Virus record (IMG/VR): IMGVR_UViG_3300026382_000006 | Coordinates: 1 to 64,000 of that record | Reading direction: 5' to 3' (one strand) | Length of the DNA stretch: 64,000 nt | Origin: a virus | Made by a program: the position numbers and the translations under genes | Notes under the pieces: generated by a model | What the model was told of the DNA's origin: nothing | The model's database searches: none | The model's input: the letters and a program-made list of their open reading frames with translations, nothing else | In this document: positions 1 to 64,000 of the stretch, in pieces | How the letters are laid out: each line of letters starts with the position of its first letter | How positions within the stretch are numbered: the stretch's first letter is position 1

Positions 1-755
1 TTTCTCAGCATATTCTACTATTTCTCTTATTGACTCACTCATGTTTTCTTTTTCACAATGGTAAAATACTTTTACATCTATTATTTCACCTTTTACTTTA
101 GCTTTAGGAGTAGTCTTTATAAATCCTTGTAAAATATCTAAAGCCTCTTCTGATAATTTACCAGTTTCATCCAGTATACTAGTACCTATCGTCATTAATG
201 CGGTGTTAGGATTTACTTTATCTCCTATTTTTAATACATTACTAATTTCATCTGTACAATCTAAAATTACTGATTTGCTTTTAACTTGTTCTATTTCTGC
301 TAGATCAGCTATCTTTTTAGATATAGCACTACTATCTTCAAATGTTTCATTTATTTCCATTAAAGCTGTTGTTACTGTAAGATATGGTTTATAAGTTACT
401 TTTGTTTTATCGAAGAAATCAGGTTCGAAGAAACTACTATCGTAATATAAAACATCTCCATGTTTAACTGTTTGCCCTTTTACAACATTAGATTTCATTC
501 TGTGTATAAAACTACTATTTGATTCTTCTTTACTATTCCAATCTTTAAATATATAAGTTTTCTTACCTTTATTTTTGTAATTAACTATTATTTTATTTTT
601 ACTAGCTGTTTCTACTATACCATCATCAATAGCAAATCCTATAAACTTTTTAGGTAATCTATAAGCTAATACAGAGTCGTAACCAGTCCTTACAGGATAA
701 ACTGTAGCATTTTTCATGGGTATTACGTGTGAATTTTGGATATTTATAAAATTTA
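1..755 (-). CDS. RNA polymerase beta subunit, second exon (partial, runs off the window)
   Basis: Reading the minus strand from about 755 downwards gives an uninterrupted frame to the window edge. It contains VRTGYDSVLA (aligns with VGTGMERAVA of bacterial RpoB), GFAIDDGIVE and FIHRMKSNVVKGQTVKHGDVLYYD-like text (first part aligns with the INQ..V..GE.V..GDVLADG region of RpoB). These follow directly in RpoB order after the DDSKR block that ends the first exon at 1076, so the two stretches are one protein split by an intron. The exact exon start is uncertain: a G at 756 or a G at 835 could be the intron end. The C-terminal half of beta lies beyond position 1. Confidence 0.75.
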
Positions 756-1075
756 CGATGTGTTCAGTATAGGACGCCACTCCTATACCCGAAGTTAATG
801 TTATGGATATAAAACTTTTCTTTATACCCATAATCATTAACTTCTGCTCTATGTTACCATAGAGACCAGACTATATCTTCACCCTCGACTTTACGTTAGG
901 GTGGGCGGCTTTTCGAGTGCCAGTGGCTTGCACCCTACTCCCTCACGGGATAGTCGTTACACCTTCTACCTATCCAGTCGTAACCAGATAGGAGCTTGGC
1001 TCGGGATTGTCCTAACCAAAATCACCTCTTTTATTAGATTAGGAGTTCCCCCGAATTAACCGCCTTAATTTTCCT
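756..1075 (-). other. Group I self-splicing intron, no ORF
   Basis: Minus-strand RNA shows the group I core in order: GGGGGAACTCC (complement of about 1041-1052), CAATCCCGAGCCAAGCT (P4-like, complement of 993-1009), then CGACTA (complement near 951-956) which pairs with TAGTC in AGATATAGTC (complement of 869-878), the classic P7. A 7-bp hairpin follows (847-864), and another at 768-787. The intron interrupts the beta subunit gene between the DDSKR and VRTGYD blocks. No homing endonuclease ORF fits inside. The 5' site is probably after U1076 or U1086. The 3' end is after G756 (preferred from RpoB spacing) or G835. Confidence 0.85.
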
Positions 1076-4000
1076 AGTTGTTTCCAACTAGTGAGGCTAA
1101 AGTTAACCTCTTTGAGTCATCTGTTGTACTAAATGGTGCTAATAATGCAGAGGTACTTAAAATGTTACTAAAACTTAATTCTTTTTCTTCACCTTTCATT
1201 CCTCTTAAATTTTTTATTATTGGATTAGCGGATAAGTATGCCGAAATACCGACATCACCACTATCTTTATGACCTTCAGAGATTACGCCTACATCATCAG
1301 GATGCAATTCTCTAGTACTCTTACTCATTGATTCCTTTTTTCTACCTAGAAAACCAGTATAAGTGACATCTTCTTTTTGTTTTAGATATATTATAGGATT
1401 TAAGTCGTCTTCTAATACACTAGCACTATCTTCATTTAGTATTCTCCATACACTATAAGGATCAAATACTAATCTATTTCTACCAAAGAATTCTTCATTC
1501 TTTTTATTTCTTATAGCTTCTACCATTTTGTTATATACCATCTGAGGAATTCTTTCATAACCTTTGATAACATAACCTTTTAAACTCTGTGGATGTATAT
1601 AATTATCATCAGCCAGCAATTCATTAGCTCTTAATAATAAACCAGTAAACGTAGTAGGTTCTTTCATTTGTTTTAATGTATTTGCTGTAACTGGATCTAT
1701 AAAAAGATTATCTAATAACTCTATTTCAGTAATTACATTTAAAGGTATTTTTAAATCTCTGAAAAAGCTTAGCATCAAATCTTTATCGTTAAATACATTA
1801 TCTGGATAACTTTTACATTCTTTTTTCCAATGTGTTAATCCTTTTAATAACATCATTTCTTTTTCATTTTTTGGTTTAACGAAATAGGTACTGAATTTGG
1901 TTTTAAATACAATTGTATTTTCATCTTTATTTTGTTTATTACCTTCATATTTCACATAGTCTATATTTAGTATTTTAAACATATTGTCTAATCCTAAGTA
2001 AAACATTAGCATAAATACTACTGGTGTATAATTTTTATAAATCTTTACCATTGAATAATCTCTAGTTAGTTTCTTTTTATCCAAACCTACAACATCAATC
2101 AGTTTACCTATTTTAATATACTTTTTATTTTTATACCTGTATAGTACATTATCTTTATCTATTACTAATATGTCGTTATCTATTGTACCGCAGATAACAT
2201 AACCATCCTTTTCAATATCTTCTAATTTTAGACCTTTCTCTATTACTATCTTCTCTCTATTTTCATAATCGAAATTAAAAAATATGTTATTTAGTCTAAA
2301 AGATTTTATATATCTCATAAACCATGTATATTCTATGGGTAACTTTAAATCAGGCGGAATTTCGTTACCTAAAACTAAGTTTCTAATTTTATTATTATCT
2401 AGCATTTTAGTCAATTGTTTTTTAATACTAAAACCTATATCGTATTTTTTAAGAGGTGCTTTATCTATAAATAGTTTACCATATGCACTCGACAGACTTA
2501 CTCTATTAAAAGCAATTTTTTTAATAGGCAGATCTTGTCTACTTTTTCGTAATAAATATCTGTTACCAGACATACTATAAACACCGTCTTCGTTTATTGT
2601 AGGTAGTTTTAATTTAACTTTATGAGTACCTTTTTTAATATCTGTAAAAGTAATTTCATGTATTTCATATTCTCCTAATATAGAATCTTCTTTTTCCACT
2701 TTATAATCTTTAACTAGCATACCTGCTCTTTGTAGACTGAACACAGTCCTAGTGATATCTTTTTTATAAACATGTTTTATATATTTTTTATCTATAGTTG
2801 TAATAGGGTCTTCTAGCATCTTTTTATCGAATGCTACTTTTACATTTGGTAATTTCTTTTCTTCACTCTTTATTTCTATTTCATGTTCACTTATTTCTAG
2901 TAAGTCTTTTATAGTATTTTCATCACCAAACGGCGAAGGAGTATTTAAGACTTCTTCAAATTGTTTCTTTATCTTCGTTAATTTTTTATTATCTAAATCC
3001 ATGTCCTTTGCTATAGCTTCTAATGTTTTATCTACATCAGTAGCAGGATTATCATCAGTAGTGAGCATTTCTTTTATATGTTTGTATTTGGGAATAGTCT
3101 TTATCTCTTCATCTATGTCTAATTCGGTTTCTTCATCTTTTTCTATTATCTTATCTATTTCCTTTTCATCGTCTATTACTGTATTATCATCGATTTCCTC
3201 TACCAGATATACTTTACTATTATCTTCATTATCTACTATGTTTGATAAATTAGTTTTTTCTTTTATATTTAGTATATCTTTTATTTTTTCTTCATGTTTA
3301 CCTGTTTCAATCTCATCTACGGTAAAACCAGGTAATACATACATCGCATGTAACATATAGTGTAATAATTTAAACATTTTATCAGGTTCTACTTTTGTAT
3401 TGTAATCTAGTTCGGGATATGTTTTAAGCATGCTGAATAAAATCCCTAAATTTATTATAATACCTTTATCTTCAAGGACAAATAGAATATTCACACTGTC
3501 CAAATCTCTTTTTTTCCTTATTAGGTCATATTTAGTTTCTATTTTAAATTCTTTAATTATTGCTTTAAATAGTTCTAAAATGTTCAATCTGTTATAATCG
3601 AAAAATAGATTTAATAACTGTCTATTAGTCCATTTTTGATGTATGTATTTTAATAAGATTTGTCTACTATAAAATGTAGATGGTAAATTCATTATTACAA
3701 AGTGATTAGGTTGTTCACTAGGTTTAAAATTCATATTGTTAATGTTTATTATATTCGAAAATATTGTGTTACCTATATTTCTAAATTTATAGTATTCGTC
3801 TAAATATAAGTTTTTATACCTATAGAATTGATTTATAAAACTATAATTGTAAATTATATTATATTTCCTAATTAGACTATGATTGTTTTCTATTTGTTTG
3901 TTTAATTTACTAGGTGGTACAATTTTAAAATCCGTAAATCTTCTTTTTAGATTATTATTAAATGTAGTTTCCGATACTGTTTTCTTTTTAACATCAAATA

Positions 4001-4223
4001 CTGGTTTATTATAATCTACTAAGTTTGTAACTATTCCTTTTTTAATATTTCTTAAATACGAAATATTTGTTGTTGGGAAAATGTTACTATCCATATTATA
4101 AAAATGTATAATAGTATTTCTAGGGTAGAAAATATTATCTAAATTAATCAATTTCGGAGTGACAAAGTCAGTCATTTTCCTAGTACCGTATTTTCTATAC
4201 CATTCTTTAAATCTTAAATCCAT
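1076..4223 (-). CDS. RNA polymerase beta subunit, first exon
   Basis: About 1049 residues are read before a stop that lies just inside the intron (1074-1076). Near the end, TRELHPDDVGVISEG..DSGDVGISAYLS aligns with [25 protein letters not shown] of RpoB, and TTDDSKRLTLASLV aligns with the DDANRALMGANM block that lines the active centre. An acidic, low-complexity stretch (roughly residues 310-450) looks like a phage-specific insertion. The start ATG at 4223 has AAGGAG six bases upstream and a TGAAAA element at 4245-4250. With the beta' pieces at 7685-9310 and 57238-58515 it forms a phiKZ-type multisubunit phage polymerase; virion or non-virion type cannot be told. Confidence 0.85.
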
Positions 4224-4244
4224 CTTATTCTCCTTATGTAGTGC

Positions 4245-4250
4245 TTTTCA
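4245..4250 (-). promoter_or_regulatory. Putative class 2 promoter element (TGAAAA)
   Basis: TGAAAA on the minus strand stands nine bases before the AAGGAG of the RNA polymerase beta gene. The same spacing recurs ahead of other operon heads (see finding on the second motif). Role as promoter is inference. Confidence 0.4.
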
Positions 4251-4270
4251 TGGAATTCAAACCCATATAG

Positions 4271-4310
4271 TAAAAAAGAAAAAAAGAATAGTTGGTTACC
4301 CAACTATTCT
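4271..4310 (-). terminator. Rho-independent terminator
   Basis: Minus-strand hairpin AGAATAGTTGG-gtaa-CCAACTATTCT (4285-4310) is followed by TTTTTTTCTTTTTT. It contains the stop codon of the 202-aa gene starting at 4904. Confidence 0.85.
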
Positions 4311-4904
4311 AACTTTAAATTTACGTAAGTATTTTGGGATGTATTCATTGTCTTCTTTCAATACTTCATAATTGCATTCATAACCCAATTCTTTTGTTAC
4401 AGTTTCCAAAACATCTATTGTCAAAATGTTAGTTATAACTTCATCTTCAATGACTTTATTTTCTCTGCATGTTGCAGCACCCAGTAAATCATCTATTATT
4501 CGTACATTGCATAAACTTCTGTTTAAGTAATCTTTCTGTTTTTTCGTTAGAAATCTTGTGTTACGTAATAATGTCCTTACGAATTTTTGCATAACATCCC
4601 AAAATCTTAGATGCCATAATGGTTCGGTATCGAAATCTGTAAAGTAGTCTCCATAGATTGTTTTAGCCAATTCAAAAGCACTCTCTAATGTAAAGTCTTT
4701 TCTAGTTTCAATATACTCACGATTCCAGGCACTGTAAATTACTCTACCAGATGTTGTAGTAGATTTTATCTCAATTCCTACTTCATTACCTATTTCGTTA
4801 AATACGTTAGTTAAATCATTAACTGTAAATTTAGTAGGTATTTTCAATTGTGCTTTATTTGCTGCGATTTCTGCTAATAGGTCCATTGGTATAATACTTT
4901 CCAT
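4296..4904 (-). CDS. Conserved-type hypothetical protein, 202 aa
   Basis: I do not recognise this protein. The start chosen is MESIIPMD at 4904, which has AAGGAGG eight bases upstream; a longer frame begins at 4964 but has no ribosome site and would overlap the preceding gene. It is soluble, mixed helical, with no obvious catalytic motif; FWDVMQKFVRTLLRN and the cysteine-containing LLGAATCRENK stretch are its most distinctive segments. It ends inside a strong terminator hairpin and is the last gene of the run that begins near 5771. Confidence 0.7.
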   Translation of the reverse strand: MESIIPMDLLAEIAANKAQLKIPTKFTVNDLTNVFNEIGNEVGIEIKSTTTSGRVIYSAWNREYIETRKDFTLESAFELAKTIYGDYFTDFDTEPLWHLRFWDVMQKFVRTLLRNTRFLTKKQKDYLNRSLCNVRIIDDLLGAATCRENKVIEDEVITNILTIDVLETVTKELGYECNYEVLKEDNEYIPKYLRKFKVRIVG

Positions 4905-4914
4905 AATTTCCTCC

Positions 4915-5472
4915 TTAATATAATAGTGATTTATTAATTGCTTCTCTATACAATAATAGGTCATCTACTCTTTCCAACACCACATTCATAAATACATTTA
5001 ATTTACCTCCTGCTTCTTTTGGACATATAACTGCTTTATGCCTGATTTGATCTATAAAATCAAATAGTCCTTCTATGTCTTTTGACATATGACAATAGTC
5101 GTTTTTTCTTTTAGGTCTGAATTTATTATCTAAATCTTTCTCTATTAATTTTATTATAATAGATAGGTTTTCATCAATTTCTTTTAAATTAGGATTTTCA
5201 TTTATTAATTCAGCACCTAATAATCCTACCGCATCTTTCAAATTACCTCTAACCTTTAACCAATACATAAAATTAAATTTATGTGGCTTTGCAGATATGG
5301 TATACATATATTTAAATTTACTAAAATCTTTTACATAAAATATTTTACTTATAGGATAGATTCCTGAACTATCTCCAATAATTCTGACTATTGTTTTATC
5401 ATCTTTTTCAACTGCTCTAGCAAGTGTAAGTAGACCTGTTATATGGCTTCTCCAAACAATACCTTTTAACAT
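4915..5472 (-). CDS. Hypothetical protein, 185 aa
   Basis: Function unknown. The ATG at 5472 follows AAAGGAG with good spacing, and the frame ends ten bases before the next start, so the two genes are probably co-transcribed. The protein is soluble and basic, with no transmembrane segment and no motif I can assign. The N-terminus (LKGIVWRSHITGLLTLARAV) could form a small beta-alpha unit. Confidence 0.7.
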   Translation of the reverse strand: MLKGIVWRSHITGLLTLARAVEKDDKTIVRIIGDSSGIYPISKIFYVKDFSKFKYMYTISAKPHKFNFMYWLKVRGNLKDAVGLLGAELINENPNLKEIDENLSIIIKLIEKDLDNKFRPKRKNDYCHMSKDIEGLFDFIDQIRHKAVICPKEAGGKLNVFMNVVLERVDDLLLYREAINKSLLY

Positions 5473-5492
5473 TTTAGACTCCTTTTTATTTT

Positions 5493-5771
5493 TTATTCTT
5501 CACATGGTAATGATGAAGTTTTAAGATATTTGAATGCTCTTAATGAGAATTCTCTTATATCGTTTATCTTCCAATCCAATTCTTCTACCTTTACATTTTT
5601 TTGGTTGGTTAATCTATTAAAAGATTCTATGTCTGTTAACAACGGAATAGCCGCGTATAATGGATCACCTTTAGCAACTGATAGATAATAAATGGTGTTT
5701 TTACTATCGCCTGTTAATAGACATAAATTTAATCTACATTTATCATAATCTTTTATTAAAACTACTTTCAT
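5493..5771 (-). CDS. Hypothetical protein, 92 aa
   Basis: A small soluble protein with AAAGGA upstream of the ATG at 5771. It is the first gene of a short minus-strand operon (5771 to 4296). No domain is recognised. It begins MKVVLIKDYDKCRLNLCLLTG and ends in a short acidic tail. Confidence 0.65.
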   Translation of the reverse strand: MKVVLIKDYDKCRLNLCLLTGDSKNTIYYLSVAKGDPLYAAIPLLTDIESFNRLTNQKNVKVEELDWKINDIREFSLRAFKYLKTSSLPCEE

Positions 5772-5817
5772 TTCTTATTTCCTTTCTAGTACTTCGATAT
5801 TAAATATTCGATTTTAG

Positions 5818-6237
5818 CTATTGTGTTACTAAACATGATAGGGTCCTTATTTCTTTATTTATTTTTTCGAAGAACGCTGTATCCGAGAAATCAATGTTGT
5901 CCATTTCGAATAATGTAATTACATGCTTTTCTACTACGTCAAGGACTATTTTTTTGTTGTCTTTTATTTTTAGGGATTTAACTATTACTATTGCCGTTAG
6001 ATCTCCCGCTAAATGTTTTTCATATTCCAAAAAATCCCCTTTATGAGGTTTTATATTGTGTTCCACCAAAGCAGATAAACGATAATCCCTAAATCTTGGT
6101 AAGGTTGAATGTAAAAGATCATAACCCATAGTTTGTTTAATAAAACCTTTATAGTTTTCAATATCTAGGACTGGACCTTCTATAAATTCCGGAATAAATT
6201 CTTCTTTTTCTACTTTAAATCTTACTAACGTTTTCAT
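5818..6237 (-). CDS. Hypothetical protein, 139 aa, under an early-type promoter motif
   Basis: Function unknown. AAAAGGAG precedes the ATG at 6237, and TATATATTATTTAA lies 30-43 bases upstream, so it appears to be a single early transcription unit. It is a small, mixed alpha/beta protein with a charged N-terminus (VRFKVEKEEFIPEF). The position in a run of monocistronic genes with the same promoter motif suggests an accessory host-interaction role, but nothing in the protein shows it. Confidence 0.7.
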   Translation of the reverse strand: MKTLVRFKVEKEEFIPEFIEGPVLDIENYKGFIKQTMGYDLLHSTLPRFRDYRLSALVEHNIKPHKGDFLEYEKHLAGDLTAIVIVKSLKIKDNKKIVLDVVEKHVITLFEMDNIDFSDTAFFEKINKEIRTLSCLVTQ

Positions 6238-6266
6238 ATAGACTCCTTTTGATTTGTTTTCTACGT

Positions 6267-6280
6267 TTAAATAATATATA
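6267..6280 (-). promoter_or_regulatory. Putative early promoter TATATATTATTTAA
   Basis: Minus-strand match to the recurring TATATATTATTAA motif, between the end of the MYG1-like gene and the start at 6237. Confidence 0.5.
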
Positions 6281-6314
6281 GGTAAAATAGTTTAGAAAAA
6301 AAGAAGAGGAGGGA

Positions 6315-7202
6315 TTAAAGAGATTTTAAATAATTTACTAAATTTTCTTTAGTATCGAATACTGCAAAGAATCCATTTTTATTTATAAAGATTTTACCAG
6401 GTACATCTTTATCTATTAAAATTCTCCCTCTTTTATCGAAATCACCTGGTATAGTCGGTACTGTTTGTGCTTTCCAGGTATCACGTTTTTCATCATACCA
6501 GATTACTATGTCTACCATAGTATACGGTCTTTTTAACACAGGGAGTACTTCGTTCCAGAATGGTATAAAACCTTTTGAAAATTCAAGTACTCTGTTCGGA
6601 TCTCCTTTATTTGTTTGTTTAGTTAGATCGTCTATAAAAGTACTTTCGTTTAATATCCTATTTTCAATTTCTGGTAATTTTTCTCCTTTTCTTTTAAGAC
6701 TAGAAAACACTTTATAAACAATATTAACAGCAGTATTAAAATTATTTACTTGTTCCTTACCATATGGGTCTTCAGCGTTATATTTCGATACAATATAAGG
6801 TAATTCTCCTGGTAAAGCTTTTCTTTGCCCTACATCGTGTAAATCTACAATGTTAATTATTTTGTCTAATTCTGGGATAATAAATCTTGGAATTAGATTT
6901 TGCTCTTTTAACCATTTGTAGACAAGACCGGCCGCAGCTAACCCATTTTCAGATCCCCATTGATGATGATCGAACATAAGTTGTGCAGCATTATGGTCTC
7001 TACCTACATCTACTATAAATACCTCATCGGCTGTTTTTAAACCTAACTCTTTTAATTCTTTACCAGTAAATTTATTATGGTTTACTCTTTCGATATAAAC
7101 TTCATCTTCATCTTTGGCATAAAAACATTTTATTAGCGCACAAGCAGTTACTTCATCTGCGTGAAAAATACCCTCATGTGTATAGATTTTTATTTTAGCC
7201 AT
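6315..7202 (-). CDS. MYG1/UPF0160-family metal-dependent exonuclease-like protein
   Basis: The 295-aa protein matches the MYG1 (UPF0160) family, DHH-like metal-dependent phosphoesterases for which cellular members act as 3'-5' exoribonucleases. Visible motifs are THEGIFHADE (residues 8-17), the D-containing FIVDVG (about 63-67), FDHHQ (77-81) and IVDLHDVG (about 119-126), all expected metal ligands. The length is slightly shorter than cellular MYG1 and seems complete. The start at 7202 has AAAAGGAG and an early-type promoter motif. Carriage of this family by a phage is unusual; RNA turnover or nucleotide salvage is an inference. The family call is firm; the activity is untested. Confidence 0.88.
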   Translation of the reverse strand: MAKIKIYTHEGIFHADEVTACALIKCFYAKDEDEVYIERVNHNKFTGKELKELGLKTADEVFIVDVGRDHNAAQLMFDHHQWGSENGLAAAGLVYKWLKEQNLIPRFIIPELDKIINIVDLHDVGQRKALPGELPYIVSKYNAEDPYGKEQVNNFNTAVNIVYKVFSSLKRKGEKLPEIENRILNESTFIDDLTKQTNKGDPNRVLEFSKGFIPFWNEVLPVLKRPYTMVDIVIWYDEKRDTWKAQTVPTIPGDFDKRGRILIDKDVPGKIFINKNGFFAVFDTKENLVNYLKSL

Positions 7203-7232
7203 TTCATACTCCTTTTATTTTTTTATTACGTC

Positions 7233-7245
7233 TTAACAATATATA
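7233..7245 (-). promoter_or_regulatory. Putative early promoter TATATATTGTTAA
   Basis: Minus-strand TATATATTGTTAA about 31-43 bases before the MYG1-like start, placed between two minus-strand genes, so its orientation is unambiguous. Confidence 0.5.
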
Positions 7246-7263
7246 AATAAAGAAAGTTGAATG

Positions 7264-7635
7264 TTAAATATAATCTATTTTTAAGTAATATGTAATCCAT
7301 TTACCAGATTTAGATAATAACGCAAATTTTATAATACCACCGTTATTCCACCAATTCTTTTTTATTTTTAGTATTTGAATCATAGATTCTTTAAAACTGA
7401 TAGGAACTCCTTCCGGATTAAATAGTTGTTTTTCTAGTATAAATAGTTTATCCAATGTTTTGGAAGCAGATTTAAGTTTCCATTTTAACATTGTTTCTAG
7501 TATTTCTTTTAATAGTCTAGAATCAATACTTTCTATGCTCGAGATGAAACCGGCATATTTAATAAATATCTTCTCTAGATCCTGAATACTAGTTTGACAT
7601 ATTTCTAATCCTATTTCGTTGTATAAGTGAAACAT
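7264..7635 (-). CDS. Hypothetical protein, 123 aa
   Basis: Function unknown. AAAGGAG precedes the ATG at 7635. The protein is mostly helical (EICQTSIQDLEKIFIKY, LLKEILETMLKWKLK) with a short beta tail. It follows the beta' N-terminal gene by 50 bases and may be co-transcribed with it, although TGAATGAATC upstream could be a separate weak class 2 element. Confidence 0.65.
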   Translation of the reverse strand: MFHLYNEIGLEICQTSIQDLEKIFIKYAGFISSIESIDSRLLKEILETMLKWKLKSASKTLDKLFILEKQLFNPEGVPISFKESMIQILKIKKNWWNNGGIIKFALLSKSGKWITYYLKIDYI

Positions 7636-7684
7636 TTAATTCTCCTTTAAAAAAGATTCATTCAGTAGAGGTATCAATATACCT

Positions 7685-9310
7685 CTACTCTGTAAATATT
7701 TTTAATGTTAAATTAGAAATATCATTACTAGCACTGTATATTAGTTTACCATTTTCGTCCAGATAATATTTAGCACTATTCAATATGTTTTCTAGTTCTT
7801 CTATAGATTCTTCTTCCATTACTACGTTAGCGGACATTTTATCACCATCAAAGTCAGCATCTAATCTATCTAGATGCGTAATATGCGGAGACATAGATGA
7901 AAAGAATGGTTCATTCAAGTTAGGATATTCGTATAACGTTACACCTTCGGCCTGACCATGTAACCTTAGGTTTACTACTCTAGGATTTAAATTTACTTTT
8001 ATATAGAATTTAGTAGGATACACCGAACCTAAACCTGTAATCGGATATCTAGTAACAAATCCTGGATATCTATCTGCTACGTCATATAAGGCAAGATATA
8101 ACAATTCTATATAAGTCATAGGTCTTATGTATTTTTTATTATATGTATATGGTAAACTGTTTACATCATCTATTAATTCAATATTCTTACCATCGTCGTA
8201 TAAAAGAAACATATAATGGTCATCTACAATAATAGGAGATCTTTTAATTTCGTCTTGTGATAATTTATTAATAGTATTTTCCAAGCCTTCATCTGTTATC
8301 CAGTTACTTCTTGTTTTTTCACTAATTTCTACCATTTCCTTTTCAAGAGTCTTTTTGTTATATAAATAGCTCATATTACTATTTTGGTCAAATACTCTAT
8401 TTAAAAATTTAGTACGTATTTGATAAATAGTAACTGGTGTAATTGCTTTAGCAAATTGAAATATACCTATTACTGTGTGGTCCATTTTTGGTCTATTAGG
8501 TTGTTTATTATGTCTTATTTTTATAGGTAAGGCTGTAATTACGTTTCTTGTACCATACGTGATTGTTCTTTTAGTCCACTTACCTTGTATAAAACCTTCT
8601 TTACCAGATAATATGTTTTCTATATATTCATAAATATCTAATACTGCTTTTTGTAGTCTGTTTTTAACAGTATTTATTATAGGATTGTCTTTTGCATCAA
8701 TTCTAAATCTCTTTGCAGTATTAGCTACTGTTAATAATTTTCTATATAGATTGTTTATTTCATCTTCTAGTATTTTACCGTTTGGTAATTCAGTTCTATC
8801 TCTCATGCCTGCAGGAATTACTAAATATTTACTTATTAAAACATCTTTAGCTTTGTATTTCTTAATAAAGTTTATTTTATTTTTTCTTAAATCAGAATCT
8901 GTTTCTCTAAATTTAATCTCGTCAAAATGCTTAATAAAAAAGTTATAACCAGTTTCACCTGTTGTTTTATCAGCAGGTAAAAAGTTTTTAATTTTATCAT
9001 CCCAGATAGCATATTTGCTACCATCTAATATTCCTTTATATAGAGATTCTAAGCTAATTAGATGTCTATAAATTAACGGATGAAATACCGGAATGTGTAA
9101 ATCTATATATCCGAATTTCTCCATTCTTTCTCTGCTACCTTTAGGACCAAAAATTGTAGACGAGAATAGACCGTCTTCTTTAAAGACAGTAGAATTTTGT
9201 TCATATGTATCTTTAGACTTTACTTCGCCTAGATACTTTATAAGATCTGTTGTGAGTATTAATAATTCTATATTAAAAGGTATTTTTGGTTTAAATGTCG
9301 TATTTTTCAT
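7685..9310 (-). CDS. RNA polymerase beta' subunit, N-terminal part
   Basis: The 541-aa protein carries the catalytic magnesium-binding motif in LDADFDGDKMSAN (about residues 480-492), the equivalent of NADFDGDQMA in beta'. Upstream, GLFSSTIFGP (clamp region) and GKWTKRTITYGTRNVI (aligns with GKRVDYSGRSVIVVGP) occur in correct order. It stops some 50 residues after DFDGD, whereas the bridge helix and trigger loop are in a separate gene at 57238-58515. This is a genetically split beta', as known for phiKZ-like phages. The start at 9310 has AAAGGA and TGAAAA (9330-9335). Confidence 0.93.
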   Translation of the reverse strand: MKNTTFKPKIPFNIELLILTTDLIKYLGEVKSKDTYEQNSTVFKEDGLFSSTIFGPKGSRERMEKFGYIDLHIPVFHPLIYRHLISLESLYKGILDGSKYAIWDDKIKNFLPADKTTGETGYNFFIKHFDEIKFRETDSDLRKNKINFIKKYKAKDVLISKYLVIPAGMRDRTELPNGKILEDEINNLYRKLLTVANTAKRFRIDAKDNPIINTVKNRLQKAVLDIYEYIENILSGKEGFIQGKWTKRTITYGTRNVITALPIKIRHNKQPNRPKMDHTVIGIFQFAKAITPVTIYQIRTKFLNRVFDQNSNMSYLYNKKTLEKEMVEISEKTRSNWITDEGLENTINKLSQDEIKRSPIIVDDHYMFLLYDDGKNIELIDDVNSLPYTYNKKYIRPMTYIELLYLALYDVADRYPGFVTRYPITGLGSVYPTKFYIKVNLNPRVVNLRLHGQAEGVTLYEYPNLNEPFFSSMSPHITHLDRLDADFDGDKMSANVVMEEESIEELENILNSAKYYLDENGKLIYSASNDISNLTLKIFTE

Positions 9311-9329
9311 AATTTTCCTTTATAGTATT

Positions 9330-9335
9330 TTTTCA
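9330..9335 (-). promoter_or_regulatory. Putative class 2 promoter element (TGAAAA)
   Basis: Minus strand TGAAAA followed by AATACTATAAAGGA ahead of the beta' N-terminal gene; same arrangement as other operon heads. Confidence 0.4.
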
Positions 9336-9337
9336 TC

Positions 9338-9880
9338 CTAACCTATTGTATTTCTAATTTTTTCCATATTTTCTATAGCATTATATCTTAATCCATCTAT
9401 TCTACCTAATAAATAATAGACATTTGTAATATTTCTATTTTTGTATTTTTTGTAAGTAGATTCCGATATTTCACTATTTCTATATTCGTTTTCTATTTGT
9501 TTAAATTTGTTATCGGTGATAGGTGTCTTTGGAAATCCTGTCAAGATACCTTTAAGAATTTTAGTAATTTTAGGACTAATCCTTACTTTAGTTTTATGTT
9601 TAAATTTTTTAATTTTTTCATCAGGTATATTTAGACCTAGTAATAACAATTTAAGATTATGTTCCAAATGGTCTAAATATTTAACTAAAATATTGTTATC
9701 TGTATCCGTTATAAATAAAAGATCTATATTAATAACAAAGTTTGTTTTTGCAAATGTACTTATTTGTTCTGTTAAATGTAAAGTTAATACTAATTTATCT
9801 TTTTCTACTAACTTAATACTTTTACCATTTTCAGTATGATATCTATTCACTATCTGTAAATTTAGATTATTAATATACAT
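9338..9880 (-). CDS. Hypothetical protein, 180 aa
   Basis: Not recognised. The ATG at 9880 has AAAAGGAGG upstream. The N-terminal half looks beta-rich (LNLQIVNRYHTENGKSIKLVEKDKLVLTL split over strands) and the C-terminal half helical. It lies upstream of the beta' N-terminal gene on the same strand and back-to-back with the tape-measure candidate, so it could be a virion or transcription-related protein; nothing decides between these. Confidence 0.65.
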   Translation of the reverse strand: MYINNLNLQIVNRYHTENGKSIKLVEKDKLVLTLHLTEQISTFAKTNFVINIDLLFITDTDNNILVKYLDHLEHNLKLLLLGLNIPDEKIKKFKHKTKVRISPKITKILKGILTGFPKTPITDNKFKQIENEYRNSEISESTYKKYKNRNITNVYYLLGRIDGLRYNAIENMEKIRNTIG

Positions 9881-9964
9881 GTTTCCTCCTTTTGATATTT
9901 CACGTATAATAATACAAAGAAAAAATCTAGTTGAAATGAACGACAGATATGTAAGGAGAACAAA

Positions 9965-12900
9965 ATGGCTGATAAAGATAATGAGTTAAATATCGATTAT
10001 ATGGACGACGGGTTAGACGAATTAGATAAGCTATTAGACGAAGATCCTTTTGAAGAAGAAACAGAAGAACTAGATACCAATGATAGACAACCGATAACTA
10101 AAATATTAAAAGATACCAAAAAAGTATTAAAAGAGGAAATGAGTGTTAACAATTTAGCTAATAGGGTAAAGGAATCATTGGTAGATTCCTTACCTAATGA
10201 ATTGGGAGATACGCTCGATACTACTATTTCTTCTATATCAGAAATTAAGGATACAGTTAATGAATCTTTAAAACCATTAAAAGAAGTCCTTAATAAGAGC
10301 TATGGAGATAAATTAGATAGTTTAAAAGAAAAATACTCCGAAGATAGTATGTTGGGTAAATTAATATCTAAAGTTAGATCAGCATTAGATGTTGAAGAAG
10401 ACAACGGTTTTAGTTATACTAAAACAGAAACCCCGGAAGACATTGCTAAGAACAAGGTAGAATCATTATTTTCAAATATTCAAGCACAGCAATTAGAAAC
10501 CAATAATAATATTGAAAAAATGACTTTATCTTCTAACAATAAAATAGTTAATTTTTTATCTACTGTTACTAGTACATATTATAAAAAATCATTAGAGTTA
10601 CAATTTCAATCAGTATTTTATTTATCCAAAATATACGATTTATTTAAAACCGATTTACCTGCTAAAGGTAAGCAATTAGAAGCCATTGTGAAAAATACAG
10701 CTTTACCAGATATGGTTAAAGTAAAAAATAAAGAATATTTAGAACATAAAATTAAATCAGAATTATCTGGTAATATTTATAACCGGGTGACTGGTAGTCA
10801 ATTTGTAAAGAATTTAACAGAAAATACAAAAAATCTTCTAACAGAAAAAATAGGTACTTTGACCGGAGCGTTACAACAAAGTGTTGAAACAAAAGAAATG
10901 TTAAGAGAGAATGCTGAGATGATGGGTATGACTCAGCAACAAATGTATTTACAAATGGGATTATCACCGGTCTTAGATACTGCAACAAAAAAAGCAGTAT
11001 CAGGTATAGGTAGTATAGCAGGTAGAACAAAAATAGGCGCTAAACTATATGATAAAATTTCAGCTTTAACTAGTAATCCGAGCACTGTTCTAGAAAAGAC
11101 AGCTGATAAACTAGCTAGTAAGGAAGGCGCGTTAGCAGGATTTACATCAGATATACTGCGAACAATTTCGTATTCTTTAGATTCCACTAAAAATAATATT
11201 AGCTTAACAACATCTAAACCAGATGAACCTGCCATTTTCGATAATAAAGCGCATAAGGCAATTACTTCTGTAATACCTACTTTTTTAAGTAAGATATTAA
11301 ACGAAATAACTAGTATTAGAGCACATTTTGGTATTAAGAAATTCAGAGATGAATTAGTATACGATTACGATAAAAATAAATTCACTACTACGAAAAGATT
11401 AAAACGTGAGTTTATGAAATATACTAAAGATGCTAGTAAATATGCATTACAATCTTTAGATTATAGTAAAGATACAATATTTAAAGCTTTTGACATTAAT
11501 AAAGACCTTACGGATAAGGATAAAAAAGAATTATTAAAAGGTTTAACAGAATATTTAAAAGAAGGCAAATCATCAAACCTAAGATTGATGAGAGAAGAAG
11601 GATTGCTGGATAAAATAAAAGACGAAGAAACTAAAAATAAAATTGAAAAAGTACTAAAACATTATGAAGAAAATATAAATTATGAAACAAATAAGATAAA
11701 TGATGAAGTAAAAAGTAAATTAGAAAATATTACACAAAGTATTGATACAAATGCAATGGCTATAGGTATTGCTGCTAAAAGATTAAGCGAATTAGGTAGA
11801 ACGGATCTATTAGAAGAATTGGGTCTTATAACAGATGATGGTAATACTATAGAAACTAATAGATTATTAGATATGGTAAGCAAACATACCAAGCTAGGTC
11901 TAAATAAAATAGATCTAAATAATATTAATTTTAAACAAGAAGAAAATGAACCAAAAACAGTAAATGAATTATTAAATCAAAAATTCGAAAATATTAAGAA
12001 AACAATTATTGAGAAACCTAAAAAATTTATTAAAACAAAATTTAGTAAAGAAAACATAAAAGAAAAAACTAATAATTTTATAGAGGATGCTAAAAGAAAT
12101 ATTCCTAAAGAAATAAAAACAGTTAAAGAAAATATTGAAGGTGTTGCTGATAATAAAGAAGACAAAATTAAGCCTAATATAGAAGAAAGAAAGATACTTT
12201 CACATATCGAAGCTATAAAAGAAAAAGCTAAAGAAGTTAGCCATAATTCAGAACCACTAAATACAAAAATAGAAAATTTAAAATCAGATATAAAAAATGA
12301 AATTACTGAACATAAGAAAAAATCTGAGTTAAAAGAAGCCATTAAGGATATATCTGATACTCATGGTGATAAAATTAAAAATGATGTTCTAAATAAATTT
12401 AATAAATTAACAAATGTAACTAAAATACCAAATACTGAATCTAAACAGCATAATAAGAATACTGAAGAACATATTGAAAATGAAACTGTTATCAAAAAAC
12501 CTAATATAAAATCTAACGTAGAGGAAAATAAAGAAAAAATTATTAAAAGCATAAAACCAAAGGTAGAGACAGTCGAAATAAAAGTAGAGGATTTGGATAT
12601 TAAAAAAGCTGAAGATAACTTAAGTAAATTTAGAGATGAAGGCATATTTGATAAATTAACTAGCAAAGCCAGTTCAATAGGTAGTAAACTATCAGCATTA
12701 TTTAACTCCATGACTAATAAAAGTAAAAATGTATCAGTCGAAGATGTTTTAGCTAATACTGAGAAATTAATTAAAGATGGTAAGTTAGAAGAAGCTATTG
12801 AAACATTGTTAGCAGGTAAACCTATGCCTACTAATAAAGAGGAAGCTGCAAAACTATATACTACTGTCATTAATACTTTGGATCCTACTGGTAATTTATT

Positions 12901-15172
12901 AAAAGAAATGAATAAAGATGGTGAATTCTTAGATAAAATGTCAAAATTGCATTCATCTGCTATTGTTAAAGTACAAGAAGGCATGTTAGATACTACAGCT
13001 AAAACTAAAGAATTATTTGGTAATTTACATAATAAATTTACATTACAGTTTTCAGATAGATTTAAAAAGTTTACAAAAGATATATTAAATTCTTTTAAAT
13101 CGACTGGTAGAATATTTATAGATAATTTTAAATTAATAGGTAAGGAAGGTAAAGAATTATTTTTCAAAGATGGTAAGTTTAAATTACCTACGGTAAAAGA
13201 ATTAGTCAAATTCGGTGGTAAAACATTTTTTGGTACAGCAGTTACTACTGGTAAAGCTACAAGAGAACTATATGGTAATTTATACAAAGCAGGAAAAGAT
13301 TTAGTAGGACTAAGAAAAGACGGAATACTTAAAAATAATGAAATAAAAGAAACTAAAAAAGAAATACCTAAAGAGAAAATAGAATTGGATAAAGATAACG
13401 TAGGACAAGTAGATATTAGTAAAATAGGTAAGTTAAAAAACTTTTATAAAGGAAAACTAAATACTGTTAAAAATAAAATTAAGGGTATCGTAACGGAAAC
13501 TAGTGGAGAAGAAAAAACTATTGAAAAGAAAATAGATAAGTTAACTAAAACCACTGACAATTTGGTAAAAGAAATAAAAAACAAAACTAAAGAAACTACT
13601 AATAGAAAAATAAATCCATTCGATAAAGATGGTGATGGCGATAGAGATGGTAATTGGAAAGATAGATTAAATTTATTTAAAAAGAAAGATAAAACAGATA
13701 CAGGAATTAATATAACAAATAAAATAAAAGAGAAGGACAACGGTTATATGAAATGGATTTTACCATTAGTAGCATTAATAGGTGGTAAATTTAAATCTAT
13801 TATTTCCGGTACAGGTAAGTTATTATTAAAAGGATTAAAAACTATTTTTTGGGAACCTATAAAATGGTTAGGTAGTAAGTTATTGTCTGGTATTACTAGT
13901 TTAGGTAACTTTATTATAAGCGGTGTAGGAAACACCTTATCTGGTCTTAAAAATCTAGTAATGAAAATACCTGGTGTATCCGGTGCTGTAAACATGGTGA
14001 AAAATGTAGCTACTAAATCTGTAGACTTTGTTAAAAATATAGGCAGTAGAACTACAGCGGTTATTAAATCAGTCGGTAGTAAAATAGCAAATACAAAAAT
14101 AGGTAAGGCTGTTGGAAATACAGTTAGTAAACTATCTAAAACAGGGTTAGTAAATAAAATTAAAAACTTTCTGAGTATACTTAAAAAACGTGTTATTAAA
14201 AAGTTAGGCGTAAAAGCAGGTGCTAAACTAGTAGGTAAAATAGCAGCTAGGTTTGTACCGTTTGCAGGATGGGCCTTATTAGCATATGATGCTGCTAAAA
14301 TAGGTTACTATATGTTACACGATAAGTTAGATTTTAAATCAGCTGTATCTAAACAGATTTTAGGTTTTGATATATTTAAAGATGATGAACCTGCCGTTGA
14401 TCCAGAAACAGGTGAGCCTATTAAACCTGATGAAGAACTAGTTAAGAAAGAAGAAGAAAAAGCAGAAAAGAATGCTGATAAAAAACAAACAAATAAAAAA
14501 ACAACTACTAGTAAGTTAGAAAAACAAAAAGAGAATATAAGTAAGAATATAAAATTAAATAATAAACCTACTACTAAAAAATTAGATCCTAAATTTATCT
14601 CAGATGTGAAAATTATTAAAGAGGCTGTGGATAAATATTACACAACTGGCAATACCGATGATTTATCAGCAATAGCGAGTAAAGTAACTACAGAAAAAGG
14701 TAAAAATTTATTAAATAGAATAATCACTATGGTAGATACTCTAGGAATAGACGGAAAAGATACTATAAATGGTATTTTAAAAGAATATTTACCAAAAGAA
14801 ATTAATAAAAACAATATGAATATAAATAAAACAGATTTAACAGATATTAATAAACGTCCTATATCGCAGCCTAAACCTATGGTACAACAAAATCCTGTTA
14901 TAAATACAACTAACATAAATGTTGATACAAAAGATTTAGCTAAGCACTCTGAAAAAACTACTAAAATATTGGAAAGATCTGTTAGTGTACAAGATGAAAT
15001 GTTAAATGTATTAAAAGGAATTTATACATTGCAAAAAGCTATGTTAACTACAAATGACAATCCTAAAGATGTAATAAAGAATACTGATAAAAATGTAAAA
15101 AATAAAAAAGAAAATAAAGTAATGGATGCACCAATTTCACATCCAGTTACTGCTAATGCTCATCAATTTTAA
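9965..15172 (+). CDS. Giant virion protein, probable tape-measure protein (1735 aa)
   Basis: The longest gene in the window. It has an acidic start, very long Lys/Glu/Asn-rich helical and coiled-coil stretches (for example residues 560-900) and, near residues 1250-1480, hydrophobic glycine-rich segments (MKWILPLVALIGG, VGKIAARFVPFAGWALLAYDAAK). This pattern is typical of tape-measure proteins that set tail length and insert in the host membrane. An EF-hand-like loop DKDGDGDRDGNW sits at about residues 1220-1231. The start has AAGGAG at 9954-9959 spaced six bases. No peptidase motif is seen. A head-internal structural protein is the alternative. Confidence 0.6.
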   Translation: MADKDNELNIDYMDDGLDELDKLLDEDPFEEETEELDTNDRQPITKILKDTKKVLKEEMSVNNLANRVKESLVDSLPNELGDTLDTTISSISEIKDTVNESLKPLKEVLNKSYGDKLDSLKEKYSEDSMLGKLISKVRSALDVEEDNGFSYTKTETPEDIAKNKVESLFSNIQAQQLETNNNIEKMTLSSNNKIVNFLSTVTSTYYKKSLELQFQSVFYLSKIYDLFKTDLPAKGKQLEAIVKNTALPDMVKVKNKEYLEHKIKSELSGNIYNRVTGSQFVKNLTENTKNLLTEKIGTLTGALQQSVETKEMLRENAEMMGMTQQQMYLQMGLSPVLDTATKKAVSGIGSIAGRTKIGAKLYDKISALTSNPSTVLEKTADKLASKEGALAGFTSDILRTISYSLDSTKNNISLTTSKPDEPAIFDNKAHKAITSVIPTFLSKILNEITSIRAHFGIKKFRDELVYDYDKNKFTTTKRLKREFMKYTKDASKYALQSLDYSKDTIFKAFDINKDLTDKDKKELLKGLTEYLKEGKSSNLRLMREEGLLDKIKDEETKNKIEKVLKHYEENINYETNKINDEVKSKLENITQSIDTNAMAIGIAAKRLSELGRTDLLEELGLITDDGNTIETNRLLDMVSKHTKLGLNKIDLNNINFKQEENEPKTVNELLNQKFENIKKTIIEKPKKFIKTKFSKENIKEKTNNFIEDAKRNIPKEIKTVKENIEGVADNKEDKIKPNIEERKILSHIEAIKEKAKEVSHNSEPLNTKIENLKSDIKNEITEHKKKSELKEAIKDISDTHGDKIKNDVLNKFNKLTNVTKIPNTESKQHNKNTEEHIENETVIKKPNIKSNVEENKEKIIKSIKPKVETVEIKVEDLDIKKAEDNLSKFRDEGIFDKLTSKASSIGSKLSALFNSMTNKSKNVSVEDVLANTEKLIKDGKLEEAIETLLAGKPMPTNKEEAAKLYTTVINTLDPTGNLLKEMNKDGEFLDKMSKLHSSAIVKVQEGMLDTTAKTKELFGNLHNKFTLQFSDRFKKFTKDILNSFKSTGRIFIDNFKLIGKEGKELFFKDGKFKLPTVKELVKFGGKTFFGTAVTTGKATRELYGNLYKAGKDLVGLRKDGILKNNEIKETKKEIPKEKIELDKDNVGQVDISKIGKLKNFYKGKLNTVKNKIKGIVTETSGEEKTIEKKIDKLTKTTDNLVKEIKNKTKETTNRKINPFDKDGDGDRDGNWKDRLNLFKKKDKTDTGINITNKIKEKDNGYMKWILPLVALIGGKFKSIISGTGKLLLKGLKTIFWEPIKWLGSKLLSGITSLGNFIISGVGNTLSGLKNLVMKIPGVSGAVNMVKNVATKSVDFVKNIGSRTTAVIKSVGSKIANTKIGKAVGNTVSKLSKTGLVNKIKNFLSILKKRVIKKLGVKAGAKLVGKIAARFVPFAGWALLAYDAAKIGYYMLHDKLDFKSAVSKQILGFDIFKDDEPAVDPETGEPIKPDEELVKKEEEKAEKNADKKQTNKKTTTSKLEKQKENISKNIKLNNKPTTKKLDPKFISDVKIIKEAVDKYYTTGNTDDLSAIASKVTTEKGKNLLNRIITMVDTLGIDGKDTINGILKEYLPKEINKNNMNINKTDLTDINKRPISQPKPMVQQNPVINTTNINVDTKDLAKHSEKTTKILERSVSVQDEMLNVLKGIYTLQKAMLTTNDNPKDVIKNTDKNVKNKKENKVMDAPISHPVTANAHQF

Positions 15173-15174
15173 AC

Positions 15175-15206
15175 ATGTCATAGGTAGGAATACCTACCTA
15201 TGACAT
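15175..15206. terminator. Bidirectional terminator hairpin between convergent genes
   Basis: ATGTCATAGGTAGG-aata-CCTACCTATGACAT is a perfect 14-bp stem between the stop of the 1735-aa gene and that of the convergent 214-aa gene, whose stop it overlaps. Confidence 0.75.
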
Positions 15207-15842
15207 AAATATCTTATACACATCCTCATCGCTAACATCAGAAATGTTTTCCATTATTCTACCTTCTTTTCTTTTTATTATGTCATTCCAGATTTTTTCT
15301 TTTGTTTTATTCTTAAATTCTTTATACTCTTTAAGAGGTAATTCAGTTATTTCATCTGGATTAATTTCCATTTCTTTAACTACATCCAGAATGTTAAGTG
15401 TGATGATTTTATATTGTTTTGCTAATCTTCTCAATTTTTCGTTTTCTACTTCAGTTTCAATTACACCCTTTTTAATTTTGTGGTAGATTTTGAAATATGT
15501 CTTTTCTACTTCAGGAATAGAGATTAATTCCTTTACAATAGCTTTGTCCATTAATACTCTGTCCGTAGCAATTAATTCTACTATGTACCAGTAGTTAGGT
15601 AAAGATCTTACTTTTGATCTAAAGATTTTCTTTCTTAACCCTGGTGATAATTCTTTATCTAGTTTTTGTACTGGAAAGAATTCTCTACTTAAAAACAACA
15701 AAGCATTTTCAAGACTATTTACTTTACCTATAATGCTGTTAAAAGGTTTTACAAATTTAGGATGTAATGTATCTAGAATGTCTACACCATTTTCTCTAAT
15801 TTTAATTTCTTTTTGTACTTTTGTTTTATCTCTTAATGCCAT
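15198..15842 (-). CDS. Hypothetical protein, 214 aa
   Basis: Unknown, strongly helical and basic. AAAGGAG stands before the ATG at 15842. It is the last gene of a four-gene minus-strand run (17378 to 15198) with spacings of a few bases or overlaps, so all four are probably made together. The location between tape-measure candidate and structural genes suggests a tail or neck role, which is inference. Confidence 0.7.
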   Translation of the reverse strand: MALRDKTKVQKEIKIRENGVDILDTLHPKFVKPFNSIIGKVNSLENALLFLSREFFPVQKLDKELSPGLRKKIFRSKVRSLPNYWYIVELIATDRVLMDKAIVKELISIPEVEKTYFKIYHKIKKGVIETEVENEKLRRLAKQYKIITLNILDVVKEMEINPDEITELPLKEYKEFKNKTKEKIWNDIIKRKEGRIMENISDVSDEDVYKIFMS

Positions 15843-15853
15843 TTTATTCTCCT

Positions 15854-16297
15854 TTAAATTTCTTTTGGTAATATGTTGTCAAATATTAACATAGTGAGGA
15901 AAAAAACCATTATCTCATCATCTAGAACTGTCCTAATATCGAAGTCTTTATAGAGTAGTAACGGTTTTAGTAAAGGATTTCTAGTAGATATTGATAAGAC
16001 ATAATTATAATATTCTTCCAACATGCTTGCTAGCTTTTCAAACACCCTATAGTCGTTTAAAGCATCGTCTAGACTTGCCATAGTGATTACACCCGCTTTA
16101 ATAAAATGGTAGCCGTGTTTATTGTCGTTTTCCTCTATAATCTCTTTTATTTTATCGACTTCCTTGAAAATTACCAACTTGTTTAAATCTTCAAATGACT
16201 CTAAAAAGTTGATTATTGCTGTTTTTTCATTTCTATTCAGACTCGAAAATAACAATCTAAGATCTTTCTTTAAATTCTTTAAATTTTCTTCTAACAT
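15854..16297 (-). CDS. Hypothetical protein, 147 aa
   Basis: Unknown, acidic, all-helical by inspection (LEENLKNLKKDLRLLFSSL; IDKIKEIIEENDN-like helices). Start at 16297 follows AAGGAGG. It sits 11 bases before the 214-aa gene and 2 bases after the gene upstream, which is tight operon packing. Confidence 0.7.
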   Translation of the reverse strand: MLEENLKNLKKDLRLLFSSLNRNEKTAIINFLESFEDLNKLVIFKEVDKIKEIIEENDNKHGYHFIKAGVITMASLDDALNDYRVFEKLASMLEEYYNYVLSISTRNPLLKPLLLYKDFDIRTVLDDEIMVFFLTMLIFDNILPKEI

Positions 16298-16299
16298 TA

Positions 16300-16878
16300 T
16301 TACCTCCTTACTTTTACATTATGTAAACTAATTTCATCATTTATCCAACGTATTTTTATAATTACATTAAGTTCAGTAATTTCAAATACTTCAAATAGTA
16401 GAAACACCAATACTTTCCAGGTAATACTGGATTTCTTTAGGTGGTTGTTTATGGTATTTACTGATTTACCGCCTCCGCGTTTTTTATAGTCTTTGACAAT
16501 AGTAGATTCATCCAGACCTAAGATGTCAACAACTTTATTTCTTAGTTCTGCTAATTTTTTACCCGGGTATTTCACATCGTCTTTAGTTAGTTTAATACTA
16601 ACTTTATAGACTTCATCATTTTTAGTTAACTCTAGAGTTAACTCTAACTCTTTTACAGTTAGAATTTCGAATACTAGAAACACAAATGCTTTCCATGTCA
16701 GTTCGCTATTTGTAATTAGCGAGACAATAGTACTCGTATTCCTAGTTCCTTTTTTACTATACCGTTGTATTAGAAACGGTAAAGCATTTTGTAAATTATT
16801 GTCAAAGACTATCCTACGCCATAACCTGGCTAATATTCCATTCTCAGTACTAGCCACCTCCTTAAATTTACTTTCCAT
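16300..16878 (-). CDS. Hypothetical protein with internal duplication, 192 aa
   Basis: Unknown. MESKFKEV at 16878 is chosen as start because AAGGAG lies six bases before it; the frame is open to 16914. Two similar segments are visible: SELTWKAFVFLVFEILTVKE (about residues 58-77) and SSITWKVLVFLLFEVFEITE (about 152-171), each followed by a charged beta strand (LELTLEL, LNVIIKI). This looks like a repeated W-K-hydrophobic helix plus strand unit. The hydrophobic helices could pack in a virion assembly rather than a membrane. Confidence 0.65.
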   Translation of the reverse strand: MESKFKEVASTENGILARLWRRIVFDNNLQNALPFLIQRYSKKGTRNTSTIVSLITNSELTWKAFVFLVFEILTVKELELTLELTKNDEVYKVSIKLTKDDVKYPGKKLAELRNKVVDILGLDESTIVKDYKKRGGGKSVNTINNHLKKSSITWKVLVFLLFEVFEITELNVIIKIRWINDEISLHNVKVRR

Positions 16879-16910
16879 GGGTAACTCCTTGGTATAAGGT
16901 ACATAAGTAA

Positions 16911-17378
16911 TCACGAAACAGAATGTATCTCATTCACTATGTTTCGCATATTAATAATATATTTACTAATAATATTGGAATTAAACATTGATATGTTGTC
17001 ACTTCTATTTACCAGAACTGATTTAATATCTTGTAATTTTACCAAATTTTGTTTAAAAATTTCAAATTCAGTATTTATGTCATTAGTTAATTCTTCTTCA
17101 TTATTCAAACACCAAACTAGTAAATCGATATTTTTATAACTTACAGTAGTTTTAATTATTTTAGGATTTAGATAGTGTTCTAAATCATTTTCTAATATTT
17201 GATCTAAAACTTCATTGTACTGGTAAATATTTTTATGGATACTATTTATTTTTATTTTGTCATTAAGTATTTCTAATAAATTTATCTTTTTTTTCTCTAA
17301 ACATATGTAACGCCTGTCATCGTTTTTATCTATCTTATCACAATTGGTTTTAAATAAATTACTTATAAAGTTTAACAT
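16911..17378 (-). CDS. Hypothetical protein, 155 aa
   Basis: Unknown. First gene of the minus-strand run; AAAAGGAG lies before the ATG at 17378, with TTTGAATATC upstream as a weak class 2-like element. It overlaps the longest form of the following frame by four bases. Mostly helical with a Cys-containing N-terminus (FKTNCDKIDKNDDRRYICLEKK). Confidence 0.65.
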   Translation of the reverse strand: MLNFISNLFKTNCDKIDKNDDRRYICLEKKKINLLEILNDKIKINSIHKNIYQYNEVLDQILENDLEHYLNPKIIKTTVSYKNIDLLVWCLNNEEELTNDINTEFEIFKQNLVKLQDIKSVLVNRSDNISMFNSNIISKYIINMRNIVNEIHSVS

Positions 17379-17417
17379 AAATTCTCCTTTTAGATATTCA
17401 AATATATCCGAATACTG

Positions 17418-17423
17418 TGAAAA
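17418..17423 (+). promoter_or_regulatory. Putative class 2 promoter element (TGAAAA)
   Basis: TGTGAAAAACTTATATATTAAGGAG precedes the 135-aa gene in short form: TGAAAA, then an AT-rich spacer, then the ribosome site. Confidence 0.4.
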
Positions 17424-17447
17424 ACTTATATATTAAGGAGAACAACC

Positions 17448-17855
17448 ATGAGTCAAATAGGTGAAATGGATAAAGGAAGTATTTTTTTACCAGAAGAAAA
17501 TAGATTGTTAAACAAGACTATTGATATAAGAGAAAAAATAGTGGATCATTTATTGGAAGATGGTCTACCACATAAAACTTCAGAAATAAGAGTCATTAAC
17601 GAATTATTAAACTCTATAGATAGTCAAATTTTAGGTAAAGTAGATAGAAGACTGAAAAACGACGATAATAAAAATCAAGAAGATGTTGTGCTTATTATAA
17701 GTGAAATGTTAAAAAATATAAATGCTAAAAAAGCAAGTGTGCAGATAGAGGAAAGAAACATAGAATTAACAGAAGGATTGAGACCAGATGAAATTGTACT
17801 AGGTGAAGATAAAATAGAATATGAAGAATTGAGTTTAGAAGATTTTAAAGATTAG
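17448..17855 (+). CDS. Hypothetical acidic protein, 135 aa (possible packaging or head protein)
   Basis: Function unknown. AAGGAG precedes the ATG. The protein is acidic and helical; the middle part (LLEDGLPHKTSEIRVINELL, then a short stretch with K/R-rich DRRLKNDDN) is reminiscent of small terminase or DNA-binding adaptor proteins, but the resemblance is weak. It starts a plus-strand operon with a structural-looking protein and RuvC, a setting that would fit packaging or head completion. Confidence 0.6.
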   Translation: MSQIGEMDKGSIFLPEENRLLNKTIDIREKIVDHLLEDGLPHKTSEIRVINELLNSIDSQILGKVDRRLKNDDNKNQEDVVLIISEMLKNINAKKASVQIEERNIELTEGLRPDEIVLGEDKIEYEELSLEDFKD

Positions 17856-17864
17856 GAGTATGAA

Positions 17865-18689
17865 ATGGTATTTAATGTAACCAGAACAATATACGGTATA
17901 AATTTACAAACGGCATTATTATTAGATCAACCGTTTAGACCTTTACCAAATACTACACTAAATGAAAAATTTGATATATTACCTAATTACGGAATATCAG
18001 ATATGTTACCAAAATTACGTCTAATGACAATTGGTATTGGCGGTAATCCTGTTATAGAAAACACAGCTATAAATGGAAAGAGAGGTTCTCATAGACCTGT
18101 AGATGGCGCATTATTTAAACATATACCGTTTATCTTAAGACCTGAAAATAATGACTTATCAGAAAATGAAAGAAAAAGATATAGGCTAAGAAAAACAGTT
18201 TACACTGACTCAGGTGCATATATTGCATATTATGGTAGACTAATTGATGATATAAAATTTACTAACACATTATTCCAAGTTACATCAGTGGAAGGTGATA
18301 ATTTTATAGGTCCTTATGATACGCTATCGGATAGCAACATATTAAATCCAGTACCTACCTTAAATACGGATATCTTTAGTACGAAAGGTAGATATATTTT
18401 AAATATGTGTAAAGTATATTTTCATTTTACACAAGATGAAATTAATGAAATAAAAAATGCTATTAAGATATTGTATCCTAATGATAATACTAATACCATA
18501 ACAGAAATAGGATTTTGTAGTAGTTTAGATGTAGATACTACTTATGGTAAAGAGAGCGTCTGGACACAGATTAACTATTTTGTGGATACTAATTTTGATT
18601 TGGAATTATTATATAACTTGGCTAACGAAAAAGAAATAGAATATCAAGTAGAAATAGGAGGAATGGAACCTCTTTATATGGGAGCATAA
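17865..18689 (+). CDS. Putative virion structural protein, 274 aa
   Basis: Unassigned, beta-rich protein with no low-complexity regions. Characteristic stretches are LMTIGIGGNPVIEN and HRPVDGALFKHIPFILRP. AGGAG lies before the ATG. It sits between the 135-aa gene and RuvC with gaps of nine and one bases. Neck, tail-completion or sheath-terminator type proteins would fit such a position in myovirus operons, but I can only infer this from context. Confidence 0.55.
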   Translation: MVFNVTRTIYGINLQTALLLDQPFRPLPNTTLNEKFDILPNYGISDMLPKLRLMTIGIGGNPVIENTAINGKRGSHRPVDGALFKHIPFILRPENNDLSENERKRYRLRKTVYTDSGAYIAYYGRLIDDIKFTNTLFQVTSVEGDNFIGPYDTLSDSNILNPVPTLNTDIFSTKGRYILNMCKVYFHFTQDEINEIKNAIKILYPNDNTNTITEIGFCSSLDVDTTYGKESVWTQINYFVDTNFDLELLYNLANEKEIEYQVEIGGMEPLYMGA

Positions 18690-18690
18690 A

Positions 18691-19227
18691 ATGTTTAATT
18701 TTATAGGCATAGACCCTGGTACCAATTATTGCGGTGTAGCTATATTTAATATAAATGACGATATGACTATCAATAATTTAAATACAATACTAATAGACTT
18801 AACAGAACCCAGATATTCAATTATTGAAAATAATTTAAATTATAGACTGGAGAGGCTTTATGAAATTACATCAGAAATCTTTCAAGACACATTACCAGTA
18901 TGGTTAGCTATAGAAGCTGGTTTTATAAACAGATTTAGGCCAGCGGCATATGGACCAATAGCTAAATCTATCTTTGCTATAGAAAAAGCTTTTATGGATA
19001 ATACAGGTTTAAGAAATATAACGGAATATCCACCTAGCATAGTTAAACAAGTAGTTAGTAAACACGGGTTAGCAAATAAAAATGATATGTTTTTAGCTGT
19101 TAGCAATATAGAAGAATTAAGTAAATTTCTAATAGGTAATGAAAGTGAACACGAAATAGATGCAATTTCAATTGGTTATACGCAATTGATAAACTTTAGA
19201 AAATATCCAGAGTTATTAATACTGTAA
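18691..19227 (+). CDS. RuvC-like Holliday junction resolvase
   Basis: The 178-aa protein has the RuvC RNase H fold signature: FIGIDPGTNYCGVA with D8, LAIEAGF with E75, and SEHEIDAISIGY with H154 and D157. These four are the expected metal-binding acidic set. Phage RuvC enzymes cut branched DNA so that concatemers can be packaged and recombination intermediates resolved. Translation starts one base after the stop of the structural gene, so it is coupled. Family assignment is firm; sequence preference cannot be told. Confidence 0.88.
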   Translation: MFNFIGIDPGTNYCGVAIFNINDDMTINNLNTILIDLTEPRYSIIENNLNYRLERLYEITSEIFQDTLPVWLAIEAGFINRFRPAAYGPIAKSIFAIEKAFMDNTGLRNITEYPPSIVKQVVSKHGLANKNDMFLAVSNIEELSKFLIGNESEHEIDAISIGYTQLINFRKYPELLIL

Positions 19228-19239
19228 AAAAGAAAAAAG

Positions 19240-19263
19240 CTACTGACCAAAATAGGTCAGTAG
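19240..19263. terminator. Terminator between convergent RuvC and AAA ATPase genes
   Basis: Stem CTACTGACC / GGTCAGTAG. On the minus strand it is followed by TTTTTTCTTTTTT-like sequence (complement of 19226-19238), so it serves the ATPase gene best; it overlaps that gene's stop. Confidence 0.75.
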
Positions 19264-20261
19264 TCTTCACTTTTTGGTTTAGCATCTGTTACGATTGCTC
19301 TGAATTTCTTATCTTTCATTTTTAATATAATTTCGTTATCGTCTGATTTGACTATGTTCTCTGACATTAGTCTATAATATAATTCAACTGCATCTTCTTT
19401 ATCTTTTTCTTTAATTTTTACCATACATGATAAATCACCAGACATAAACATATTGTAATCCAATTCAATAGGTTCTTGGCTTACTACCTCATATTCAAGA
19501 TTCTCATTACTTTTGGCTTCTAGTATTTTTATTATTTTACCCGTACCAGGAGATTCTATATTTAAAATTTCTACAATAGTAGGAATATCTAATTTAGTCT
19601 CTTTCCATTCTTCCACAATCGCCTTCAGGTGATCGAATACAAATCTACTGTTTACACTATAGTAGGCAATAATCTCTTTTATCACATCTTCAGGAACTTT
19701 TTGATCTCTGCAATATTCTAATAACGTATCCTTTGGTAGTTTACTAAAATTAATTGCATATTTTAGTCTACCTGGTCTATTACGTATATGTCTATTAATA
19801 CTCCATACTTCATTTTCTGTAATAATAACGCCTCTTCTTTTTGAATAAGGGTTCGATAACAAAGTTAACATTTTTTCTTGTTTATCATAAGGAAAGTTTT
19901 TACCAAATTCGTCAAAGAACAAAACCACATTTTCTAATGATTCTAAAAAATGTAATAACTCAGGAGTATAATTAATATCAGTAATTAATAATACATTTAC
20001 ACCAAATTCTTTTATTGTTCTATTACATAATTCCTTACCTATTTCAGTTTTACCAGTACCTTGTAGACCTGTCAATATGACTCCAGTCTTTAGATTATGT
20101 CTTTTAAAGGCACTCCAGAGTAGATCTAAATATCTTCTATGTCTACCGTAGAACTTTTTTGGCGTATCAAACTGATAACTTTTAAACACCGGTGTATAAA
20201 TACCATTCATTTCTTTTAATTCATAAACACCTGTTAAATTTATAATAGGTGGTACAAACAT
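19257..20261 (-). CDS. AAA+ family ATPase, 334 aa
   Basis: Walker A is GLQGTGKT (65-72) and Walker B VLFFDEF (113-119), followed by a sensor-like VIITENE and an arginine-containing RHIRNRPGRL (about 150-162). These identify a P-loop AAA+ ATPase of the type annotated as generic phage ATPase. The C-terminal 90 residues are unassigned. The N-terminus PPIINLTGVYELKE resembles the N-terminus of the 202-aa protein at 27617. AAAAGGAG precedes the ATG at 20261 and an early-like AT motif stands upstream. Remodelling of DNA or protein complexes is the likely role; substrate unknown. Confidence 0.8.
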   Translation of the reverse strand: MFVPPIINLTGVYELKEMNGIYTPVFKSYQFDTPKKFYGRHRRYLDLLWSAFKRHNLKTGVILTGLQGTGKTEIGKELCNRTIKEFGVNVLLITDINYTPELLHFLESLENVVLFFDEFGKNFPYDKQEKMLTLLSNPYSKRRGVIITENEVWSINRHIRNRPGRLKYAINFSKLPKDTLLEYCRDQKVPEDVIKEIIAYYSVNSRFVFDHLKAIVEEWKETKLDIPTIVEILNIESPGTGKIIKILEAKSNENLEYEVVSQEPIELDYNMFMSGDLSCMVKIKEKDKEDAVELYYRLMSENIVKSDDNEIILKMKDKKFRAIVTDAKPKSEDY

Positions 20262-20290
20262 TTTAGACTCCTTTTAATCGATTTTACATA

Positions 20291-20304
20291 TTAATTATAT
20301 ATTG
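20291..20304 (-). promoter_or_regulatory. Putative early promoter variant CAATATATAATTAA
   Basis: Weaker match to TATATATTATTAA, about 30 bases upstream of the AAA ATPase start in a divergent spacer. Confidence 0.35.
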
Positions 20305-20315
20305 CTCAATTTTTC

Positions 20316-20321
20316 TGAAAA
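20316..20321 (+). promoter_or_regulatory. Putative class 2 promoter element (TGAAAA)
   Basis: TCTGAAAACGAAATTTATAAGGAG precursor element upstream of the spanin operon: TGAAAA, ten-base AT-rich spacer, ribosome site. Confidence 0.4.
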
Positions 20322-20343
20322 CGAAATTTATAAGGAGATGGAA

Positions 20344-20856
20344 ATGCTTAAACTATGGAATTTTATAAAAACTAAAGAAGGTTTATTATCTGTGATTATT
20401 ACCTTGTTTGTAGTAGCACCATTAATAATTTTTATAGTAATGACTATAAAAGGGTTTGTTTATAAAACCTTTAACATTAAAACAGATGCAGAAATAAAAG
20501 CTGAACAAAAAGTAGTTATTGATAACATGGAACACAATAATAAAGAATTGAAACAAACCATACAAATCAAAGATAAGATAAAAAAACTAGATGAGAATAA
20601 GACTATTACAGTAATTAGAAAAGAAAAAAAGATAGATAAAAAAGTTATGAAGTTAAAAGAAAAAGTAATTTCTACACCTACTAAGAAAGAGGTTGAACAA
20701 TTAAAATTAATTACCAAAAACAAGCATGTAGTAAAAGACAAACCTGTGAAAAATGATGAAATTATAATAATTAATAAAACTGATTATCAGTTAGAAGGAT
20801 TAAAAAACATAAATGCTATTTATGACATGTACAATAGCTTAAAGGATGAAGAATGA
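20344..20856 (+). CDS. Inner-membrane spanin (Rz-like)
   Basis: The start at 20344 (MLKLWNF) has AAGGAG six bases before it; the longer frame from 20302 has none. One N-terminal membrane helix (about residues 15-40, LLSVIITLFVVAPLIIFIV) is followed by a long lysine/glutamate-rich coiled coil and a short C-terminal globular part. With the overlapping lipoprotein gene this is the usual two-component spanin that fuses inner and outer membrane at lysis. Overlap is ATGA with the next gene, so they are translationally coupled. No sequence-level homology is claimed; the call rests on architecture. Confidence 0.75.
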   Translation: MLKLWNFIKTKEGLLSVIITLFVVAPLIIFIVMTIKGFVYKTFNIKTDAEIKAEQKVVIDNMEHNNKELKQTIQIKDKIKKLDENKTITVIRKEKKIDKKVMKLKEKVISTPTKKEVEQLKLITKNKHVVKDKPVKNDEIIIINKTDYQLEGLKNINAIYDMYNSLKDEE

Positions 20857-21173
20857 AAAAGTTAATATTCCTATTGATACCAATTTTATTTTTTATAGGT
20901 TGTGCTAACAGAACACCAGAATACAAAATAGTTTATAAAGAAAAAATTACATTAGTTAAACCTCCTAAATACTTATTAACCGATAATATAGAAATACCTA
21001 GTCCTCCTAGTAAATTTAGCTACGTAACAGCTACTCCATTTAATAGGGAAAGAATGCTAGTAAATTATACTTTGGATTTATTAGGCACTATAAAAAAATA
21101 TAAGTCAAAAATTAAAGAAATGAATAATTGGTATAAAAAAACAAATAAAATAATTACACAAGAGACTAACTAA
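20853..21173 (+). CDS. Outer-membrane spanin lipoprotein (Rz1-like)
   Basis: A 106-aa protein with a type II signal peptide: KKLIFLLIPILFFIGCAN, lipobox FIGC with the lipid-bearing cysteine at residue 17. The mature part has proline-rich KPPKYLL and PSPPSKF, common in o-spanins, and a helical C-terminus. It overlaps the i-spanin stop by four bases. It shows that the host has an outer membrane. Confidence 0.82.
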   Translation: MKKLIFLLIPILFFIGCANRTPEYKIVYKEKITLVKPPKYLLTDNIEIPSPPSKFSYVTATPFNRERMLVNYTLDLLGTIKKYKSKIKEMNNWYKKTNKIITQETN

Positions 21174-21184
21174 TAGTCTCTTGT
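21157..21184. terminator. Bidirectional hairpin between convergent genes
   Basis: CACAAGAGACT / AGTCTCTTGTG with a six-base loop; contains the stops of the o-spanin gene and of the opposing 60-aa gene. Confidence 0.7.
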
Positions 21185-21348
21185 GATAGATAATTTTCTG
21201 TTTTCCATCTATTTCTATTTTTATCTTCTACATAGATTTCATTGTGATATTTCTGTAGAATATCTAATATGATTTTTATTCGATTTTTATCATTTATGTA
21301 TTTTTTCTCTATTGTTATTCCGTTCTTTACAATGTAAATTGTCACCAT
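21166..21348 (-). CDS. Small hypothetical protein, 60 aa
   Basis: AAAGGA stands seven bases before the ATG at 21348, which supports this as a real gene although it overlaps the 3' end of the preceding 131-aa gene by 59 bases in another frame. Sequence MVTIYIVKNGITIEKKYIND begins with two beta strands; no family recognised. It closes the tail-tip operon. Confidence 0.55.
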   Translation of the reverse strand: MVTIYIVKNGITIEKKYINDKNRIKIILDILQKYHNEIYVEDKNRNRWKTENYLSQETIS

Positions 21349-21685
21349 TAGTATTCCTTTCTATTAATTTAAAGTTTTTGATTTTCTTTAATAAATTTTT
21401 TCGATTACTCTCTATTATTCCTTTTAGCAATAAGTCATCTACTTTTTTATCGTAACCATCTAATTCTAATAAATTTATTATATCCTTTTTATATAAAGGA
21501 TTCAGATGTAATCGATTAGATATACTTATACTGTTTCCTTTGCTAAATGTAACTAGATGTTTTTCACTACCTATTAAAAGATTTTTATTAAATTTTATTA
21601 ATATGTTTTCTTCATTTATTTTTATTTCATCAATACTATCTAAAAGTTTAAATATTTTTTTTATTCTGTGTAACCATTTAAGCAT
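21290..21685 (-). CDS. Hypothetical basic protein, 131 aa
   Basis: Unknown, strongly basic, helical, with an Asn/Lys-rich end. The ATG at 21685 follows AAAGGAT. It is in the tail-tip operon after the PAAR protein, so a role in tail-tip assembly is possible. The last 20 codons are shared with the start of the 60-aa gene in a different frame. Confidence 0.6.
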   Translation of the reverse strand: MLKWLHRIKKIFKLLDSIDEIKINEENILIKFNKNLLIGSEKHLVTFSKGNSISISNRLHLNPLYKKDIINLLELDGYDKKVDDLLLKGIIESNRKNLLKKIKNFKLIERNTNGDNLHCKERNNNREKIHK

Positions 21686-21697
21686 TTTGTATCCTTT

Positions 21698-21988
21698 TTA
21701 ATTAACAATTATATCTGGACTACCTGTGACCAACATTCCGCCACAACATACCGGATCTCCTATGCGAATTACTGGTCTACTGTTTACAAAAGTATCACTA
21801 CTACCACCGCAGGCAGCTCTACTATGCGGTGGCGATGGACTGGGTGATCCATGAGATCCCAAACAATCACCTTGTCTACAAATACCCAGACTATTTGCAT
21901 TACTGTCATCGCTATTATTACATACGTTTGTAGGTGGAAAACTACCATGACCACTACCTGTATCTCCTAATCTAACAATAGGTGGCAT
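21698..21988 (-). CDS. PAAR-repeat tail spike tip protein
   Basis: A 96-aa PAAR-type protein. MPPIVRLGDTGSGHG (N-terminus) and RPVIRIGDPVCCGGMLVTGSPDI (C-terminal half, read in part) are the characteristic PAAR turns, rich in Gly, Pro and His/Cys. PAAR proteins sharpen the gp5/VgrG beta-helix spike and hold a metal ion. Start MPPIV at 21988 has AAAGGAG; the longer frame to 22006 does not. Six or more cysteines and several histidines are more than in most PAAR proteins. It lies two genes after the gp5-like spike. Confidence 0.85.
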   Translation of the reverse strand: MPPIVRLGDTGSGHGSFPPTNVCNNSDDSNANSLGICRQGDCLGSHGSPSPSPPHSRAACGGSSDTFVNSRPVIRIGDPVCCGGMLVTGSPDIIVN

Positions 21989-21999
21989 TTTATACTCCT

Positions 22000-22629
22000 T
22001 TAACAATTATTACCAAACGGACCTGGATGGTTTTTAAAAAAGTCATCTTCATTTTCTTTAGTATAACTGATATCGTTATAGACTATTTTATATCCTGCAT
22101 CAAAATACTTTTTAGCAAAAATATAATTATCAATATCATTATTCTTTATAACCATTATTTCTATAAAAGTCCATTGCACCTTTATAGCATAAAACTTACC
22201 ATCAATTGTTTCTCCTGACTCTATTATGCTACAGTTTTCTGTTTCACAACTAATTGGTCCGTTCACTGATTCATCTCTATATATTCTATATAGTCTAAAC
22301 TTAAATGTATACGTAGTATTTTTGTATCTACCTATATTTTTCCAATTGCTACCATCTTCTTTCAACACTTCATCGGGAGTAAACATAGACTCATCAATAC
22401 CGGGTTGTTCTACTGTTAATGGTTTAATAACACCGTGGATTAAACCAATGTCCTTATCTATTTCTATATCTAACGGGATATCGCCATCTAGACCCCATTC
22501 AATATGTTCTTTAAAATATTCATCTTCTATTGTTTCTACCTGATGAGTAAAATAATGACATTCCCATGGGTTTTGTGTAGGTCCGTTTTGGTTTGGTATT
22601 AATCCAGTAGTTAAAATTTGACATCCCAT
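22000..22629 (-). CDS. Tail-tip associated protein, 209 aa
   Basis: Not recognised, but flanked by the spike and PAAR genes with gaps of about ten bases, so it is very likely a baseplate or spike-associated protein. It contains NQNGPTQNPWECHYF near the N-terminus and several cysteines, ending HPGPFGNNC. Beta-rich middle. Start at 22629 has AAGGAG. Confidence 0.6.
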   Translation of the reverse strand: MGCQILTTGLIPNQNGPTQNPWECHYFTHQVETIEDEYFKEHIEWGLDGDIPLDIEIDKDIGLIHGVIKPLTVEQPGIDESMFTPDEVLKEDGSNWKNIGRYKNTTYTFKFRLYRIYRDESVNGPISCETENCSIIESGETIDGKFYAIKVQWTFIEIMVIKNNDIDNYIFAKKYFDAGYKIVYNDISYTKENEDDFFKNHPGPFGNNC

Positions 22630-22638
22630 GATTTCTCC

Positions 22639-23469
22639 TTAGTTTATGTTTACTCTTCCACCCTTAATATTTACCGTTTTACCTTTAATATTTATTGTTT
22701 CACCATTAGCATTTATTGTTGGCGCGGCTACGTTTACTACACCTCCGCCCAATACATTTACAGTAGGTGATGTAACGGTCACTGTGGCGCCGGTGGTGAT
22801 AGTGCATACTAAATTGGTATAAATGTTTAACATATCTAATGTACTATCCAAAGTAATACTATTACCTTTACCATCGTTTAAAATTAATTTACCGTTTTTA
22901 GTATCTAACATTACGTCATAAGTCGTGTATTCTTTCCATTTATCAGTAGTATGAAATTTTAGAATTTTATCTTTAGTATTTATTTCGAAATAATATGTAT
23001 CTTCTAAAGTTTCTTCAGGATCTAACTGTGGTTTATCAGAAAATACAAATCTTACTATTTCTTCTTTCCTTAATGATAAATCGTTAAATGTCGTAGTCCA
23101 GAAAAATAAATCACTATTCCCATATCTATAAATTAAAACTTGTTCTCCTTTTCTTACATCAGGCGGCGTTAGTCTATTATATTGTCCTAGACTTAACCAT
23201 TTAGCACGTATAGTAGCTGACTTTTTTAGTACGATTAACTCATCTTTAACCTCATCTTTTAATGTTCCTTTTTTAACTATCGGAGCAGAGTCTGTTAAAT
23301 CAGTTTCTTCTTGTAAATCAGGACCTTCTTCAGGAATTTTTTCTACAGGAAAAACTTCTACTATATCTGTATCCCAGTCTTTATCTTTTGCTACAAAACC
23401 TACTGAATAAAAAATAAAATTAGATGGATCTATCTTATGTAAATATAATTCTTTTTCACGTGTTTCCAC
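22639..23469 (-). CDS. Baseplate central spike protein (gp5/VgrG-like, without lysozyme)
   Basis: The last 50 residues form short regular repeats (VTVTSPTV, NVLGGGVV, NVAAPTI, NANGETI, NIKGKTV, NIKGGRV), the hallmark of the triple-stranded beta-helix of the T4 gp5 C-terminal spike. The region about residues 85-125 (TIRAKWLSLGQYNRLTPPDV, GEQVLIYRYG) resembles an OB-fold hub domain. No lysozyme domain is inserted, unlike T4 gp5. The start is GTG at 23469 with AAGGAG and a TGAAAA element upstream. It heads the tail-tip operon with the PAAR protein. Confidence 0.82.
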   Translation of the reverse strand: METREKELYLHKIDPSNFIFYSVGFVAKDKDWDTDIVEVFPVEKIPEEGPDLQEETDLTDSAPIVKKGTLKDEVKDELIVLKKSATIRAKWLSLGQYNRLTPPDVRKGEQVLIYRYGNSDLFFWTTTFNDLSLRKEEIVRFVFSDKPQLDPEETLEDTYYFEINTKDKILKFHTTDKWKEYTTYDVMLDTKNGKLILNDGKGNSITLDSTLDMLNIYTNLVCTITTGATVTVTSPTVNVLGGGVVNVAAPTINANGETINIKGKTVNIKGGRVNIN

Positions 23470-23491
23470 TATTTACTCCTTAATAATAAAC

Positions 23492-23497
23492 TTTTCA
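23492..23497 (-). promoter_or_regulatory. Putative class 2 promoter element (TGAAAA)
   Basis: Minus-strand ACTGAAAAGTTTATTATTAAGG, ahead of the spike operon, fits the second promoter motif. Confidence 0.4.
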
Positions 23498-23538
23498 GTA
23501 CAATATTGTTAGTTGAATATCTTTAAAGGAGTCTATAA

Positions 23539-25971
23539 ATGCAATTAGAAAGATTATATATAGAAGATTATGAAAGACTATATGTTTCCGGTATTAAAAA
23601 AATAGAATATACACCAAAGAAAAAAATACAAGTTATATTGGGCACAAACGGTAGTGGGAAATCATCTCTTTTAAAAGAAATAATTCCTAATGTCGACAAT
23701 TTAAAAGATGATTATGGAGAAAATGGTAAAAAAGAATTAGAAATTTCTCATAGAGGTAATAAATATGTAATAAGATTTGATAGAAAGACTAATAAACACA
23801 GTTTTATAAAAAATAATGAAGAACTAAATACAGCAGGACAACTTAAAATACAAAAGTCATTAATAGATAATGAATTTAAAATAACAAAAGAAGTAATGGA
23901 AGTATTGTTATCTACTAATAGTTTTACAGTTATGACAGTAAACGAGAGAAAGAAATGGTTTACAAAGATTCTATCGCATATAGATTACGAATACGCAATG
24001 TCTGTATTTAATAGAGCTAAAGACAGATATAAAGAATTACAATCATTTATGAAATTAACCAGGTCTAAAATATTAAAAGATGAAGAGATGTTTAAAACAA
24101 AAGGAGAAGATTTTCAGATAGCCTTAAAAAATGAAATTAATAGGTTAAATAGCTTAATAGAAAAACTATTAGAAAGTAAAGAACCTTATAAAGAAGTAGA
24201 TACAAAAAAATATTTAACGAAAATAGATGAAATTTCTAGTAAACTGTATAGAGATATTTATAAACTGGAAAACTTAATTAAAGATAGAAAAATAAATATA
24301 GAAAATTTAGAATCAAGAATTACAGAAGTGAAAAGTAGGTTGGAATATTTAAAACACACTAAAGAAGATTTAACAACCAGAATAGAAAAAATAGAAAATA
24401 TGAATATTGATGAAACAGACAACCCTGAAGATTTAAGGAAAAGATTAAACATACTGAATAATGAAATTGATGAAATTATAAATTTATTTCCTTTTAGAGT
24501 ATCTATAAAAGAGATAGAACAATTTAATGCAAATTTCTTAGATAGTTATAATAATCTACTAGAAACAGTTACATTACTCAATGATGAGAGATATAGAAAC
24601 CTTAAATTAAAGGATTATAAGAGTTATAAGGAGAGATATGAAAAGATAAAAACCGAATTAAATAAAACAAAATCAAAACTACTATTATTAGAAGAGGATT
24701 TGAAACATTTAGAAGATATAAAAAATGGTAAAAAGATAGAATGTCCGAAATGCGGGTTTACATGGATAAATGGTTATGATAAATTAAAACATGAAAAGTT
24801 AGTTAATGAACAAAAAAAGTTAAAAGAAAGATATGAAAAGTTAGACAAAGAATACAAAGAATTGGAAGAGATAATTAATATCTTAGAAGAAAAGAAACAG
24901 TTGGTAATGGTATATCAGAATGAACTATTTTCATTACCTACATCATTTAGGGATTTCTTGGATATAAGGGATTTTGAAAACATTAGTAATAAACTACAAA
25001 CACTTTTAAGCATACATAACAATAGTATCTTGCTAAATGAAAAACTAGATGAAAAAATTGAAATAGAAAGAAAATTAAACATTATAGAAAAGTTATCTAC
25101 TAGTAAACTAAATCAGATTTTTGATAGAATTAATGAAGTTAGAAAACAATACAGTAAGACAATAGAGGAAATTAACAATTACAATAAAGAATATGAACAA
25201 CTAAAGAACATCGACAACTTTATAAAAGATATAAAAGAAAAAACAAATGAATTAAAAAATTTAATTAAGTTAAATAGGAAAATAAAAGATAACGAAATTA
25301 AAAAAGTCAAAAACGAATATATAAACAGATTAATATACGAATTAAAGAAATTATTAAATACGTTAGAAACAGAACTAATAGAATACAATAACAGTAAACA
25401 GAGATACGAATCTTTAATAAAAGAGTTAAAAGATTATGAAGAAAGAATTAAAGTAGTAAAAGTATTAGTGGATTTATTATCGCCTAATAAAGGCATAATT
25501 GGTAGGTCTATAGTAAAAATAATAAATGATGTATTGGAAAAAATGAATGACATTATAAACAGAGTATGGACATATGAAATAAAAATTTTACCTTGTAATA
25601 TAGATGAAACAGATTTAACTTTTAGATTTCCTGTACTAATCAATAATGTTAAGCTAATATCAGATGTAAGTAAAGGTAGTAGTAGTATAAAGGAGATTAT
25701 TGATTTAGCTTTTAAAATAGTAGCTATGGAATATTTAAATATGCTGGATTATCCTTTAATTCTAGATGAGTTTGGTAGGACAATGGATGAGACACATAGA
25801 ATAAAAGCTTATGACTTAATAGAAGAATTGAGTAAGAAATATTTTAGTCAAATTTACTTGGTAAGTCATTTTGAGTCTATGTATAACAGATTTACAGATG
25901 TAGATGTGGTCGTATTAAACGATGAAAATATCAGTATTGAATCTGATAATACCGTAGTGAAAATAAATTAA
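23539..25971 (+). CDS. Rad50/SbcC/T4 gp46-like recombination ATPase
   Basis: The 810-aa SMC-type ATPase has Walker A GTNGSGKS (35-42), long coiled-coil arms, a zinc-hook CPKC (402-405) at the apex, an ABC signature-like SKGSSSIKE (711 onward) and Walker B LILDEFG (D743, E744). Family members pair with an Mre11/gp47 nuclease to process DNA ends in recombination-dependent replication. No gp47 partner is seen in this window. The start has AAAGGAG. Length is somewhat larger than T4 gp46 (560 aa), mostly from longer arms. Confidence 0.9.
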   Translation: MQLERLYIEDYERLYVSGIKKIEYTPKKKIQVILGTNGSGKSSLLKEIIPNVDNLKDDYGENGKKELEISHRGNKYVIRFDRKTNKHSFIKNNEELNTAGQLKIQKSLIDNEFKITKEVMEVLLSTNSFTVMTVNERKKWFTKILSHIDYEYAMSVFNRAKDRYKELQSFMKLTRSKILKDEEMFKTKGEDFQIALKNEINRLNSLIEKLLESKEPYKEVDTKKYLTKIDEISSKLYRDIYKLENLIKDRKINIENLESRITEVKSRLEYLKHTKEDLTTRIEKIENMNIDETDNPEDLRKRLNILNNEIDEIINLFPFRVSIKEIEQFNANFLDSYNNLLETVTLLNDERYRNLKLKDYKSYKERYEKIKTELNKTKSKLLLLEEDLKHLEDIKNGKKIECPKCGFTWINGYDKLKHEKLVNEQKKLKERYEKLDKEYKELEEIINILEEKKQLVMVYQNELFSLPTSFRDFLDIRDFENISNKLQTLLSIHNNSILLNEKLDEKIEIERKLNIIEKLSTSKLNQIFDRINEVRKQYSKTIEEINNYNKEYEQLKNIDNFIKDIKEKTNELKNLIKLNRKIKDNEIKKVKNEYINRLIYELKKLLNTLETELIEYNNSKQRYESLIKELKDYEERIKVVKVLVDLLSPNKGIIGRSIVKIINDVLEKMNDIINRVWTYEIKILPCNIDETDLTFRFPVLINNVKLISDVSKGSSSIKEIIDLAFKIVAMEYLNMLDYPLILDEFGRTMDETHRIKAYDLIEELSKKYFSQIYLVSHFESMYNRFTDVDVVVLNDENISIESDNTVVKIN

Positions 25972-25981
25972 AGGATTGCAT

Positions 25982-26065
25982 ATGTATGAGGTCTTAATCT
26001 ATCTGATTTCTATGGTTTTGGGTTTTATAACTGGCTATTCTTTAAGTAAAATAGTAGACAAATAA
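25982..26065 (+). CDS. Tiny membrane protein, 27 aa
   Basis: ATG at 25982 has AAAGGA (25970-25975) and the frame codes MYEVLIYLISMVLGFITGYS plus SLSKIVDK-like end, a single predicted membrane helix. It is placed in the short gap after the gp46-like gene. The ribosome site and the tandem arrangement with a second tiny membrane ORF support it. Function unknown. Confidence 0.5.
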   Translation: MYEVLIYLISMVLGFITGYSLSKIVDK

Positions 26066-26076
26066 AGGAGGAAGAA

Positions 26077-26190
26077 ATGACAAATCCATGGTTTGCGATA
26101 TGGATAGGTACAATGATAGGTATCGTATTAGGAGAATTAGGTTTAATGATCGATGAAAATATGAAAGGAGGAAATAAATGGATAAAATAG
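26077..26190 (+). CDS. Tiny membrane protein, 37 aa
   Basis: ATG at 26077 is preceded by AAAGGAGG. It codes a hydrophobic segment FAIWIGTMIGIVLGELGLMI with a Gly-x3-Gly pattern, then a short charged tail. Its end overlaps the start of the 91-aa gene by 13 bases, whose own ribosome site AAAGGAGG lies inside it. Function unknown. Confidence 0.55.
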   Translation: MTNPWFAIWIGTMIGIVLGELGLMIDENMKGGNKWIK

Positions 26191-26453
26191 ATTTAGTATC
26201 AATATTGGAATTTTCTAAAGAGTTTGGTTTATTTTTACGTTTTAAAAATTATGAATATGAGGACTTCCATCATGGTTTGGTAGATGTAGATGAATATGCA
26301 TTTGATGTAATAGACGAAAAACATCCTGATGAAATACATAAAATGGAAATTGTAGTTAAGAAAGGTAATAGAAACGATATAAAAGCGTATATAGATGGAA
26401 AAATATTTGCAATAGTAGATGGAAAAGAATGGAAAAGAGTAGTGAAGGAGTAA
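26178..26453 (+). CDS. Hypothetical acidic protein, 91 aa
   Basis: Unknown. AAAGGAGG stands seven bases before the ATG. An acidic patch with HHGLVDVDEYAFDVIDEKH is notable. It is co-oriented and nearly contiguous with the 181-aa gene. Confidence 0.65.
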   Translation: MDKIDLVSILEFSKEFGLFLRFKNYEYEDFHHGLVDVDEYAFDVIDEKHPDEIHKMEIVVKKGNRNDIKAYIDGKIFAIVDGKEWKRVVKE

Positions 26454-26456
26454 CTA

Positions 26457-27002
26457 ATGGCTTATACAATAATGATAGATACTAAGTATTATGAAGATGT
26501 TTTACCGTATTTAATAGTTAACTACGAAAAAGATAAACCCCTTACAAAATTTATGAATAATAATATTATTATATTTGGGCAATTATTAGATAAAGCTATA
26601 CGTATTGTAGATATGTACTATGAGTTAGAAAGGAAAGGGTTATTACCTTTTTTCACTGGTACATCTATTGTAGAAGATGCCGATTCTGTAGTAGAACACA
26701 GATTAAAAAGGATAGAAAAAATCATAGGTAAAAAACAAATAATATCCAATATAGAATTTTCTATTACTGGTAGAACAATATGGGATCTAGATACTTTAGT
26801 GGTAATTTTTAGACTAAGGGATAAGGATAATAAACTTTATTACTATAAGTTAGATTGTTTAGAAAATGTTATTAGAATTAAGAAACAATTAGTCAGAATA
26901 CAAAAATTGTATAAAGATTTTGTAAATAGCAAAGTCCTAGGTAAAAAAGAGTTTTTAGAGTTACCTCTGGATGTAAAAGAATATTGTACAGTGAGGATAT
27001 AA
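26457..27002 (+). CDS. Hypothetical protein, 181 aa
   Basis: Unknown. Starts three bases after the previous stop, within reach of GAAGGAG at the end of that gene. Mixed alpha/beta, with VVEHRLKRIEKIIGKKQ as a charged helix; no catalytic motif. Ends in a convergent hairpin. Confidence 0.65.
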   Translation: MAYTIMIDTKYYEDVLPYLIVNYEKDKPLTKFMNNNIIIFGQLLDKAIRIVDMYYELERKGLLPFFTGTSIVEDADSVVEHRLKRIEKIIGKKQIISNIEFSITGRTIWDLDTLVVIFRLRDKDNKLYYYKLDCLENVIRIKKQLVRIQKLYKDFVNSKVLGKKEFLELPLDVKEYCTVRI

Positions 27003-27014
27003 TAATCCTCACTG
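26989..27014. terminator. Bidirectional hairpin between convergent genes
   Basis: CAGTGAGGAT / ATCCTCACTG, loop of six, holds the stops of both neighbours; on the plus strand followed by ATTATTTAGTTTTT. Confidence 0.6.
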
Positions 27015-27617
27015 ATTATTTAGTTTTTCTAACAATGTCTTTATTTTTAATTTCATTAATTGTACCTTGTTGTCTAATTCTTTTAGTATTACTCTGCAAG
27101 GCTTAAAATTAGTAATGTTTAATTTCCTATTATTTTCAAAATTCTTATATTCATCCATTGTATAAATGTATGCTGAAGATATGTCTATGACTTTAGGATT
27201 TGTCTCTATACCATAATAACTCATTACCATATCTTTAATTTCGTCTATTAAGAAATTAAAATCTTGATCATCTGGTACTAAGCCTAAGTCTACTGCTATT
27301 GTCTTATATCTGAAGATTTTACCTGTTATATCAGGTATAGATAATAATCTGTTAGCTGGTATATAATAAAATGCATCATCTTCACCGTGTAAAACTACTA
27401 TAGGTATATCATTTTCTAGGTCTGCGTTATAATCGTCTTCTGTCAAATCTTGATTTAAATATACAAATGTTAAAACATCTTCATCATTTTCTAACATTTC
27501 TTTAATAGAACGTATTCCTATTACTTTATAATTCTGTCTAGTATTAATAATATTGTTAAGTGGTTCTTTTAATTTAAAAACTCCTGTAGCTCCAATAGGT
27601 GGTAATAAATAGTTCAT
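27009..27617 (-). CDS. Probable virion-associated protein, 202 aa
   Basis: Unassigned. The N-terminus LPPIGATGVFKLKEP resembles PPIINLTGVYELKE at the start of the AAA ATPase at 20261, suggesting a small shared N-terminal domain or interaction tag. The rest is mixed alpha/beta with an acidic strand region (NQDLTEDDYNADLENDIPIV). AAAGGAG precedes the ATG, and a TGAAAA element at 27638-27643 lies upstream. Confidence 0.6.
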   Translation of the reverse strand: MNYLLPPIGATGVFKLKEPLNNIINTRQNYKVIGIRSIKEMLENDEDVLTFVYLNQDLTEDDYNADLENDIPIVVLHGEDDAFYYIPANRLLSIPDITGKIFRYKTIAVDLGLVPDDQDFNFLIDEIKDMVMSYYGIETNPKVIDISSAYIYTMDEYKNFENNRKLNITNFKPCRVILKELDNKVQLMKLKIKTLLEKLNNQ

Positions 27618-27637
27618 CTATTCTCCTTTATAATATC

Positions 27638-27643
27638 TTTTCA
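27638..27643 (-). promoter_or_regulatory. Putative class 2 promoter element (TGAAAA)
   Basis: Minus strand GTCTGAAAAGATATTATAAAGG. The 20 bases at 27638-27657 are repeated exactly at 42601-42620, ahead of the helicase gene. Confidence 0.45.
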
Positions 27644-27706
27644 GACAAAAAAGAAAAATAGGGGAAAGGATGAGAGCAGTTTAACGACATGCTCAGGTCG
27701 AGATTT

Positions 27707-28081
27707 TTAAGCAGAGAGTTTTGGGAGATCCAGCGCTATCATATCGTGGTTAGGAAACATTGTTAAATCGCCGTCGCTTGGTAATTGCTCGATTACTTCG
27801 CTTTCTGACATTGGTTCAAATCTCCATATCTCACCGCCAAACGCTTTATAAAAACCGGCATCTAAATGTTCTTTATAAACCACTGGACCTACGGAAACTA
27901 CAGATAGCACTAGGCCATTTTGAGTTTTAATAATCGGGTTTAGGCTGTGACAGATTTTACTAATTACTCTTGAGTCTAGTTCGAATGCGGGAACAACTTT
28001 ATTATGGTTTTTATTACTTCTCCACAAACCAACTACTTTTCTTTCTTCTATTTTACCATTATGTGCGTTTAAAAATTTCAT
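27707..28081 (-). CDS. Hypothetical protein, 124 aa, early-type promoter
   Basis: Unknown. The start chosen is MKFLNAHN at 28081, since AAAGGAG lies eight bases before it; the open frame to 28150 includes the promoter motif and is unlikely to be translated. Beta-rich small protein (VVPAFELDSRVIS, GLVLSVVSVGPVVY). It is a single-gene unit with TATATATTACTAA upstream, so probably early. Confidence 0.65.
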   Translation of the reverse strand: MKFLNAHNGKIEERKVVGLWRSNKNHNKVVPAFELDSRVISKICHSLNPIIKTQNGLVLSVVSVGPVVYKEHLDAGFYKAFGGEIWRFEPMSESEVIEQLPSDGDLTMFPNHDMIALDLPKLSA

Positions 28082-28113
28082 AGTAGACTCCTTTAATTTG
28101 TTTTGTTCTCGTA

Positions 28114-28126
28114 TTAGTAATATATA
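28114..28126 (-). promoter_or_regulatory. Putative early promoter TATATATTACTAA
   Basis: Minus-strand match 33-45 bases upstream of the 28081 start, in a divergent spacer. Confidence 0.5.
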
Positions 28127-28179
28127 AATGAAAAAATTTGGAAATAACAAAGTTAAGTTTTTCAGAATTGATTCTTTAC

Positions 28180-28185
28180 TGAAAG
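28180..28185 (+). promoter_or_regulatory. Weak class 2 element (TGAAAG)
   Basis: ACTGAAAGAAAAAACTAAAGGA ahead of the wHTH gene is a one-mismatch version of the TGAAAA arrangement. Confidence 0.3.
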
Positions 28186-28204
28186 AAAAAACTAAAGGAT
28201 TTTA

Positions 28205-28456
28205 ATGGATAATAGAAAGTTAAGTAAAATCTTTGATAAACATTTTTTAAAAGCTATAAAACAATTACCACAAATTGAGGGTTATTATGTTGGGTATTAT
28301 AAAGATATATCTAAATATATAGGTTGTTCTGATACCACTGTTAGAGAAAAGATTAAAAAATATGAGAGAAAAAATATTATAAAAACAAAACGTTCGTTTG
28401 CGTTATTCGGTACTGTGAATAAGATTGGAATTAAAATTTTAAAGGATGAAGCATGA
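28205..28456 (+). CDS. Small winged helix-turn-helix protein, 83 aa
   Basis: ISKYIGCSDTTVREKIKKYE (about residues 38-57) reads as a helix-turn-helix followed by a basic wing (RKNIIKTKRSF), typical of small MarR/GntR-like DNA-binding modules. No ligand domain. It overlaps the RNase H gene by four bases (ATGA), so both are made from one message. It may regulate phage or host transcription; target unknown. AAAGGA precedes the ATG. Confidence 0.65.
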   Translation: MDNRKLSKIFDKHFLKAIKQLPQIEGYYVGYYKDISKYIGCSDTTVREKIKKYERKNIIKTKRSFALFGTVNKIGIKILKDEA

Positions 28457-29874
28457 GTAACTTAGTAATTTATACGGATGGAGCATGTAAACAAAATCCT
28501 GGACCTACAGGATATGGAATACATATGTATAAAGCAGGTAAAAATAAAACAAAGCAGATACTCTCTAAATATGTAGCTACTGAGATAGGATATCTACCCA
28601 AGACTGTATTTAAAAAATCTAATTCAGGCGTATCTCAAACCTCTGTAGATTTCATAGTAGACATTTATGGATACGAAAATGATAGTAATACAAACAATAG
28701 AGCAGAATTAGATGCAGTGATTAAAGCATTAGAATATGTAAAACTAAATTTAAAAAATAATGATAATTTTTCAGATATTGATGAGATTGTGCTTAATATA
28801 GATTCTACGTATGTTTTAAATACCATAGAAAAGATTTTAGAAACAGATATCGATATTAAAGATATTAATGCTAATCCTGATAAAATAAAAATTTTAAAAG
28901 AGTTATTGGATAGCTTAAAAGGAATAGTAAAAATAACTACGAGAAAAGTAGCAGGTCATTCTGGTGACTTAGGGAATGACAGAGCTGATTTATTAGCTAA
29001 TTTAGGTGTAATATTGAGATATAGAGATGATGTAGAACAAAAAATAGTAATTACCAATAGAGAAACATATTGGGATATGGAAACAGAAAGACCATACTTT
29101 ATGGAGAACAAATTATTATTTGGGTATCTGAATATAGACGATAAAAACACAGTAAATATGATTTCTTACTTAGGTCTTAATTATAAAGAAATCGATGAAA
29201 TAGGTAAAAGAGATAATGAAATTATCTATCAGGAATATTTAACAAAAGAACCTAACAATTATATCAAAACGATAACCGACTTATTAATAACTGTATCTGA
29301 TGGTTTAGTAGTACCTTTTGTTTTAAAATTAGATAACATATTTAATAAACAAATTAATAGAAACATTAAGTTATATGGTAAGGATTATTTAATACCCGAC
29401 AATCGTGTAAAAATGACAGTAAGGACTGTTGATGACATAGAGTTAGCTACAAATGTATATCCACCATCGTTGTCTTATAGAGCTAACGAAATATTTGTAG
29501 AATTAGATAATATTCTAGTGGATTATATTAACAAAGATAAGAAAATAAATACTGAATATAAAGATATTACTGATTTGTTTTATGAAACAAATGATAAAAA
29601 TAAGACAGTATTGAAAAAAGATATAACCAAAGATAAAGTAGTTATGGATGTGGATTATAATGGAGTAAAAATACAAATAATGATAGGTTTAGATACACCT
29701 AAGAGAAACACCATGAAGAAATTAGAAAAATTAAATCCAAAAGTTACGTTAGTAATCTTAGAAGATGATTATACCTATCAGTATTTTACAATTACTGAAA
29801 TAGGAAATGAAGATAAAGAATATTTAATTACTAGTAATTACTATTCATCTGTAAAAGTGAAAAAACGTAAATAG
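28453..29874 (+). CDS. RNase HI domain protein with long C-terminal extension
   Basis: The first 180 residues are RNase HI: YTDGAC (D9), NNRAELDAV (E85), LNIDSTYV (D117) and AGHSGDLGNDRADLLAN (H169, D176/D179). All catalytic carboxylates are present. The following 290 residues match nothing I know; they are beta/alpha mixed and end in a basic VKVKKRK tail. Removal of RNA primers or R-loops during replication is expected. The length (473 aa) is about three times a plain RNase HI. Confidence 0.85.
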   Translation: MSNLVIYTDGACKQNPGPTGYGIHMYKAGKNKTKQILSKYVATEIGYLPKTVFKKSNSGVSQTSVDFIVDIYGYENDSNTNNRAELDAVIKALEYVKLNLKNNDNFSDIDEIVLNIDSTYVLNTIEKILETDIDIKDINANPDKIKILKELLDSLKGIVKITTRKVAGHSGDLGNDRADLLANLGVILRYRDDVEQKIVITNRETYWDMETERPYFMENKLLFGYLNIDDKNTVNMISYLGLNYKEIDEIGKRDNEIIYQEYLTKEPNNYIKTITDLLITVSDGLVVPFVLKLDNIFNKQINRNIKLYGKDYLIPDNRVKMTVRTVDDIELATNVYPPSLSYRANEIFVELDNILVDYINKDKKINTEYKDITDLFYETNDKNKTVLKKDITKDKVVMDVDYNGVKIQIMIGLDTPKRNTMKKLEKLNPKVTLVILEDDYTYQYFTITEIGNEDKEYLITSNYYSSVKVKKRK

Positions 29875-29890
29875 AGGAAAATCCTCTATT
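29870..29890. terminator. Bidirectional hairpin between convergent genes
   Basis: AATAGAGGA / TCCTCTATT overlapping both stops; short perfect stem with a three-base loop. Confidence 0.55.
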
Positions 29891-30821
29891 TACTAAATAA
29901 TTTTGATTTAATTTTTTGTATTATGGATTGCTCTACTTCTACTGATTTTAGTTTTTGTTTGCCTAATTTTCTAGCATCTATAGGTGCTAATACTGTTTTT
30001 ATTATAGCTATTGTCATATCTACTGTTTGTAGGTATAGTAATTCCAACATACCTACTATTGTAGTTATTTCAGCCACAGTCTTTAAATATGTGATTATTT
30101 CATTCTTTATTTTTTCGTCATTGTTGTTTTCATTTAACAGTCTATCTATTAATAGTTTAACATTAGGTACTACATCGTTTAATCTGTCTATCATGGTTTC
30201 TACTCTTTCCATTCTGTAGACTTCACCTAGCTTTAAAAGCATATTTATTATTTCAGGTAGTTTAGTTATGTTGTTAATTACTTTACGCATTTCCACCATA
30301 TCGGTCATCTGTTTTTTATCAGTAATTGATTCTATTACCAATCCTACTTCACTTACAGTTTTTGCTATTTCAGATACTTCTCTTTTGTTAGGTAAAAATA
30401 GACTAATATCGTTTTTTATAATTGTTTTACTTATTCTATCTTCTAGATCTTTTACTATATTCTCATATTGGTTTAACACTTTACTACTTGTAGACAGTAT
30501 TGTTACTAATTCTGGTAATGTTTTATTTAAACCTAAAATTATTGGTACTTTTCTTCTTAATACAATATTTGGTACAATTTCATTTTTGTTAAGTGCTTTT
30601 AATAATTTTATTTTTATTTTTTGCAAATCTTTAATATTGTACATTTTAGTTTTATAACTATGTAGGTTATCTACTATAATTTTAGTAGTCCTTATGAAAT
30701 CTAAAAAATTCTTAATTTTGTTACTAATTGCATTATCTAATTTTCTCAATATCTCAGAAATGTCTTCATAACCTACTGTTTCTTTGGTTTCTATTTCTTT
30801 TATTAAATTATAAATTTCCAT
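29886..30821 (-). CDS. Hypothetical helical protein, 311 aa
   Basis: Unknown. Almost entirely amphipathic helices with many Ile/Lys/Glu/Asn residues and no cysteine, resembling a virion or scaffold-like helical bundle. A hydrophobic stretch (VAEITTIVGMLELLYLQTVDMTIAII, about residues 240-265) could be a buried or membrane-active helix. AAGGAG precedes the ATG at 30821, with TTGAAAAAAC upstream. Confidence 0.65.
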   Translation of the reverse strand: MEIYNLIKEIETKETVGYEDISEILRKLDNAISNKIKNFLDFIRTTKIIVDNLHSYKTKMYNIKDLQKIKIKLLKALNKNEIVPNIVLRRKVPIILGLNKTLPELVTILSTSSKVLNQYENIVKDLEDRISKTIIKNDISLFLPNKREVSEIAKTVSEVGLVIESITDKKQMTDMVEMRKVINNITKLPEIINMLLKLGEVYRMERVETMIDRLNDVVPNVKLLIDRLLNENNNDEKIKNEIITYLKTVAEITTIVGMLELLYLQTVDMTIAIIKTVLAPIDARKLGKQKLKSVEVEQSIIQKIKSKLFSK

Positions 30822-30845
30822 AAATTTTCTCCTTAATATGTTGTT

Positions 30846-30851
30846 TTTTCA
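30846..30851 (-). promoter_or_regulatory. Putative class 2 promoter element (TGAAAA)
   Basis: Minus-strand CTTGAAAAAACAACATATTAAGG before the 311-aa gene. Confidence 0.4.
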
Positions 30852-30870
30852 AGAAAACTTGAAGTTTCGT

Positions 30871-30876
30871 TGAAAA
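30871..30876 (+). promoter_or_regulatory. Putative class 2 promoter element (TGAAAA)
   Basis: Plus-strand CGTTGAAAAGAAGTTGATGAATAAGG in short form, before the first tail-fibre set; the same spacer carries the opposite-strand copy at 30846-30851. Confidence 0.4.
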
Positions 30877-30901
30877 GAAGTTGATGAATAAGGATTAAGT
30901 A

Positions 30902-31471
30902 ATGATGATAATGAATTTAGAAGATAAAGTCAGTATGAAAATGAATGAGTACATTGATGATTTATTTTCCACAGAACCAAAAGAATTAACAATACAGGTA
31001 TTAGATAGTAAAAATCAGTTAAAAACATATAAAATTAAAAATGTGGCTATGCTAATAAATATATTATCTAATACCGGTGCTGCTGGTAGTAGTAAACCAG
31101 TTATAGAATATTATAAAAATGTAGGTACAGACAGTAATTTAATTTTAGAAAAAAATGGAACAAGTTTAAAATTAGAAATATTTAATAATAACAACTTTAT
31201 TGTGTTTAAAACCAACGAAATGAATACTGATTATCTTACTGTTAAACTAAATACAACAGATTACCCGGTCTATTATAAGGACGAACAAGTTGAACCAGGA
31301 ATGTTGGAAAACGGATTTTATGGTTTATTATATAAAACTAGATTTGAAATAATATTTTTTAATAAGAGTCCTGAGGATATTTTAAATCTAGGCAATAATC
31401 TATTACATAATTTTAATATAATAAATTTAAAATTAAAGGAGTTATCAAATGTCAATTTTGGAATTAATTAA
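30902..31471 (+). CDS. Putative tail fibre or fibre-attachment protein, 189 aa
   Basis: Unassigned, beta-rich in the middle (LILEKNGTSLKLEIFNNNNF, DYLTVKLNTTDYPVYY). AAGGAT lies before tandem ATGs at 30902, 30905 and 30911, so the exact start is open. It overlaps the receptor-binding candidate downstream by 23 bases. Operon context with a fibre tip and an XkdW-like protein supports a fibre role. Confidence 0.5.
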   Translation: MMIMNLEDKVSMKMNEYIDDLFSTEPKELTIQVLDSKNQLKTYKIKNVAMLINILSNTGAAGSSKPVIEYYKNVGTDSNLILEKNGTSLKLEIFNNNNFIVFKTNEMNTDYLTVKLNTTDYPVYYKDEQVEPGMLENGFYGLLYKTRFEIIFFNKSPEDILNLGNNLLHNFNIINLKLKELSNVNFGIN

Positions 31472-32192
31472 TGAAATAAACCTTAAACTAAACAATATAA
31501 ATACTGGTTATGAAAATCTTAATAATGAATTAAAAGATAAATTTAGTCAGGCTGTAAAAGATTTAACAGATTTGATAAATAGTAAAACTTTGACAAGTGA
31601 TGATGTAAAGGAGATAATAAATGAGGTAGCGCCTAATCTAGTTGTAAAAGAGGCTTTAAATGCTAAGTTACTGGAGGGTTTAAATATTGAACAACTTAAA
31701 AAAGTAATCTTACCTAATGACGACATTGTAGATTTTAGATTAGTAGAAAATGGTGCTAGGATTAGATATTCTTACGATCCTATAGGTAGTAGTGCTAGTA
31801 AAGATGGTTATGAGTTATTCTGCCCACATAGTAGAGAAGAATATGAATTAGCTAGGAGATATTTATTAGCGCTTGGTAAACCTACTGCTATGGGACCATT
31901 GGGTATTTATTACGATGGCAATGATATACCTGGCAGATGCTGTACCAGGTGCTGGCATAGCAACATACCATTAAATAGTGAAGGAATGGGAAGGAAAGGA
32001 TGGAAAGTAATAGATGGTAGTAACACATGGTGGGCAAGCGATAGAACAGACGTCACTGAGCCAAACGGGGACTATGAAAAGTATGCGTATTTGGGAATTT
32101 GGTATAATGAAAATGGTTATGTTAAATGGTATAACGATTGTCGTAATAGTTATAGTTATACCACTTATCTTACAGTACTTAGAAATAGATAA
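31449..32192 (+). CDS. Tail fibre tip / receptor-binding candidate, 247 aa
   Basis: The N-terminal 75 residues are a helical, probably trimerising stalk (INEINLKLNNINTGYENLNN). The C-terminal 150 residues are a compact Cys/Trp/Gly-rich domain (DGYELFCPHSREEYELARRY, PGRCCTRCWHSN, YLGIWYNENGYVKWYND), reminiscent of C-type-lectin or fibrinogen-like recognition folds used by phage adhesins. Strong AAAGGAG before the ATG. The six cysteines in the domain suggest structural disulphides or metal binding. Confidence 0.6.
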   Translation: MSILELINEINLKLNNINTGYENLNNELKDKFSQAVKDLTDLINSKTLTSDDVKEIINEVAPNLVVKEALNAKLLEGLNIEQLKKVILPNDDIVDFRLVENGARIRYSYDPIGSSASKDGYELFCPHSREEYELARRYLLALGKPTAMGPLGIYYDGNDIPGRCCTRCWHSNIPLNSEGMGRKGWKVIDGSNTWWASDRTDVTEPNGDYEKYAYLGIWYNENGYVKWYNDCRNSYSYTTYLTVLRNR

Positions 32193-32203
32193 GGAGATAT
32201 AAA

Positions 32204-32788
32204 ATGGATTTTTGGTTAAAAATAGAAATGATAAAAAGATTGGTTCCTGATCCTAAAATGGAAATACTAAATGGAGAGGAGATTGTCTGGAATGATGAAA
32301 GGACAATGCCTACTGATTCTGAAATATTGACTGAATTAGAAAAGTACAATAATGAAACTAAACAATTTGATTTATTTCAAAAGGTAGATAAATTGGCGGA
32401 TACAAAAACATCTGAAGCTAGAAATCTAATAACTGGTAAAAGAGTAACAAATGACCAATTATTTAGATATGAACAAAAATACGAAATGGCATTAAAATAT
32501 AAAACAGATGGTAGTTATGCTAATGAATTAAAATGGGAAGCAGAATTAACGGGTATGACTACCGATAAATTAGTAGATTTAATTATAACTACAGGTAAGG
32601 AATATGATTATGCAATAAAAAAATTTGTAGCAATGATAGAAGCTTTTAGAGTAAAATTGGGTATTTTAATAAGAGAAGGAAGATATAACGATGTAGAATC
32701 TATTATTGCTGAAGCATATCGAATGGATGTAGCTGAAATGACTATAGATAATGTAAAAAAATTATTAACGAAATATAATGCTTCATGA
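32204..32788 (+). CDS. Tail fibre assembly-type protein (XkdW-like), 194 aa
   Basis: Contains EIVWNDERTMPTDSEILTEL near the N-terminus, the W-x-DER-x-x-PTDEE signature of XkdW-like and tail fibre assembly proteins, followed by a helical charged body. It follows the fibre tip gene with AAGGAG and 12-base spacing, the usual place for a fibre chaperone. Family assignment rests on one motif. Confidence 0.55.
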   Translation: MDFWLKIEMIKRLVPDPKMEILNGEEIVWNDERTMPTDSEILTELEKYNNETKQFDLFQKVDKLADTKTSEARNLITGKRVTNDQLFRYEQKYEMALKYKTDGSYANELKWEAELTGMTTDKLVDLIITTGKEYDYAIKKFVAMIEAFRVKLGILIREGRYNDVESIIAEAYRMDVAEMTIDNVKKLLTKYNAS

Positions 32789-32836
32789 GGCTTAATGCTT
32801 CATGAAGTGAATATAATTTTATATCAAGGAGTAAAA

Positions 32837-33655
32837 ATGAATAAACCAAAAATATTTTTAAAAAAATCATTGTTTATTTTATTAGTATTGTCTACGACTG
32901 TTGTTACTTCCTTATATGGCCAGAATTGTGATAGTAAAACCTACATACCCGATAAAGCTAAAAAATTATTACCCATAGTTTATGAAGAAGTATATAAAAT
33001 ATTGGGCAATGATTTTAATTATCCATTCTATTTTCCAGCTTTAATAGAACATGAGAGTTGTGTAAAATTGTGTGGTAATAATTATTGGGCTAAAAGGTGT
33101 TGGTCTCCTAAATCTAGATTAAAAACTAAAAGAGAAGAGGGAGCAGGGTTTTTTCAGTTAACAAGAGTGTTTAATAAAACAGGTAGAGTAAAATGGGATA
33201 CAATTGAATATTTAAGAAAACGTTTTCCAAAAGAGTTACATGAATTAAATTGGAATAATGTTTATGAACGTCCTGATTTACAAATTAAAGCTGGTATTTT
33301 ATTATGGAAAAGTAACTTTATTAAGTTTAGTAAAAATATACCAATAGAAACCAGAATAGCGTTTGCTGATTCTGTTTATAATGGTGGATGGAAATATTTT
33401 AGATACGAAAGAAAATATTGTGGTTTAATAAAAAATTGTGATCCTAATAAATGGTTTGGAAATGTAGAAAAAATAAAGAGTAAAAGAGCTAGAAGAAAAT
33501 TATATGGTAATAGAACAGCATGGGATATTAATAGACACCATGTGAAAGATGTTATAAAAAATAGAATGTCTAAGTATATGAAGGACTATTTAGAAAATGG
33601 TTATGATATAAAAATAATATTAGGAGATTTAGTAGAAGATATAGACTGTGACTAA
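32837..33655 (+). CDS. Exported lytic transglycosylase-type endolysin, 272 aa
   Basis: Start MNKPKIF at 32837 has AAGGAG; the longer frame from 32795 does not. Residues 1-29 form an N-terminal signal or signal-anchor (FILLVLSTTVVTSLYG). LIEHESC (E71/E73) matches the catalytic glutamate of SLT-type transglycosylases and EGAGFFQLT (about residues 101-108) the GxxQ motif. The enzyme would cleave peptidoglycan after export, either at lysis or as an injected-associated activity. The spanin genes are 12 kb away. Rich in cysteines (six or more), consistent with a periplasmic location. Confidence 0.75.
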   Translation: MNKPKIFLKKSLFILLVLSTTVVTSLYGQNCDSKTYIPDKAKKLLPIVYEEVYKILGNDFNYPFYFPALIEHESCVKLCGNNYWAKRCWSPKSRLKTKREEGAGFFQLTRVFNKTGRVKWDTIEYLRKRFPKELHELNWNNVYERPDLQIKAGILLWKSNFIKFSKNIPIETRIAFADSVYNGGWKYFRYERKYCGLIKNCDPNKWFGNVEKIKSKRARRKLYGNRTAWDINRHHVKDVIKNRMSKYMKDYLENGYDIKIILGDLVEDIDCD

Positions 33656-33664
33656 AAAAGAAAA

Positions 33665-33696
33665 GACATAGGGTAGAGAATATCTAGCCTATAGTC
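33665..33696 (-). terminator. Terminator of the 119-aa gene
   Basis: Imperfect stem GACTATAGGCTAGA / TCTACCCTATGTC on the minus strand, followed by TTTTCTTTTTT. Lies between convergent genes. Confidence 0.65.
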
Positions 33697-34048
33697 CAAT
33701 TAATTCATCTTTTTCATAGAGATCGATATACTCGTCAATGATATCTCTTTCATTTTTGTTAATAGGTTTATGGTCTAAAAATAACTTTATGTCATCAATA
33801 TCTCTATCTAAGATTTCTGAGATATCTGATTTGATTTCATTAATCTCTACTTTAATGTCAAATTGATAATTCCAGCATTCGTCACCTTCCTCACAATCCG
33901 GTAACGTTTGTAATCTTTTTTCTAGTTTACTTAATCTGTTATGCAGGTTTAATATTTCTTCTATTTCATCTGCTACTGTAACTAACTTTTCTTCACCTAA
34001 GATTTTTTCAATTTTGTCATAATTTTTAATGTCTTTAATTTTATCCAT
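33689..34048 (-). CDS. Hypothetical acidic protein, 119 aa, early-type promoter
   Basis: Unknown, very acidic and helical (NLHNRLSKLEKRLQTLPDCEEGDECWNY as coiled coil plus acidic loop, quoted in part). AAAGGA precedes the ATG at 34048 and TATATTATTAA lies about 46-56 bases upstream. Small acidic early proteins often bind host factors or mimic DNA, but this is only a possibility. Confidence 0.65.
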   Translation of the reverse strand: MDKIKDIKNYDKIEKILGEEKLVTVADEIEEILNLHNRLSKLEKRLQTLPDCEEGDECWNYQFDIKVEINEIKSDISEILDRDIDDIKLFLDHKPINKNERDIIDEYIDLYEKDELIGL

Positions 34049-34093
34049 TTACTATCCTTTATGCGTGATTTCGAGAATTGACTTCTCTTCTTA

Positions 34094-34104
34094 TTAATAA
34101 TATA
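34094..34104 (-). promoter_or_regulatory. Putative early promoter TATATTATTAA
   Basis: Minus-strand motif between the stop of the CYTH-like gene and the start at 34048. Confidence 0.45.
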
Positions 34105-34121
34105 AAAAGAAAAAAGAATAG

Positions 34122-34146
34122 ATTTCAGGAAATTACTTCCTGAAAT
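34122..34146 (-). terminator. Terminator of the CYTH-like gene
   Basis: ATTTCAGGAAG-taa-TTTCCTGAAAT on the minus strand, then CTATTCTTTTTTC; includes the stop codon region of the gene ending at 34133. Confidence 0.75.
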
Positions 34147-34705
34147 ACTCCCAGACTGTTTCGGTAGTGATATCCGGTTTTATATCTAACATATCGGAAA
34201 TCGCTCTTAACTGCTCCATAGGTTTGAATAAGTTATCTGCTTCTACCTCTATAGAGAAATAAAGTTTGTTATTTACTAGCATCAACTCTACACAGCCGTT
34301 AAAACCGCAGAAATTTCTAACAACAATTACATCCTTTCTTACTCTCCATGCTTTTTTACCTTTCAACCCGTTTATGAATTCATCTCTTGTGATTTGTTTA
34401 GTAGTTTTATTACCACCAAAACCTTTTACTAGATAATATTCATCTTTCACATTTTTATTTGGATAATGTCTTCTTCTGTATCTAGTATTTCCATCATCTT
34501 CCAACAAATAGTAATCTTTTACAATTACTTCTTCTTTACCATTTGGTCTTAAAAGATTTAAAAGACCTAATAATTTTTTATACCCGAATTCCTTAAGACT
34601 TATAAAGAGTCTTAATTCTTCTCTTCTGTTCAATTCCATTTCGACCTCCTCTACAATACTAAAATTAACTACATCACTTCCTAAAATTACTTCTAAGTTT
34701 TTCAC
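34133..34705 (-). CDS. CYTH/triphosphate tunnel metalloenzyme-like protein, 190 aa
   Basis: The order of charged strands fits the TTM (CYTH) fold: an N-terminal acidic strand VEEVEMEL, basic strand RYRRRHYP, lysine strand YYLVKGF, arginine strand WRVRKDVIVVRN and a C-terminal ExE strand FSIEVEAD. Enzymes of this fold hydrolyse triphosphates (thiamine-PPP, PPPi, 5'-RNA triphosphate). The assignment is from pattern only and the N-terminal ExExK motif is imperfect. It is a single-gene early-type unit. Nucleotide or RNA 5'-end processing is plausible. Confidence 0.5.
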   Translation of the reverse strand: MKNLEVILGSDVVNFSIVEEVEMELNRREELRLFISLKEFGYKKLLGLLNLLRPNGKEEVIVKDYYLLEDDGNTRYRRRHYPNKNVKDEYYLVKGFGGNKTTKQITRDEFINGLKGKKAWRVRKDVIVVRNFCGFNGCVELMLVNNKLYFSIEVEADNLFKPMEQLRAISDMLDIKPDITTETVWEYFRK

Positions 34706-34737
34706 AGTAGACTCCTTTTATTTAATTTGTTTACATC

Positions 34738-34750
34738 TTAATAATATATA
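34738..34750 (-). promoter_or_regulatory. Putative early promoter TATATATTATTAA
   Basis: Perfect consensus on the minus strand, 33-45 bases upstream of the CYTH-like start. Confidence 0.55.
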
Positions 34751-34884
34751 AATGAAATTAACTGGAGCTACAATAACTATTAATAGTTACCATATTCGTA
34801 TCATATTGTTAAGATTTTCTTTCGAACATATTTTCACATGCTAAAAAAATAAAAATGAAATGATCTTATTAATAAGGAGAATAG

Positions 34885-36996
34885 ATGTACGTAGTTAAAA
34901 GAGATGGTAGTAGTCAAAAACTAAATATTTCACAAATTAGAAAACAAACTATCCCCGCATGTACGGGATTAAGGAATGTGAGTTATGAAGAATTAGAATT
35001 AAGATCTCAACTTTTGTTTTACGATGGTATTGAAACTAGTGAAATTCAAGAGACATTAATAAAAACAGCTCTTAACTTAGTAGATGTAGATAAACCAGAT
35101 TGGATATATGTGGCTGCTAGGTTAAAACTTTATGATTTATACCATAATATTAAAAGAAATTACAATAGAGAGGGTAGTGGTGATGTATATAAAAAAATTA
35201 CATTAAAAGATTATATTAATTTTAACAAACATCTATTATCAGATTGGACTGATAAATATTCAGAGGAGGAAATTGAATATTTAAATAGTAAAATAGTAGG
35301 TGAAAGAGATAACTTATTTACTTATTTAGCAGTAGATTCTTTAATAAATAGATCCCTGTTAAAAGATAAAGGTAAAGTATTAGAATTACCACAGCACATG
35401 TATATGGCTATTAGTATGTTTCTAATGCAGGATGAGGATAGAGATAAAAGAATTCAATTAGTAGAAGACCTATATGAAGCTGCTAGTAGATTATGGATAG
35501 TATTCTCAACACCTATTTTATCAAATGGTAGAAAGAAAGATGGTGGTACTATTTCGTGTTTATTAGCTAGCTTACCTGATAATTTAGAAGGTATCTTTGA
35601 AGGATTTAAAGAAATCGCATTAGGTAGTAAAATAGGTAGTGGTTGGGGAATTGATATTGCTAGAATTAGAGCATTGAATAGTTGGATTAGGAATTATCCA
35701 AGGGTAGCAGGTGGTAAAGTTCCATGGATGAAAATATTAAACGATATTAGTATCGCTGTAGATCAGTTAGGTTCTAGACCAGGAGCTTTTTGTGTATTTG
35801 ATGTTATATGGGATTGTGATATTTATGATTTCTTAGATACTAGAAGATTGTCTGGTGAAGATAGAAGAATTTGTAGAGACTTATTCTTAGGAGTAGTAGT
35901 AGATGATGTATTTATGGAAAGAGAAGGTAATAACGAAGAATATACGTTATTCGATCCATATGATGTGCCTGAATTAACAGAACTATATGGAGAAGAATTT
36001 AAAAAGAAATACGAAGAATACGAAAGAGAATTTGAAAAGAATCCAAGTAGATTTAATCCTAATACAAGAAAGATTAAAGCTAGAGACCTAATGAAAAAAT
36101 TAGTAGCGATGTACAACGATGAAGGTATGCCATTTTGGCTATTTAAAGATAATGCTAATAGACAACATGAACATCCTGAATTAGGTATTATTAGAAGTAG
36201 CAACCTATGCCAAGAAGTACTTCAGCCTACTGATGAAAACCATACAGCAGTGTGTAATTTATCATCTATCAATATTGCTAAACTGGATGAATATGATTTA
36301 GAAAAAGTAATTAGTCTTACATTAAGATATTTGGATAATTCTATAGATTTAACAGTTTATCCATCTGAAAAATCTGAGAAAACACAAAAAGAGAGAAGAT
36401 CTACTGGTATAGGATTTGTTGGTGAAGCTGAATATATAGCGAATAAACAAATAATGTATGCTAGTGAAGAACATATGGAATGGATAGAAAGTTTTTATAG
36501 TAAAGCAAGAGAATACGTAGATAAGGCTAATAGAAATCTAGCTGAAGAGAGAGGTAGCTGTCCTGCTGTGAAAGGAGTAAGATGTGCATATACAATGGCT
36601 ATAGCACCTAATAGTAATTCAGGTATTATAGCTTGTACTACTAATAATGTTGAACCAGTTTATGATAAAGTATGGATAGAAGAAAACTTGTTAGGTGCTT
36701 TCAAAGTCACTGCTCCTAATATAAATCCTGATAACTTTTATTATTATGTAAACCCTTATGAAATAGAACAAACAAAATTAATAGATTGTACTGCTATTAG
36801 ACAAAAATATATAGACATGGGTATTAGTCATAATTTGTATTTCGATCCAACTAAGATTACCGGTAAGACAATTAGAGATACCATTAGACATGCATGGAAA
36901 AAAGGATTAAAAACACTTTACTATTTAAGGAGTAAACCTCCTAGAAATGATGAAATTAGAGAAGAAGAAATAGCTTGTATTGGTTGTGCTAATTAA
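34885..36996 (+). CDS. nrdA: Class I ribonucleoside-diphosphate reductase, alpha subunit
   Basis: The 703-aa protein is a complete NrdA. MYVVKRDGSSQKLN begins the regulatory ATP-cone-like part; CLLASLPD holds the first active-site cysteine; LCQEVLQPTDENHTAVCNLSSINIAKL contains the N-x-C-x-E-type catalytic loop and second cysteine; the C-terminus ends in a CIGC pair that passes reducing equivalents. It reduces NDPs to dNDPs with NrdB, which follows 80 bases downstream. AAGGAG precedes the ATG. The enzyme supplies dNTPs for phage replication. Confidence 0.95.
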   Translation: MYVVKRDGSSQKLNISQIRKQTIPACTGLRNVSYEELELRSQLLFYDGIETSEIQETLIKTALNLVDVDKPDWIYVAARLKLYDLYHNIKRNYNREGSGDVYKKITLKDYINFNKHLLSDWTDKYSEEEIEYLNSKIVGERDNLFTYLAVDSLINRSLLKDKGKVLELPQHMYMAISMFLMQDEDRDKRIQLVEDLYEAASRLWIVFSTPILSNGRKKDGGTISCLLASLPDNLEGIFEGFKEIALGSKIGSGWGIDIARIRALNSWIRNYPRVAGGKVPWMKILNDISIAVDQLGSRPGAFCVFDVIWDCDIYDFLDTRRLSGEDRRICRDLFLGVVVDDVFMEREGNNEEYTLFDPYDVPELTELYGEEFKKKYEEYEREFEKNPSRFNPNTRKIKARDLMKKLVAMYNDEGMPFWLFKDNANRQHEHPELGIIRSSNLCQEVLQPTDENHTAVCNLSSINIAKLDEYDLEKVISLTLRYLDNSIDLTVYPSEKSEKTQKERRSTGIGFVGEAEYIANKQIMYASEEHMEWIESFYSKAREYVDKANRNLAEERGSCPAVKGVRCAYTMAIAPNSNSGIIACTTNNVEPVYDKVWIEENLLGAFKVTAPNINPDNFYYYVNPYEIEQTKLIDCTAIRQKYIDMGISHNLYFDPTKITGKTIRDTIRHAWKKGLKTLYYLRSKPPRNDEIREEEIACIGCAN

Positions 36997-37024
36997 CAGT
37001 AGAGAATGTAAAGTTCTCTACTGT
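36997..37024 (+). terminator. Hairpin after nrdA, possible attenuating terminator
   Basis: ACAGTAGAGAA / TTCTCTACTGT followed by CTTTTTCTT between nrdA and nrdB. It would reduce nrdB transcription or protect the nrdA 3' end unless nrdB has its own start (TTGACAAACAACAG lies upstream of it). Confidence 0.65.
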
Positions 37025-37075
37025 CTTTTTCTTATTTTGTCTGTATTTTGACAAACAACAGATAAAGGAGAAATT

Positions 37076-38206
37076 ATGTCAAAATGTGAATTTGTATTAC
37101 CTAAGAAACTATACAACTTAGACAGTAAAGAAGACTACGATGAAGCTAAAATATTTTGTGGTAATCCTAATGGTATTATATTTAGAAATAAAAGTAATCA
37201 TGATTGGGCTATACAGTTATATGCTAATATGGAAGGTAGGACATGGTTCCCTAAAAGAATAAATTTAGAAAAAGATAAAAAGAGATACAGTAACTTAACA
37301 GATGCTGAAAAGAGAGCTTATGATTTAGTATTAGCGCAATTGGCTACAAATGATAGTATACAAGCTAATCAATTAGTAGACAATATTAACAGATATATTA
37401 CTAGTCCTGCTGTAAATATGTGTATTGTAAGACAAGCTAGTGAAGAAGTCGTACATAGTGACGCATATGCAAGAATGGCAGAGGAAGTAACTGGTGACTT
37501 TATTTATTATTTACATAATGAAGATAATGAATTATTTATAAAGAATATGAGTATTGCAAATATGTATGCTAAGGCATACGATGATGTTGAAATTGTTGTA
37601 GAAGGTAAAGATATTAGATTAAAATTAGGTATTGAAGTAAAAGATGGTAAATATTTAATTGTTAAAGAACCTACTATAAAAGATTTATTAAAAGCATGTA
37701 CAGCTAATCAAATATTAGAAGAATTGGTATTTCCTGGAGGTTTTGCGGTAATACTTAGTTTGGAAAATAAAATGCCTGGTAGTGCTGAAATGATAGCTGA
37801 AATTATGAAAGATGAGACATTGTCACATGTACCAATATTTAAAAACATATTCAGAACAGCTGTAAAAGAAAATTTTGACGGTGTGGTACCTGAAGACGTA
37901 AAAGAGTTTTCTTTAAGTCTAATAGAAGAAATGGTAAATGCAGAAAAGAGATGGACTAAGTATGTAAGTAAAGGATTATTAGGATTTAGCGAAAGAGCAA
38001 TTGATATATTTGTAGAGGGTAAAGGTAATTCTGTTTGTAAAAATTTAGGATTACCATTACTATATGAAGAATCTGAATTTAATCCATTACAAGACCTATT
38101 GAATAAACATTTGGTAGGCGGTAGTGAGAGTAAAAGAACAGGATTCTTCGAAAGAAATGTAGCTGATTATACGGTAGGTACCTTGGATATGGGAGATGAT
38201 TGGTAA
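37076..38206 (+). CDS. nrdB: Class I ribonucleoside-diphosphate reductase, beta subunit
   Basis: A 376-aa ferritin-like radical-generating subunit. ASEEVVHSDAYA supplies the first ExxH pair and LEELVFPGGFAV the next glutamate. The second pair reads KDETLSHVPIF, that is E followed by H at +4 instead of the usual +3 (RDEALH in E. coli). AAAGGAG precedes the ATG. With NrdA it makes the active holoenzyme. The unusual spacing is supported by the nucleotide sequence at 37810-37830. Confidence 0.93.
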   Translation: MSKCEFVLPKKLYNLDSKEDYDEAKIFCGNPNGIIFRNKSNHDWAIQLYANMEGRTWFPKRINLEKDKKRYSNLTDAEKRAYDLVLAQLATNDSIQANQLVDNINRYITSPAVNMCIVRQASEEVVHSDAYARMAEEVTGDFIYYLHNEDNELFIKNMSIANMYAKAYDDVEIVVEGKDIRLKLGIEVKDGKYLIVKEPTIKDLLKACTANQILEELVFPGGFAVILSLENKMPGSAEMIAEIMKDETLSHVPIFKNIFRTAVKENFDGVVPEDVKEFSLSLIEEMVNAEKRWTKYVSKGLLGFSERAIDIFVEGKGNSVCKNLGLPLLYEESEFNPLQDLLNKHLVGGSESKRTGFFERNVADYTVGTLDMGDDW

Positions 38207-38305
38207 TCACTCACTAGGAGTATTTACTCCTAGTGAGTGTAATGTAATTAATCCAATTATAATAGAAATCAATAATGTTATTAGAATATTAAATTCTAAA
38301 AACAT
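38207..38305 (-). CDS. Possible tiny membrane protein, 32 aa
   Basis: The frame from ATG 38305 codes MFLEFNILITLLISIIIGLI and a short polar tail, one membrane helix. It begins four bases after the stop of the 113-aa membrane protein gene, with only GGAT as ribosome site, so it would depend on coupling. Its stop lies in the terminator hairpin, as for other genuine genes here. Moderate support. Confidence 0.4.
   Translation of the reverse strand: MFLEFNILITLLISIIIGLITLHSLGVNTPSE
38208..38239. terminator. Bidirectional hairpin after nrdB
   Basis: CACTCACTAGGAGTA-tt-TACTCCTAGTGAGTG, a perfect 15-bp stem between nrdB and the opposing membrane-protein genes. Confidence 0.75.
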
Positions 38306-38309
38306 TTTT

Positions 38310-38651
38310 TTATCCAATATTAAGTGCTAATATACTCGCTGCTACTATTATAGCTGCAGCTAATATATTTATACTTCTAGCTATTAACGCTAAACCTGCG
38401 CCTTTAGCATCTTCCTTAGCTTTGTCTACTAGAAATCCTGCTTTACCGTAGATTGGATCTATGAAAAAGTCATATGCTATTTCTATCATCCAGAATCCTA
38501 CACTAGCTATAATAAAAATACCTAATGTTAGAATTAATTGTGCACCCCAAGATAAGTTTTGGAAAAATTTAGTACTAGGATCTGTACCTATAAAAAAGGT
38601 TACAAATAAAAGAAAAGTTACTACACCGATTAAAATTCTCTTAATTTTCAT
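38310..38651 (-). CDS. Small membrane protein, 113 aa, three helices
   Basis: Three hydrophobic segments (about residues 6-22, 38-60 and 91-111) separated by a polar loop with a Lys/Asp-rich stretch (VDKAKEDAKG). AAAGGAG overlaps the end of the preceding gene, which it overlaps by four bases. Holin-like size and topology, but no holin family recognised. Function unknown. Confidence 0.65.
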   Translation of the reverse strand: MKIKRILIGVVTFLLFVTFFIGTDPSTKFFQNLSWGAQLILTLGIFIIASVGFWMIEIAYDFFIDPIYGKAGFLVDKAKEDAKGAGLALIARSINILAAAIIVAASILALNIG

Positions 38652-39040
38652 TCTTTTACTCCTTTAAATAATACTACATTAAATGCTTCATTAGATTTAT
38701 ACCTATATTCATATTTTTTAATTTTTTTATAAAAAACTAAATAATCTAATAGAATGTTAAATTGTTTTACTATATTCTCAGTATTAGCATTTTTATAAAT
38801 AGCAATATATAAGCAGTTATCTCCTTCTACAATCCAAAGTAAATTATTTAATATTGTATCTTTAAGTTTAAAGTAATCTTCTATCATTTGTTTTAAACTA
38901 CGTAAACCTAAATTAGTATCTATGGAGGCGTGGTAGTAATTTTTAATAACAAGACTATTTTCAATTATGCCTATCAGATTAATACTAGACAATGGTGTAT
39001 GTATTTTAATCATCGTAGCATAATTACTGGGTAACTTCAC
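38648..39040 (-). CDS. Hypothetical protein, 130 aa
   Basis: Unknown. The start is GTG at 39040, with AAAGGAG, overlapping the stop of the HNH gene (GTGA). Alpha/beta protein with NLLWIVEGDNCLYIAIY as a beta hairpin. Coupled to both neighbours. Confidence 0.6.
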   Translation of the reverse strand: MKLPSNYATMIKIHTPLSSINLIGIIENSLVIKNYYHASIDTNLGLRSLKQMIEDYFKLKDTILNNLLWIVEGDNCLYIAIYKNANTENIVKQFNILLDYLVFYKKIKKYEYRYKSNEAFNVVLFKGVKE

Positions 39041-39351
39041 TTCTGATCTCCTTTAGTAAATTTACTCTTAAAATAATTAGTCAGACAAATGAAGTTATTC
39101 CAATCGTATTCGGTACATTTTTGTCTAAAAGATTTTTTAAAATTTGTATGGAAATTAGTATGGCATTCTCTACATAGAGTAACACAATTATCTATTAAAT
39201 ATCTTTGATTAGGGTGATAACTAGCGTCATTAATATGGTGTACTGCAAGATCATCTGACTGACCGCATATAACACATCTATATCCATCTCTCTTAATTAC
39301 CTTTTCTTTAGTTTCTTTCCATTTTCTAGAATTTCTCCAATTTTTACTCAT
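39037..39351 (-). CDS. Free-standing HNH endonuclease, 104 aa
   Basis: CVICG (C26, C29), LAVHHIND (H38, H39), NCVTLCRECHTNFH (N55, C60, C63, H64) form a zinc-supported HNH nuclease domain similar to McrA/phage HNH proteins. AAAGGA precedes the ATG. It may be a homing-type mobile nuclease, a packaging-associated nuclease or host-DNA degrader. It is not inside an intron; the only intron seen (756-1075) has no ORF. It heads a coupled operon of small genes. Confidence 0.88.
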   Translation of the reverse strand: MSKNWRNSRKWKETKEKVIKRDGYRCVICGQSDDLAVHHINDASYHPNQRYLIDNCVTLCRECHTNFHTNFKKSFRQKCTEYDWNNFICLTNYFKSKFTKGDQK

Positions 39352-39389
39352 AATGATTTCCTTTGTTTAATTCACAAAAAAAGAAAAAA

Positions 39390-39424
39390 TAGATGCATGG
39401 GCTAGTTTCTTTCCCATGCATCTA
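39390..39424 (-). terminator. Terminator of the 100-aa gene
   Basis: Minus strand TAGATGCATGGG / CCCATGCATCTA, 12-bp stem, then TTTTTTCTTTTTTTG; contains part of the gene's 3' end. Confidence 0.85.
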
Positions 39425-39704
39425 TTACTGCATCTTTAAATGGCGGTATTAGAACGCCATTCATTATCATTTTACCGCCAGCATAACTTAACCCGAAGCG
39501 ATACTTGAAGAATTCGTTCATGGGTTCTATATCTTTGAATCCTCTAATAACCGGGCTTATTGGATTATGTTTATCGTCTACTAATATTACTAAGAAATTG
39601 TTGTCTATGGTTTTGTCGACTCTAAAAATCGCGTTTTCTATAAAATCGGCATAAACTCTTTTACTTTTATCTACACTATTTATCATTTCCATAATATCTA
39701 GCAT
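39402..39704 (-). CDS. Hypothetical protein, 100 aa, early-type promoter
   Basis: Unknown. GGAGGTG before the ATG at 39704 is the strongest ribosome site in the neighbourhood, and the perfect TATATATTATTAA motif stands 29-41 bases upstream, so high early expression is likely. A compact alpha/beta protein (FLVILVDDKHNPISPVIRGF). Confidence 0.65.
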   Translation of the reverse strand: MLDIMEMINSVDKSKRVYADFIENAIFRVDKTIDNNFLVILVDDKHNPISPVIRGFKDIEPMNEFFKYRFGLSYAGGKMIMNGVLIPPFKDAVIDAWERN

Positions 39705-39732
39705 CTTACACCTCCGAATGTTTTTTATCTTA

Positions 39733-39745
39733 TTAATAATATATA
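39733..39745 (-). promoter_or_regulatory. Putative early promoter TATATATTATTAA
   Basis: Perfect consensus on the minus strand ahead of the 100-aa gene. Confidence 0.55.
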
Positions 39746-39856
39746 AATAAAACCAAATGGAAGTTATTTTACTATCTTTATAACCATCACAAAACTTATT
39801 CCAAATTTTTTTATTTTTATATGGTTAATGCGAAATCAAAAGAAAAGGAGTTTATT

Positions 39857-40444
39857 ATGTATTACATAGAATACAAATCTAAAGAACTGCTTAGTCATTT
39901 TTTTGGTGTGGTTACTTGGATGTCATTAACTACTTTTATGTTAGTTGCTAAAAATGCAATAGGGGTAAATTATATACCTATATTTGAATTTATGATATTT
40001 GTATCAGGAATTATTGGTATTAAAATAGCTTACGGTAAATTTCTGGATTATACTAAAATGAAATTCTTAAACATTTCTATAGAAACTATATTTTTGTTAG
40101 TTCTATATGTAGTACTAATTAGCAATAATCTAAGAATGGCTGGTTTAGTTGTATATAGTGTAATTATTATAAATGCAATTAGTAACAGATTGGAGAGAGT
40201 ATCCGCTAGAGATTTAGAAGATTATAAAATAAATAAAGCTGGTAAAAGATTATTAAGGAAAATAAGAAAAAAGGAAGAATTAATATTTAGCATAGGTGGA
40301 GCATTAGGTAGCGGCATAGCGTTAGTATGTCTTACTTATTTCAAAATAGATTTGATATTATTCACCAAGATGATGTTAATCCTAAATGTGGTACAAAACA
40401 TTTGGGATTATTACATATGGTATAAATACTTATACAGAGGATAA
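39857..40444 (+). CDS. Polytopic membrane protein, 195 aa
   Basis: Start MYYIEYKSKE at 39857 has AAAGGAG; the longer frame from 39821 has no site. About six hydrophobic segments are visible (for example VVTWMSLTTFMLVA, IFEFMIFVSGIIGI, IETIFLLVLYVVLI, ALGSGIALVCLTYF), with a basic loop RLLRKIRKKEE. No transporter family recognised. A role in the host membrane, such as holin or exclusion, is possible. Confidence 0.7.
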   Translation: MYYIEYKSKELLSHFFGVVTWMSLTTFMLVAKNAIGVNYIPIFEFMIFVSGIIGIKIAYGKFLDYTKMKFLNISIETIFLLVLYVVLISNNLRMAGLVVYSVIIINAISNRLERVSARDLEDYKINKAGKRLLRKIRKKEELIFSIGGALGSGIALVCLTYFKIDLILFTKMMLILNVVQNIWDYYIWYKYLYRG

Positions 40445-40457
40445 TTATCCTCTGTAT
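40432..40457. terminator. Hairpin between convergent genes
   Basis: ATACAGAGGATA / TATCCTCTGTAT between the membrane protein and the helicase gene. Confidence 0.6.
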
Positions 40458-40468
40458 GTCAAGTAGAT

Positions 40469-42580
40469 TTATTTTTTTATTTTTATAAAACTGTTAAACA
40501 TATCTATTATGGTGTTTTTGATTACGTCAATGAACTTGGTTGTTCTTGTACTGATTAAACCATCTATATCTATAAAATTACTTAATGGTATGGTATCATC
40601 CATTTGTACTGGTTCATCACCTTCAGGTATATCATAAGGCGTATTACTTCCTGTAATAAATTCTACATTATTTTTACTAAGATTTAATATATACAAGTCT
40701 CTATCAGTAATATTATAATCCTCTTCTGTATAGAGTTTTACATTTATAATATATACATCAGTATCCTGACTTAATCTCCAAGCTCTACCTATACTTTGGT
40801 CATACATATAAAGTCTAAACGGTACATTTAACATTAAGATTTGATTAGCACCTATTAATGGTACTCCAGTACTAAGTGATTGGTAAGTAGCTATTAATGG
40901 ATTTACTTTGCTTTTTATATCATTAAACCATTTTACATTTTTAGCTAAATCCTTTACATATTCTCCGTATACTCTAATAGGTTTTAATTCTTGTTTTATA
41001 GATTCTTCATAAGCTTTTTCACAGGTATTAATAAATGTACTAAATACAATGGTTTTCTTTTCTACACTATTGATAATATCCTTATAATCTAGATTTTTAG
41101 CTAATTTAGTATAGCATTCTAATCTACGTTTTAATACTATGTTTCCTAGTGCTTCACCCATTGCTTTTAGGTTAGGATATTTTACAATAGCAGCTAGTCT
41201 TTTAAATTCATCTTTTTCTTCTTTCACTAACATAGGTAAGATATACTTTTCTTCAATTTCTTTAGCTTCTTTTAATTGGTCTGCTAGAGGTAAAATAAAT
41301 TCTCTATGTTTAAAAAATGTTTTTACTAAATCCAAATATCTATTCATAATTCTCTTTTTATCGGTAACTATCCCTTTATTAACAGCTCTATCCAAAGCTA
41401 AATTTAATAATTTCAAAAAGTCTAAATAGAATTCATCGTAGTATTTTAGGTAATATTCCGTTTTCTCTTCTTTATATTGTTTCATATCTTCTCTAATTGT
41501 GGTTAATAGGTATTTTTTGTAATCTTTTAATTCTATTCTTATAGTATCCATAAATATTCCTGGTAGCCTATCGGTATCTCTATGTATCGTAACTCTGTAA
41601 TAGTCTAATTTCTTTTTTATAACATGTAAATCAGCAGATTTGAAATACAGTTCTACTAATTTTAGTATCTTATTTACTCTTTTATCCAACATTGCAGATA
41701 CTGCTGTCAATTCTTTAGCTGTCATCTTTATTGGAGTACCAGTTAATAAAGCAATATCCTCTATACCTGTAAAATTTACCAAATCTATTACACTTGCAGT
41801 ACGTTTTGCATCAATATTGTTTAAATTATGGGATTCATCTACTATTAAGAATGGTTTAATTTTCTTAATTTCATTTTTAAACTTATCATCGTTTACCAAT
41901 TTAATTATTGTTTCATAATTTGTAATTAAAAACTTTTCATTATTGAATGTAAAATCTTTAGTAGTTAAAATTTTATACGACTGTGGCTTTTTATAAAGTT
42001 CATTGGTGATAGATTTTACCCAGACTCTATCTAAAACCGCTTTAGGGGCTATAACAAGAAAACGCTTATAATTTAATAGTTCTCCGAGTGACAATGACAT
42101 ATATGTTTTACCGGTACCTACTGCTGCATCTAGTAGTACTCCCCTTATATTTAAATCTGATTTACTAGTTAAATAATGACTATATAACCTTAACTGGTGT
42201 GGTAAAGGTTTAAATTTTAATATTTTTTCTAACTTAGTTATATTTGGTATTTTAGTTTCTTGATTTAATAAATCTTTTAGGTAAGTCTCATTTTCCAGTA
42301 GGTGTTTTATTATATTCAAATTTACTATCCCGAAATGTTTAATAGCTAATTTTACCTTTTCATCATTTTCATATTCATAAATTCTTTCGATTATATTATA
42401 GAAATCAAAAAGAAAATAATCATGTATTTCTATTTTTGTTTTACTTAATTTAAATATTATCTTTAAAGTTGTATCGGTGACTACTGTTTTTAGTAATCTG
42501 TAGAAATTATTAGTATTATCCATTCTGAAAATAAAAAAATCTTTTTTCGTGTCTAATCTTATATTCAAGAATTTTGCCAT
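40469..42580 (-). CDS. Superfamily 2 (SNF2/DEAD-like) helicase, 703 aa
   Basis: Motif I is DAAVGTGKT (151-159), motif II DESH (248-251), motif III LLTGTPIK, and motif VI QSIGRAWRLSQDTDVYI, the order of SNF2-type SF2 translocases. Start MAKFLNIRLD at 42580 with AAAGGA; the open frame to 42652 overlaps the terminator of the previous gene and is rejected. Likely acts in replication, recombination or transcription remodelling, comparable with T4 UvsW-type proteins, though the exact subfamily is not clear. Confidence 0.85.
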   Translation of the reverse strand: MAKFLNIRLDTKKDFFIFRMDNTNNFYRLLKTVVTDTTLKIIFKLSKTKIEIHDYFLFDFYNIIERIYEYENDEKVKLAIKHFGIVNLNIIKHLLENETYLKDLLNQETKIPNITKLEKILKFKPLPHQLRLYSHYLTSKSDLNIRGVLLDAAVGTGKTYMSLSLGELLNYKRFLVIAPKAVLDRVWVKSITNELYKKPQSYKILTTKDFTFNNEKFLITNYETIIKLVNDDKFKNEIKKIKPFLIVDESHNLNNIDAKRTASVIDLVNFTGIEDIALLTGTPIKMTAKELTAVSAMLDKRVNKILKLVELYFKSADLHVIKKKLDYYRVTIHRDTDRLPGIFMDTIRIELKDYKKYLLTTIREDMKQYKEEKTEYYLKYYDEFYLDFLKLLNLALDRAVNKGIVTDKKRIMNRYLDLVKTFFKHREFILPLADQLKEAKEIEEKYILPMLVKEEKDEFKRLAAIVKYPNLKAMGEALGNIVLKRRLECYTKLAKNLDYKDIINSVEKKTIVFSTFINTCEKAYEESIKQELKPIRVYGEYVKDLAKNVKWFNDIKSKVNPLIATYQSLSTGVPLIGANQILMLNVPFRLYMYDQSIGRAWRLSQDTDVYIINVKLYTEEDYNITDRDLYILNLSKNNVEFITGSNTPYDIPEGDEPVQMDDTIPLSNFIDIDGLISTRTTKFIDVIKNTIIDMFNSFIKIKK

Positions 42581-42600
42581 AATAATCCTTTTGTTATATT

Positions 42601-42606
42601 TTTTCA
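42601..42606 (-). promoter_or_regulatory. Putative class 2 promoter element (TGAAAA)
   Basis: GTCTGAAAAAATATAACAAAAGG ahead of the helicase in short form; the 20-base block 42601-42620 is identical to 27638-27657. Confidence 0.45.
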
Positions 42607-42610
42607 GACA

Positions 42611-42660
42611 AAAAAGAAAACTTAGAAATGAATGGGGGTTAAATCTTCCCATTCATTTCT
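42611..42660 (-). terminator. Terminator of the 86-aa gene
   Basis: AGAAATGAATGGG / CCCATTCATTTCT on the minus strand (42624-42660), then AAGTTTTCTTTTTTG. Confidence 0.8.
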
Positions 42661-42899
42661 TCTATTAATAACCTGTTGAACTCTATAGCCTTCATTACCA
42701 TGTATAATCTTTCATTTAACTTCATTTTTTCTTCTTTGTTTAACTTATCACTGAAGATTAGATTAGATAGTTTATTTTTTAGTTTCTCACCTAACCCAAT
42801 CTTTTCTTTAATGGCAGTCTCGTAAGACATATTTCTGAAATGGCTACCAGGCACATCATACAAGAATTCTGATTTTTTAAATTCCCTTTCTTTTTCCAT
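42639..42899 (-). CDS. Hypothetical protein, 86 aa
   Basis: Unknown, basic and helical; AAAGG precedes the ATG at 42899, one base after the upstream stop region. It closes a minus-strand operon running from 46073 to 42639. No motif recognised. Confidence 0.65.
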   Translation of the reverse strand: MEKEREFKKSEFLYDVPGSHFRNMSYETAIKEKIGLGEKLKNKLSNLIFSDKLNKEEKMKLNERLYMVMKAIEFNRLLIEEMNGKI

Positions 42900-42900
42900 A

Positions 42901-43191
42901 TTAAACCTTTAGTAACTTATTTGTTAATACAAGTAATAAATAATAAATAGGTACAACAATTACTGCAACGAGTAAAACAACAGAACTAAATATTGCGCCT
43001 ACTACGCCCAAGATTAGACCACCTATTAAATAAATTATGGCCAATAAACCACTTTTAACCGCAATACCAAATTCTAAACCATTTTTAGGAAAACCATCGT
43101 TTACTATATAGAATGTAATCAAGCCCAAGCTAAGAATTATATAACATAAACCAATAATCATGTATACTGTGTTTATATTTAATATTTCCAT
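42901..43191 (-). CDS. Small membrane protein, 96 aa, three to four helices
   Basis: Nearly all residues are hydrophobic: INTVYMIIGLCYIILSLGL, VKSGLLAIIYLIGGLILGVV and FSSVVLLVAVIVVPIYYLLL form membrane helices. AAGGGG precedes the ATG. Position directly after the ThyX-like gene. Function unknown. Confidence 0.65.
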   Translation of the reverse strand: MEILNINTVYMIIGLCYIILSLGLITFYIVNDGFPKNGLEFGIAVKSGLLAIIYLIGGLILGVVGAIFSSVVLLVAVIVVPIYYLLLVLTNKLLKV

Positions 43192-43193
43192 TT

Positions 43194-44315
43194 TTAACCC
43201 CTTATTGCAATATAGAGATTTATGATTTCCCTTATAGCCTCAGCTACCTCTCTAGTCTGTTGTTGTGTTTTAGCTCCATGGAAATCATAAGCTCCTCTCT
43301 CTAATAGGAAATGTCCCCATTGATACGGATTGTTTAACCATCCACCAATAATCCATGTTTTAAATTTCATATGGTTATACCATCTATTTACTATTTCCTG
43401 ATGATAATTTAATTCTTTTAATAATTCTTGTACTTCGTCTATAGTAAATTCATTTGCTAATATATTTGGTAAACTTTTGAAATTTCTGATAATTAGATTT
43501 TCAATGTTTTCCTTATCGTTAATAGGCAGCATTTGATCTAATTCTTTTGCCTTAGTGAATAAATTATAAAGTCTAGATAACAATCTATTTTGTTTTAATT
43601 TTTGACCCAAATCATCAGGATTAAATTTATTTATATAATTCAAAAATCTATATATAAAATCATTAGGCAACCATGCTTCGTCTTCTTTTAGTACTCTTTC
43701 AGAAACAGCTACTTGTGATAACAAGCCATGCGTTCTCATTTGTGCAAAGACAAAATATGGCGCCTTCACCTCTACTATAAAATAATGTTTCATCAATTCT
43801 TCATTCGTATTAAATGGTATTAAGTCAAATGGTATACCTATATTTACTAACGCTCTAGCATTGGTAAATAATAATTCTTCACCATCTATTTCTTGTATAA
43901 ATCCAAATTTTGATAATTTGTTTTCATAGGTTCTATATCCCATAATAGCTAGATTAGTACCAGTTTCAATATCTTTTATAAAAACTTTATCTTTTGCTAT
44001 TATTCTTTTTACCACCACAGGACAATATTCCAACGGTCTACCAGCTGCGAGAAAATCTTCTTTTACTTCTTTTTGATTATCTAACTCTTCTAAACGATAA
44101 AAACAAATGTTTGCGGCTGCTTCTTTTAAAAGACCTTGAATTCTTTTTTTAGGATTTTTCGATTTGTTTTTACCTCTCGTAATTGCTGCTATTGATGTAA
44201 CGGTGTTTATTCTGTTTTCCATATTTGTATTAATTTCCGAATATTTACAACCTATTTTATCTTCAATAGTCTTTACATAACCTCTTGTGTACCATAGTTC
44301 TTGCATTATATCCAT
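43194..44315 (-). CDS. Divergent ThyX-like flavin-dependent thymidylate synthase
   Basis: RTHGLLSQVAVSER (about residues 193-206) resembles the ThyX signature RHRxxSxNxxSxR, with one extra residue and His in place of the second Arg. The C-terminal QWGHFLLERGAYDFHGAKTQ and TREVAEAIREI (325-357, quoted in part) follow the ThyX helix that ends in HFLxLRxxxxAQxEIRxxA. At 373 aa it is longer than usual ThyX (about 220-260). It would methylate, or otherwise modify at C5, a pyrimidine deoxynucleotide with FAD. It sits in a nucleotide-metabolism neighbourhood. Moderate certainty. Confidence 0.6.
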   Translation of the reverse strand: MDIMQELWYTRGYVKTIEDKIGCKYSEINTNMENRINTVTSIAAITRGKNKSKNPKKRIQGLLKEAAANICFYRLEELDNQKEVKEDFLAAGRPLEYCPVVVKRIIAKDKVFIKDIETGTNLAIMGYRTYENKLSKFGFIQEIDGEELLFTNARALVNIGIPFDLIPFNTNEELMKHYFIVEVKAPYFVFAQMRTHGLLSQVAVSERVLKEDEAWLPNDFIYRFLNYINKFNPDDLGQKLKQNRLLSRLYNLFTKAKELDQMLPINDKENIENLIIRNFKSLPNILANEFTIDEVQELLKELNYHQEIVNRWYNHMKFKTWIIGGWLNNPYQWGHFLLERGAYDFHGAKTQQQTREVAEAIREIINLYIAIRG

Positions 44316-44344
44316 TTTAACTCCTTTTTAATTAATATTTTTTT

Positions 44345-44608
44345 TTATTTTTTAATTGTTGGTAAGACTTTTACTACCAGACCATCTGTTTCTAAATTCT
44401 TACAAATATGTGTAATTATATCAAATGCACTTTTGAATTTTCTATTAGGAGAATAATAGTTAGGTAGTAAATAGTTTTCATACGGATATCTCATCTTGAA
44501 AATAACATTGCCAGAAATAGTAGGATCAGTAATTTTGATCCTACACCATTTACCTTCTTTGTTATAATATTTGTAATATCCATTTTTAGATTTATATTTA
44601 TTCGCCAT
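44345..44608 (-). CDS. Hypothetical basic protein, 87 aa
   Basis: Start MANKYKSKNG at 44608 with AAGGAGG; it overlaps the end of the aminopeptidase gene by 11 bases. Basic, tyrosine-rich N-terminus (GYYKYYNKEGKW). Unknown role. Confidence 0.6.
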   Translation of the reverse strand: MANKYKSKNGYYKYYNKEGKWCRIKITDPTISGNVIFKMRYPYENYLLPNYYSPNRKFKSAFDIITHICKNLETDGLVVKVLPTIKK

Positions 44609-46073
44609 CTTCACCTCCTTCCATGTACATTGTATGTAATGTCGTTAAATATTGGTAAAATGTTTCTATTCCAAATCCTGTAGCTCCGTACTCGGCATAA
44701 CCAAAACCTTTTTCTGTCCATCCTGGTCCTGCTATATCAATGTGAACTAACCTATTGGGATTATTAATAAATTCTTTTAGAAAGAGATACGCTGTAATAC
44801 TGCCTGCTAGATCTGTACTGGCTACATTTCTGATATCTGCTATTTTACTTTTTAGAGTATCTTTTAATTTTTCATGTGTTTTCATATAACTAAATTCTTC
44901 ACCTACTGTTTCTGCTGTTTTTATAAACTTATTTATAAAAAAATCATCACTACCATGAATAGCAGCTGTCCATTCCCCTAGTGCTCTTCTAGCAGCTCCA
45001 GTTAATGTAGCAATAGTAAAGACCATTTGGTAATCTTTTATTTCTTCATCTACATATTGTAAACAATCTGCTAATACTAATCTACCCTCTGCATCGGTGT
45101 TTATTATTTCAATTGTTTTGCCATTTTTAGCAGTTAAAACATCACCGGGTTTATAAGAGTCAGCACTTATTAGATTTTCTGCAAAACCAACAACAACATG
45201 TAATTCTATGTTGAGATTTAACTTACTGACCATGTTTAGTATCATTAAGGCGGTAATAGCTCCTGCCTTATCGTATTTCATAGTTATCATACTGTCTGAT
45301 GGTTTAAGACTAGTACCGCCTGTATCGAAGTGCACACCTTTTCCTACTATCACAATTTTAGGTAGTCTATCACTTTCGTTAGTATTACTAGGTCTATAAG
45401 TATAATGTAATATTGTAGGTGAATGTTTGCTACCTTTGTTAACAGTAGTAATTAAATTATAGCCTTTGTTCAATAGGTCAGTTCTATCTAGTTTTTTAAT
45501 TACAATGTTATCCAATTGTGTTCTATTTTTATTAACGAACATAGACACTAGTTCATGGACATAGTCGTCTAGATCTACTTTATTATACGGTACATTAACT
45601 AAATGTTTTAAGGTCTTAATGCTATCGGATAACACTATTATATAATCTTCTAAACCTTTTAAATATTGTGTTCTTAATTCATAATTTATTTTTAATTCTG
45701 TTCTCTTTATTTCACAATCATCTAACCAAAATTCTTCATAATCTTTAGCCTTTACTAAACCTAATCTTAATCCTACCATAAAACCAATATAATCGATTAG
45801 ACTATCTATATTAGTTAATGGATTGTAATTTAGAACCTTTATTACATCACCAGCATCCACTTCTAATATATCTATTTTCTTATCTCTACAGATATTACCT
45901 ATTCTTCTACCTAATTCTCTAATCTCCAAACTGGATAGTGTCGTATGTATTAATACATACATCTCGTTTTCTATTGGATTTATCCAAATAGGATCACTTT
46001 TGGTAAGTTGCAAAACGTCTACTATGTAATTATACGCATCTTTGGTATTTTCGTTAACTGGAATTAATCTCAT
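44598..46073 (-). CDS. M17-family leucyl aminopeptidase
   Basis: A complete 491-aa M17 peptidase. VGKGVHFDTGGTSLKPS (around residues 240-257) and MKYDKAGA carry metal ligands and the catalytic lysine; NTDAEGRLVLADCL (about 330-343) carries the D-x-E ligands and the catalytic arginine. All expected catalytic residues of PepA/LAP are present. Cellular enzymes form hexamers and cut N-terminal residues; some double as DNA-binding recombination factors (PepA). AAAAGGAG and an early-type promoter precede it. Finding this family in a phage is rare. Codon use and AT content look like the neighbours. Confidence 0.93.
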   Translation of the reverse strand: MRLIPVNENTKDAYNYIVDVLQLTKSDPIWINPIENEMYVLIHTTLSSLEIRELGRRIGNICRDKKIDILEVDAGDVIKVLNYNPLTNIDSLIDYIGFMVGLRLGLVKAKDYEEFWLDDCEIKRTELKINYELRTQYLKGLEDYIIVLSDSIKTLKHLVNVPYNKVDLDDYVHELVSMFVNKNRTQLDNIVIKKLDRTDLLNKGYNLITTVNKGSKHSPTILHYTYRPSNTNESDRLPKIVIVGKGVHFDTGGTSLKPSDSMITMKYDKAGAITALMILNMVSKLNLNIELHVVVGFAENLISADSYKPGDVLTAKNGKTIEIINTDAEGRLVLADCLQYVDEEIKDYQMVFTIATLTGAARRALGEWTAAIHGSDDFFINKFIKTAETVGEEFSYMKTHEKLKDTLKSKIADIRNVASTDLAGSITAYLFLKEFINNPNRLVHIDIAGPGWTEKGFGYAEYGATGFGIETFYQYLTTLHTMYMEGGEDGE

Positions 46074-46106
46074 TTTGGACTCCTTTTAATTTGGTTTTTT
46101 CTCTAC

Positions 46107-46119
46107 TTAATAATATATA
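46107..46119 (-). promoter_or_regulatory. Putative early promoter TATATATTATTAA
   Basis: Perfect consensus on the minus strand, 34-46 bases upstream of the aminopeptidase start and downstream of another minus-strand gene's terminator. Confidence 0.55.
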
Positions 46120-46153
46120 GACAGAATTGCATAGAAATTAAGACATACAAAAA

Positions 46154-46183
46154 ATTAGTATAGGGTATTTACCCTATACTAAT
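46154..46183 (-). terminator. Terminator of the DUF4376-like gene
   Basis: ATTAGTATAGGGT / ACCCTATACTAAT on the minus strand, then TTTTTTGT; overlaps the stop region of the gene ending at 46179. Confidence 0.8.
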
Positions 46184-46610
46184 GTGATTCTTCACTAATA
46201 ATTTCTTTTACCTTTTTCATAGCTGCTTCTAATGCGTTACCTATAGCTTCTACAGAAATATTTCTGAATTCATTATCTACGTCTTTCCAAATAATGGTTT
46301 GTTTGTAGATCGCTTTATATGCTTTAGGAGGACTCATACCGTTGGCTATAGCCTGATTGTATTTAAAGTTAGCTAATGCTACTACGCTACTCATGTAATT
46401 TATACTACCTTCGTCTGCTTGAAATTTATAACCATCTACTTCAATAATAGCTGATAATTTTTTGTAGACCTTTTCAGCTTTTTTACCAGTAATTGGTACA
46501 GGTGCTAGTATTTTGTTTAAAATAAATTTGCCTGTTTTATCCATTTCAAGTTCTAATTTGTAACCTGCTAATTGTTCTGATTTTTTATACCATATTTCTT
46601 TACTACCCAT
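46179..46610 (-). CDS. DUF4376-like protein, 143 aa
   Basis: GYKFQADEGSINYMSSVVAL and IIWKDVDNEFRNISVEAI match the pattern FqaDexSxxxM...W.xaDN.....t.. of DUF4376, a domain common in tail fibre/fibre-chaperone proteins. The 185-aa gene at 49745 has a similar domain. AAGGAG precedes the ATG. Possible virion-associated or fibre assembly role. Confidence 0.5.
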   Translation of the reverse strand: MGSKEIWYKKSEQLAGYKLELEMDKTGKFILNKILAPVPITGKKAEKVYKKLSAIIEVDGYKFQADEGSINYMSSVVALANFKYNQAIANGMSPPKAYKAIYKQTIIWKDVDNEFRNISVEAIGNALEAAMKKVKEIISEESH

Positions 46611-46620
46611 AAATAACTCC

Positions 46621-46902
46621 TTATGCTAACTGTAGTATAGCTGTAAAGACTATTCCTGCAGACACTGTAAATAAAAAGTCTTTAATGTCTGCAATGTGTT
46701 TATTTTTATTAAAATAGTCATAAGTCTCTTTTAAACCAGCTATCACCGAAATTCCTAGTAAACTATATAAACTCCCTAGCTTAATACCTACTTGAAAACT
46801 ACATCCGATTAATAAGATTATATAAATAATGCTACCATAGAAAAAATGTAATAACTTATCTTTAGGTAATAGGTTATTGAGTTTCTTCAGTAGTATTTCC
46901 AT
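46621..46902 (-). CDS. Small membrane protein (VanZ-like pattern), 93 aa
   Basis: DKLLHFFYGSIIYIILLIG, AGLKETYDYFNKN and DIKDFLFTVSAGIVF follow a pattern frequent in small phage membrane proteins (DKxxHFxxG ... KExxD ... D...T..G). Three membrane segments. It overlaps the next upstream gene by 29 bases. Could be part of a lysis or exclusion module with the NlpC-like protein. Confidence 0.6.
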   Translation of the reverse strand: MEILLKKLNNLLPKDKLLHFFYGSIIYIILLIGCSFQVGIKLGSLYSLLGISVIAGLKETYDYFNKNKHIADIKDFLFTVSAGIVFTAILQLA

Positions 46903-47170
46903 TATTCTTTCCCTTATTCTTTAATAATAAACCTAAATTAGCTATTAAATCAGCTGCACCAGTAGTCTTTATCATACGTTCTGTAAACCAATAAATGACT
47001 ATTACTTTTATAACAAACCAAAGATTTTCTTTATCTATTGGATCTAGTTTAAACTTAGTTATTACAATATATACAATTAAACCTAAAGTAACGGTAGTAA
47101 TCATTGGTCTAATCATACTCTTCCATAATAATAACCATTTAGGTTCATAGTTTTCTGGATTATAATTCAT
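46874..47170 (-). CDS. Small membrane protein, 98 aa
   Basis: Two membrane segments (MITTVTLGLIVYIVIT and LWFVIKVIVIYWFTE) and a polar Asn/Lys-rich C-terminus. AAAGGAG precedes the ATG, which overlaps the stop of the NlpC-like gene by one base. Holin-like size and topology; unproven. Confidence 0.6.
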   Translation of the reverse strand: MNYNPENYEPKWLLLWKSMIRPMITTVTLGLIVYIVITKFKLDPIDKENLWFVIKVIVIYWFTERMIKTTGAADLIANLGLLLKNKGKNNGNTTEETQ

Positions 47171-47694
47171 TATAGCTCCTTTAAAAATTTAGTAAAGAAT
47201 GTAATAAATTTACTACGTTTATCCAAATTAGGTAGTAAGCCAAATAGATATGCTAGATAGTTAGGTGATATTCTACTAGGATCATATTTCCATAATTCTT
47301 TAAAACCATTTATTTTAAGAGCGTTAGCTACAGTTTCTGAACAAAACCAATTATTAGTTCTATCTTGTATAGGTAATATAAATCCTAATATACCCATCCA
47401 ATCATATTTATTACCATTAATAGAATTATAAAATTTTATAATTCTATCGTACTGTTCAGATGTTACCTCTAACAAAACGTAGTCCCATACATTAGTATCC
47501 AGTATGTGTTTTTTACATCTTACTTTACCATCTCTAGGAGATGAACTACATTGCAATATTTCTCCGTCTTTTTCTATTATTAATTCTACATGACTATAAG
47601 GTCCTCTGGTCCACCATGCTATTAGTCTATCAATCCATGTTGAACGCGGACCGTTTGATTTGTAAAATGCTATCTTTATTTCTTTTTTTTGCAT
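47170..47694 (-). CDS. NlpC/P60-like (YiiX-type) cysteine peptidase or amidase
   Basis: GPYSHVELI (H35) and WFCSETVANAL (C118) give the His-Cys pair of permuted NlpC/P60 (YiiX/LRAT-like) enzymes, with KYDWMGILGF typical of this fold between them. No signal peptide. Related phage proteins are often annotated as peptidoglycan or lipid hydrolases. AAGGAG precedes the ATG. It leads a three-gene unit with two small membrane proteins, which may be a second lysis-like cassette. Confidence 0.7.
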   Translation of the reverse strand: MQKKEIKIAFYKSNGPRSTWIDRLIAWWTRGPYSHVELIIEKDGEILQCSSSPRDGKVRCKKHILDTNVWDYVLLEVTSEQYDRIIKFYNSINGNKYDWMGILGFILPIQDRTNNWFCSETVANALKINGFKELWKYDPSRISPNYLAYLFGLLPNLDKRSKFITFFTKFLKEL

Positions 47695-47742
47695 CTATCG
47701 CTCCTTAATATATAAAATAATCACACAATTACAAGAAAAAAA

Positions 47743-47767
47743 AACAGTATGGAAAATCCATACTGTT
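47743..47767. terminator. Terminator hairpin
   Basis: AACAGTATGGA / TCCATACTGTT with flanking T-run on the minus strand (TTTTTTTTTC). Terminates the adhesin-cluster transcript ending at 47793. Confidence 0.85.
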
Positions 47768-47792
47768 TTTACTATACATAGATTTTAAGTTA

Positions 47793-48281
47793 TTAATCAT
47801 ATTCTTTAGCATTGAAATACAATATTGCAGCTACATGTTGCTCTAGGATTTTTGACGCGGCAAGTTCAAGACTTTTATTCTTGTTTATTAAATCTTTGAC
47901 ATAATTATTTTTTAACCCTATATCGAATTTCTTAGCTACTGTTTCATCAGCTACATAGGGATACTGGTTTAATATAAAATCATAAGTTGTGTTATCGTTT
48001 TTATTAGTAAAATGTAATTTTACTAATACAGTATATTCCATAGTAGTTGTAAACAAAGTTTTATCTATTTGAATTTCTGTTTTATTAGTAGTATCGCTTA
48101 ATGATTGAAAAACTATCTCATCTTCAGCATTCACAATTGTCCAATCAGTAGATGATAAGTTCCAATTTACAGTATTATACTCTAGTCCTATTATTTTTAC
48201 TTTAAAATTACCATTTATAATATCGCTATCTGTAGTATTTAATGTAATGTTAGGAATTTTATATATTACACTCTTTAGCAT
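47793..48281 (-). CDS. Tail adhesin-associated protein, 162 aa
   Basis: SSTDWTIVNAEDEIVFQSLS followed by TEIQIDKTLFTTTMEYTVLV-like beta strands is closely similar to STDWIIEDSEGNIIWERLND..TKIRIPANILN in the protein at 53748, so the two share an Ig-like or FN3-like beta domain. Last gene of the minus-strand fibre cluster. GGGAG precedes the ATG. Confidence 0.6.
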   Translation of the reverse strand: MLKSVIYKIPNITLNTTDSDIINGNFKVKIIGLEYNTVNWNLSSTDWTIVNAEDEIVFQSLSDTTNKTEIQIDKTLFTTTMEYTVLVKLHFTNKNDNTTYDFILNQYPYVADETVAKKFDIGLKNNYVKDLINKNKSLELAASKILEQHVAAILYFNAKEYD

Positions 48282-48453
48282 TTCGTACTCCCGTCAGTAA
48301 GTTATTCAAAAAAAGATGAGAAAAATATAGTAAATGGTTAATTATGTGCCTACTAATTTATAAAAAAATGTTTTATCTTCTTCTGATTTTTCAATAACTA
48401 TATTTTTTGTTTATTATGGATTATATGGATATATAAAACTTAGTTTATATGTT

Positions 48454-49098
48454 TTAGTTTTCTGATTTAAAAGTCTTAAATGGATTCACTAATATAGTAA
48501 ATGTATATTTGTAATGTTTAGGTAATTCACTTACGTTAAAGTTCTTCCATCCTATATTACATTTTATTCCATATTTAATAAATGGATATTTCCATCTTAA
48601 ACGATACATAGGGTACATCTTTCCATTCTTTTTATAGACTTCAGTATACTCGAAACCTGTTCTATTTGGTTTGGAATCCAAACAATTATTATAATCATTA
48701 TTATATATTTTAGTAACGCATTCAGATTTTTTAAATCCTTTTCTGAATCCTATATGTCTTACAGCTATACCATTGAATCCTAGTTTAAGACCTAGATTAT
48801 GAACAGGATTTCTTAAAACTGTCCAATTGAATCTAGTCCAAAAATTACGTTTACCATTGACATGCACTAGAAGGTAATATATGTCGCCGTCTATTCCATC
48901 ATCGTCATTGCCCCAAATAGCATTTATCCATTTATCTTTGAATCTATGGTTAGGTCTAGATGCCTTACTGATAGGATCAAAAGGTTCAATACGATTGAAT
49001 AGTAATGCTAAACCTACCACGATAGGTCCAATGATTATAAAAAATACCTGGATAATAAATACTCCTAGTATCCTGAGTATATTTTTTAAATGTTTCAT
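48454..49098 (-). CDS. Membrane-anchored protein, 214 aa (DUF7338-type pattern)
   Basis: One N-terminal membrane segment (ILGVFIIQVFFIIIGPIVVGLALLF) followed by a soluble Arg/Asn/Trp-rich domain (RNPVHNLGLKLGF, GFKKSECVTKIYN). The layout resembles small phage proteins of the DUF7338 type. AAGGAG precedes the ATG. Located inside the fibre cluster but not obviously a fibre. A 170-base gap on its 3' side (48282-48453) holds no gene I can support. Confidence 0.55.
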   Translation of the reverse strand: MKHLKNILRILGVFIIQVFFIIIGPIVVGLALLFNRIEPFDPISKASRPNHRFKDKWINAIWGNDDDGIDGDIYYLLVHVNGKRNFWTRFNWTVLRNPVHNLGLKLGFNGIAVRHIGFRKGFKKSECVTKIYNNDYNNCLDSKPNRTGFEYTEVYKKNGKMYPMYRLRWKYPFIKYGIKCNIGWKNFNVSELPKHYKYTFTILVNPFKTFKSEN

Positions 49099-49142
49099 TC
49101 TTATCTCCTTAAACGAATAGTCGTGTAATCAAAGAATAAGAA

Positions 49143-49179
49143 ATGAGTGACCACGAATAAAATATTCGTGGTCACTCAT
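49143..49179. terminator. Hairpin terminator
   Basis: ATGAGTGACCACGAATA / TATTCGTGGTCACTCAT, a 17-bp perfect stem just after the stop of the DUF4376 protein gene. Confidence 0.8.
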
Positions 49180-49187
49180 AATCATAA

Positions 49188-49745
49188 TTACGCGTCATCT
49201 GATTCTTCTGGTATATACAGTTCACCATTGGTAAGATCTATTTTTACTTTTCTTACTACATCCGGATCTTTTAAGTTGTTGATCTCTTTTTCGATTTTCC
49301 ATTTGTTTTGGCGTATCTTTTGTCTTGCTTCTACGATTTCCTTTTTGATATTTATTAGGTCTGCTTTTGTTACAGTTATGAAAGTATTATCAGCTAATCT
49401 AAAATCTATGGTATCGGTATCGTTTTCTAAAATCTCTAATAAACCATATATATCTATTAACGCGTTATTATTTGCGTTAATTTTTTTATCTATCGTTACT
49501 GAATGCATGACTAGTATTTCTAATTTAGATATTGTATTTTTCTTTAGATTTTTGTAAAGTTTGTTCTTAATATAATTTAATCTTTCTTCAGCAATGTATG
49601 CTGGTTCTGGTTGATTCCCTTCAGCTATCCATTTTTGTACTTCCTGGTAATGTCTATTATTCGGATCCAAAGGAACAAACAGACCACCAACACTATATCC
49701 TGTTAATTCATCTGTCTCCATATTTCTCAATTCTTTAATTTTCAT
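49188..49745 (-). CDS. Tail fibre assembly-like protein with DUF4376 domain, 185 aa
   Basis: NRHYQEVQKWIAEGNQPEPA is a typical start region of tail fibre assembly proteins. NANNNALIDIYGLLEIL and DFRLADNTFITVTKADLINI in the C-terminal half are DUF4376. It directly follows the carbohydrate-binding fibre gene, the usual position of a fibre chaperone. AAGGAG precedes the ATG. Confidence 0.7.
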   Translation of the reverse strand: MKIKELRNMETDELTGYSVGGLFVPLDPNNRHYQEVQKWIAEGNQPEPAYIAEERLNYIKNKLYKNLKKNTISKLEILVMHSVTIDKKINANNNALIDIYGLLEILENDTDTIDFRLADNTFITVTKADLINIKKEIVEARQKIRQNKWKIEKEINNLKDPDVVRKVKIDLTNGELYIPEESDDA

Positions 49746-49755
49746 TTCTCACTCC

Positions 49756-50757
49756 TTATAGTTCTGCGTCTGCTGTGAAATGCCAACTATACAGATGTTC
49801 GTTTATTAATCCGCCTTTATCATCGTAAAAATATATTTTTTCACCAGTGTGAGATTCTGGTCCTATTGCTGGGTTACCTGCATCAGTACCATCAGTTCTA
49901 TCTCTATATTTTCCTATTGTTCCTGTTTCAAATGCATATACTGTTATTGATGGCGCAGAACGCATCTTGTTTTTTAGATAGTAATTTCTTTCTGTAAAGT
50001 CTACCGTAGTTATAGCATTCGTGGTCATCGCGCCATCTAACCAGTCATATCGAAAATGCGGATACATGGTGTTAAAAAAGTACCTTCTACATCTATATAG
50101 TTGAATATCAAAAGGTATATGTTCAAATTCAGTAACTTTACTACCTTTTTCTACTTGCACTCCGGTAACAATTAAATTACCAGCCATATTAGGTATTTCT
50201 ATTTTTATTGCTAAATTTGTATTTTCTAAATTATTATAATCTATCCCTAATGTTTTCCAATCGGGCACATTTAAAGTCGTACTAAATCTTTGCAAATTGT
50301 TTGTAATATTTACACTACCTGTAATTTCTTCTGTCATATCATCTTCATACCCGCCCTTTCTACCTTGTATAGCAATATATGCAGTATAAGGGGTATCATC
50401 TGTTTTAGCCCAGAAGCTTATAGTTATAGGTTCTCCTACTTTAAATTGTGTAATATTTTCTATAAATTGTTCTAAACTTAAAATTCCAGTACCCCCTGTT
50501 TGTTTTACTTTTAACCCGTTAACGAACCCTGCGTCTAATATCTCCGTATCTCCTGTAACTCTACTCCAATCAAATGTAATATCTGTTGCATCACTATACA
50601 CTGCAAACCTATCAGCTGTATATCTACCGTTTGTGGTATTACTACCAGTAGTACCTCTTTGCCATACACTAAAGTCTCCATTTATAACTCTATTCTTAAA
50701 TCCAGTAAAAGACTGGATTATATTAGGCATCTGTGAATTTTGAAATGCTTTACTCAT
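49756..50757 (-). CDS. Tail fibre / receptor-binding protein with carbohydrate-binding jelly roll
   Basis: NRVINGDFSVWQRGTTG and YTADRFAVYSD are the well-known start of phage tail fibre proteins with a carbohydrate-binding jelly-roll domain (residues ~20-215, ending FEHIPFDIQLYRCRRYF). The C-terminal 110 residues are a separate beta tip. The 333-aa protein is likely the receptor-binding tip of this locus. AAGGAG precedes the ATG. Confidence 0.82.
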   Translation of the reverse strand: MSKAFQNSQMPNIIQSFTGFKNRVINGDFSVWQRGTTGSNTTNGRYTADRFAVYSDATDITFDWSRVTGDTEILDAGFVNGLKVKQTGGTGILSLEQFIENITQFKVGEPITISFWAKTDDTPYTAYIAIQGRKGGYEDDMTEEITGSVNITNNLQRFSTTLNVPDWKTLGIDYNNLENTNLAIKIEIPNMAGNLIVTGVQVEKGSKVTEFEHIPFDIQLYRCRRYFFNTMYPHFRYDWLDGAMTTNAITTVDFTERNYYLKNKMRSAPSITVYAFETGTIGKYRDRTDGTDAGNPAIGPESHTGEKIYFYDDKGGLINEHLYSWHFTADAEL

Positions 50758-50769
50758 GACTACTCCTTA

Positions 50770-51228
50770 TCATATTTTAGCTAATACTACTATAACGTCA
50801 TTAATAGTACTTGCCTTATTAACTTCAGCAATTAATGGTATGTATTTAGCAATATTTTTAGATACTATCTCTAACGTATTCTTTAATAATCTGCTATCTG
50901 AATACCCGTTGTCTGCTAGTCTTAACAACTGATCAAATATGTCTTTTTCTGTTTCTGATAATACTGTAGTATCAGGGTTTAATGTATTTATTAGTTTAGC
51001 CAATAACGCAATTGCTTTACTATTAGCCGTAGAAAGTTTCGTAAATTCTTTATTTAATGCGTTTAATACTTCTTGTCCTATAACCCAGTTTATAGTATCA
51101 ACGGCATATTGTTTAAACGTATCCAAATCGTCAGTGATATATATCCCCGGTAATTCAGGATTGTTTGTTGTTTTTATCTGGGTGTTTACTAGAATATCAC
51201 TATCTACTTTTAAATATTTAATAATCAT
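50770..51228 (-). CDS. Fibre-cluster protein, 152 aa
   Basis: Unassigned. N-terminal 35 residues are beta-like, and the rest is a run of helices (NALNKEFTKLSTANSKAIAL). AAGGAG precedes the ATG. Flanked by fibre genes with gaps of about 12-16 bases, so probably virion-associated. Confidence 0.6.
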   Translation of the reverse strand: MIIKYLKVDSDILVNTQIKTTNNPELPGIYITDDLDTFKQYAVDTINWVIGQEVLNALNKEFTKLSTANSKAIALLAKLINTLNPDTTVLSETEKDIFDQLLRLADNGYSDSRLLKNTLEIVSKNIAKYIPLIAEVNKASTINDVIVVLAKI

Positions 51229-51243
51229 ATTTTCTCCTTATTT

Positions 51244-52050
51244 TTATAGCATAACGTTAGATACTAAGCTTCTAGGTACCCCATTGCTATCTTTTAAATA
51301 ATTTATAGCCCACTTTGCACCATTTTTTAATGTACTAAGGTAATTCGCTAAACTACCTGTAGACATATTCACATCAATAACTGCTACATCACCATCAATA
51401 GTAGACCTGTCTATTATGGCTGATCCGAAACCATGGTCTCTAGGACTAACTATAGTTAACCAACTATCCGGAGATTTTATTTCGCAGAATTGAAACATTA
51501 TAAGTGAATTCATTGGTTTAATCACAAATACACCTGATGAATTAGAAATATTAGTATCGTCTCTCGGTTGTAAATAAAAATTAATATTTTCATATGTTAT
51601 ACTGGTATTATACGTATATATGCTATTGGTAACAGTGTAATACTTATGAGAATCGGACGTATAAATATGTCTGTAATAATTAATAATAGGTTTATCTAAA
51701 CTATTATCACCGTACGCATTTATATATACATGTTTATTGGAAATAAAAATATGATGTTGTCCATTAGGAAACAGATTATTGAAATCATAAACTTGACCGT
51801 ATTTTAAATATAAAGCAGATGTATTAAAAACGGAAGCTCTCCATAATCCCATTTCGTATGTACGTACTGCTGTGTCGGGCGTGAATCCATCATTATTATC
51901 GTCGCCGTTTTCATTATCTACATATATACTAGGTACTGAAGTATTTATTTTAATATTTTCCATACTAATAGGATCATCTGTGTACACTGGAATATTTAAA
52001 CTATTATTAGTTAACATTTGTTTTATATACATGTCTTTAAAATTATTCAT
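51244..52050 (-). CDS. Beta-helical tail spike/fibre protein, 268 aa
   Basis: SIYVDNENGDDNNDGFTPDT is a typical entrance to right-handed beta-helix (pectate lyase-like) domains, and the following repeats (HIFISNKHVYINAYGDN, ITYENINFYLQ, GVFVIKPMNSLIMFQFCEI) have the expected beta-turn period. Likely spike with depolymerase-like fold, though no catalytic pair is identifiable. Start MNNFKDM at 52050 has AAGGAG. Confidence 0.65.
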   Translation of the reverse strand: MNNFKDMYIKQMLTNNSLNIPVYTDDPISMENIKINTSVPSIYVDNENGDDNNDGFTPDTAVRTYEMGLWRASVFNTSALYLKYGQVYDFNNLFPNGQHHIFISNKHVYINAYGDNSLDKPIINYYRHIYTSDSHKYYTVTNSIYTYNTSITYENINFYLQPRDDTNISNSSGVFVIKPMNSLIMFQFCEIKSPDSWLTIVSPRDHGFGSAIIDRSTIDGDVAVIDVNMSTGSLANYLSTLKNGAKWAINYLKDSNGVPRSLVSNVML

Positions 52051-52068
52051 TCTCACTCCTTATTGTTT

Positions 52069-52935
52069 TTATCTAACTCTCCACTCTATACCATTAAATT
52101 CTATTGTATAAAGTTTGTTATTCATGTTTAAATAAAACATAGACTCTCCCATTATGTTATTTCCATTGCCATCAATTATACAATTATTAGTTTCAAAATT
52201 ACCATATGGGTCAAATATCATAATTTCTTCACCTCTTAAAGGATTACTTGGTAATGTAACAGTTATTTCCTTTTCACTAGTATTTACATAATATTTATTA
52301 TATGCTTCTGCTTCAAAATTATCTTCCATGTCTGTGGAAACTAATATTTCTTTTTTATATTTTTTTAAAATATTATTCATTTCTATTTTAGTATATGTAT
52401 CAGCTACTTTGAAACTATTATAAAAGTATGCTTCTATAATATCACCTTCTGCAGGTGGTTCTTTAAATTTAATTACGCTACCGCTACTGATATCCACAAC
52501 ATTATTCACGTTTACACCATTTAAAAATACCATACCCATATTAGGATTGTATCCACCGTTTACTGTAAATTCAGTAGTAGCGCCGTCTCCTGTAAATTCT
52601 GCTTTAAGTAAGGTAGAAGCAAATGCTACAGACTTCCACTCACTACCGTTATATACCATCATTTGGTTTTTATTAGTATCAAAATACAAATCACCTGGTT
52701 CTAATTCACTACCATCTATTTTACTAGTAGGTTCGTTGTCATCAGCGCCTATATATTTTCTACCTAATAATTTAGCTATTTTGCTTAAATTGGGTATATT
52801 TACTGTACTAATATTTCCGTTTTCATCCTTTTGAACCCACTCTACATCTTTCTCATCTACGGTATCCATTAAATCGTTTAATACTTTGGATATGTTTAAT
52901 ACATTTTCAGATATTATTTCCCATGGTAAAGCCAT
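52069..52935 (-). CDS. Tail fibre protein, 288 aa
   Basis: GDLYFDTNKNQMMVYNGSEW is the classic phage fibre hinge repeat. The C-terminal part (ITVTLPSNPLRGEEIMIFDP, NNCIIDGNGNNI) resembles a beta-barrel tail fibre tip, as in many phage fibres and side tails. AAAGGAG precedes the ATG. It is probably a shaft-plus-tip protein. Confidence 0.72.
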   Translation of the reverse strand: MALPWEIISENVLNISKVLNDLMDTVDEKDVEWVQKDENGNISTVNIPNLSKIAKLLGRKYIGADDNEPTSKIDGSELEPGDLYFDTNKNQMMVYNGSEWKSVAFASTLLKAEFTGDGATTEFTVNGGYNPNMGMVFLNGVNVNNVVDISSGSVIKFKEPPAEGDIIEAYFYNSFKVADTYTKIEMNNILKKYKKEILVSTDMEDNFEAEAYNKYYVNTSEKEITVTLPSNPLRGEEIMIFDPYGNFETNNCIIDGNGNNIMGESMFYLNMNNKLYTIEFNGIEWRVR

Positions 52936-52977
52936 ATTATTCTCCTTTATTTATAATTAGAAATTATCAATTCAATC

Positions 52978-53748
52978 TTATAATGTGCTATCAATAGTGC
53001 ATGCTACTAACTTAGTTAATAAATCATTAGCTGTTTTTTCAATATTTTCTAGACATTTTAATCTTTCTGCTAAATACACATTACTTTCTTCTATTTTCTT
53101 AACATAATTAATATCTATATCAGTATTTTCTTTTGTTAATTTAGGATCAGTAATTAATAGTAATTTCCCATAATTACTACTACTATTGGTATCGGAATTA
53201 AATCTTACCTTTACCACATATAGCCTACCTGCGTTTAAAATATTGGCAGGTATTCTAATTTTAGTTAAGTTATTTTTATCATTTAGTCTCTCCCAGATTA
53301 TATTACCTTCACTGTCTTCAATTATCCAATCCGTGGATTCATGCTTACCCACACCCATAAATAAATTAAATTTACCAGCATAGATATTAAAACCTCCTAA
53401 TGGACAATTTTGATTACTGATTTCTGTAAATACTCTGGGAGTCGTAATTATTGTATTGTTAAAACTAAAACCATCACTATTTTTAGTAATTGTAGATGGT
53501 CTACTCCAGTTTGTTTCTTTTTCATTACCATCATTATCTTTAAAATGTAATTTATGTCTACTGTAGTAAACGTCATCTTTAGTTAAAGGTAAATCCACCT
53601 TTAAACTCAATAAGTTGTCTTTATCTTTTTCTTTATCCACCAATACATCATTAAACAAAGGATCCTTTGATATTTGCCAGCTAGTAGCAAAGTGTGACAG
53701 ATCATTTGCTGTTACTACAGGCGTGATAAAAAGTGTAAATCCTGCCAT
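52978..53748 (-). CDS. Tail fibre protein with FN3/Ig-like domain, 256 aa
   Basis: Start MAGFTLFITP at 53748 has AAAGGAT. Three beta modules are visible; the second (STDWIIEDSEGNIIWERLND) is similar to the protein at 48281. The N-terminal FATSWQISKDPLFNDVLVDK resembles phage FN3 modules. A helical C-terminal tail (VYLAERLKCLENIEKTANDLL) may mediate oligomerisation. First gene of the cluster. Confidence 0.65.
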   Translation of the reverse strand: MAGFTLFITPVVTANDLSHFATSWQISKDPLFNDVLVDKEKDKDNLLSLKVDLPLTKDDVYYSRHKLHFKDNDGNEKETNWSRPSTITKNSDGFSFNNTIITTPRVFTEISNQNCPLGGFNIYAGKFNLFMGVGKHESTDWIIEDSEGNIIWERLNDKNNLTKIRIPANILNAGRLYVVKVRFNSDTNSSSNYGKLLLITDPKLTKENTDIDINYVKKIEESNVYLAERLKCLENIEKTANDLLTKLVACTIDSTL

Positions 53749-53837
53749 TTTCACATCCTTTTATACCTTTATTATATTTAATCAAGAAATCTGGCGGTGA
53801 TGGTTTTATGAGAAACAAATATTAAGGAGAAAACATT

Positions 53838-55514
53838 ATGACATATATAAATTATAAACCAGATCCTGAAGACAAATTAGAACCACGTTTCATTACTCAT
53901 CTATCTAAAAAAGAAGTAGGTGAAGATATTCATATTGTAAAAGAATTAGTACATAAACCAAATGGTGAAATACTAGATAATATTAGAATAATAAAGGATT
54001 ATAAAAGACCATTTTGGGTTACTAAAGAAATTTATAGAAACCATACCGAAAAAAAGGAATCCGAAGATATTAAAAAGGTAGATATGTTTTTATCCACAGA
54101 ATCAGATCTAGGTAAAAATATTGCACCTAGATTAGGAGATAATTATATAGGTATTACAGACTTATATCGATTAAAAGATTCTCCTTATCTTTATGGTATA
54201 GATGTAGATAGTCGTACATTTTTAAAATATCAATATTTTAAAAAGTATGGTGCATTCAGTACGCCATATCGAGTAGGTACATTCGATATTGAGGTAAATG
54301 TATTAACAAATGAAATTATTATTGCTACATTTGCTACTCCTAAAGAGATACATACATATATATTAAAATCTTTTTTAGGTAGCATACAAAATCCTGAAAA
54401 AAGAATCAAAGACTTATACGATAAGCATATACCTGAACATAGTCTAGGTAATCCTGAGTTAATAATAAAAGTGTTTGATGATGAGGTAACATTATTAAAA
54501 GAAATATTTAAAGCAGCCAATTATGCAAATATAGACTTTTTAGCTATTTGGAATATGGATTACGATATCCCTACTATAGTTGAAAAGTTAGAAGAAAAAA
54601 ATGTAAATCCAGCTGATATTTTTCATTTTGATAAAATACCTGAAAAATATAAATACTTTAAATATAAACAAGGTAAAAAACAAAAGGTAACAGAATCTGG
54701 TAAAACAATTCCTATTAACCCAGAAGAACAATGGCATACAGTTAAAACTACATCAAACTTTTACATAATAGATGCTATGTCAGCACATAGATATGTAAGA
54801 GTAGGTGGTAAGAATGTACCTGGTGGATATAGTCTAGACAATATATTAAAACATGAAAAGGTAGCTAAAAAATTAAAATTTGATTCAGATATAGGTTTGG
54901 AAGGTGTAGAATGGCACATATATATGGTAAATAATAAACCTTTAGAATATGTAGTCTATAATATTTGGGACGCCATGTCTATGTTAGAACTAGATAAAAA
55001 AACAAAAGATTTGGAATTAGCTGTACCTATTTTATCAGATATTTCACATTTTGATGTATTTAATAGTGGTCCTAGAAAATTAGTAGATGGTTTTATGTTT
55101 TTCTATTTAGAATATGGAAGAGTATTAGGAGTAAGACCTGGTAATTTAGACCCTGATAAATTATTAGGGTTAGATGAATGGATAGTAACAATGCCAGGTT
55201 ATAGAATTATGGAAAACGGTCTAAGAGTCACTGATGAAGATTTTAAAATCAAAACTAATATCAGATTAGGAGTATATGACGCTGACGCAGTATCGTCTTA
55301 TCCTAGCTGTACAAAAGCAGCTAATGTATCTAAAGATACAACACATAGAGAAATCTTATCTATAGAGGGTATAGATAAGTCTACGTTTAAAAAACAAAAC
55401 ATTAATTTATTATATGGTCCTACAAATGCAGTAGAATGGTGTACTACTATGTTAAATTTTCCAGACTTATATAAACTAGAAAAACTAATAAAGGAGGAAG
55501 ACTATGAGAATTGA
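53838..55514 (+). CDS. Family B DNA polymerase, exonuclease and motif A part only
   Basis: Exo I TFDIEV (D150, E152), Exo II AIWNMDYDIP (about 232-241) and Exo III YNIWDAMSML (about 375-384) form the 3'-5' proofreading domain of PolB. The polymerase motif A YDADAVSSYPS is present with D481. The gene then ends at residue 558 without motif C (DTDS), so the palm is incomplete and the rest must be a separate gene outside this window, or the gene is truncated. AAGGAG precedes the ATG. Confidence 0.85.
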   Translation: MTYINYKPDPEDKLEPRFITHLSKKEVGEDIHIVKELVHKPNGEILDNIRIIKDYKRPFWVTKEIYRNHTEKKESEDIKKVDMFLSTESDLGKNIAPRLGDNYIGITDLYRLKDSPYLYGIDVDSRTFLKYQYFKKYGAFSTPYRVGTFDIEVNVLTNEIIIATFATPKEIHTYILKSFLGSIQNPEKRIKDLYDKHIPEHSLGNPELIIKVFDDEVTLLKEIFKAANYANIDFLAIWNMDYDIPTIVEKLEEKNVNPADIFHFDKIPEKYKYFKYKQGKKQKVTESGKTIPINPEEQWHTVKTTSNFYIIDAMSAHRYVRVGGKNVPGGYSLDNILKHEKVAKKLKFDSDIGLEGVEWHIYMVNNKPLEYVVYNIWDAMSMLELDKKTKDLELAVPILSDISHFDVFNSGPRKLVDGFMFFYLEYGRVLGVRPGNLDPDKLLGLDEWIVTMPGYRIMENGLRVTDEDFKIKTNIRLGVYDADAVSSYPSCTKAANVSKDTTHREILSIEGIDKSTFKKQNINLLYGPTNAVEWCTTMLNFPDLYKLEKLIKEEDYEN

Positions 55515-56058
55515 AGATCTTATTAAAATTAGAAACACAATACAACAAATGTTTAGCGATAATCCACCGTTTACTGGTGGAATTACTATTGTGGATATTA
55601 ATACTGTAAACAGTAATGTGAATAGACTACGTAAAACAATGACTGAAAGAAATAATAGAAAATTAAATACTAAATTATTGTATATGGAAATGAAGAAATG
55701 TTTTAAAAACAAAATTTGTAAATTTTATGTAATAGAAAACAAAATTAAAGATTTGAAGTTAAATTATAAACTAATTTATAAGTTCCATAAAGATAATTTA
55801 ATTTCTATTACTTTAAATATTAAGTTGTTAAGAGGATTTGAAAGAATTGATTTATTAGATAAACTTAAAGAAAGTTCTTTTAAGATTAACAAACAATTTA
55901 CTAAACATGGGGTATTTCATAATTTTGTAATAAACAGAAATAGCCATTTGTACGAAAATCTAAAAAAGTTTAGTGACTTTATTACAGTAAATCCAGATGG
56001 CACATTAAATGTTCCTAGTCTATTTATCTTAAATAACATGTTAGGTTTTAAATCATAA
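55504..56058 (+). CDS. Hypothetical protein, 184 aa
   Basis: Unknown. Overlaps the polymerase gene by 11 bases, with AAAGGAGG inside the polymerase end, so it is translationally coupled. Basic, mixed alpha/beta; it is not the missing polymerase palm (no DTDS, no KxxxNSxYG). Possibly a polymerase partner. Confidence 0.65.
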   Translation: MRIEDLIKIRNTIQQMFSDNPPFTGGITIVDINTVNSNVNRLRKTMTERNNRKLNTKLLYMEMKKCFKNKICKFYVIENKIKDLKLNYKLIYKFHKDNLISITLNIKLLRGFERIDLLDKLKESSFKINKQFTKHGVFHNFVINRNSHLYENLKKFSDFITVNPDGTLNVPSLFILNNMLGFKS

Positions 56059-56087
56059 ATACGTAGAGGACATATCCTCTACGTATT
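56058..56087. terminator. Bidirectional hairpin
   Basis: AATACGTAGAGGA / TCCTCTACGTATT between convergent genes; overlaps both stop regions. Confidence 0.7.
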
Positions 56088-56399
56088 TAATATTAATTTT
56101 CTAATTAATGAAAATTTATTTACTAGTCTAAAAGTATATTCCAAATCATCTACATTACCAGATAATTCCAAAACTGTTAGAATTGATTCTAACATTGGGA
56201 ATATAGCAGATAATTCATTTATTCTATTTATTAGACTCCATGTAAAGTCGTTTATACCATCAATCTGTATTAATCCATTTTCTATTATTTCCACTGTAGT
56301 ATGTTTATCTAATTCTTTTAGTAATTCTACTATCTTGTTTACTATTTTTACTGTATTACCATCTATACTGTAAAAACTACCATCCAACACCTCTTTCAT
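56079..56399 (-). CDS. Hypothetical protein, 106 aa
   Basis: Unknown, helical and acidic. AAAGGA precedes the ATG at 56399. It lies 11 bases after the 252-aa gene on the same strand and is probably co-transcribed with it. Confidence 0.65.
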   Translation of the reverse strand: MKEVLDGSFYSIDGNTVKIVNKIVELLKELDKHTTVEIIENGLIQIDGINDFTWSLINRINELSAIFPMLESILTVLELSGNVDDLEYTFRLVNKFSLIRKLILNT

Positions 56400-56410
56400 T
56401 CCTTTACCTT

Positions 56411-57169
56411 TTATTTTAACATCTTAATCAGGTTATTGTAATCATTTTCGTTATAAACATTAAATATACTAAATCCAAAATCTTTAAATTTCTTTTTAGG
56501 AAACCAATACCAAAAAGCGGTATCCTTGCTTAAATCAAAATTAATTTGTTTTCCATCGTAGTTAGGATCATATGTAATTATATATTCTAGAGCTTGATTA
56601 TTATTAGGACCAAACATTACCTCAATCAACGCACTATTTAAATACTTAATACCTGTAGGTAATTTATCAAATTTATCAAAATAGTAAGCAGCTGCTTTAA
56701 TATTTAATTCGGTAGGCAAATATGATTTATAACTACCTGTTTTACAATAATTATCCCAAGGTTTTATAATAAATATATTTTCATAACCGTAATCTTTCAA
56801 TAAGTCTAAAATTGGATTTACGGTATTACATAATAGTCTCAATTTGAAACCTGATTCTTTTAACATATCTAGTAAATTTTTTATTTTTGTCTTTTCATCA
56901 TTATCTAATGTTAAGTTTTTACTAGCAAACACAATTGTCACTATTTTATCTGTTTTAATATTTTCAAAATCTATAGGTGTTGGTTCAGGTGTCTCCTTAA
57001 ACAGGTCTATAGCGTTTCTTCTTTTTTTAGATTTTTTCTTATTATAATTTTGTTTGTTATAATTGTTAAATTGTTTTTTAGGTTTGGTATTCTCTTCATA
57101 ATCTTTTTGAAAAGGTTCTTCTTTTTTAGGTGTTTCTTCTTCAAACATCTCAAAACCAAAGTCTTCCAT
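56411..57169 (-). CDS. Hypothetical protein with basic linker and Rossmann-like domain, 252 aa
   Basis: The first 60 residues are low-complexity and charged, with repeats of Asn, Lys and Tyr (FNNYNKQNYNKKKSKKRR), looking like a flexible nucleic-acid-binding tail. The rest (TVIFASKNLTLDNDE-like, LLCNTVNPILDLLKDYGYENIFIIKP quoted in part) reads as an alternating beta/alpha Rossmann-type domain. Family not recognised. AAAGGA precedes the ATG. Confidence 0.6.
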   Translation of the reverse strand: MEDFGFEMFEEETPKKEEPFQKDYEENTKPKKQFNNYNKQNYNKKKSKKRRNAIDLFKETPEPTPIDFENIKTDKIVTIVFASKNLTLDNDEKTKIKNLLDMLKESGFKLRLLCNTVNPILDLLKDYGYENIFIIKPWDNYCKTGSYKSYLPTELNIKAAAYYFDKFDKLPTGIKYLNSALIEVMFGPNNNQALEYIITYDPNYDGKQINFDLSKDTAFWYWFPKKKFKDFGFSIFNVYNENDYNNLIKMLK

Positions 57170-57224
57170 TTTATTTCCTTTCTAAATTATATTCATTCAT
57201 AGGAGTAGTGTAATGAAAATAGTA

Positions 57225-57254
57225 ATGATGAGTTGTCTTAGGACAACTCATCAT
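57225..57254 (-). terminator. Terminator after the beta' C-terminal gene
   Basis: ATGATGAGTTGTC / GACAACTCATCAT, 13-bp stem overlapping the stop of the gene ending at 57238; the minus-strand trailer is ACTATTTTC, a weak T-run. Confidence 0.65.
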
Positions 57255-58515
57255 GAATGTTAAATTTCACTACTTCGGTTAGCGTTGCGTGCATACGTTT
57301 CATACTTTCGTTTAATATTTTACCAGATAATCCAGATACTGCTAAACTAATTGCATTTTCCTTATCTTCATAACCTTTACCCATACAATATACACAATAA
57401 TGATGATCTTCATTACAGTACAATGGTGATCTTAATTTTATAACATCGCCTATTAAACTTTTAAGTAAATCCTCTGTTAATAAAACATTCTCCATTTTAT
57501 CGTTAAACATGTATCTGTTTATAAATTTTTTATAATTATTTTTTGTAATAGGCATGAATAAAAACATTTTAGTTTTACAATCTTTATTTAATACTTTAAT
57601 ATCATTAGTAGCTCTTAATGACACCTTAGCTGCTACACCACCTTTTTGTGTTTCAGCGCCCCTACTATAAGACCCTAATCTACTGTCGTTAAATAATACT
57701 GCTAATTTTTCTGGATCTTTAGGATAACCATCTAATAGACTCTGTGTAATTACTTTTGCTTTATTAGTAGGTTTAAAATCCATACCTACACCATAGTCTA
57801 TAAACATTTTCTTTCTGGCACCTTTAATCTTACCTACTACAAATTTACCTTCAGCAGGGTCTCCTTTTAACCATTTCTCATCATACTCCATCATCTTCTC
57901 TTCGAATAGAGCAGCTACTGCTTTATCTTCTAAAGCATTAGGACCATATTTTTCTTCTAACTCTTTAATTACCTGTTTCTTATATTCTTCAATACCTTTA
58001 GGAGGTAGTGATGTTTTCTCGGTAATGGATACTGAAATTACTTTATTAAAATTCATTATGTATAACATAGTATCCATATAGTTTTTATACTCTGATACGG
58101 TAATGCCTTTATCAGGTTTATCGTTATCTACTAACATTTTTTCTATGTAATTAGATTCTATTTCTTCAAAACCGAATTGCTTATTTAAGTATGGAATTTT
58201 ATGTCCAAAATTTTGATATATAATTAAGTAATTCATAATTAGTCTACCTACAGTAGTTTCAGTAGGTTTATCTACTAAGTTTAACATATTTTTATCTATA
58301 GTGATTTTCTCTTTAGTAGTAAAGATAGGTTTGCCAAATTCCCCGATTTCTATTAGATTATCATCTTGCTTTGCATATATTTTATTATTGTCTATTTTTA
58401 CATATTCGTCATTATGGTTTTCATCAGCTAAGATACTAAACATATCTGTAATCCATGTAAAATCATTAGGAAATTCATTTTCTAAGGCATACCACAAATA
58501 TTCAGTTTTGCTCAT
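57238..58515 (-). CDS. RNA polymerase beta' subunit, C-terminal part
   Basis: [12 protein letters not shown] (about residues 90-101) is the beta' TTVGR motif; [12 protein letters not shown] and [23 protein letters not shown] align with the bridge-helix block [32 protein letters not shown] corresponds to the zinc-ligand cysteines, and [21 protein letters not shown] replaces AAQSIGEPGTQLTMRTFH of the trigger loop, retaining M, K and H at key positions. It completes the beta' at 7685-9310, 48 kb away. AGGAG precedes the ATG. Confidence 0.88.
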   Translation of the reverse strand: [425 protein letters not shown]

Positions 58516-59503
58516 TGTCTAACTCCTCAGACTCATTTACTAATTTAATTATTTTATCTAAAGTTTTCAAGAATTCACTATTTATAAAATCATCGTAAAT
58601 TTTGTTTACTAAATCAGTAATTTCCTTAGAATATTTATGGTCAGATATTAGCGTTAATAATTCATCTCTATCATCTTTTAAGGTATTATCTCCTATATAA
58701 CCTATAATAAAAAGATCTACTATACTATACAAAATATTAGAATATATAGGGGTATCGAAAATATTATCTTCATCTTTCAATTCTGTTAGTAAAAAGTTAA
58801 TTTTCTTCAATATTTTAGATTGTTCATTTTGATAGTTATTTCTTATTGCTAAAACTATAGTAGGATAATTTATAATTGTTAATAAAATATCCGGTACTGA
58901 TTTAAATCCTAATTTAATAAATTCATCCACTAATTTAATCGATATATCAGTTAAGTTATTATCTATATCATCTGGTATTATATCTTCGCTATTTATTATG
59001 TTTTCACAAACATGTTCTAATTTATCAAATAGGACAGGACTCACATCTTTGACATATGTAGAAAAACTATTACTATCTAAACTAGGATTTAGGTAAAATA
59101 AAATTAAATAGAGTTTATCTAAATCATTATTTGTATTCTCATCTGTTAAAATCCCAGTAATATATAGTGCTGACTGAATATCTAAGTTTTGTAGACCATC
59201 TAAAGCTAATAAAATAGCGACTATGAATTGTGTCGATATCTCGTTTATTCTGTCTTCATCTATCACTACTCCTCTACGTCTAATTAACTTTATTCCATAT
59301 TTTTTAGCTATGTTTATGATAGCATCATATTTATTTATTGGGTCTATATTTGTTTCATCTACATCTGTCCATTTTTCTAAATCTTCTATATAATCTTTTA
59401 TACCAGCATTATCTAACATATTAAGAATTAATGTTACATTATCTGCTACTGAGGAATTACCTGTTTCTAACAAAAAATTTCTTATTACTGAAATATCTAC
59501 CAT
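58502..59503 (-). CDS. Hypothetical protein coupled to RNA polymerase beta', 333 aa
   Basis: Start MVDISVIRN at 59503 has AAAGGAG; the longer frame to 59560 does not. The protein is acidic, Asp/Ile/Leu-rich and all-helical, with no recognised domain. It overlaps the beta' C-terminal gene by 14 bases, which implies coupled translation. PhiKZ-like polymerases contain an extra, non-canonical subunit; this gene is a positional candidate only. Confidence 0.65.
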   Translation of the reverse strand: MVDISVIRNFLLETGNSSVADNVTLILNMLDNAGIKDYIEDLEKWTDVDETNIDPINKYDAIINIAKKYGIKLIRRRGVVIDEDRINEISTQFIVAILLALDGLQNLDIQSALYITGILTDENTNNDLDKLYLILFYLNPSLDSNSFSTYVKDVSPVLFDKLEHVCENIINSEDIIPDDIDNNLTDISIKLVDEFIKLGFKSVPDILLTIINYPTIVLAIRNNYQNEQSKILKKINFLLTELKDEDNIFDTPIYSNILYSIVDLFIIGYIGDNTLKDDRDELLTLISDHKYSKEITDLVNKIYDDFINSEFLKTLDKIIKLVNESEELDNEQN

Positions 59504-59597
59504 TTTATCTCCTTTAATAATCATCTTTTTTATAGCTACTGCTGTATCATATGATGTCAAGCGACAATAAATTACAAAACATAAACAAGGAGTAATT

Positions 59598-60065
59598 ATG
59601 AGTAAGAAAAAAAGAAATAAAAAAACAAATTATAAAGTAGAGGATAAAGTAGTTAAATGGGAAGATTTAGCAGAGACTAGTGAGAATATTAGAAAAACCT
59701 TAGCAGATTTAAATATGAAAATGATGGAGATTTCTAATAGATTTAAAGAACAAATAGAAAATAATCCTAACCTAAGTAAAACTTTACAGGGTATTGTTTT
59801 AACATTAAACGATTTAACAGAGCAATATGTAACTGTAAAAGCTAGCCATTCTAAGGGTGCGCCTGATCAACCAGTATTTTTTACAGGTGATGTGAATCCA
59901 GAAGATGATAAACAAATGGAACTGTATATGAATGCTACTATAGCTTATGCAGGATTAGCTAACCAATTACAGGTAGTAGGACATACTAGTGTTGCAGCAT
60001 TGCTAACAGAACTACAGGCTGAACTCGAAAAACAAAAAGGAGCAGAAGGTGGAAAAGACAATTAA
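59598..60065 (+). CDS. Hypothetical protein of the hub operon, 155 aa
   Basis: Unknown. AAGGAG precedes the ATG. Basic N-terminus (MSKKKRNKKTN), helical body with TLQGIVLTLNDLTEQYVTV and an acidic PEDDKQMELYMN stretch. Overlaps the next gene by 17 bases. Small tail-assembly or chaperone type proteins often occupy this position. Confidence 0.6.
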   Translation: MSKKKRNKKTNYKVEDKVVKWEDLAETSENIRKTLADLNMKMMEISNRFKEQIENNPNLSKTLQGIVLTLNDLTEQYVTVKASHSKGAPDQPVFFTGDVNPEDDKQMELYMNATIAYAGLANQLQVVGHTSVAALLTELQAELEKQKGAEGGKDN

Positions 60066-61479
60066 AGATATTGTAAATGATTTTAAAGAACTGGATACTG
60101 AAAAATTACTAAAAAAAGAAGTAAGAATTACAGTACCATCTAATAATTATAAAACAATAAAAGAGTTTATAGAAGAAATTAGTAAAAACACAACAGCATT
60201 AAAAGAACTTACTACCGATGATAAAATTACATTAGAATTGGTGCTAGATAGTATAGATAAAACAAATAAAGAAAATGTAGGTGTGAGAGATAATATCAAT
60301 GATTTAGAACTCGAACCCAAAATAAACGATAAGCTACTGATAATGAAAACAGTAGGTATTAAAAAATCAGGTAATAGATCATTAGCTAAACTCAGATTAG
60401 CAGAAGCCTTAGGTATTGGTAGCTTATCTCATATACCATTATGGCATAGTGGATTCTGGATAACTATAAAACCAATGACTAAACAAGATAAAGTAAACTT
60501 AATGTTATCCTTATCTGAAGAATTTGGTAGAGTCGGTAGGGAAACAAATAATTTAATTTTCAGCAATCATTCAGTAGTGTTTACTAAGATACTTTTAGAA
60601 AAGATTAAACAATTTATATTAGATACTAGTTTAGCTTTACCAGAGGGTGAAGATATTTTTGATTATATTAAATTACAAGACTTATATCCTTTAGTATTAG
60701 GTTTAATTAAATCTATGTATCCAAAAGGTGTAAACTATATTTTACAATGTAAAAATACAGTAATAATAGAAAATAATGCACCTAAGTGTAATTATAAATC
60801 TGAAATAAATATTGACCCTGCTAAATTACTTTGGGTGGATATGAGTAAACTAACCGAATATCATAAATCAATAATGAGTAGAAAGACTAGTAAATCTGTT
60901 AATGTGGATGAAATTAGAAAATACCAAGAAGAATTAGAAGCTAATCAATCTACACCATTGAACTTTACAATAGGTGACGTAGCGGTGACTTTAAATATTG
61001 AATCACCTAGTATTAATAGATATTTAGAGGCAGGTGAATATTTTATTACACAGTTAACTGAATTATCTACAGACATGATTAAAAACAAAACTGTAATAAA
61101 TGATATAAAAGAAGCAGAAATAATGGTATTAAATAATCTATACTTAGGTATTTATAATCATTACGTAAAATCAATTGTAATAGATGGTAAGGTAGCAGAA
61201 GACATCGTAGATATAAATGAAGAATTGGAACTATTAAGTAACAACGTAGATATTAGAAGAAAAATTAGAAATAAAATTGTGGATTATATTAACAATAGTT
61301 TAGTAAGTATAGTAGGTATACCTGATTATGTATGTCCTATATGTCAAGAATCTCAAAAAGCTGATAGCGATGATAAAAGTAACTTTAAAGCATTCATTCC
61401 GTTAAACGTATTTGACTATTTTTTTACCCATCTCGGATATCAGTACGAGAAAATTTTGAGGGAATTGGGAGAGAGCTAG
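60049..61479 (+). CDS. Probable baseplate hub assembly protein with zinc-finger-like end, 476 aa
   Basis: The start is GTG at 60049 with AAAGGAG. The stretch IPLWHSGFWITIKPMTKQDK (about residues 139-158) is characteristic of proteins annotated as baseplate hub or tail assembly factors in T4-like and jumbo phages. YVCPICQES at about residues 435-443 is a CPxC zinc-finger-like pair, and KCNYKSE earlier may supply another ligand. It ends by TAG at 61477-61479, but the -1 frame is open beyond (see findings). Confidence 0.55.
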   Translation: MEKTIKDIVNDFKELDTEKLLKKEVRITVPSNNYKTIKEFIEEISKNTTALKELTTDDKITLELVLDSIDKTNKENVGVRDNINDLELEPKINDKLLIMKTVGIKKSGNRSLAKLRLAEALGIGSLSHIPLWHSGFWITIKPMTKQDKVNLMLSLSEEFGRVGRETNNLIFSNHSVVFTKILLEKIKQFILDTSLALPEGEDIFDYIKLQDLYPLVLGLIKSMYPKGVNYILQCKNTVIIENNAPKCNYKSEINIDPAKLLWVDMSKLTEYHKSIMSRKTSKSVNVDEIRKYQEELEANQSTPLNFTIGDVAVTLNIESPSINRYLEAGEYFITQLTELSTDMIKNKTVINDIKEAEIMVLNNLYLGIYNHYVKSIVIDGKVAEDIVDINEELELLSNNVDIRRKIRNKIVDYINNSLVSIVGIPDYVCPICQESQKADSDDKSNFKAFIPLNVFDYFFTHLGYQYEKILRELGES

Positions 61480-61505
61480 CCTCATATATAGAAGAAGCTT
61501 ATGGT

Positions 61506-62003
61506 TTGGAAGATCATATATTAAATAAATTCCAAACCTTAATTGTAGCTCCGCTGATATCCGAGAACGATGAATTTAGTATTTTAAAATTTGTTTTTAA
61601 ACATATTAAATCTATAGCTAATAATAAAGACTTAATTTTAAACTATCCTGAAGCAGACGTAGTAAAGAAATTAATTTATGATACCAGTAATCAATTTGAT
61701 TTAAATAATGATTTTCCTGCATTAACTACTATAGAATATAAAAGAGAAGAAGATCCGTATTTGATGTCAGGTATAGAGCATGAAATATTAAATTATTTAG
61801 AATTAGATATTTATAAACATACTGGATTATCTTTAAAAGAGTATTTAAATTTACCAATTCGTGAGGCTGATACTATTGCTGATATGGTATTAGTAAAAAT
61901 AGATAAGTTAAATAAACAAATGGAAGGACTAGAAAAAAATATTAAAGAGAGTATTCCAGAAGAAATTCGTAATATTCAACCCGATCTGAGAGACTATTAT
62001 TAA
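61506..62003 (+). CDS. Hub operon protein, possibly read from a non-ATG or frameshifted start
   Basis: The best conventional start is TTG at 61506, but its ribosome site is poor. The same frame is open from 61416, overlapping the end of the 476-aa gene, and the upstream translation (NFEGIGRELASYIEEAYGLE) looks coding. HTGLSLKEYLNLPIREADTI in the middle resembles the hub assembly factor region of T4-type gp51/gp26 genes. Either a rare start codon or -1 frameshift joins it to the 476-aa protein. Clearly protein coding. Confidence 0.65.
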   Translation: MEDHILNKFQTLIVAPLISENDEFSILKFVFKHIKSIANNKDLILNYPEADVVKKLIYDTSNQFDLNNDFPALTTIEYKREEDPYLMSGIEHEILNYLELDIYKHTGLSLKEYLNLPIREADTIADMVLVKIDKLNKQMEGLEKNIKESIPEEIRNIQPDLRDYY

Positions 62004-62014
62004 AAGGATAACAA

Positions 62015-62701
62015 ATGGATAAGATTAAAAATAGCATTTATATAGATTTGGATAGTCTCTTAGATACACGGTTTTCTCTTCTAACAGAAATGAGTCCTAA
62101 AATAGCAGGTGAAGTGTTATTAAATAAACAATATTTTAATAGATTAAGAGATAGTTTTCCTCCAATACCTGAAATAGTATTTAAAACATTCTATAAATAT
62201 AGAGATAACAGTTTATTAAAGACCGCAATACGTACACATATTACTGATGTTTTATTTTCTGAAGTATGTTATGTAGAATTGAATCCACAAATTAAAGAGG
62301 GTGTTAAAGTAGCTAATATAGTAATAAATACATATCCTTATAGACTAACAAAAAAAGAAATAGATGATATTAAAAAATCTATTAGATTCACTATGGGTAA
62401 TATAGATTTCAATATCAAAGATACATACTTTAATCCTTATAATGTAAGTTTAACAGATTTTAAAGAATTCTACAGTATTATTATGTATGATGGATTAAAC
62501 TGGTTAAAATATAGAATTGCTACTAATGAGTTTTTTAATTTTAACATGCCAAGCACTAGACTATATATACCTGCATTTTTGGAGAAAATAGAAAAAAATA
62601 AAAATATTGAAGACATATTTAAAGATATGAAAAGATCTATGGAATACTTCATAGATTTACAATTTACACCTGTAAAAATGTTTAGTTTAAAACATGAATA
62701 A
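62015..62701 (+). CDS. Hypothetical hub operon protein, 228 aa
   Basis: Unknown. AAAAGGA lies before the ATG. Mixed alpha/beta; contains TRLYIPAFLEKIEKN and several aromatic residues. Last gene of the plus-strand operon, likely a baseplate component by context. Confidence 0.6.
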   Translation: MDKIKNSIYIDLDSLLDTRFSLLTEMSPKIAGEVLLNKQYFNRLRDSFPPIPEIVFKTFYKYRDNSLLKTAIRTHITDVLFSEVCYVELNPQIKEGVKVANIVINTYPYRLTKKEIDDIKKSIRFTMGNIDFNIKDTYFNPYNVSLTDFKEFYSIIMYDGLNWLKYRIATNEFFNFNMPSTRLYIPAFLEKIEKNKNIEDIFKDMKRSMEYFIDLQFTPVKMFSLKHE

Positions 62702-62728
62702 TAGGTAGAGGAATTTTCCTCTACCTAT
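62701..62728. terminator. Bidirectional hairpin
   Basis: ATAGGTAGAGGAA / TTCCTCTACCTAT between convergent genes, with both stop codons inside or adjacent. Confidence 0.7.
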
Positions 62729-64000
62729 ATGTTAATTTCTTCGATACGTTCTTTCTCTAGTATTTCATCGTTTTCAAATTTACCTTCCAGTAAGTGCTCC
62801 ATTTTGTTTAACCTACGTTTCATATCGTCATCCATTTTTATTTTACCGGTATTTATATCTACCTCTAAAAATGGATTAATTCTGAATCTAGGCGATGGTG
62901 ACTTTTTAACAATATACAGGATGTTACCTAGATATAGATCTTCAGCATGTAAGTTCCTAGCAAAGTGAGGGAAACTAGCTTTCTTATCTCTTTTCACACC
63001 AGAACCACGATTTTGATCTTCTAGGATAGCAGTAATTTTAGGATAATAGTTATCTCCAGAATAATCAATAGGCATTAATGCCAAGTTAGTAGCTCCTTTG
63101 ATTAAACTAAATATTTTCCTACTAGTCAAATGTTTGTTAAACAAGTTCTCAATATCTCTTAAACTTAATTTATCACCCTTTTTGGTATATTCCTTATTTA
63201 TTCCATAAAAGATTTTATTTATACCTGCAATGATTTCAAACATTAGATAATATATCACATCTATATATCTAAATTCTAAATTAGAGCTCCTCCTTTCTGA
63301 ATTAATTACTAGTTCGTTATAATTCTTAATAATATAAGCTACCAAGTCATAAAAGTCTTCTATTACAATTCCGGATTCTTTTAGTTTAGCATCAATAATA
63401 GGATCTATATAAGTATTAATTACACTTATATATTCCTGCATAGCATTTAATATTTTATCTTGGGTATACTTGTTTCTAAATATTACTTTACCCAGTAATA
63501 CTCTCCAAAATGTATTTTCATCCATTCTAGACTTACCTGTTAATATATCTGGTAAATGTCTAGAAAATACATTTATTAAATCAAAGCTATAAATTAATCC
63601 ACCTATTACTGATTCCATAAATGGATTTACTTTATCTTTTTCTACTAAAATTTTGATACCATGTGGTCTATAATTTGGATCGTGTAGAATTCTAGGTTTT
63701 ACACCAGTAGACTCAAACACTGTATATTTTTCTCTTTCTTTATCAGTGACCATGTCGTCTGGTCCTTTTATAATTGGTTTAGTATTAAAATACTTTTCAA
63801 ACACACCATAAAAACCGTTTCTAACAAATAGATATAACGCCATAGGTACCTTATCGTTTACTCCTTGTGTGAATTTATAAGCTCTACTATGAATTACTGG
63901 CACAGGTGTTTTTACTCCGTCTATTAAAATATTTCTTTCCATTCTTTTAAATATTAATTTATCTTTCAATAGCCTTACAAAGACTTCTTTATTTGTAGGA
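62725..64000 (-). CDS. Hypothetical protein, at least 424 aa, 5' end outside the window
   Basis: The frame is open from 62725 to the window edge at 64000, so the true start is upstream; a TTG at 63969 is only the first available start. Not recognised. It has GVKRDKKASFPHFARNLHAED and LGNILYIVKKSPSPRFRINP (about 85 residues from the end) as its best-defined blocks, followed by an acidic MDDDMKRRLNKMEHLLEG tail. A structural or polymerase-associated role is possible but unsupported. Confidence 0.6.
   Translation of the reverse strand, partial: PTNKEVFVRLLKDKLIFKRMERNILIDGVKTPVPVIHSRAYKFTQGVNDKVPMALYLFVRNGFYGVFEKYFNTKPIIKGPDDMVTDKEREKYTVFESTGVKPRILHDPNYRPHGIKILVEKDKVNPFMESVIGGLIYSFDLINVFSRHLPDILTGKSRMDENTFWRVLLGKVIFRNKYTQDKILNAMQEYISVINTYIDPIIDAKLKESGIVIEDFYDLVAYIIKNYNELVINSERRSSNLEFRYIDVIYYLMFEIIAGINKIFYGINKEYTKKGDKLSLRDIENLFNKHLTSRKIFSLIKGATNLALMPIDYSGDNYYPKITAILEDQNRGSGVKRDKKASFPHFARNLHAEDLYLGNILYIVKKSPSPRFRINPFLEVDINTGKIKMDDDMKRRLNKMEHLLEGKFENDEILEKERIEEINI

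What the first reader, a model, noticed from the sequence alone, without database searches (positions are those of the whole stretch)
756..1078. Group I intron splitting the catalytic subunit gene of a phage RNA polymerase
The RNA polymerase beta frame stops at 1074, yet the next RpoB block (VRTGYDSVLA onward) is encoded in frame from about 755. The spacer carries a recognisable group I core: GGGGGAACTCC, CAATCCCGAGCCAAGCT and the P7 pair GACTA/TAGTC. It has no ORF. Introns in RNA polymerase genes are known in some phiKZ-like phages, but an ORF-less one at the DDSKR site would be a useful new case.
Basis: partly seen in the sequence, partly recalled or inferred. Interest (0 to 1): 0.75.

Follow-up and report, generated by a model that had tools for sequence, protein, structure and literature searches.

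The report
Self-splicing intron in phage RNA polymerase gene
A large bacterial virus carries a small RNA element with the features of self-removing introns inside its RNA polymerase gene, a type already known in related viruses, and the same genome appears to cut the enzyme's other core gene into three pieces at its catalytic centre, with a middle piece only nine letters long.

Summary
On the minus strand, window 1105..756 is a 350-nt, ORF-less group I intron (Rfam RF00028, 100.2 bits, E 8e-27). It lies in the phiKZ gp178-type (virion RNA polymerase) beta gene of a complete, circular, PhuZ-encoding phage of about 186.1 kb. Predicted splicing 1106|755 gives DDSKR|LNFINIQ, which aligns without gaps to intronless relatives and is clearly the best in-frame option. 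It is a new member of a known kind. phiPA3 carries an endonuclease-bearing intron and 201phi2-1 an ORF-less one 10 nt upstream in the same motif. Aeromonas CF8 and PS2, Klebsiella phiKp_32 and metagenomic phage L032 carry introns at the very same site. Splicing here is inferred, not shown.

Following it up gave a stronger result outside the window. The same genome's other beta' gene (178.4-182.1 kb) has two tandem group I introns inside the catalytic NxDFDGD loop. They flank a predicted 9-nt exon, TTCGACGGT (F-D-G), so each catalytic aspartate codon lies on a different exon. Across relatives, introns sit at four positions within about 10 nt of this loop. A second phage has an 11-nt exon between twin introns in beta.

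The parts
1106..4223 (-). Exon 1 of the gp178-type RNA polymerase beta gene, ending ...STTDDSKR plus the first base (U) of the next codon
   Evidence: ORF and PHROG 3148 match, E 5e-206; splice enumeration
756..1105 (-). ORF-less group I intron, 350 nt; last base 756 is the terminal G
   Evidence: RF00028 100.2 bits, E 8e-27; fold z -8.8; splice sites
1..755 (-). Exon 2 of the beta gene (LNFINIQNSHVIP...). The frame continues across the contig junction to 185741; the spliced protein is 1406 aa
   Evidence: PHROG 3148 positions 1054-1304, E 2e-63; 125-base terminal overlap and full-length translation
1093..1110 (-). P1: exon GAGGU (1110..1106) paired with guide GCCUC (1097..1093), with the U.G pair at the splice site
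   Evidence: same geometry in the L032 intron. P1 alone is reached by 17% of shuffles
1098..1101 (-). P10 guide strand UUUA, pairs with the first four bases of exon 2 (UAAA, 755..752)
   Evidence: conserved in L032
993..1052 (-).
   Evidence: RF00028 alignment
869..955 (-). P7 (GACTA 955..951 / TAGTC 873..869) enclosing extra hairpins read as P7.1/P7.2, P3 and P8; layout typical of subgroup IA
   Evidence: RF00028 alignment; subgroup assignment is inference from the inserted hairpins
767..868 (-). P9 (about 866..849) and long P9.1 (844..791) and P9.2 (788..767) hairpins before the 3' splice site. The ATG at 837, start of the apparent second ORF, lies inside P9.1 and is probably not a real start
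   Evidence: fold; sequence
7685..9310 (-). Context: uninterrupted gp180-type (virion) beta' gene with an intact DADFDGD loop
   Evidence: PHROG 2986 E 1.5e-178; 37% identity to phiPA3 gp212

Best explanation
Window 1105..756 (minus strand) is a self-splicing group I intron, probably subgroup IA, in the beta-subunit gene of the virion-type RNA polymerase of a phiKZ-like phage. Shown by sequence: a complete group I core, a P1/guide helix with the U.G pair at the 5' splice site, a terminal G, a 4-bp P10, and an exon junction that restores an uninterrupted beta protein. Inferred from established group I biochemistry: the core binds guanosine, which attacks 1106|1105; the freed exon then attacks 756|755, giving ...DDSKR|LNFINIQ.... 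It has no homing endonuclease of its own, so if it moves at all it does so by co-conversion or with an enzyme supplied in trans. It is one of a set of introns that sit in the active-centre codons of phage RNA polymerases; the same genome carries two more in its other beta' gene.
For: RF00028 100.2 bits, E 8e-27, full model 1-253, repeated in the genome-wide search. Of 134 stop-free candidates with U before the 5' site and G at the 3' end, 1106/755 scores best against a profile of seven relatives: 354.1 bits, next 347.7. The junction aligns without gaps to intronless relatives (DDPKRVNFIPIQ, DDPKRVSFISIQ). P1 GAGGU:GCCUC and P10 UAAA:UUUA. The closest relative found (L032, 44% identity in exon 2) has an intron at the identical position with the same P1/P10 layout and a pairing-preserving C-to-U change in the guide. 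Most relatives have the gene uninterrupted. In 201phi2-1 the interrupted gene is annotated as one joined CDS identified by mass spectrometry.
Against: No transcript data for this phage. The P1 match alone is not significant (17% of shuffles reach it). Whole-intron similarity to other introns at the same site is too weak for a resolved tree, so common descent with the L032, CF8 or PS2 introns is not established.
Confidence: 0.96

Rival explanations
1. The intron core is dead and the two ORFs are translated as separate subunits (1-1049 aa, and a C-terminal part starting at ATG 837), as in naturally split jumbo-phage RNA polymerase genes.
For: Both ORFs are open and have start codons. Split beta genes occur in this phage group (PMC7598289).
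Against: The core scores 100 bits with intact P4-P7. Exon 1 would end in a non-homologous tail (LTLASLVGNN) and exon 2 would start inside hairpin P9.1. The split would fall inside an invariant active-centre motif.
Confidence: 0.03
2. The intron splices but is chiefly a regulatory element, for example delaying vRNAP assembly until splicing conditions are met, rather than a neutral parasite.
For: Phage introns cluster in core replication genes, and an on-switch role has been proposed (PMC11878797).
Against: Presence is patchy among relatives, which fits parasites better than an essential switch. Nothing here tests timing.
Confidence: 0.1
3. Assembly or strain-mixture artefact joining intron-plus and intron-minus variants.
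For: It is a metagenome contig.
Against: Exact in-frame junctions, terminal G, P1/P10, an intron at the same site in an independent contig (L032), and isolate genomes with the same arrangement.
Confidence: 0.01

Closest known systems
phiPA3 gp211/gp210/gp209 vRNAP intron (Birkholz et al. 2024, PMC11620839; L010)
   Same: Group I intron in the orthologous vRNAP beta gene (phiKZ gp178), in the same conserved DDxKR motif; RF00028 67.8 bits
   Different: Inserted right after DD, 10 nt upstream of this site; about 1.35 kb and encodes HNH endonuclease gp210, whereas this one is 350 nt and ORF-less
201phi2-1 gp273/274 intron (EU197055, L011)
   Same: ORF-less, 336 nt, same gene; annotated as an interrupted joined CDS found by mass spectrometry; RF00028 87.4 bits
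   Different: Site after DD, not after DDxKR+1
Introns in Aeromonas CF8 and PS2, Klebsiella phiKp_32 and IMG/VR L032 beta genes
   Same: Identical insertion position (DDxKR plus one base); CF8 (403 nt) and PS2 (391 nt) have no endonuclease gene; RF00028 41.6 and 33.7 bits; L032 shares P1/P10
   Different: Low whole-intron similarity; phiKp_32 copy carries a 350-aa ORF; L032 copy is 561 nt; not annotated as introns in the records
Twort orf142 (23-nt exon) and Coxiella 23S rRNA (34-nt exon) tandem group I introns (PMC10136302); small exon in phiNIT1 rNDPL (PMC11878797)
   Same: Two group I introns flanking a very short exon, comparable to the beta' gene found here
   Different: Exons there are 23 and 34 nt (phiNIT1 size not given in the text read). 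Here the predicted exon is 9 nt and encodes three residues of the catalytic metal-binding loop
EL, phiKp_32 and LucasX introns in the gp180-type beta' gene
   Same: Single group I introns inside the DFDGD loop (EL and phiKp_32 FD|G; LucasX D|F)
   Different: Different paralogue, one intron each, no microexon

Membership tests
Group I self-splicing intron | Conserved core P3-P8 with P7 guanosine-binding helix | tested here: met
   RF00028 full-model match, 100.2 bits, E 8e-27, twice the gathering score
Group I self-splicing intron | 5' exon ends in U paired with G of the internal guide (P1) | tested here: met
   GAGGU|:GCCUC, U1106 with G1097; not significant alone, conserved in L032
Group I self-splicing intron | Intron ends in G | tested here: met
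   G756 at the profile-best junction
Group I self-splicing intron | P10 between guide and 3' exon (common, not universal) | tested here: met
   UAAA:UUUA, 4 bp
Group I self-splicing intron | Excision restores the host reading frame and protein | tested here: met
   Ungapped junction, 354.1 bits vs 347.7 next
Group I self-splicing intron | Guanosine-initiated splicing in vitro or in vivo | not testable with these tools
   No RNA data
Subgroup IA | Extra hairpins (P7.1/P7.2) between P7 5' strand and P3 | tested here: inconclusive
   Rfam alignment shows a hairpin-rich insert between P7 and P3; no subgroup model was run
Mobile (homing) group I intron | Encodes a homing endonuclease | tested here: not met
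   No sense ORF of 50 aa or more confined to 756-1105
Virion RNAP beta (phiKZ gp178 family) | Sequence match over the whole family | tested here: met
   PHROG 3148 positions 2-1304 across both exons; relatives annotated similar to phiKZ gp178

The most novel reading that the evidence does not exclude
In the same phage, the second (nvRNAP-type, PHROG 2987) beta' gene is cut by two tandem group I introns inside the universal catalytic loop, leaving a 9-nt exon TTCGACGGT (F-D-G), so that the three metal-binding aspartates of N-G-D|F-D-G|D-E-M lie on three exons. The nine bases would serve both as P10 partner of intron 1 (UUCGAC, 6 bp) and as P1 strand of intron 2 (GACGGU, 6 bp). These overlap by three bases, so the two guide pairings cannot form at once. 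Skipping the exon would stay in frame and yield a full-length but catalytically dead beta'. More broadly, group I introns have repeatedly entered the two active-centre motifs of phage RNA polymerases at positions a few bases apart.
Probability: 0.85. Interest if true: 0.7.

Novelty: new member of a known kind. Interest (0 to 1): 0.52.

Why it matters
For the given feature: it adds a clean, small, ORF-less intron at a second site of an RNA polymerase motif already known as a weapon site in phage competition (phiPA3 against phiKZ). It would be a compact substrate for in vitro splicing. For the wider result: a phage that must splice three group I introns to make its RNA polymerases, two of them around a predicted 9-nt exon carrying a catalytic aspartate, would go below the short exons between group I introns that I found cited (23 nt in Twort, 34 nt in Coxiella, PMC10136302). 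It would also make two questions testable: how tandem ribozymes share a tiny exon, and whether in-frame skipping produces inactive polymerase. The clustering of distinct insertion sites within about ten bases fits the idea that such introns persist where imprecise loss is lethal.

Tried and rejected
Rfam over 4 kb missed the intron, so absence of a hit at long range is not evidence against one; short stretches were used afterwards. The search for related loci with exon 1 alone and with the 8-sequence alignment gave nothing; exon 2 (P0001) worked. An apparent pair of RF00028 hits in G006 beta' is one intron with an insert, not twin introns. I first took the split beta' gene for the virion type; comparison showed the virion-type gp180 orthologue is intact at 7685-9310 and the split gene is its paralogue. 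A tree of introns was unresolved (2 of 13 inner branches well supported), so I make no claim on descent or on spread from one site to another. A motif search for a paralogous beta with the same DDxKR motif in this genome found none, so the state of that gene is unknown. A signature search found only three group I introns in the genome. The exact 3' splice site in Yaphecito and the 3' exon of BONAISHI were not settled. No P1 of more than 3-4 bp was found for the twin introns of G006 beta, so that case rests on the protein profile and Rfam.

Full report
What is there. The window lies in an IMG/VR virus record of 186,213 bases whose ends overlap by an exact 125 bases, so the genome appears complete and circular, about 186.1 kb, 28% G+C. 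It encodes a phiKZ-type toolkit, including a PhuZ tubulin (PHROG 4733, E 1.7e-38). The gene at the window's left edge, on the minus strand, is an RNA polymerase beta subunit of PHROG 3148, the family of phiKZ gp178; relatives are annotated as similar to gp178. It is read as two ORFs with a 350-base interruption.

The intron. RF00028 matches 1115..847 minus over its full length, 100.2 bits, E 8e-27, and again in the whole-genome search. The stretch folds 8.8 standard deviations better than shuffles. I enumerated splice pairs around both ends and scored each spliced protein against a profile of seven relatives. The best pair that also has a U before the 5' site and a G at the 3' end is 1106|1105 and 756|755 (354.1 bits; next 347.7). 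One pair without those marks scores slightly higher (355.7, one base earlier, giving V instead of L), and three others tie by sliding over identical bases. The product ...STTDDSKR|LNFINIQNSHVIP... aligns without gaps to uninterrupted relatives, and continues across the contig ends to a 1406-aa protein. P1 is GAGGU:GCCUC with the U.G at the cut, and P10 is UAAA:UUUA. Permutation shows that a 5-bp P1 alone occurs in 17% of shuffles, so it is supporting evidence only. The closest relative found, L032 (44% identity in exon 2), has a 561-nt intron at the same position, with the same P1/P10 layout and a guide change (GCCUC to GCUUC) that keeps pairing.

How common and where. A tblastn survey with the spliced junction found 275-280 phage records; most sampled ones are uninterrupted. 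Interrupted genes fall at two neighbouring positions. Site A, right after the two aspartates: phiPA3, 201phi2-1, Serratia phages (Kodama, 2050HW, probably Yaphecito), EL, MIZ-Pa99 and metagenomic G010 and G006; BONAISHI is interrupted there too but its 3' junction was not settled. Site B, after DDxKR plus one base: this window, L032, CF8, PS2, phiKp_32. G006 has introns at both A and one base past B, with an 11-nt exon CCAAAACGAGT between them; the profile prefers this (395.2) over any product without the small exon (378.5), and both cores score above the Rfam cut-off. The CF8 and PS2 introns score 41.6 and 33.7 bits, below the gathering score but E 3e-9 and 5e-7 in their stretches.

The second gene. 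The other RF00028 hit (178713-179088 minus, 74.7 bits) led to a beta' gene of PHROG 2987. Exon 1 (182123..180876) matches profile positions 1-418 and ends ...KAPNGD. Exon 3 (178662..178441) matches from 422 and begins DEMN. The missing positions 419-421 are supplied by TTCGACGGT at 179087..179079. Intron 1 (180875..179088, 1788 nt) carries a 445-aa HNH_3/NUMOD1 protein; the family scans are PHROGs; Pfam. Its core scores 41.6 bits, below the gathering score, E 2e-9 in its stretch. Intron 2 (179078..178663, 416 nt) is ORF-less. Enumeration over 11,278 distinct products ranks this three-exon model first (133.0 bits; next 127.8; best without microexon 117.2). Intron 1 has a 6-bp P1 (GGUGAU:GUCACC) and a 6-bp P10 to the microexon (UUCGAC:GUCGAG); intron 2 has a 6-bp P1 using microexon bases GACGGU and no P10. 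The model restores NGDFDGDEMN, matching the universal NADFDGD loop. The virion-type beta' gene (7685-9310) is intact.

Sites in the beta' loop across phages: D|F (this intron 1, G002, and LucasX in the other paralogue), one base into F (G004), FD|G (G005, and EL and phiKp_32 in the other paralogue), FDG|D (this intron 2, G010, G006); intronless in G008, G009 and, in the gp180 paralogue, phiPA3 and Viktualia.

Mechanism. Group I chemistry is inferred from the core. For the tandem pair, the nine exon bases are claimed by two guides that overlap by three bases, so the two introns should act one after the other. Skipping is known for short exons between group I introns (Twort 23 nt, Coxiella 34 nt; PMC10136302; also SIOphi TerL, PMC11878797); here it would stay in frame and delete F-D-G.

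Relation to the literature. Birkholz et al. (PMC11620839) describe the phiPA3 intron after the two aspartates of the same gene, its nicking HNH enzyme and its role in competition with phiKZ. The 201phi2-1 record already joins the two exons and notes mass-spectrometric identification. Searches for papers on introns at the DFDGD loop, or microexons with phage group I introns, returned none on point. That library is partial, so this is weak evidence of novelty. Inteins are also known to sit at active-centre sites of RNA polymerase genes (PMC1635734).

Verdict. The finding is correct and ordinary in kind: a new ORF-less member of the introns already known at this motif. The tandem introns and 9-nt exon in the catalytic loop of the companion gene are the more surprising result and deserve an RNA test.

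Noticed in passing
Contig positions 178441-182123 (L009 8441-12123, L002), minus strand; outside the window: nvRNAP-type beta' gene with two tandem group I introns and a predicted 9-nt exon TTCGACGGT inside the catalytic NxDFDGD loop; intron 1 encodes a 445-aa HNH_3/NUMOD1 protein.
   Followed up: yes
L038 5322-6000 (IMG/VR 3300042566_001512, G006): Twin group I introns in the beta gene at sites A and B' with an 11-nt exon CCAAAACGAGT; this record has about ten RF00028 matches.
   Followed up: partly
L038 about 6900-7191 and L044 about 6882-8538: A further interruption of the beta gene near residue 1338; a group I hit coincides with it in G006 (192335-192577).
   Followed up: no
window 7685-9310 minus: Virion-type beta' gene (gp180 orthologue) with intact DADFDGD; only its paralogue carries introns in this genome, while in EL, phiKp_32 and LucasX it is the gp180-type gene that is interrupted.
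   Followed up: yes
window about 39130-39240 minus: Free-standing HNH-like motif (VHHINDASYHPNQRYLIDNCVTLCRECHTNFH) near the ribonucleotide reductase genes; a possible endonuclease acting in trans.
   Followed up: no
contig ends (window 1-125 and 186089-186213): Exact 125-base terminal overlap, so the genome is probably complete and circular, about 186.1 kb.
   Followed up: yes
L007 17177-18238 minus (contig 157177-158238): PhuZ tubulin homologue, suggesting a nucleus-forming phage.
   Followed up: no
MN453779 (PS2) 48332-49016: Two adjacent group I intron matches elsewhere in this phage, another possible tandem pair with a short exon.
   Followed up: no

What the first reader, a model, noticed from the sequence alone, without database searches (positions are those of the whole stretch)
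44598..46073. Complete M17 leucyl aminopeptidase in a phage genome
All metal-binding and catalytic residues are present, and an early-type promoter precedes it. The family is rare in phages. It could recycle amino acids for a large burst, process a host target, or bind DNA like PepA.
Basis: partly seen in the sequence, partly recalled or inferred. Interest (0 to 1): 0.7.

Follow-up and report, generated by a model that had tools for sequence, protein, structure and literature searches.

The report
Host-derived aminopeptidase in nucleus-forming phage
A 186-kb virus of bacteria, of the kind that builds a protein "nucleus", carries an intact peptide-trimming enzyme that it most likely took from an epsilonproteobacterial (Campylobacterota) host and switches on early in infection; the enzyme family is ordinary and occurs now and then in other viruses, but it was not found in any other virus of this group that was searched.

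Summary
Window 44598-46073, MINUS strand, is an intact 491-codon gene with a full M17 leucyl-aminopeptidase domain (PF00883, E 1e-90). All five metal ligands and both catalytic residues sit at bovine-LAP spacing. The genome is a 186,213-bp contig with a 125-bp end repeat. It belongs to the phiKZ/Chimalliviridae kind: multisubunit RNA polymerases, nuclear-shell protein, phiKZ-type head, sheath and terminase.

The gene heads a six-gene minus-strand run. It sits 47 nt behind a phage promoter motif shared by 11 genes (about 0.1 expected) that resembles OBP/N1M2 early promoters. Its nearest relatives are Campylobacterota aminopeptidases (45-53% over the catalytic domain), and the tree puts it inside that clade (98/97) on a very long branch. 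So it is an old, fully ameliorated acquisition, and the host is probably a Campylobacterota.

M17 is rare but not unique in viruses (66 IMG/VR loci, several origins). It was not found in 50 other phiKZ-like contigs or in phiKZ-like phages of INPHARED. Most likely it is an active early aminopeptidase acting on cytoplasmic peptides. PepA-like DNA binding is not supported. No activity has been shown. Ordinary enzyme, unusual carrier.

The parts
44598..46073 (-). M17 leucyl-aminopeptidase gene, 491 aa; N-domain about 1-155, catalytic domain about 156-477; metal/catalytic residues K245 D250 K257 D268 D327 E329 R331
46109..46120 (-). Phage promoter motif CTATATATTATT (then AAG), 47 nt upstream of the start; one of 11 such gene-proximal sites in the genome; resembles OBP/N1M2 early promoters
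   Evidence: consensus from PMC7058600
46154..46183 (-). Terminator-like hairpin (13 pairs, then a T run) between the preceding gene (46179-46610) and the M17 promoter
46074..46090 (-). Ribosome-binding site AAAAGGAG just upstream of the M17 ATG
   Evidence: sequence
44345..44608 (-). 87-aa ORF of unknown function; its Shine-Dalgarno (AGGAGGTGA) lies inside the end of the M17 gene and its ATG (44608) overlaps the M17 stop, so translational coupling is likely. The mechanically listed ORF begins at a GTG at 44614
   Evidence: coupling is inference
43194..44315 (-). 373-aa protein, no family match; ThyX-like motifs by eye only; next in the putative operon
42639..43191 (-). Two small ORFs of the same run (42901-43191, 96 aa, hydrophobic; 42639-42899, 86 aa)
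40469..42652 (-). DNA helicase (phrog_62), last gene of the same-strand run that begins with M17
1074..4223 (-). RNA polymerase beta-type subunit of phiKZ-like phages (phrog_3148), identifies the phage kind
53838..55514 (+). phiKZ-like DNA polymerase (phrog_3011), used to find this phage's relatives

Best explanation
The gene encodes a catalytically competent two-metal M17 leucyl-type aminopeptidase. Shown: intact ORF, intact active site, M17 fold in the model, phage promoter motif, ameliorated codon composition, position inside a phiKZ/Chimalliviridae-type genome, and phylogenetic place inside Campylobacterota. Inferred: an ancestor of this phage took the gene from a Campylobacterota host. 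The phage now expresses it early, at the head of a run of six co-directional genes, and the enzyme (a hexamer, as in the family) works in the host cytoplasm. There it removes N-terminal residues from short peptides released by the host's ATP-dependent proteases, topping up free amino acids (and possibly cleaving Cys-Gly, as the Helicobacter pylori relative does) for early phage protein synthesis.
For: PF00883 at 304.7 bits. Seven of seven catalytic/metal residues at exact spacing, although the whole protein is at most 38% identical to its nearest relatives. Catalytic domain 45-49% identical to the nearest six but N-domain 16-18%, so constraint is on the chemistry. AlphaFold2 model pTM 0.82 matches H. 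pylori LAP 4zi6 over the full length, TM 0.80. Early-type promoter motif, RBS and upstream terminator-like hairpin. GC3 0.197 against 0.194 +/- 0.038 for the phage's ORFs. Tree inside Campylobacterota 98/97. H. pylori M17 substrate data summarised in PMC12826064. In another viral clade M17 lies directly behind an ATP-dependent protease ATPase gene (phrog_4871), which fits a peptide-turnover role.
Against: No activity, expression or phenotype data. Almost every Campylobacterota genome sampled already has an M17 (296 of 298), so a plain dosage role needs a reason. No relative among phiKZ-like phages was found to carry it, so it is dispensable in the family. The score misses every NCBIfam leucyl-aminopeptidase equivalog cut-off (best 323.6 against 485), so its substrate preference may differ. 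No proteasome/HslV-type peptidase (PF00227) in the genome; Clp and Lon peptidases were not sought. The role (recycling) is inferred from the family, not from this phage.
Confidence: 0.55

Rival explanations
1. Targeted early host-takeover or counter-defence peptidase: the enzyme trims the N-terminus of a particular host protein or destroys a peptide signal or peptide antibiotic, and bulk recycling is incidental.
For: Early-type promoter motif shared with only about ten other genes; long branch and missed equivalog cut-offs suggest shifted specificity; the likely host already has an M17.
Against: No substrate known; catalytic domain conserved like a general M17; no defence-related neighbour was recognised, although no defence library was run.
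Confidence: 0.17
2. PepA-like DNA-binding regulator or recombination accessory protein, with peptidase activity secondary.
For: E. coli PepA does this (reviewed in PMC12826064); the model has the same two-domain layout and matches PepA 1gyt at TM 0.78.
Against: N-domain only 16-19% identical even to nearest relatives and net charge -7, while PepA's DNA groove is basic; catalytic residues are what is conserved.
Confidence: 0.06
3. Passenger gene: a host gene carried without benefit, not yet lost.
For: Not found in related phages.
Against: Long divergence with all seven catalytic residues kept and no frameshift; composition fully adapted; own phage promoter motif and RBS. A passenger would be expected to decay.
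Confidence: 0.1
4. Catalytically dead or non-enzymatic scaffold that uses the M17 fold.
For: Low-confidence loops at 256-264 and 408-420 in the model, the first beside catalytic K257.
Against: All metal and catalytic residues and the NTDAEGRL motif intact; the low confidence may come from the shallow alignment of 15 rows.
Confidence: 0.05

Closest known systems
Helicobacter pylori M17 leucine aminopeptidase (PDB 4zi6, 4zla)
   Same: Best sequence and structure match in the PDB (phmmer E 3e-64; TM 0.80 over full length), same fold and two-domain layout; same phylum as the gene's nearest relatives
   Different: 30% identity overall in the structural alignment; N-domain of Campylobacterota M17s nearly unrecognisable by sequence; encoded by a phage with a phage promoter motif
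Campylobacterota chromosomal M17 aminopeptidases (loci L231-L236)
   Same: 45-53% identity over the catalytic domain, by method; window protein falls inside the Campylobacterota clade with 98/97 support
   Different: N-domain 16-18% identical; very long branch (1.98); organism names of these genomes are withheld by the tool
M17 genes of other viral contigs (66 IMG/VR loci, e.g. L161, L164, L170, L174, L177)
   Same: Same family, on viral contigs; three (L161, L164, L170) also fall in the Campylobacterota clade
   Different: None of 50 carries the phiKZ-type RNA polymerase; one clade shares a C-terminal tail (IDEDMKY-like) that this protein lacks; one common origin with L161/L164/L170 neither shown nor rejected (AU p 0.31)
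E. coli PepA (PDB 1gyt)
   Same: M17 enzyme of the same fold (TM 0.78)
   Different: PepA also binds DNA through its N-domain; that region is not conserved here and is acidic
phiKZ-like nucleus-forming phages (Chimalliviridae)
   Same: Nuclear-shell protein, multisubunit RNA polymerases, DNA polymerase, head, sheath, terminase; 186 kb lies in the known 167-322 kb range (PMC10299810)
   Different: Proteins only about 25-39% identical to isolates; 28% GC; no true INPHARED isolate found with M17

Membership tests
Peptidase family M17 (PF00883) | M17 catalytic domain above the curated cut-off over its full length | tested here: met
   304.7 bits against 25, profile 4-309/310
Peptidase family M17 (PF00883) | Five metal ligands, catalytic Lys and Arg, NTDAEGRL motif | tested here: met
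   K245 D250 K257 D268 D327 E329 R331 at bovine-LAP spacing; NTDAEGRL 325-332
Peptidase family M17 (PF00883) | Two-domain fold (small N-domain, large C-domain) | tested here: met
   AlphaFold2 pTM 0.82, mean pLDDT 73.5; full-length match to 4zi6 TM 0.80; the N-domain is the weaker half
Peptidase family M17 (PF00883) | Homohexamer; metal-dependent aminopeptidase activity | not testable with these tools
   needs protein; monomer model only
NCBIfam leucyl aminopeptidase equivalogs (PRK00913 set) and PepB | Score above the curated equivalog cut-off | tested here: not met
   best NF002081, 323.6 against 485 bits; so it is M17 by domain, not a certified functional equivalent
PepA-type DNA-binding aminopeptidase | Basic, conserved N-domain groove that binds DNA | tested here: inconclusive
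   N-domain 16-19% identity, net charge -7 argue against; binding itself not testable
Chimalliviridae / phiKZ-like phages | Chimallin (nuclear shell protein) | tested here: met
   604-aa protein at genome 128422-130236, phrog_4795 E 2e-34
Chimalliviridae / phiKZ-like phages | Multisubunit RNA polymerases, DNA polymerase, head and sheath of the family | tested here: met
   phrog_3148, 2986, 2962, 3295, 3011, 3231, 3242
Chimalliviridae / phiKZ-like phages | Monophyly with known members; actual nucleus formation | not tested
   only protein-level similarity to INPHARED members; nucleus formation needs microscopy

The most novel reading that the evidence does not exclude
The M17 enzyme is an early host-takeover or counter-defence peptidase of a so far undescribed Campylobacterota-infecting branch of nucleus-forming phages: it was re-targeted through its fast-diverged N-domain to particular host peptides or protein N-termini rather than serving general recycling.
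Probability: 0.13. Interest if true: 0.68.

Novelty: new member of a known kind. Interest (0 to 1): 0.38.

Why it matters
M17 aminopeptidases are standard cellular enzymes, and no PHROG virus family matched this one. An intact, early-promoter-driven one in a nucleus-forming phage would show that such phages can recruit host peptide metabolism early. It also gives a concrete pointer that Campylobacterota are hosts of this phage group; three papers on nucleus-forming and jumbo phages (PMC10299810, PMC12908238, PMC13282480) mention neither Campylobacter nor an aminopeptidase in the terms searched. The activity is easy to assay.

Tried and rejected
(1) Nearest phage M17 in INPHARED: 11 hits. Those examined are bacterial DNA filed as phage: MT835496 is a GC-rich actinobacterial-looking scaffold with cellular housekeeping genes around it; AFYI01000007 and CAKLQH020000023 show pepA beside holC. 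(2) The first tree with all viral sequences put the window protein next to a group of short, very long-branched viral M17s; that pull disappeared once long-branch rows were left out. (3) Single-protein scans of IMG/VR with M17 and with the RNA polymerase found nothing; alignments were needed. (4) NCLDV capsid search to see whether the other M17-bearing contigs are eukaryotic viruses: no hit, but nothing rang in controls either, so no information. (5) Empty-site comparison in the nearest relatives: the neighbouring helicase was not found in their contigs, so absence of M17 there is inconclusive. (6) Structure of the 373-aa neighbour: pLDDT 42, not used. (7) One origin with viral trio L161/L164/L170, and sister relation to L231-L236: AU tests reject neither.

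Full report
OBSERVATION. The gene is real and exactly where stated, on the minus strand: 44598-46073, 491 codons, ATG to TAA. It matches the M17 catalytic domain end to end (PF00883, 304.7 bits) and M17 enzymes in the PDB, best H. pylori LAP. All seven active-site residues are present at the spacing of bovine LAP. No PHROG family matches, and all NCBIfam leucyl-aminopeptidase equivalog cut-offs are missed, so it is M17 by domain and divergent as a member.

CARRIER. The window is the first 64 kb of a 186,213-bp virus record whose two ends share 125 bp exactly, so the genome is probably complete. It encodes phiKZ-type RNA polymerase subunits, DNA polymerase, major head protein, tail sheath, terminase and a nuclear-shell protein. 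It is therefore of the nucleus-forming Chimalliviridae kind, remote from all isolates (about 25-39% identity). GC is 28%. Its size is within the 167-322 kb range reported for the family (PMC10299810).

EXPRESSION SIGNALS. Upstream lie, in order, a terminator-like hairpin with a T run, a TATATATTATTAAG motif, and a strong RBS. TATATATTA[CT]T occurs 35-55 nt before 11 ORF starts in the genome, against 0.05-0.09 in Markov shuffles. It resembles the predicted early promoter of phages OBP and N1M2 (KATATTATYWAAGTG in N1M2) and phiKZ's TATATTAC (PMC7058600). That it is early in this phage is inference from that likeness. The M17 gene heads six co-directional genes down to a helicase. The next ORF has its ribosome-binding site inside the M17 3' end and its ATG overlaps the M17 stop, so co-expression is likely.

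ORIGIN. Of 298 Campylobacterota genomes searched, 296 have M17; six of them reach 43-53% identity over the stretch that search aligned, 49-53% over the core by tblastn and 45-49% over the catalytic domain for the three checked in a global alignment. In a careful tree the window protein lies inside the Campylobacterota clade (98/97) with an end branch of 1.98 substitutions per column. Three other viral M17s (L161, L164, L170) also fall there. A single origin with them, or a sister relation to the six, is not rejected (p 0.31 and 0.43). GC3 equals that of the phage. So this is an old acquisition. A Campylobacterota host is a reasonable inference but was not tested independently.

CONSERVATION. 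M17 occurs in 66 IMG/VR loci among those with the scanned motifs, in several separate groups; none of 50 has the phiKZ-type RNA polymerase. Among 50 phiKZ-like IMG/VR records none has M17. INPHARED holds 272 records with the phiKZ-like DNA polymerase and 11 with an M17 hit; the M17 hits looked at were bacterial DNA. The gene is thus an accessory of this phage or its close kin. The closest kin are fragments in which the neighbouring genes were not found either.

MECHANISM. The catalytic domain is 45-49% identical to the nearest relatives, the N-domain 16-18%; between two Campylobacterota proteins the figures are 67% and 35%. Selection has kept the chemistry while the N-domain drifted. The model shows the M17 fold (pTM 0.82) and matches 4zi6 over the full length at TM 0.80. 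An active aminopeptidase is the simplest reading. Peptide recycling is the family's usual role, and H. pylori LAP acts on Arg-peptides and Cys-Gly (PMC12826064). DNA binding like PepA is disfavoured (N-domain net charge -7). A specific target cannot be excluded.

VERDICT. Observation right, interpretation partly right. An ordinary enzyme family in an unusual carrier: a new member of a known kind, interest moderate.

Noticed in passing
window 43194-44315 (-): 373-aa protein with no Pfam, PHROG, NCBIfam, PDB or INPHARED match; by eye it has ThyX-like stretches (MRTHGLLSQVAVSER and a C-terminal QQQTREVAEAIR); one 36%-identical homologue in IMG/VR record G369 (L326). Structure model failed (pLDDT 42).
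   Followed up: partly
L176, L177, L178, L181, L215 (about 3350-5626): In one viral clade an ATP-dependent protease ATPase gene (phrog_4871, 758 aa) overlaps the start of the M17 gene by 4 bases, suggesting a protease-plus-aminopeptidase unit.
   Followed up: partly
L192, L195, L202, L206, L212, L213: Several viral contigs encode M17 proteins of only about 300 aa, i.e. the catalytic domain without the N-domain.
   Followed up: no
L163, L174, L177, L190, L199 and others: A virus-only M17 clade shares a C-terminal tail ending in a motif like IDEDMKY that is absent from the window protein; class 3 lipase genes follow M17 in L163 and L190.
   Followed up: partly
MT835496.1, AFYI01000007.1, CAKLQH020000023.1 (INPHARED): Records filed as phage that show plain bacterial chromosome around their M17 gene (pepA-holC, or other housekeeping genes).
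   Followed up: yes
window 47170-47694 (-): PHROG labels this 'enoyl-CoA hydratase-like' (phrog_1128), but a weak NCBIfam hit and the NWFCSE motif suggest a YaeF/NlpC-P60 papain-like enzyme; the PHROG label looks doubtful.
   Followed up: no
G000 1-125 and 186089-186213: A 125-bp exact direct repeat at the two contig ends, as expected for a complete genome assembled as a circle.
   Followed up: yes
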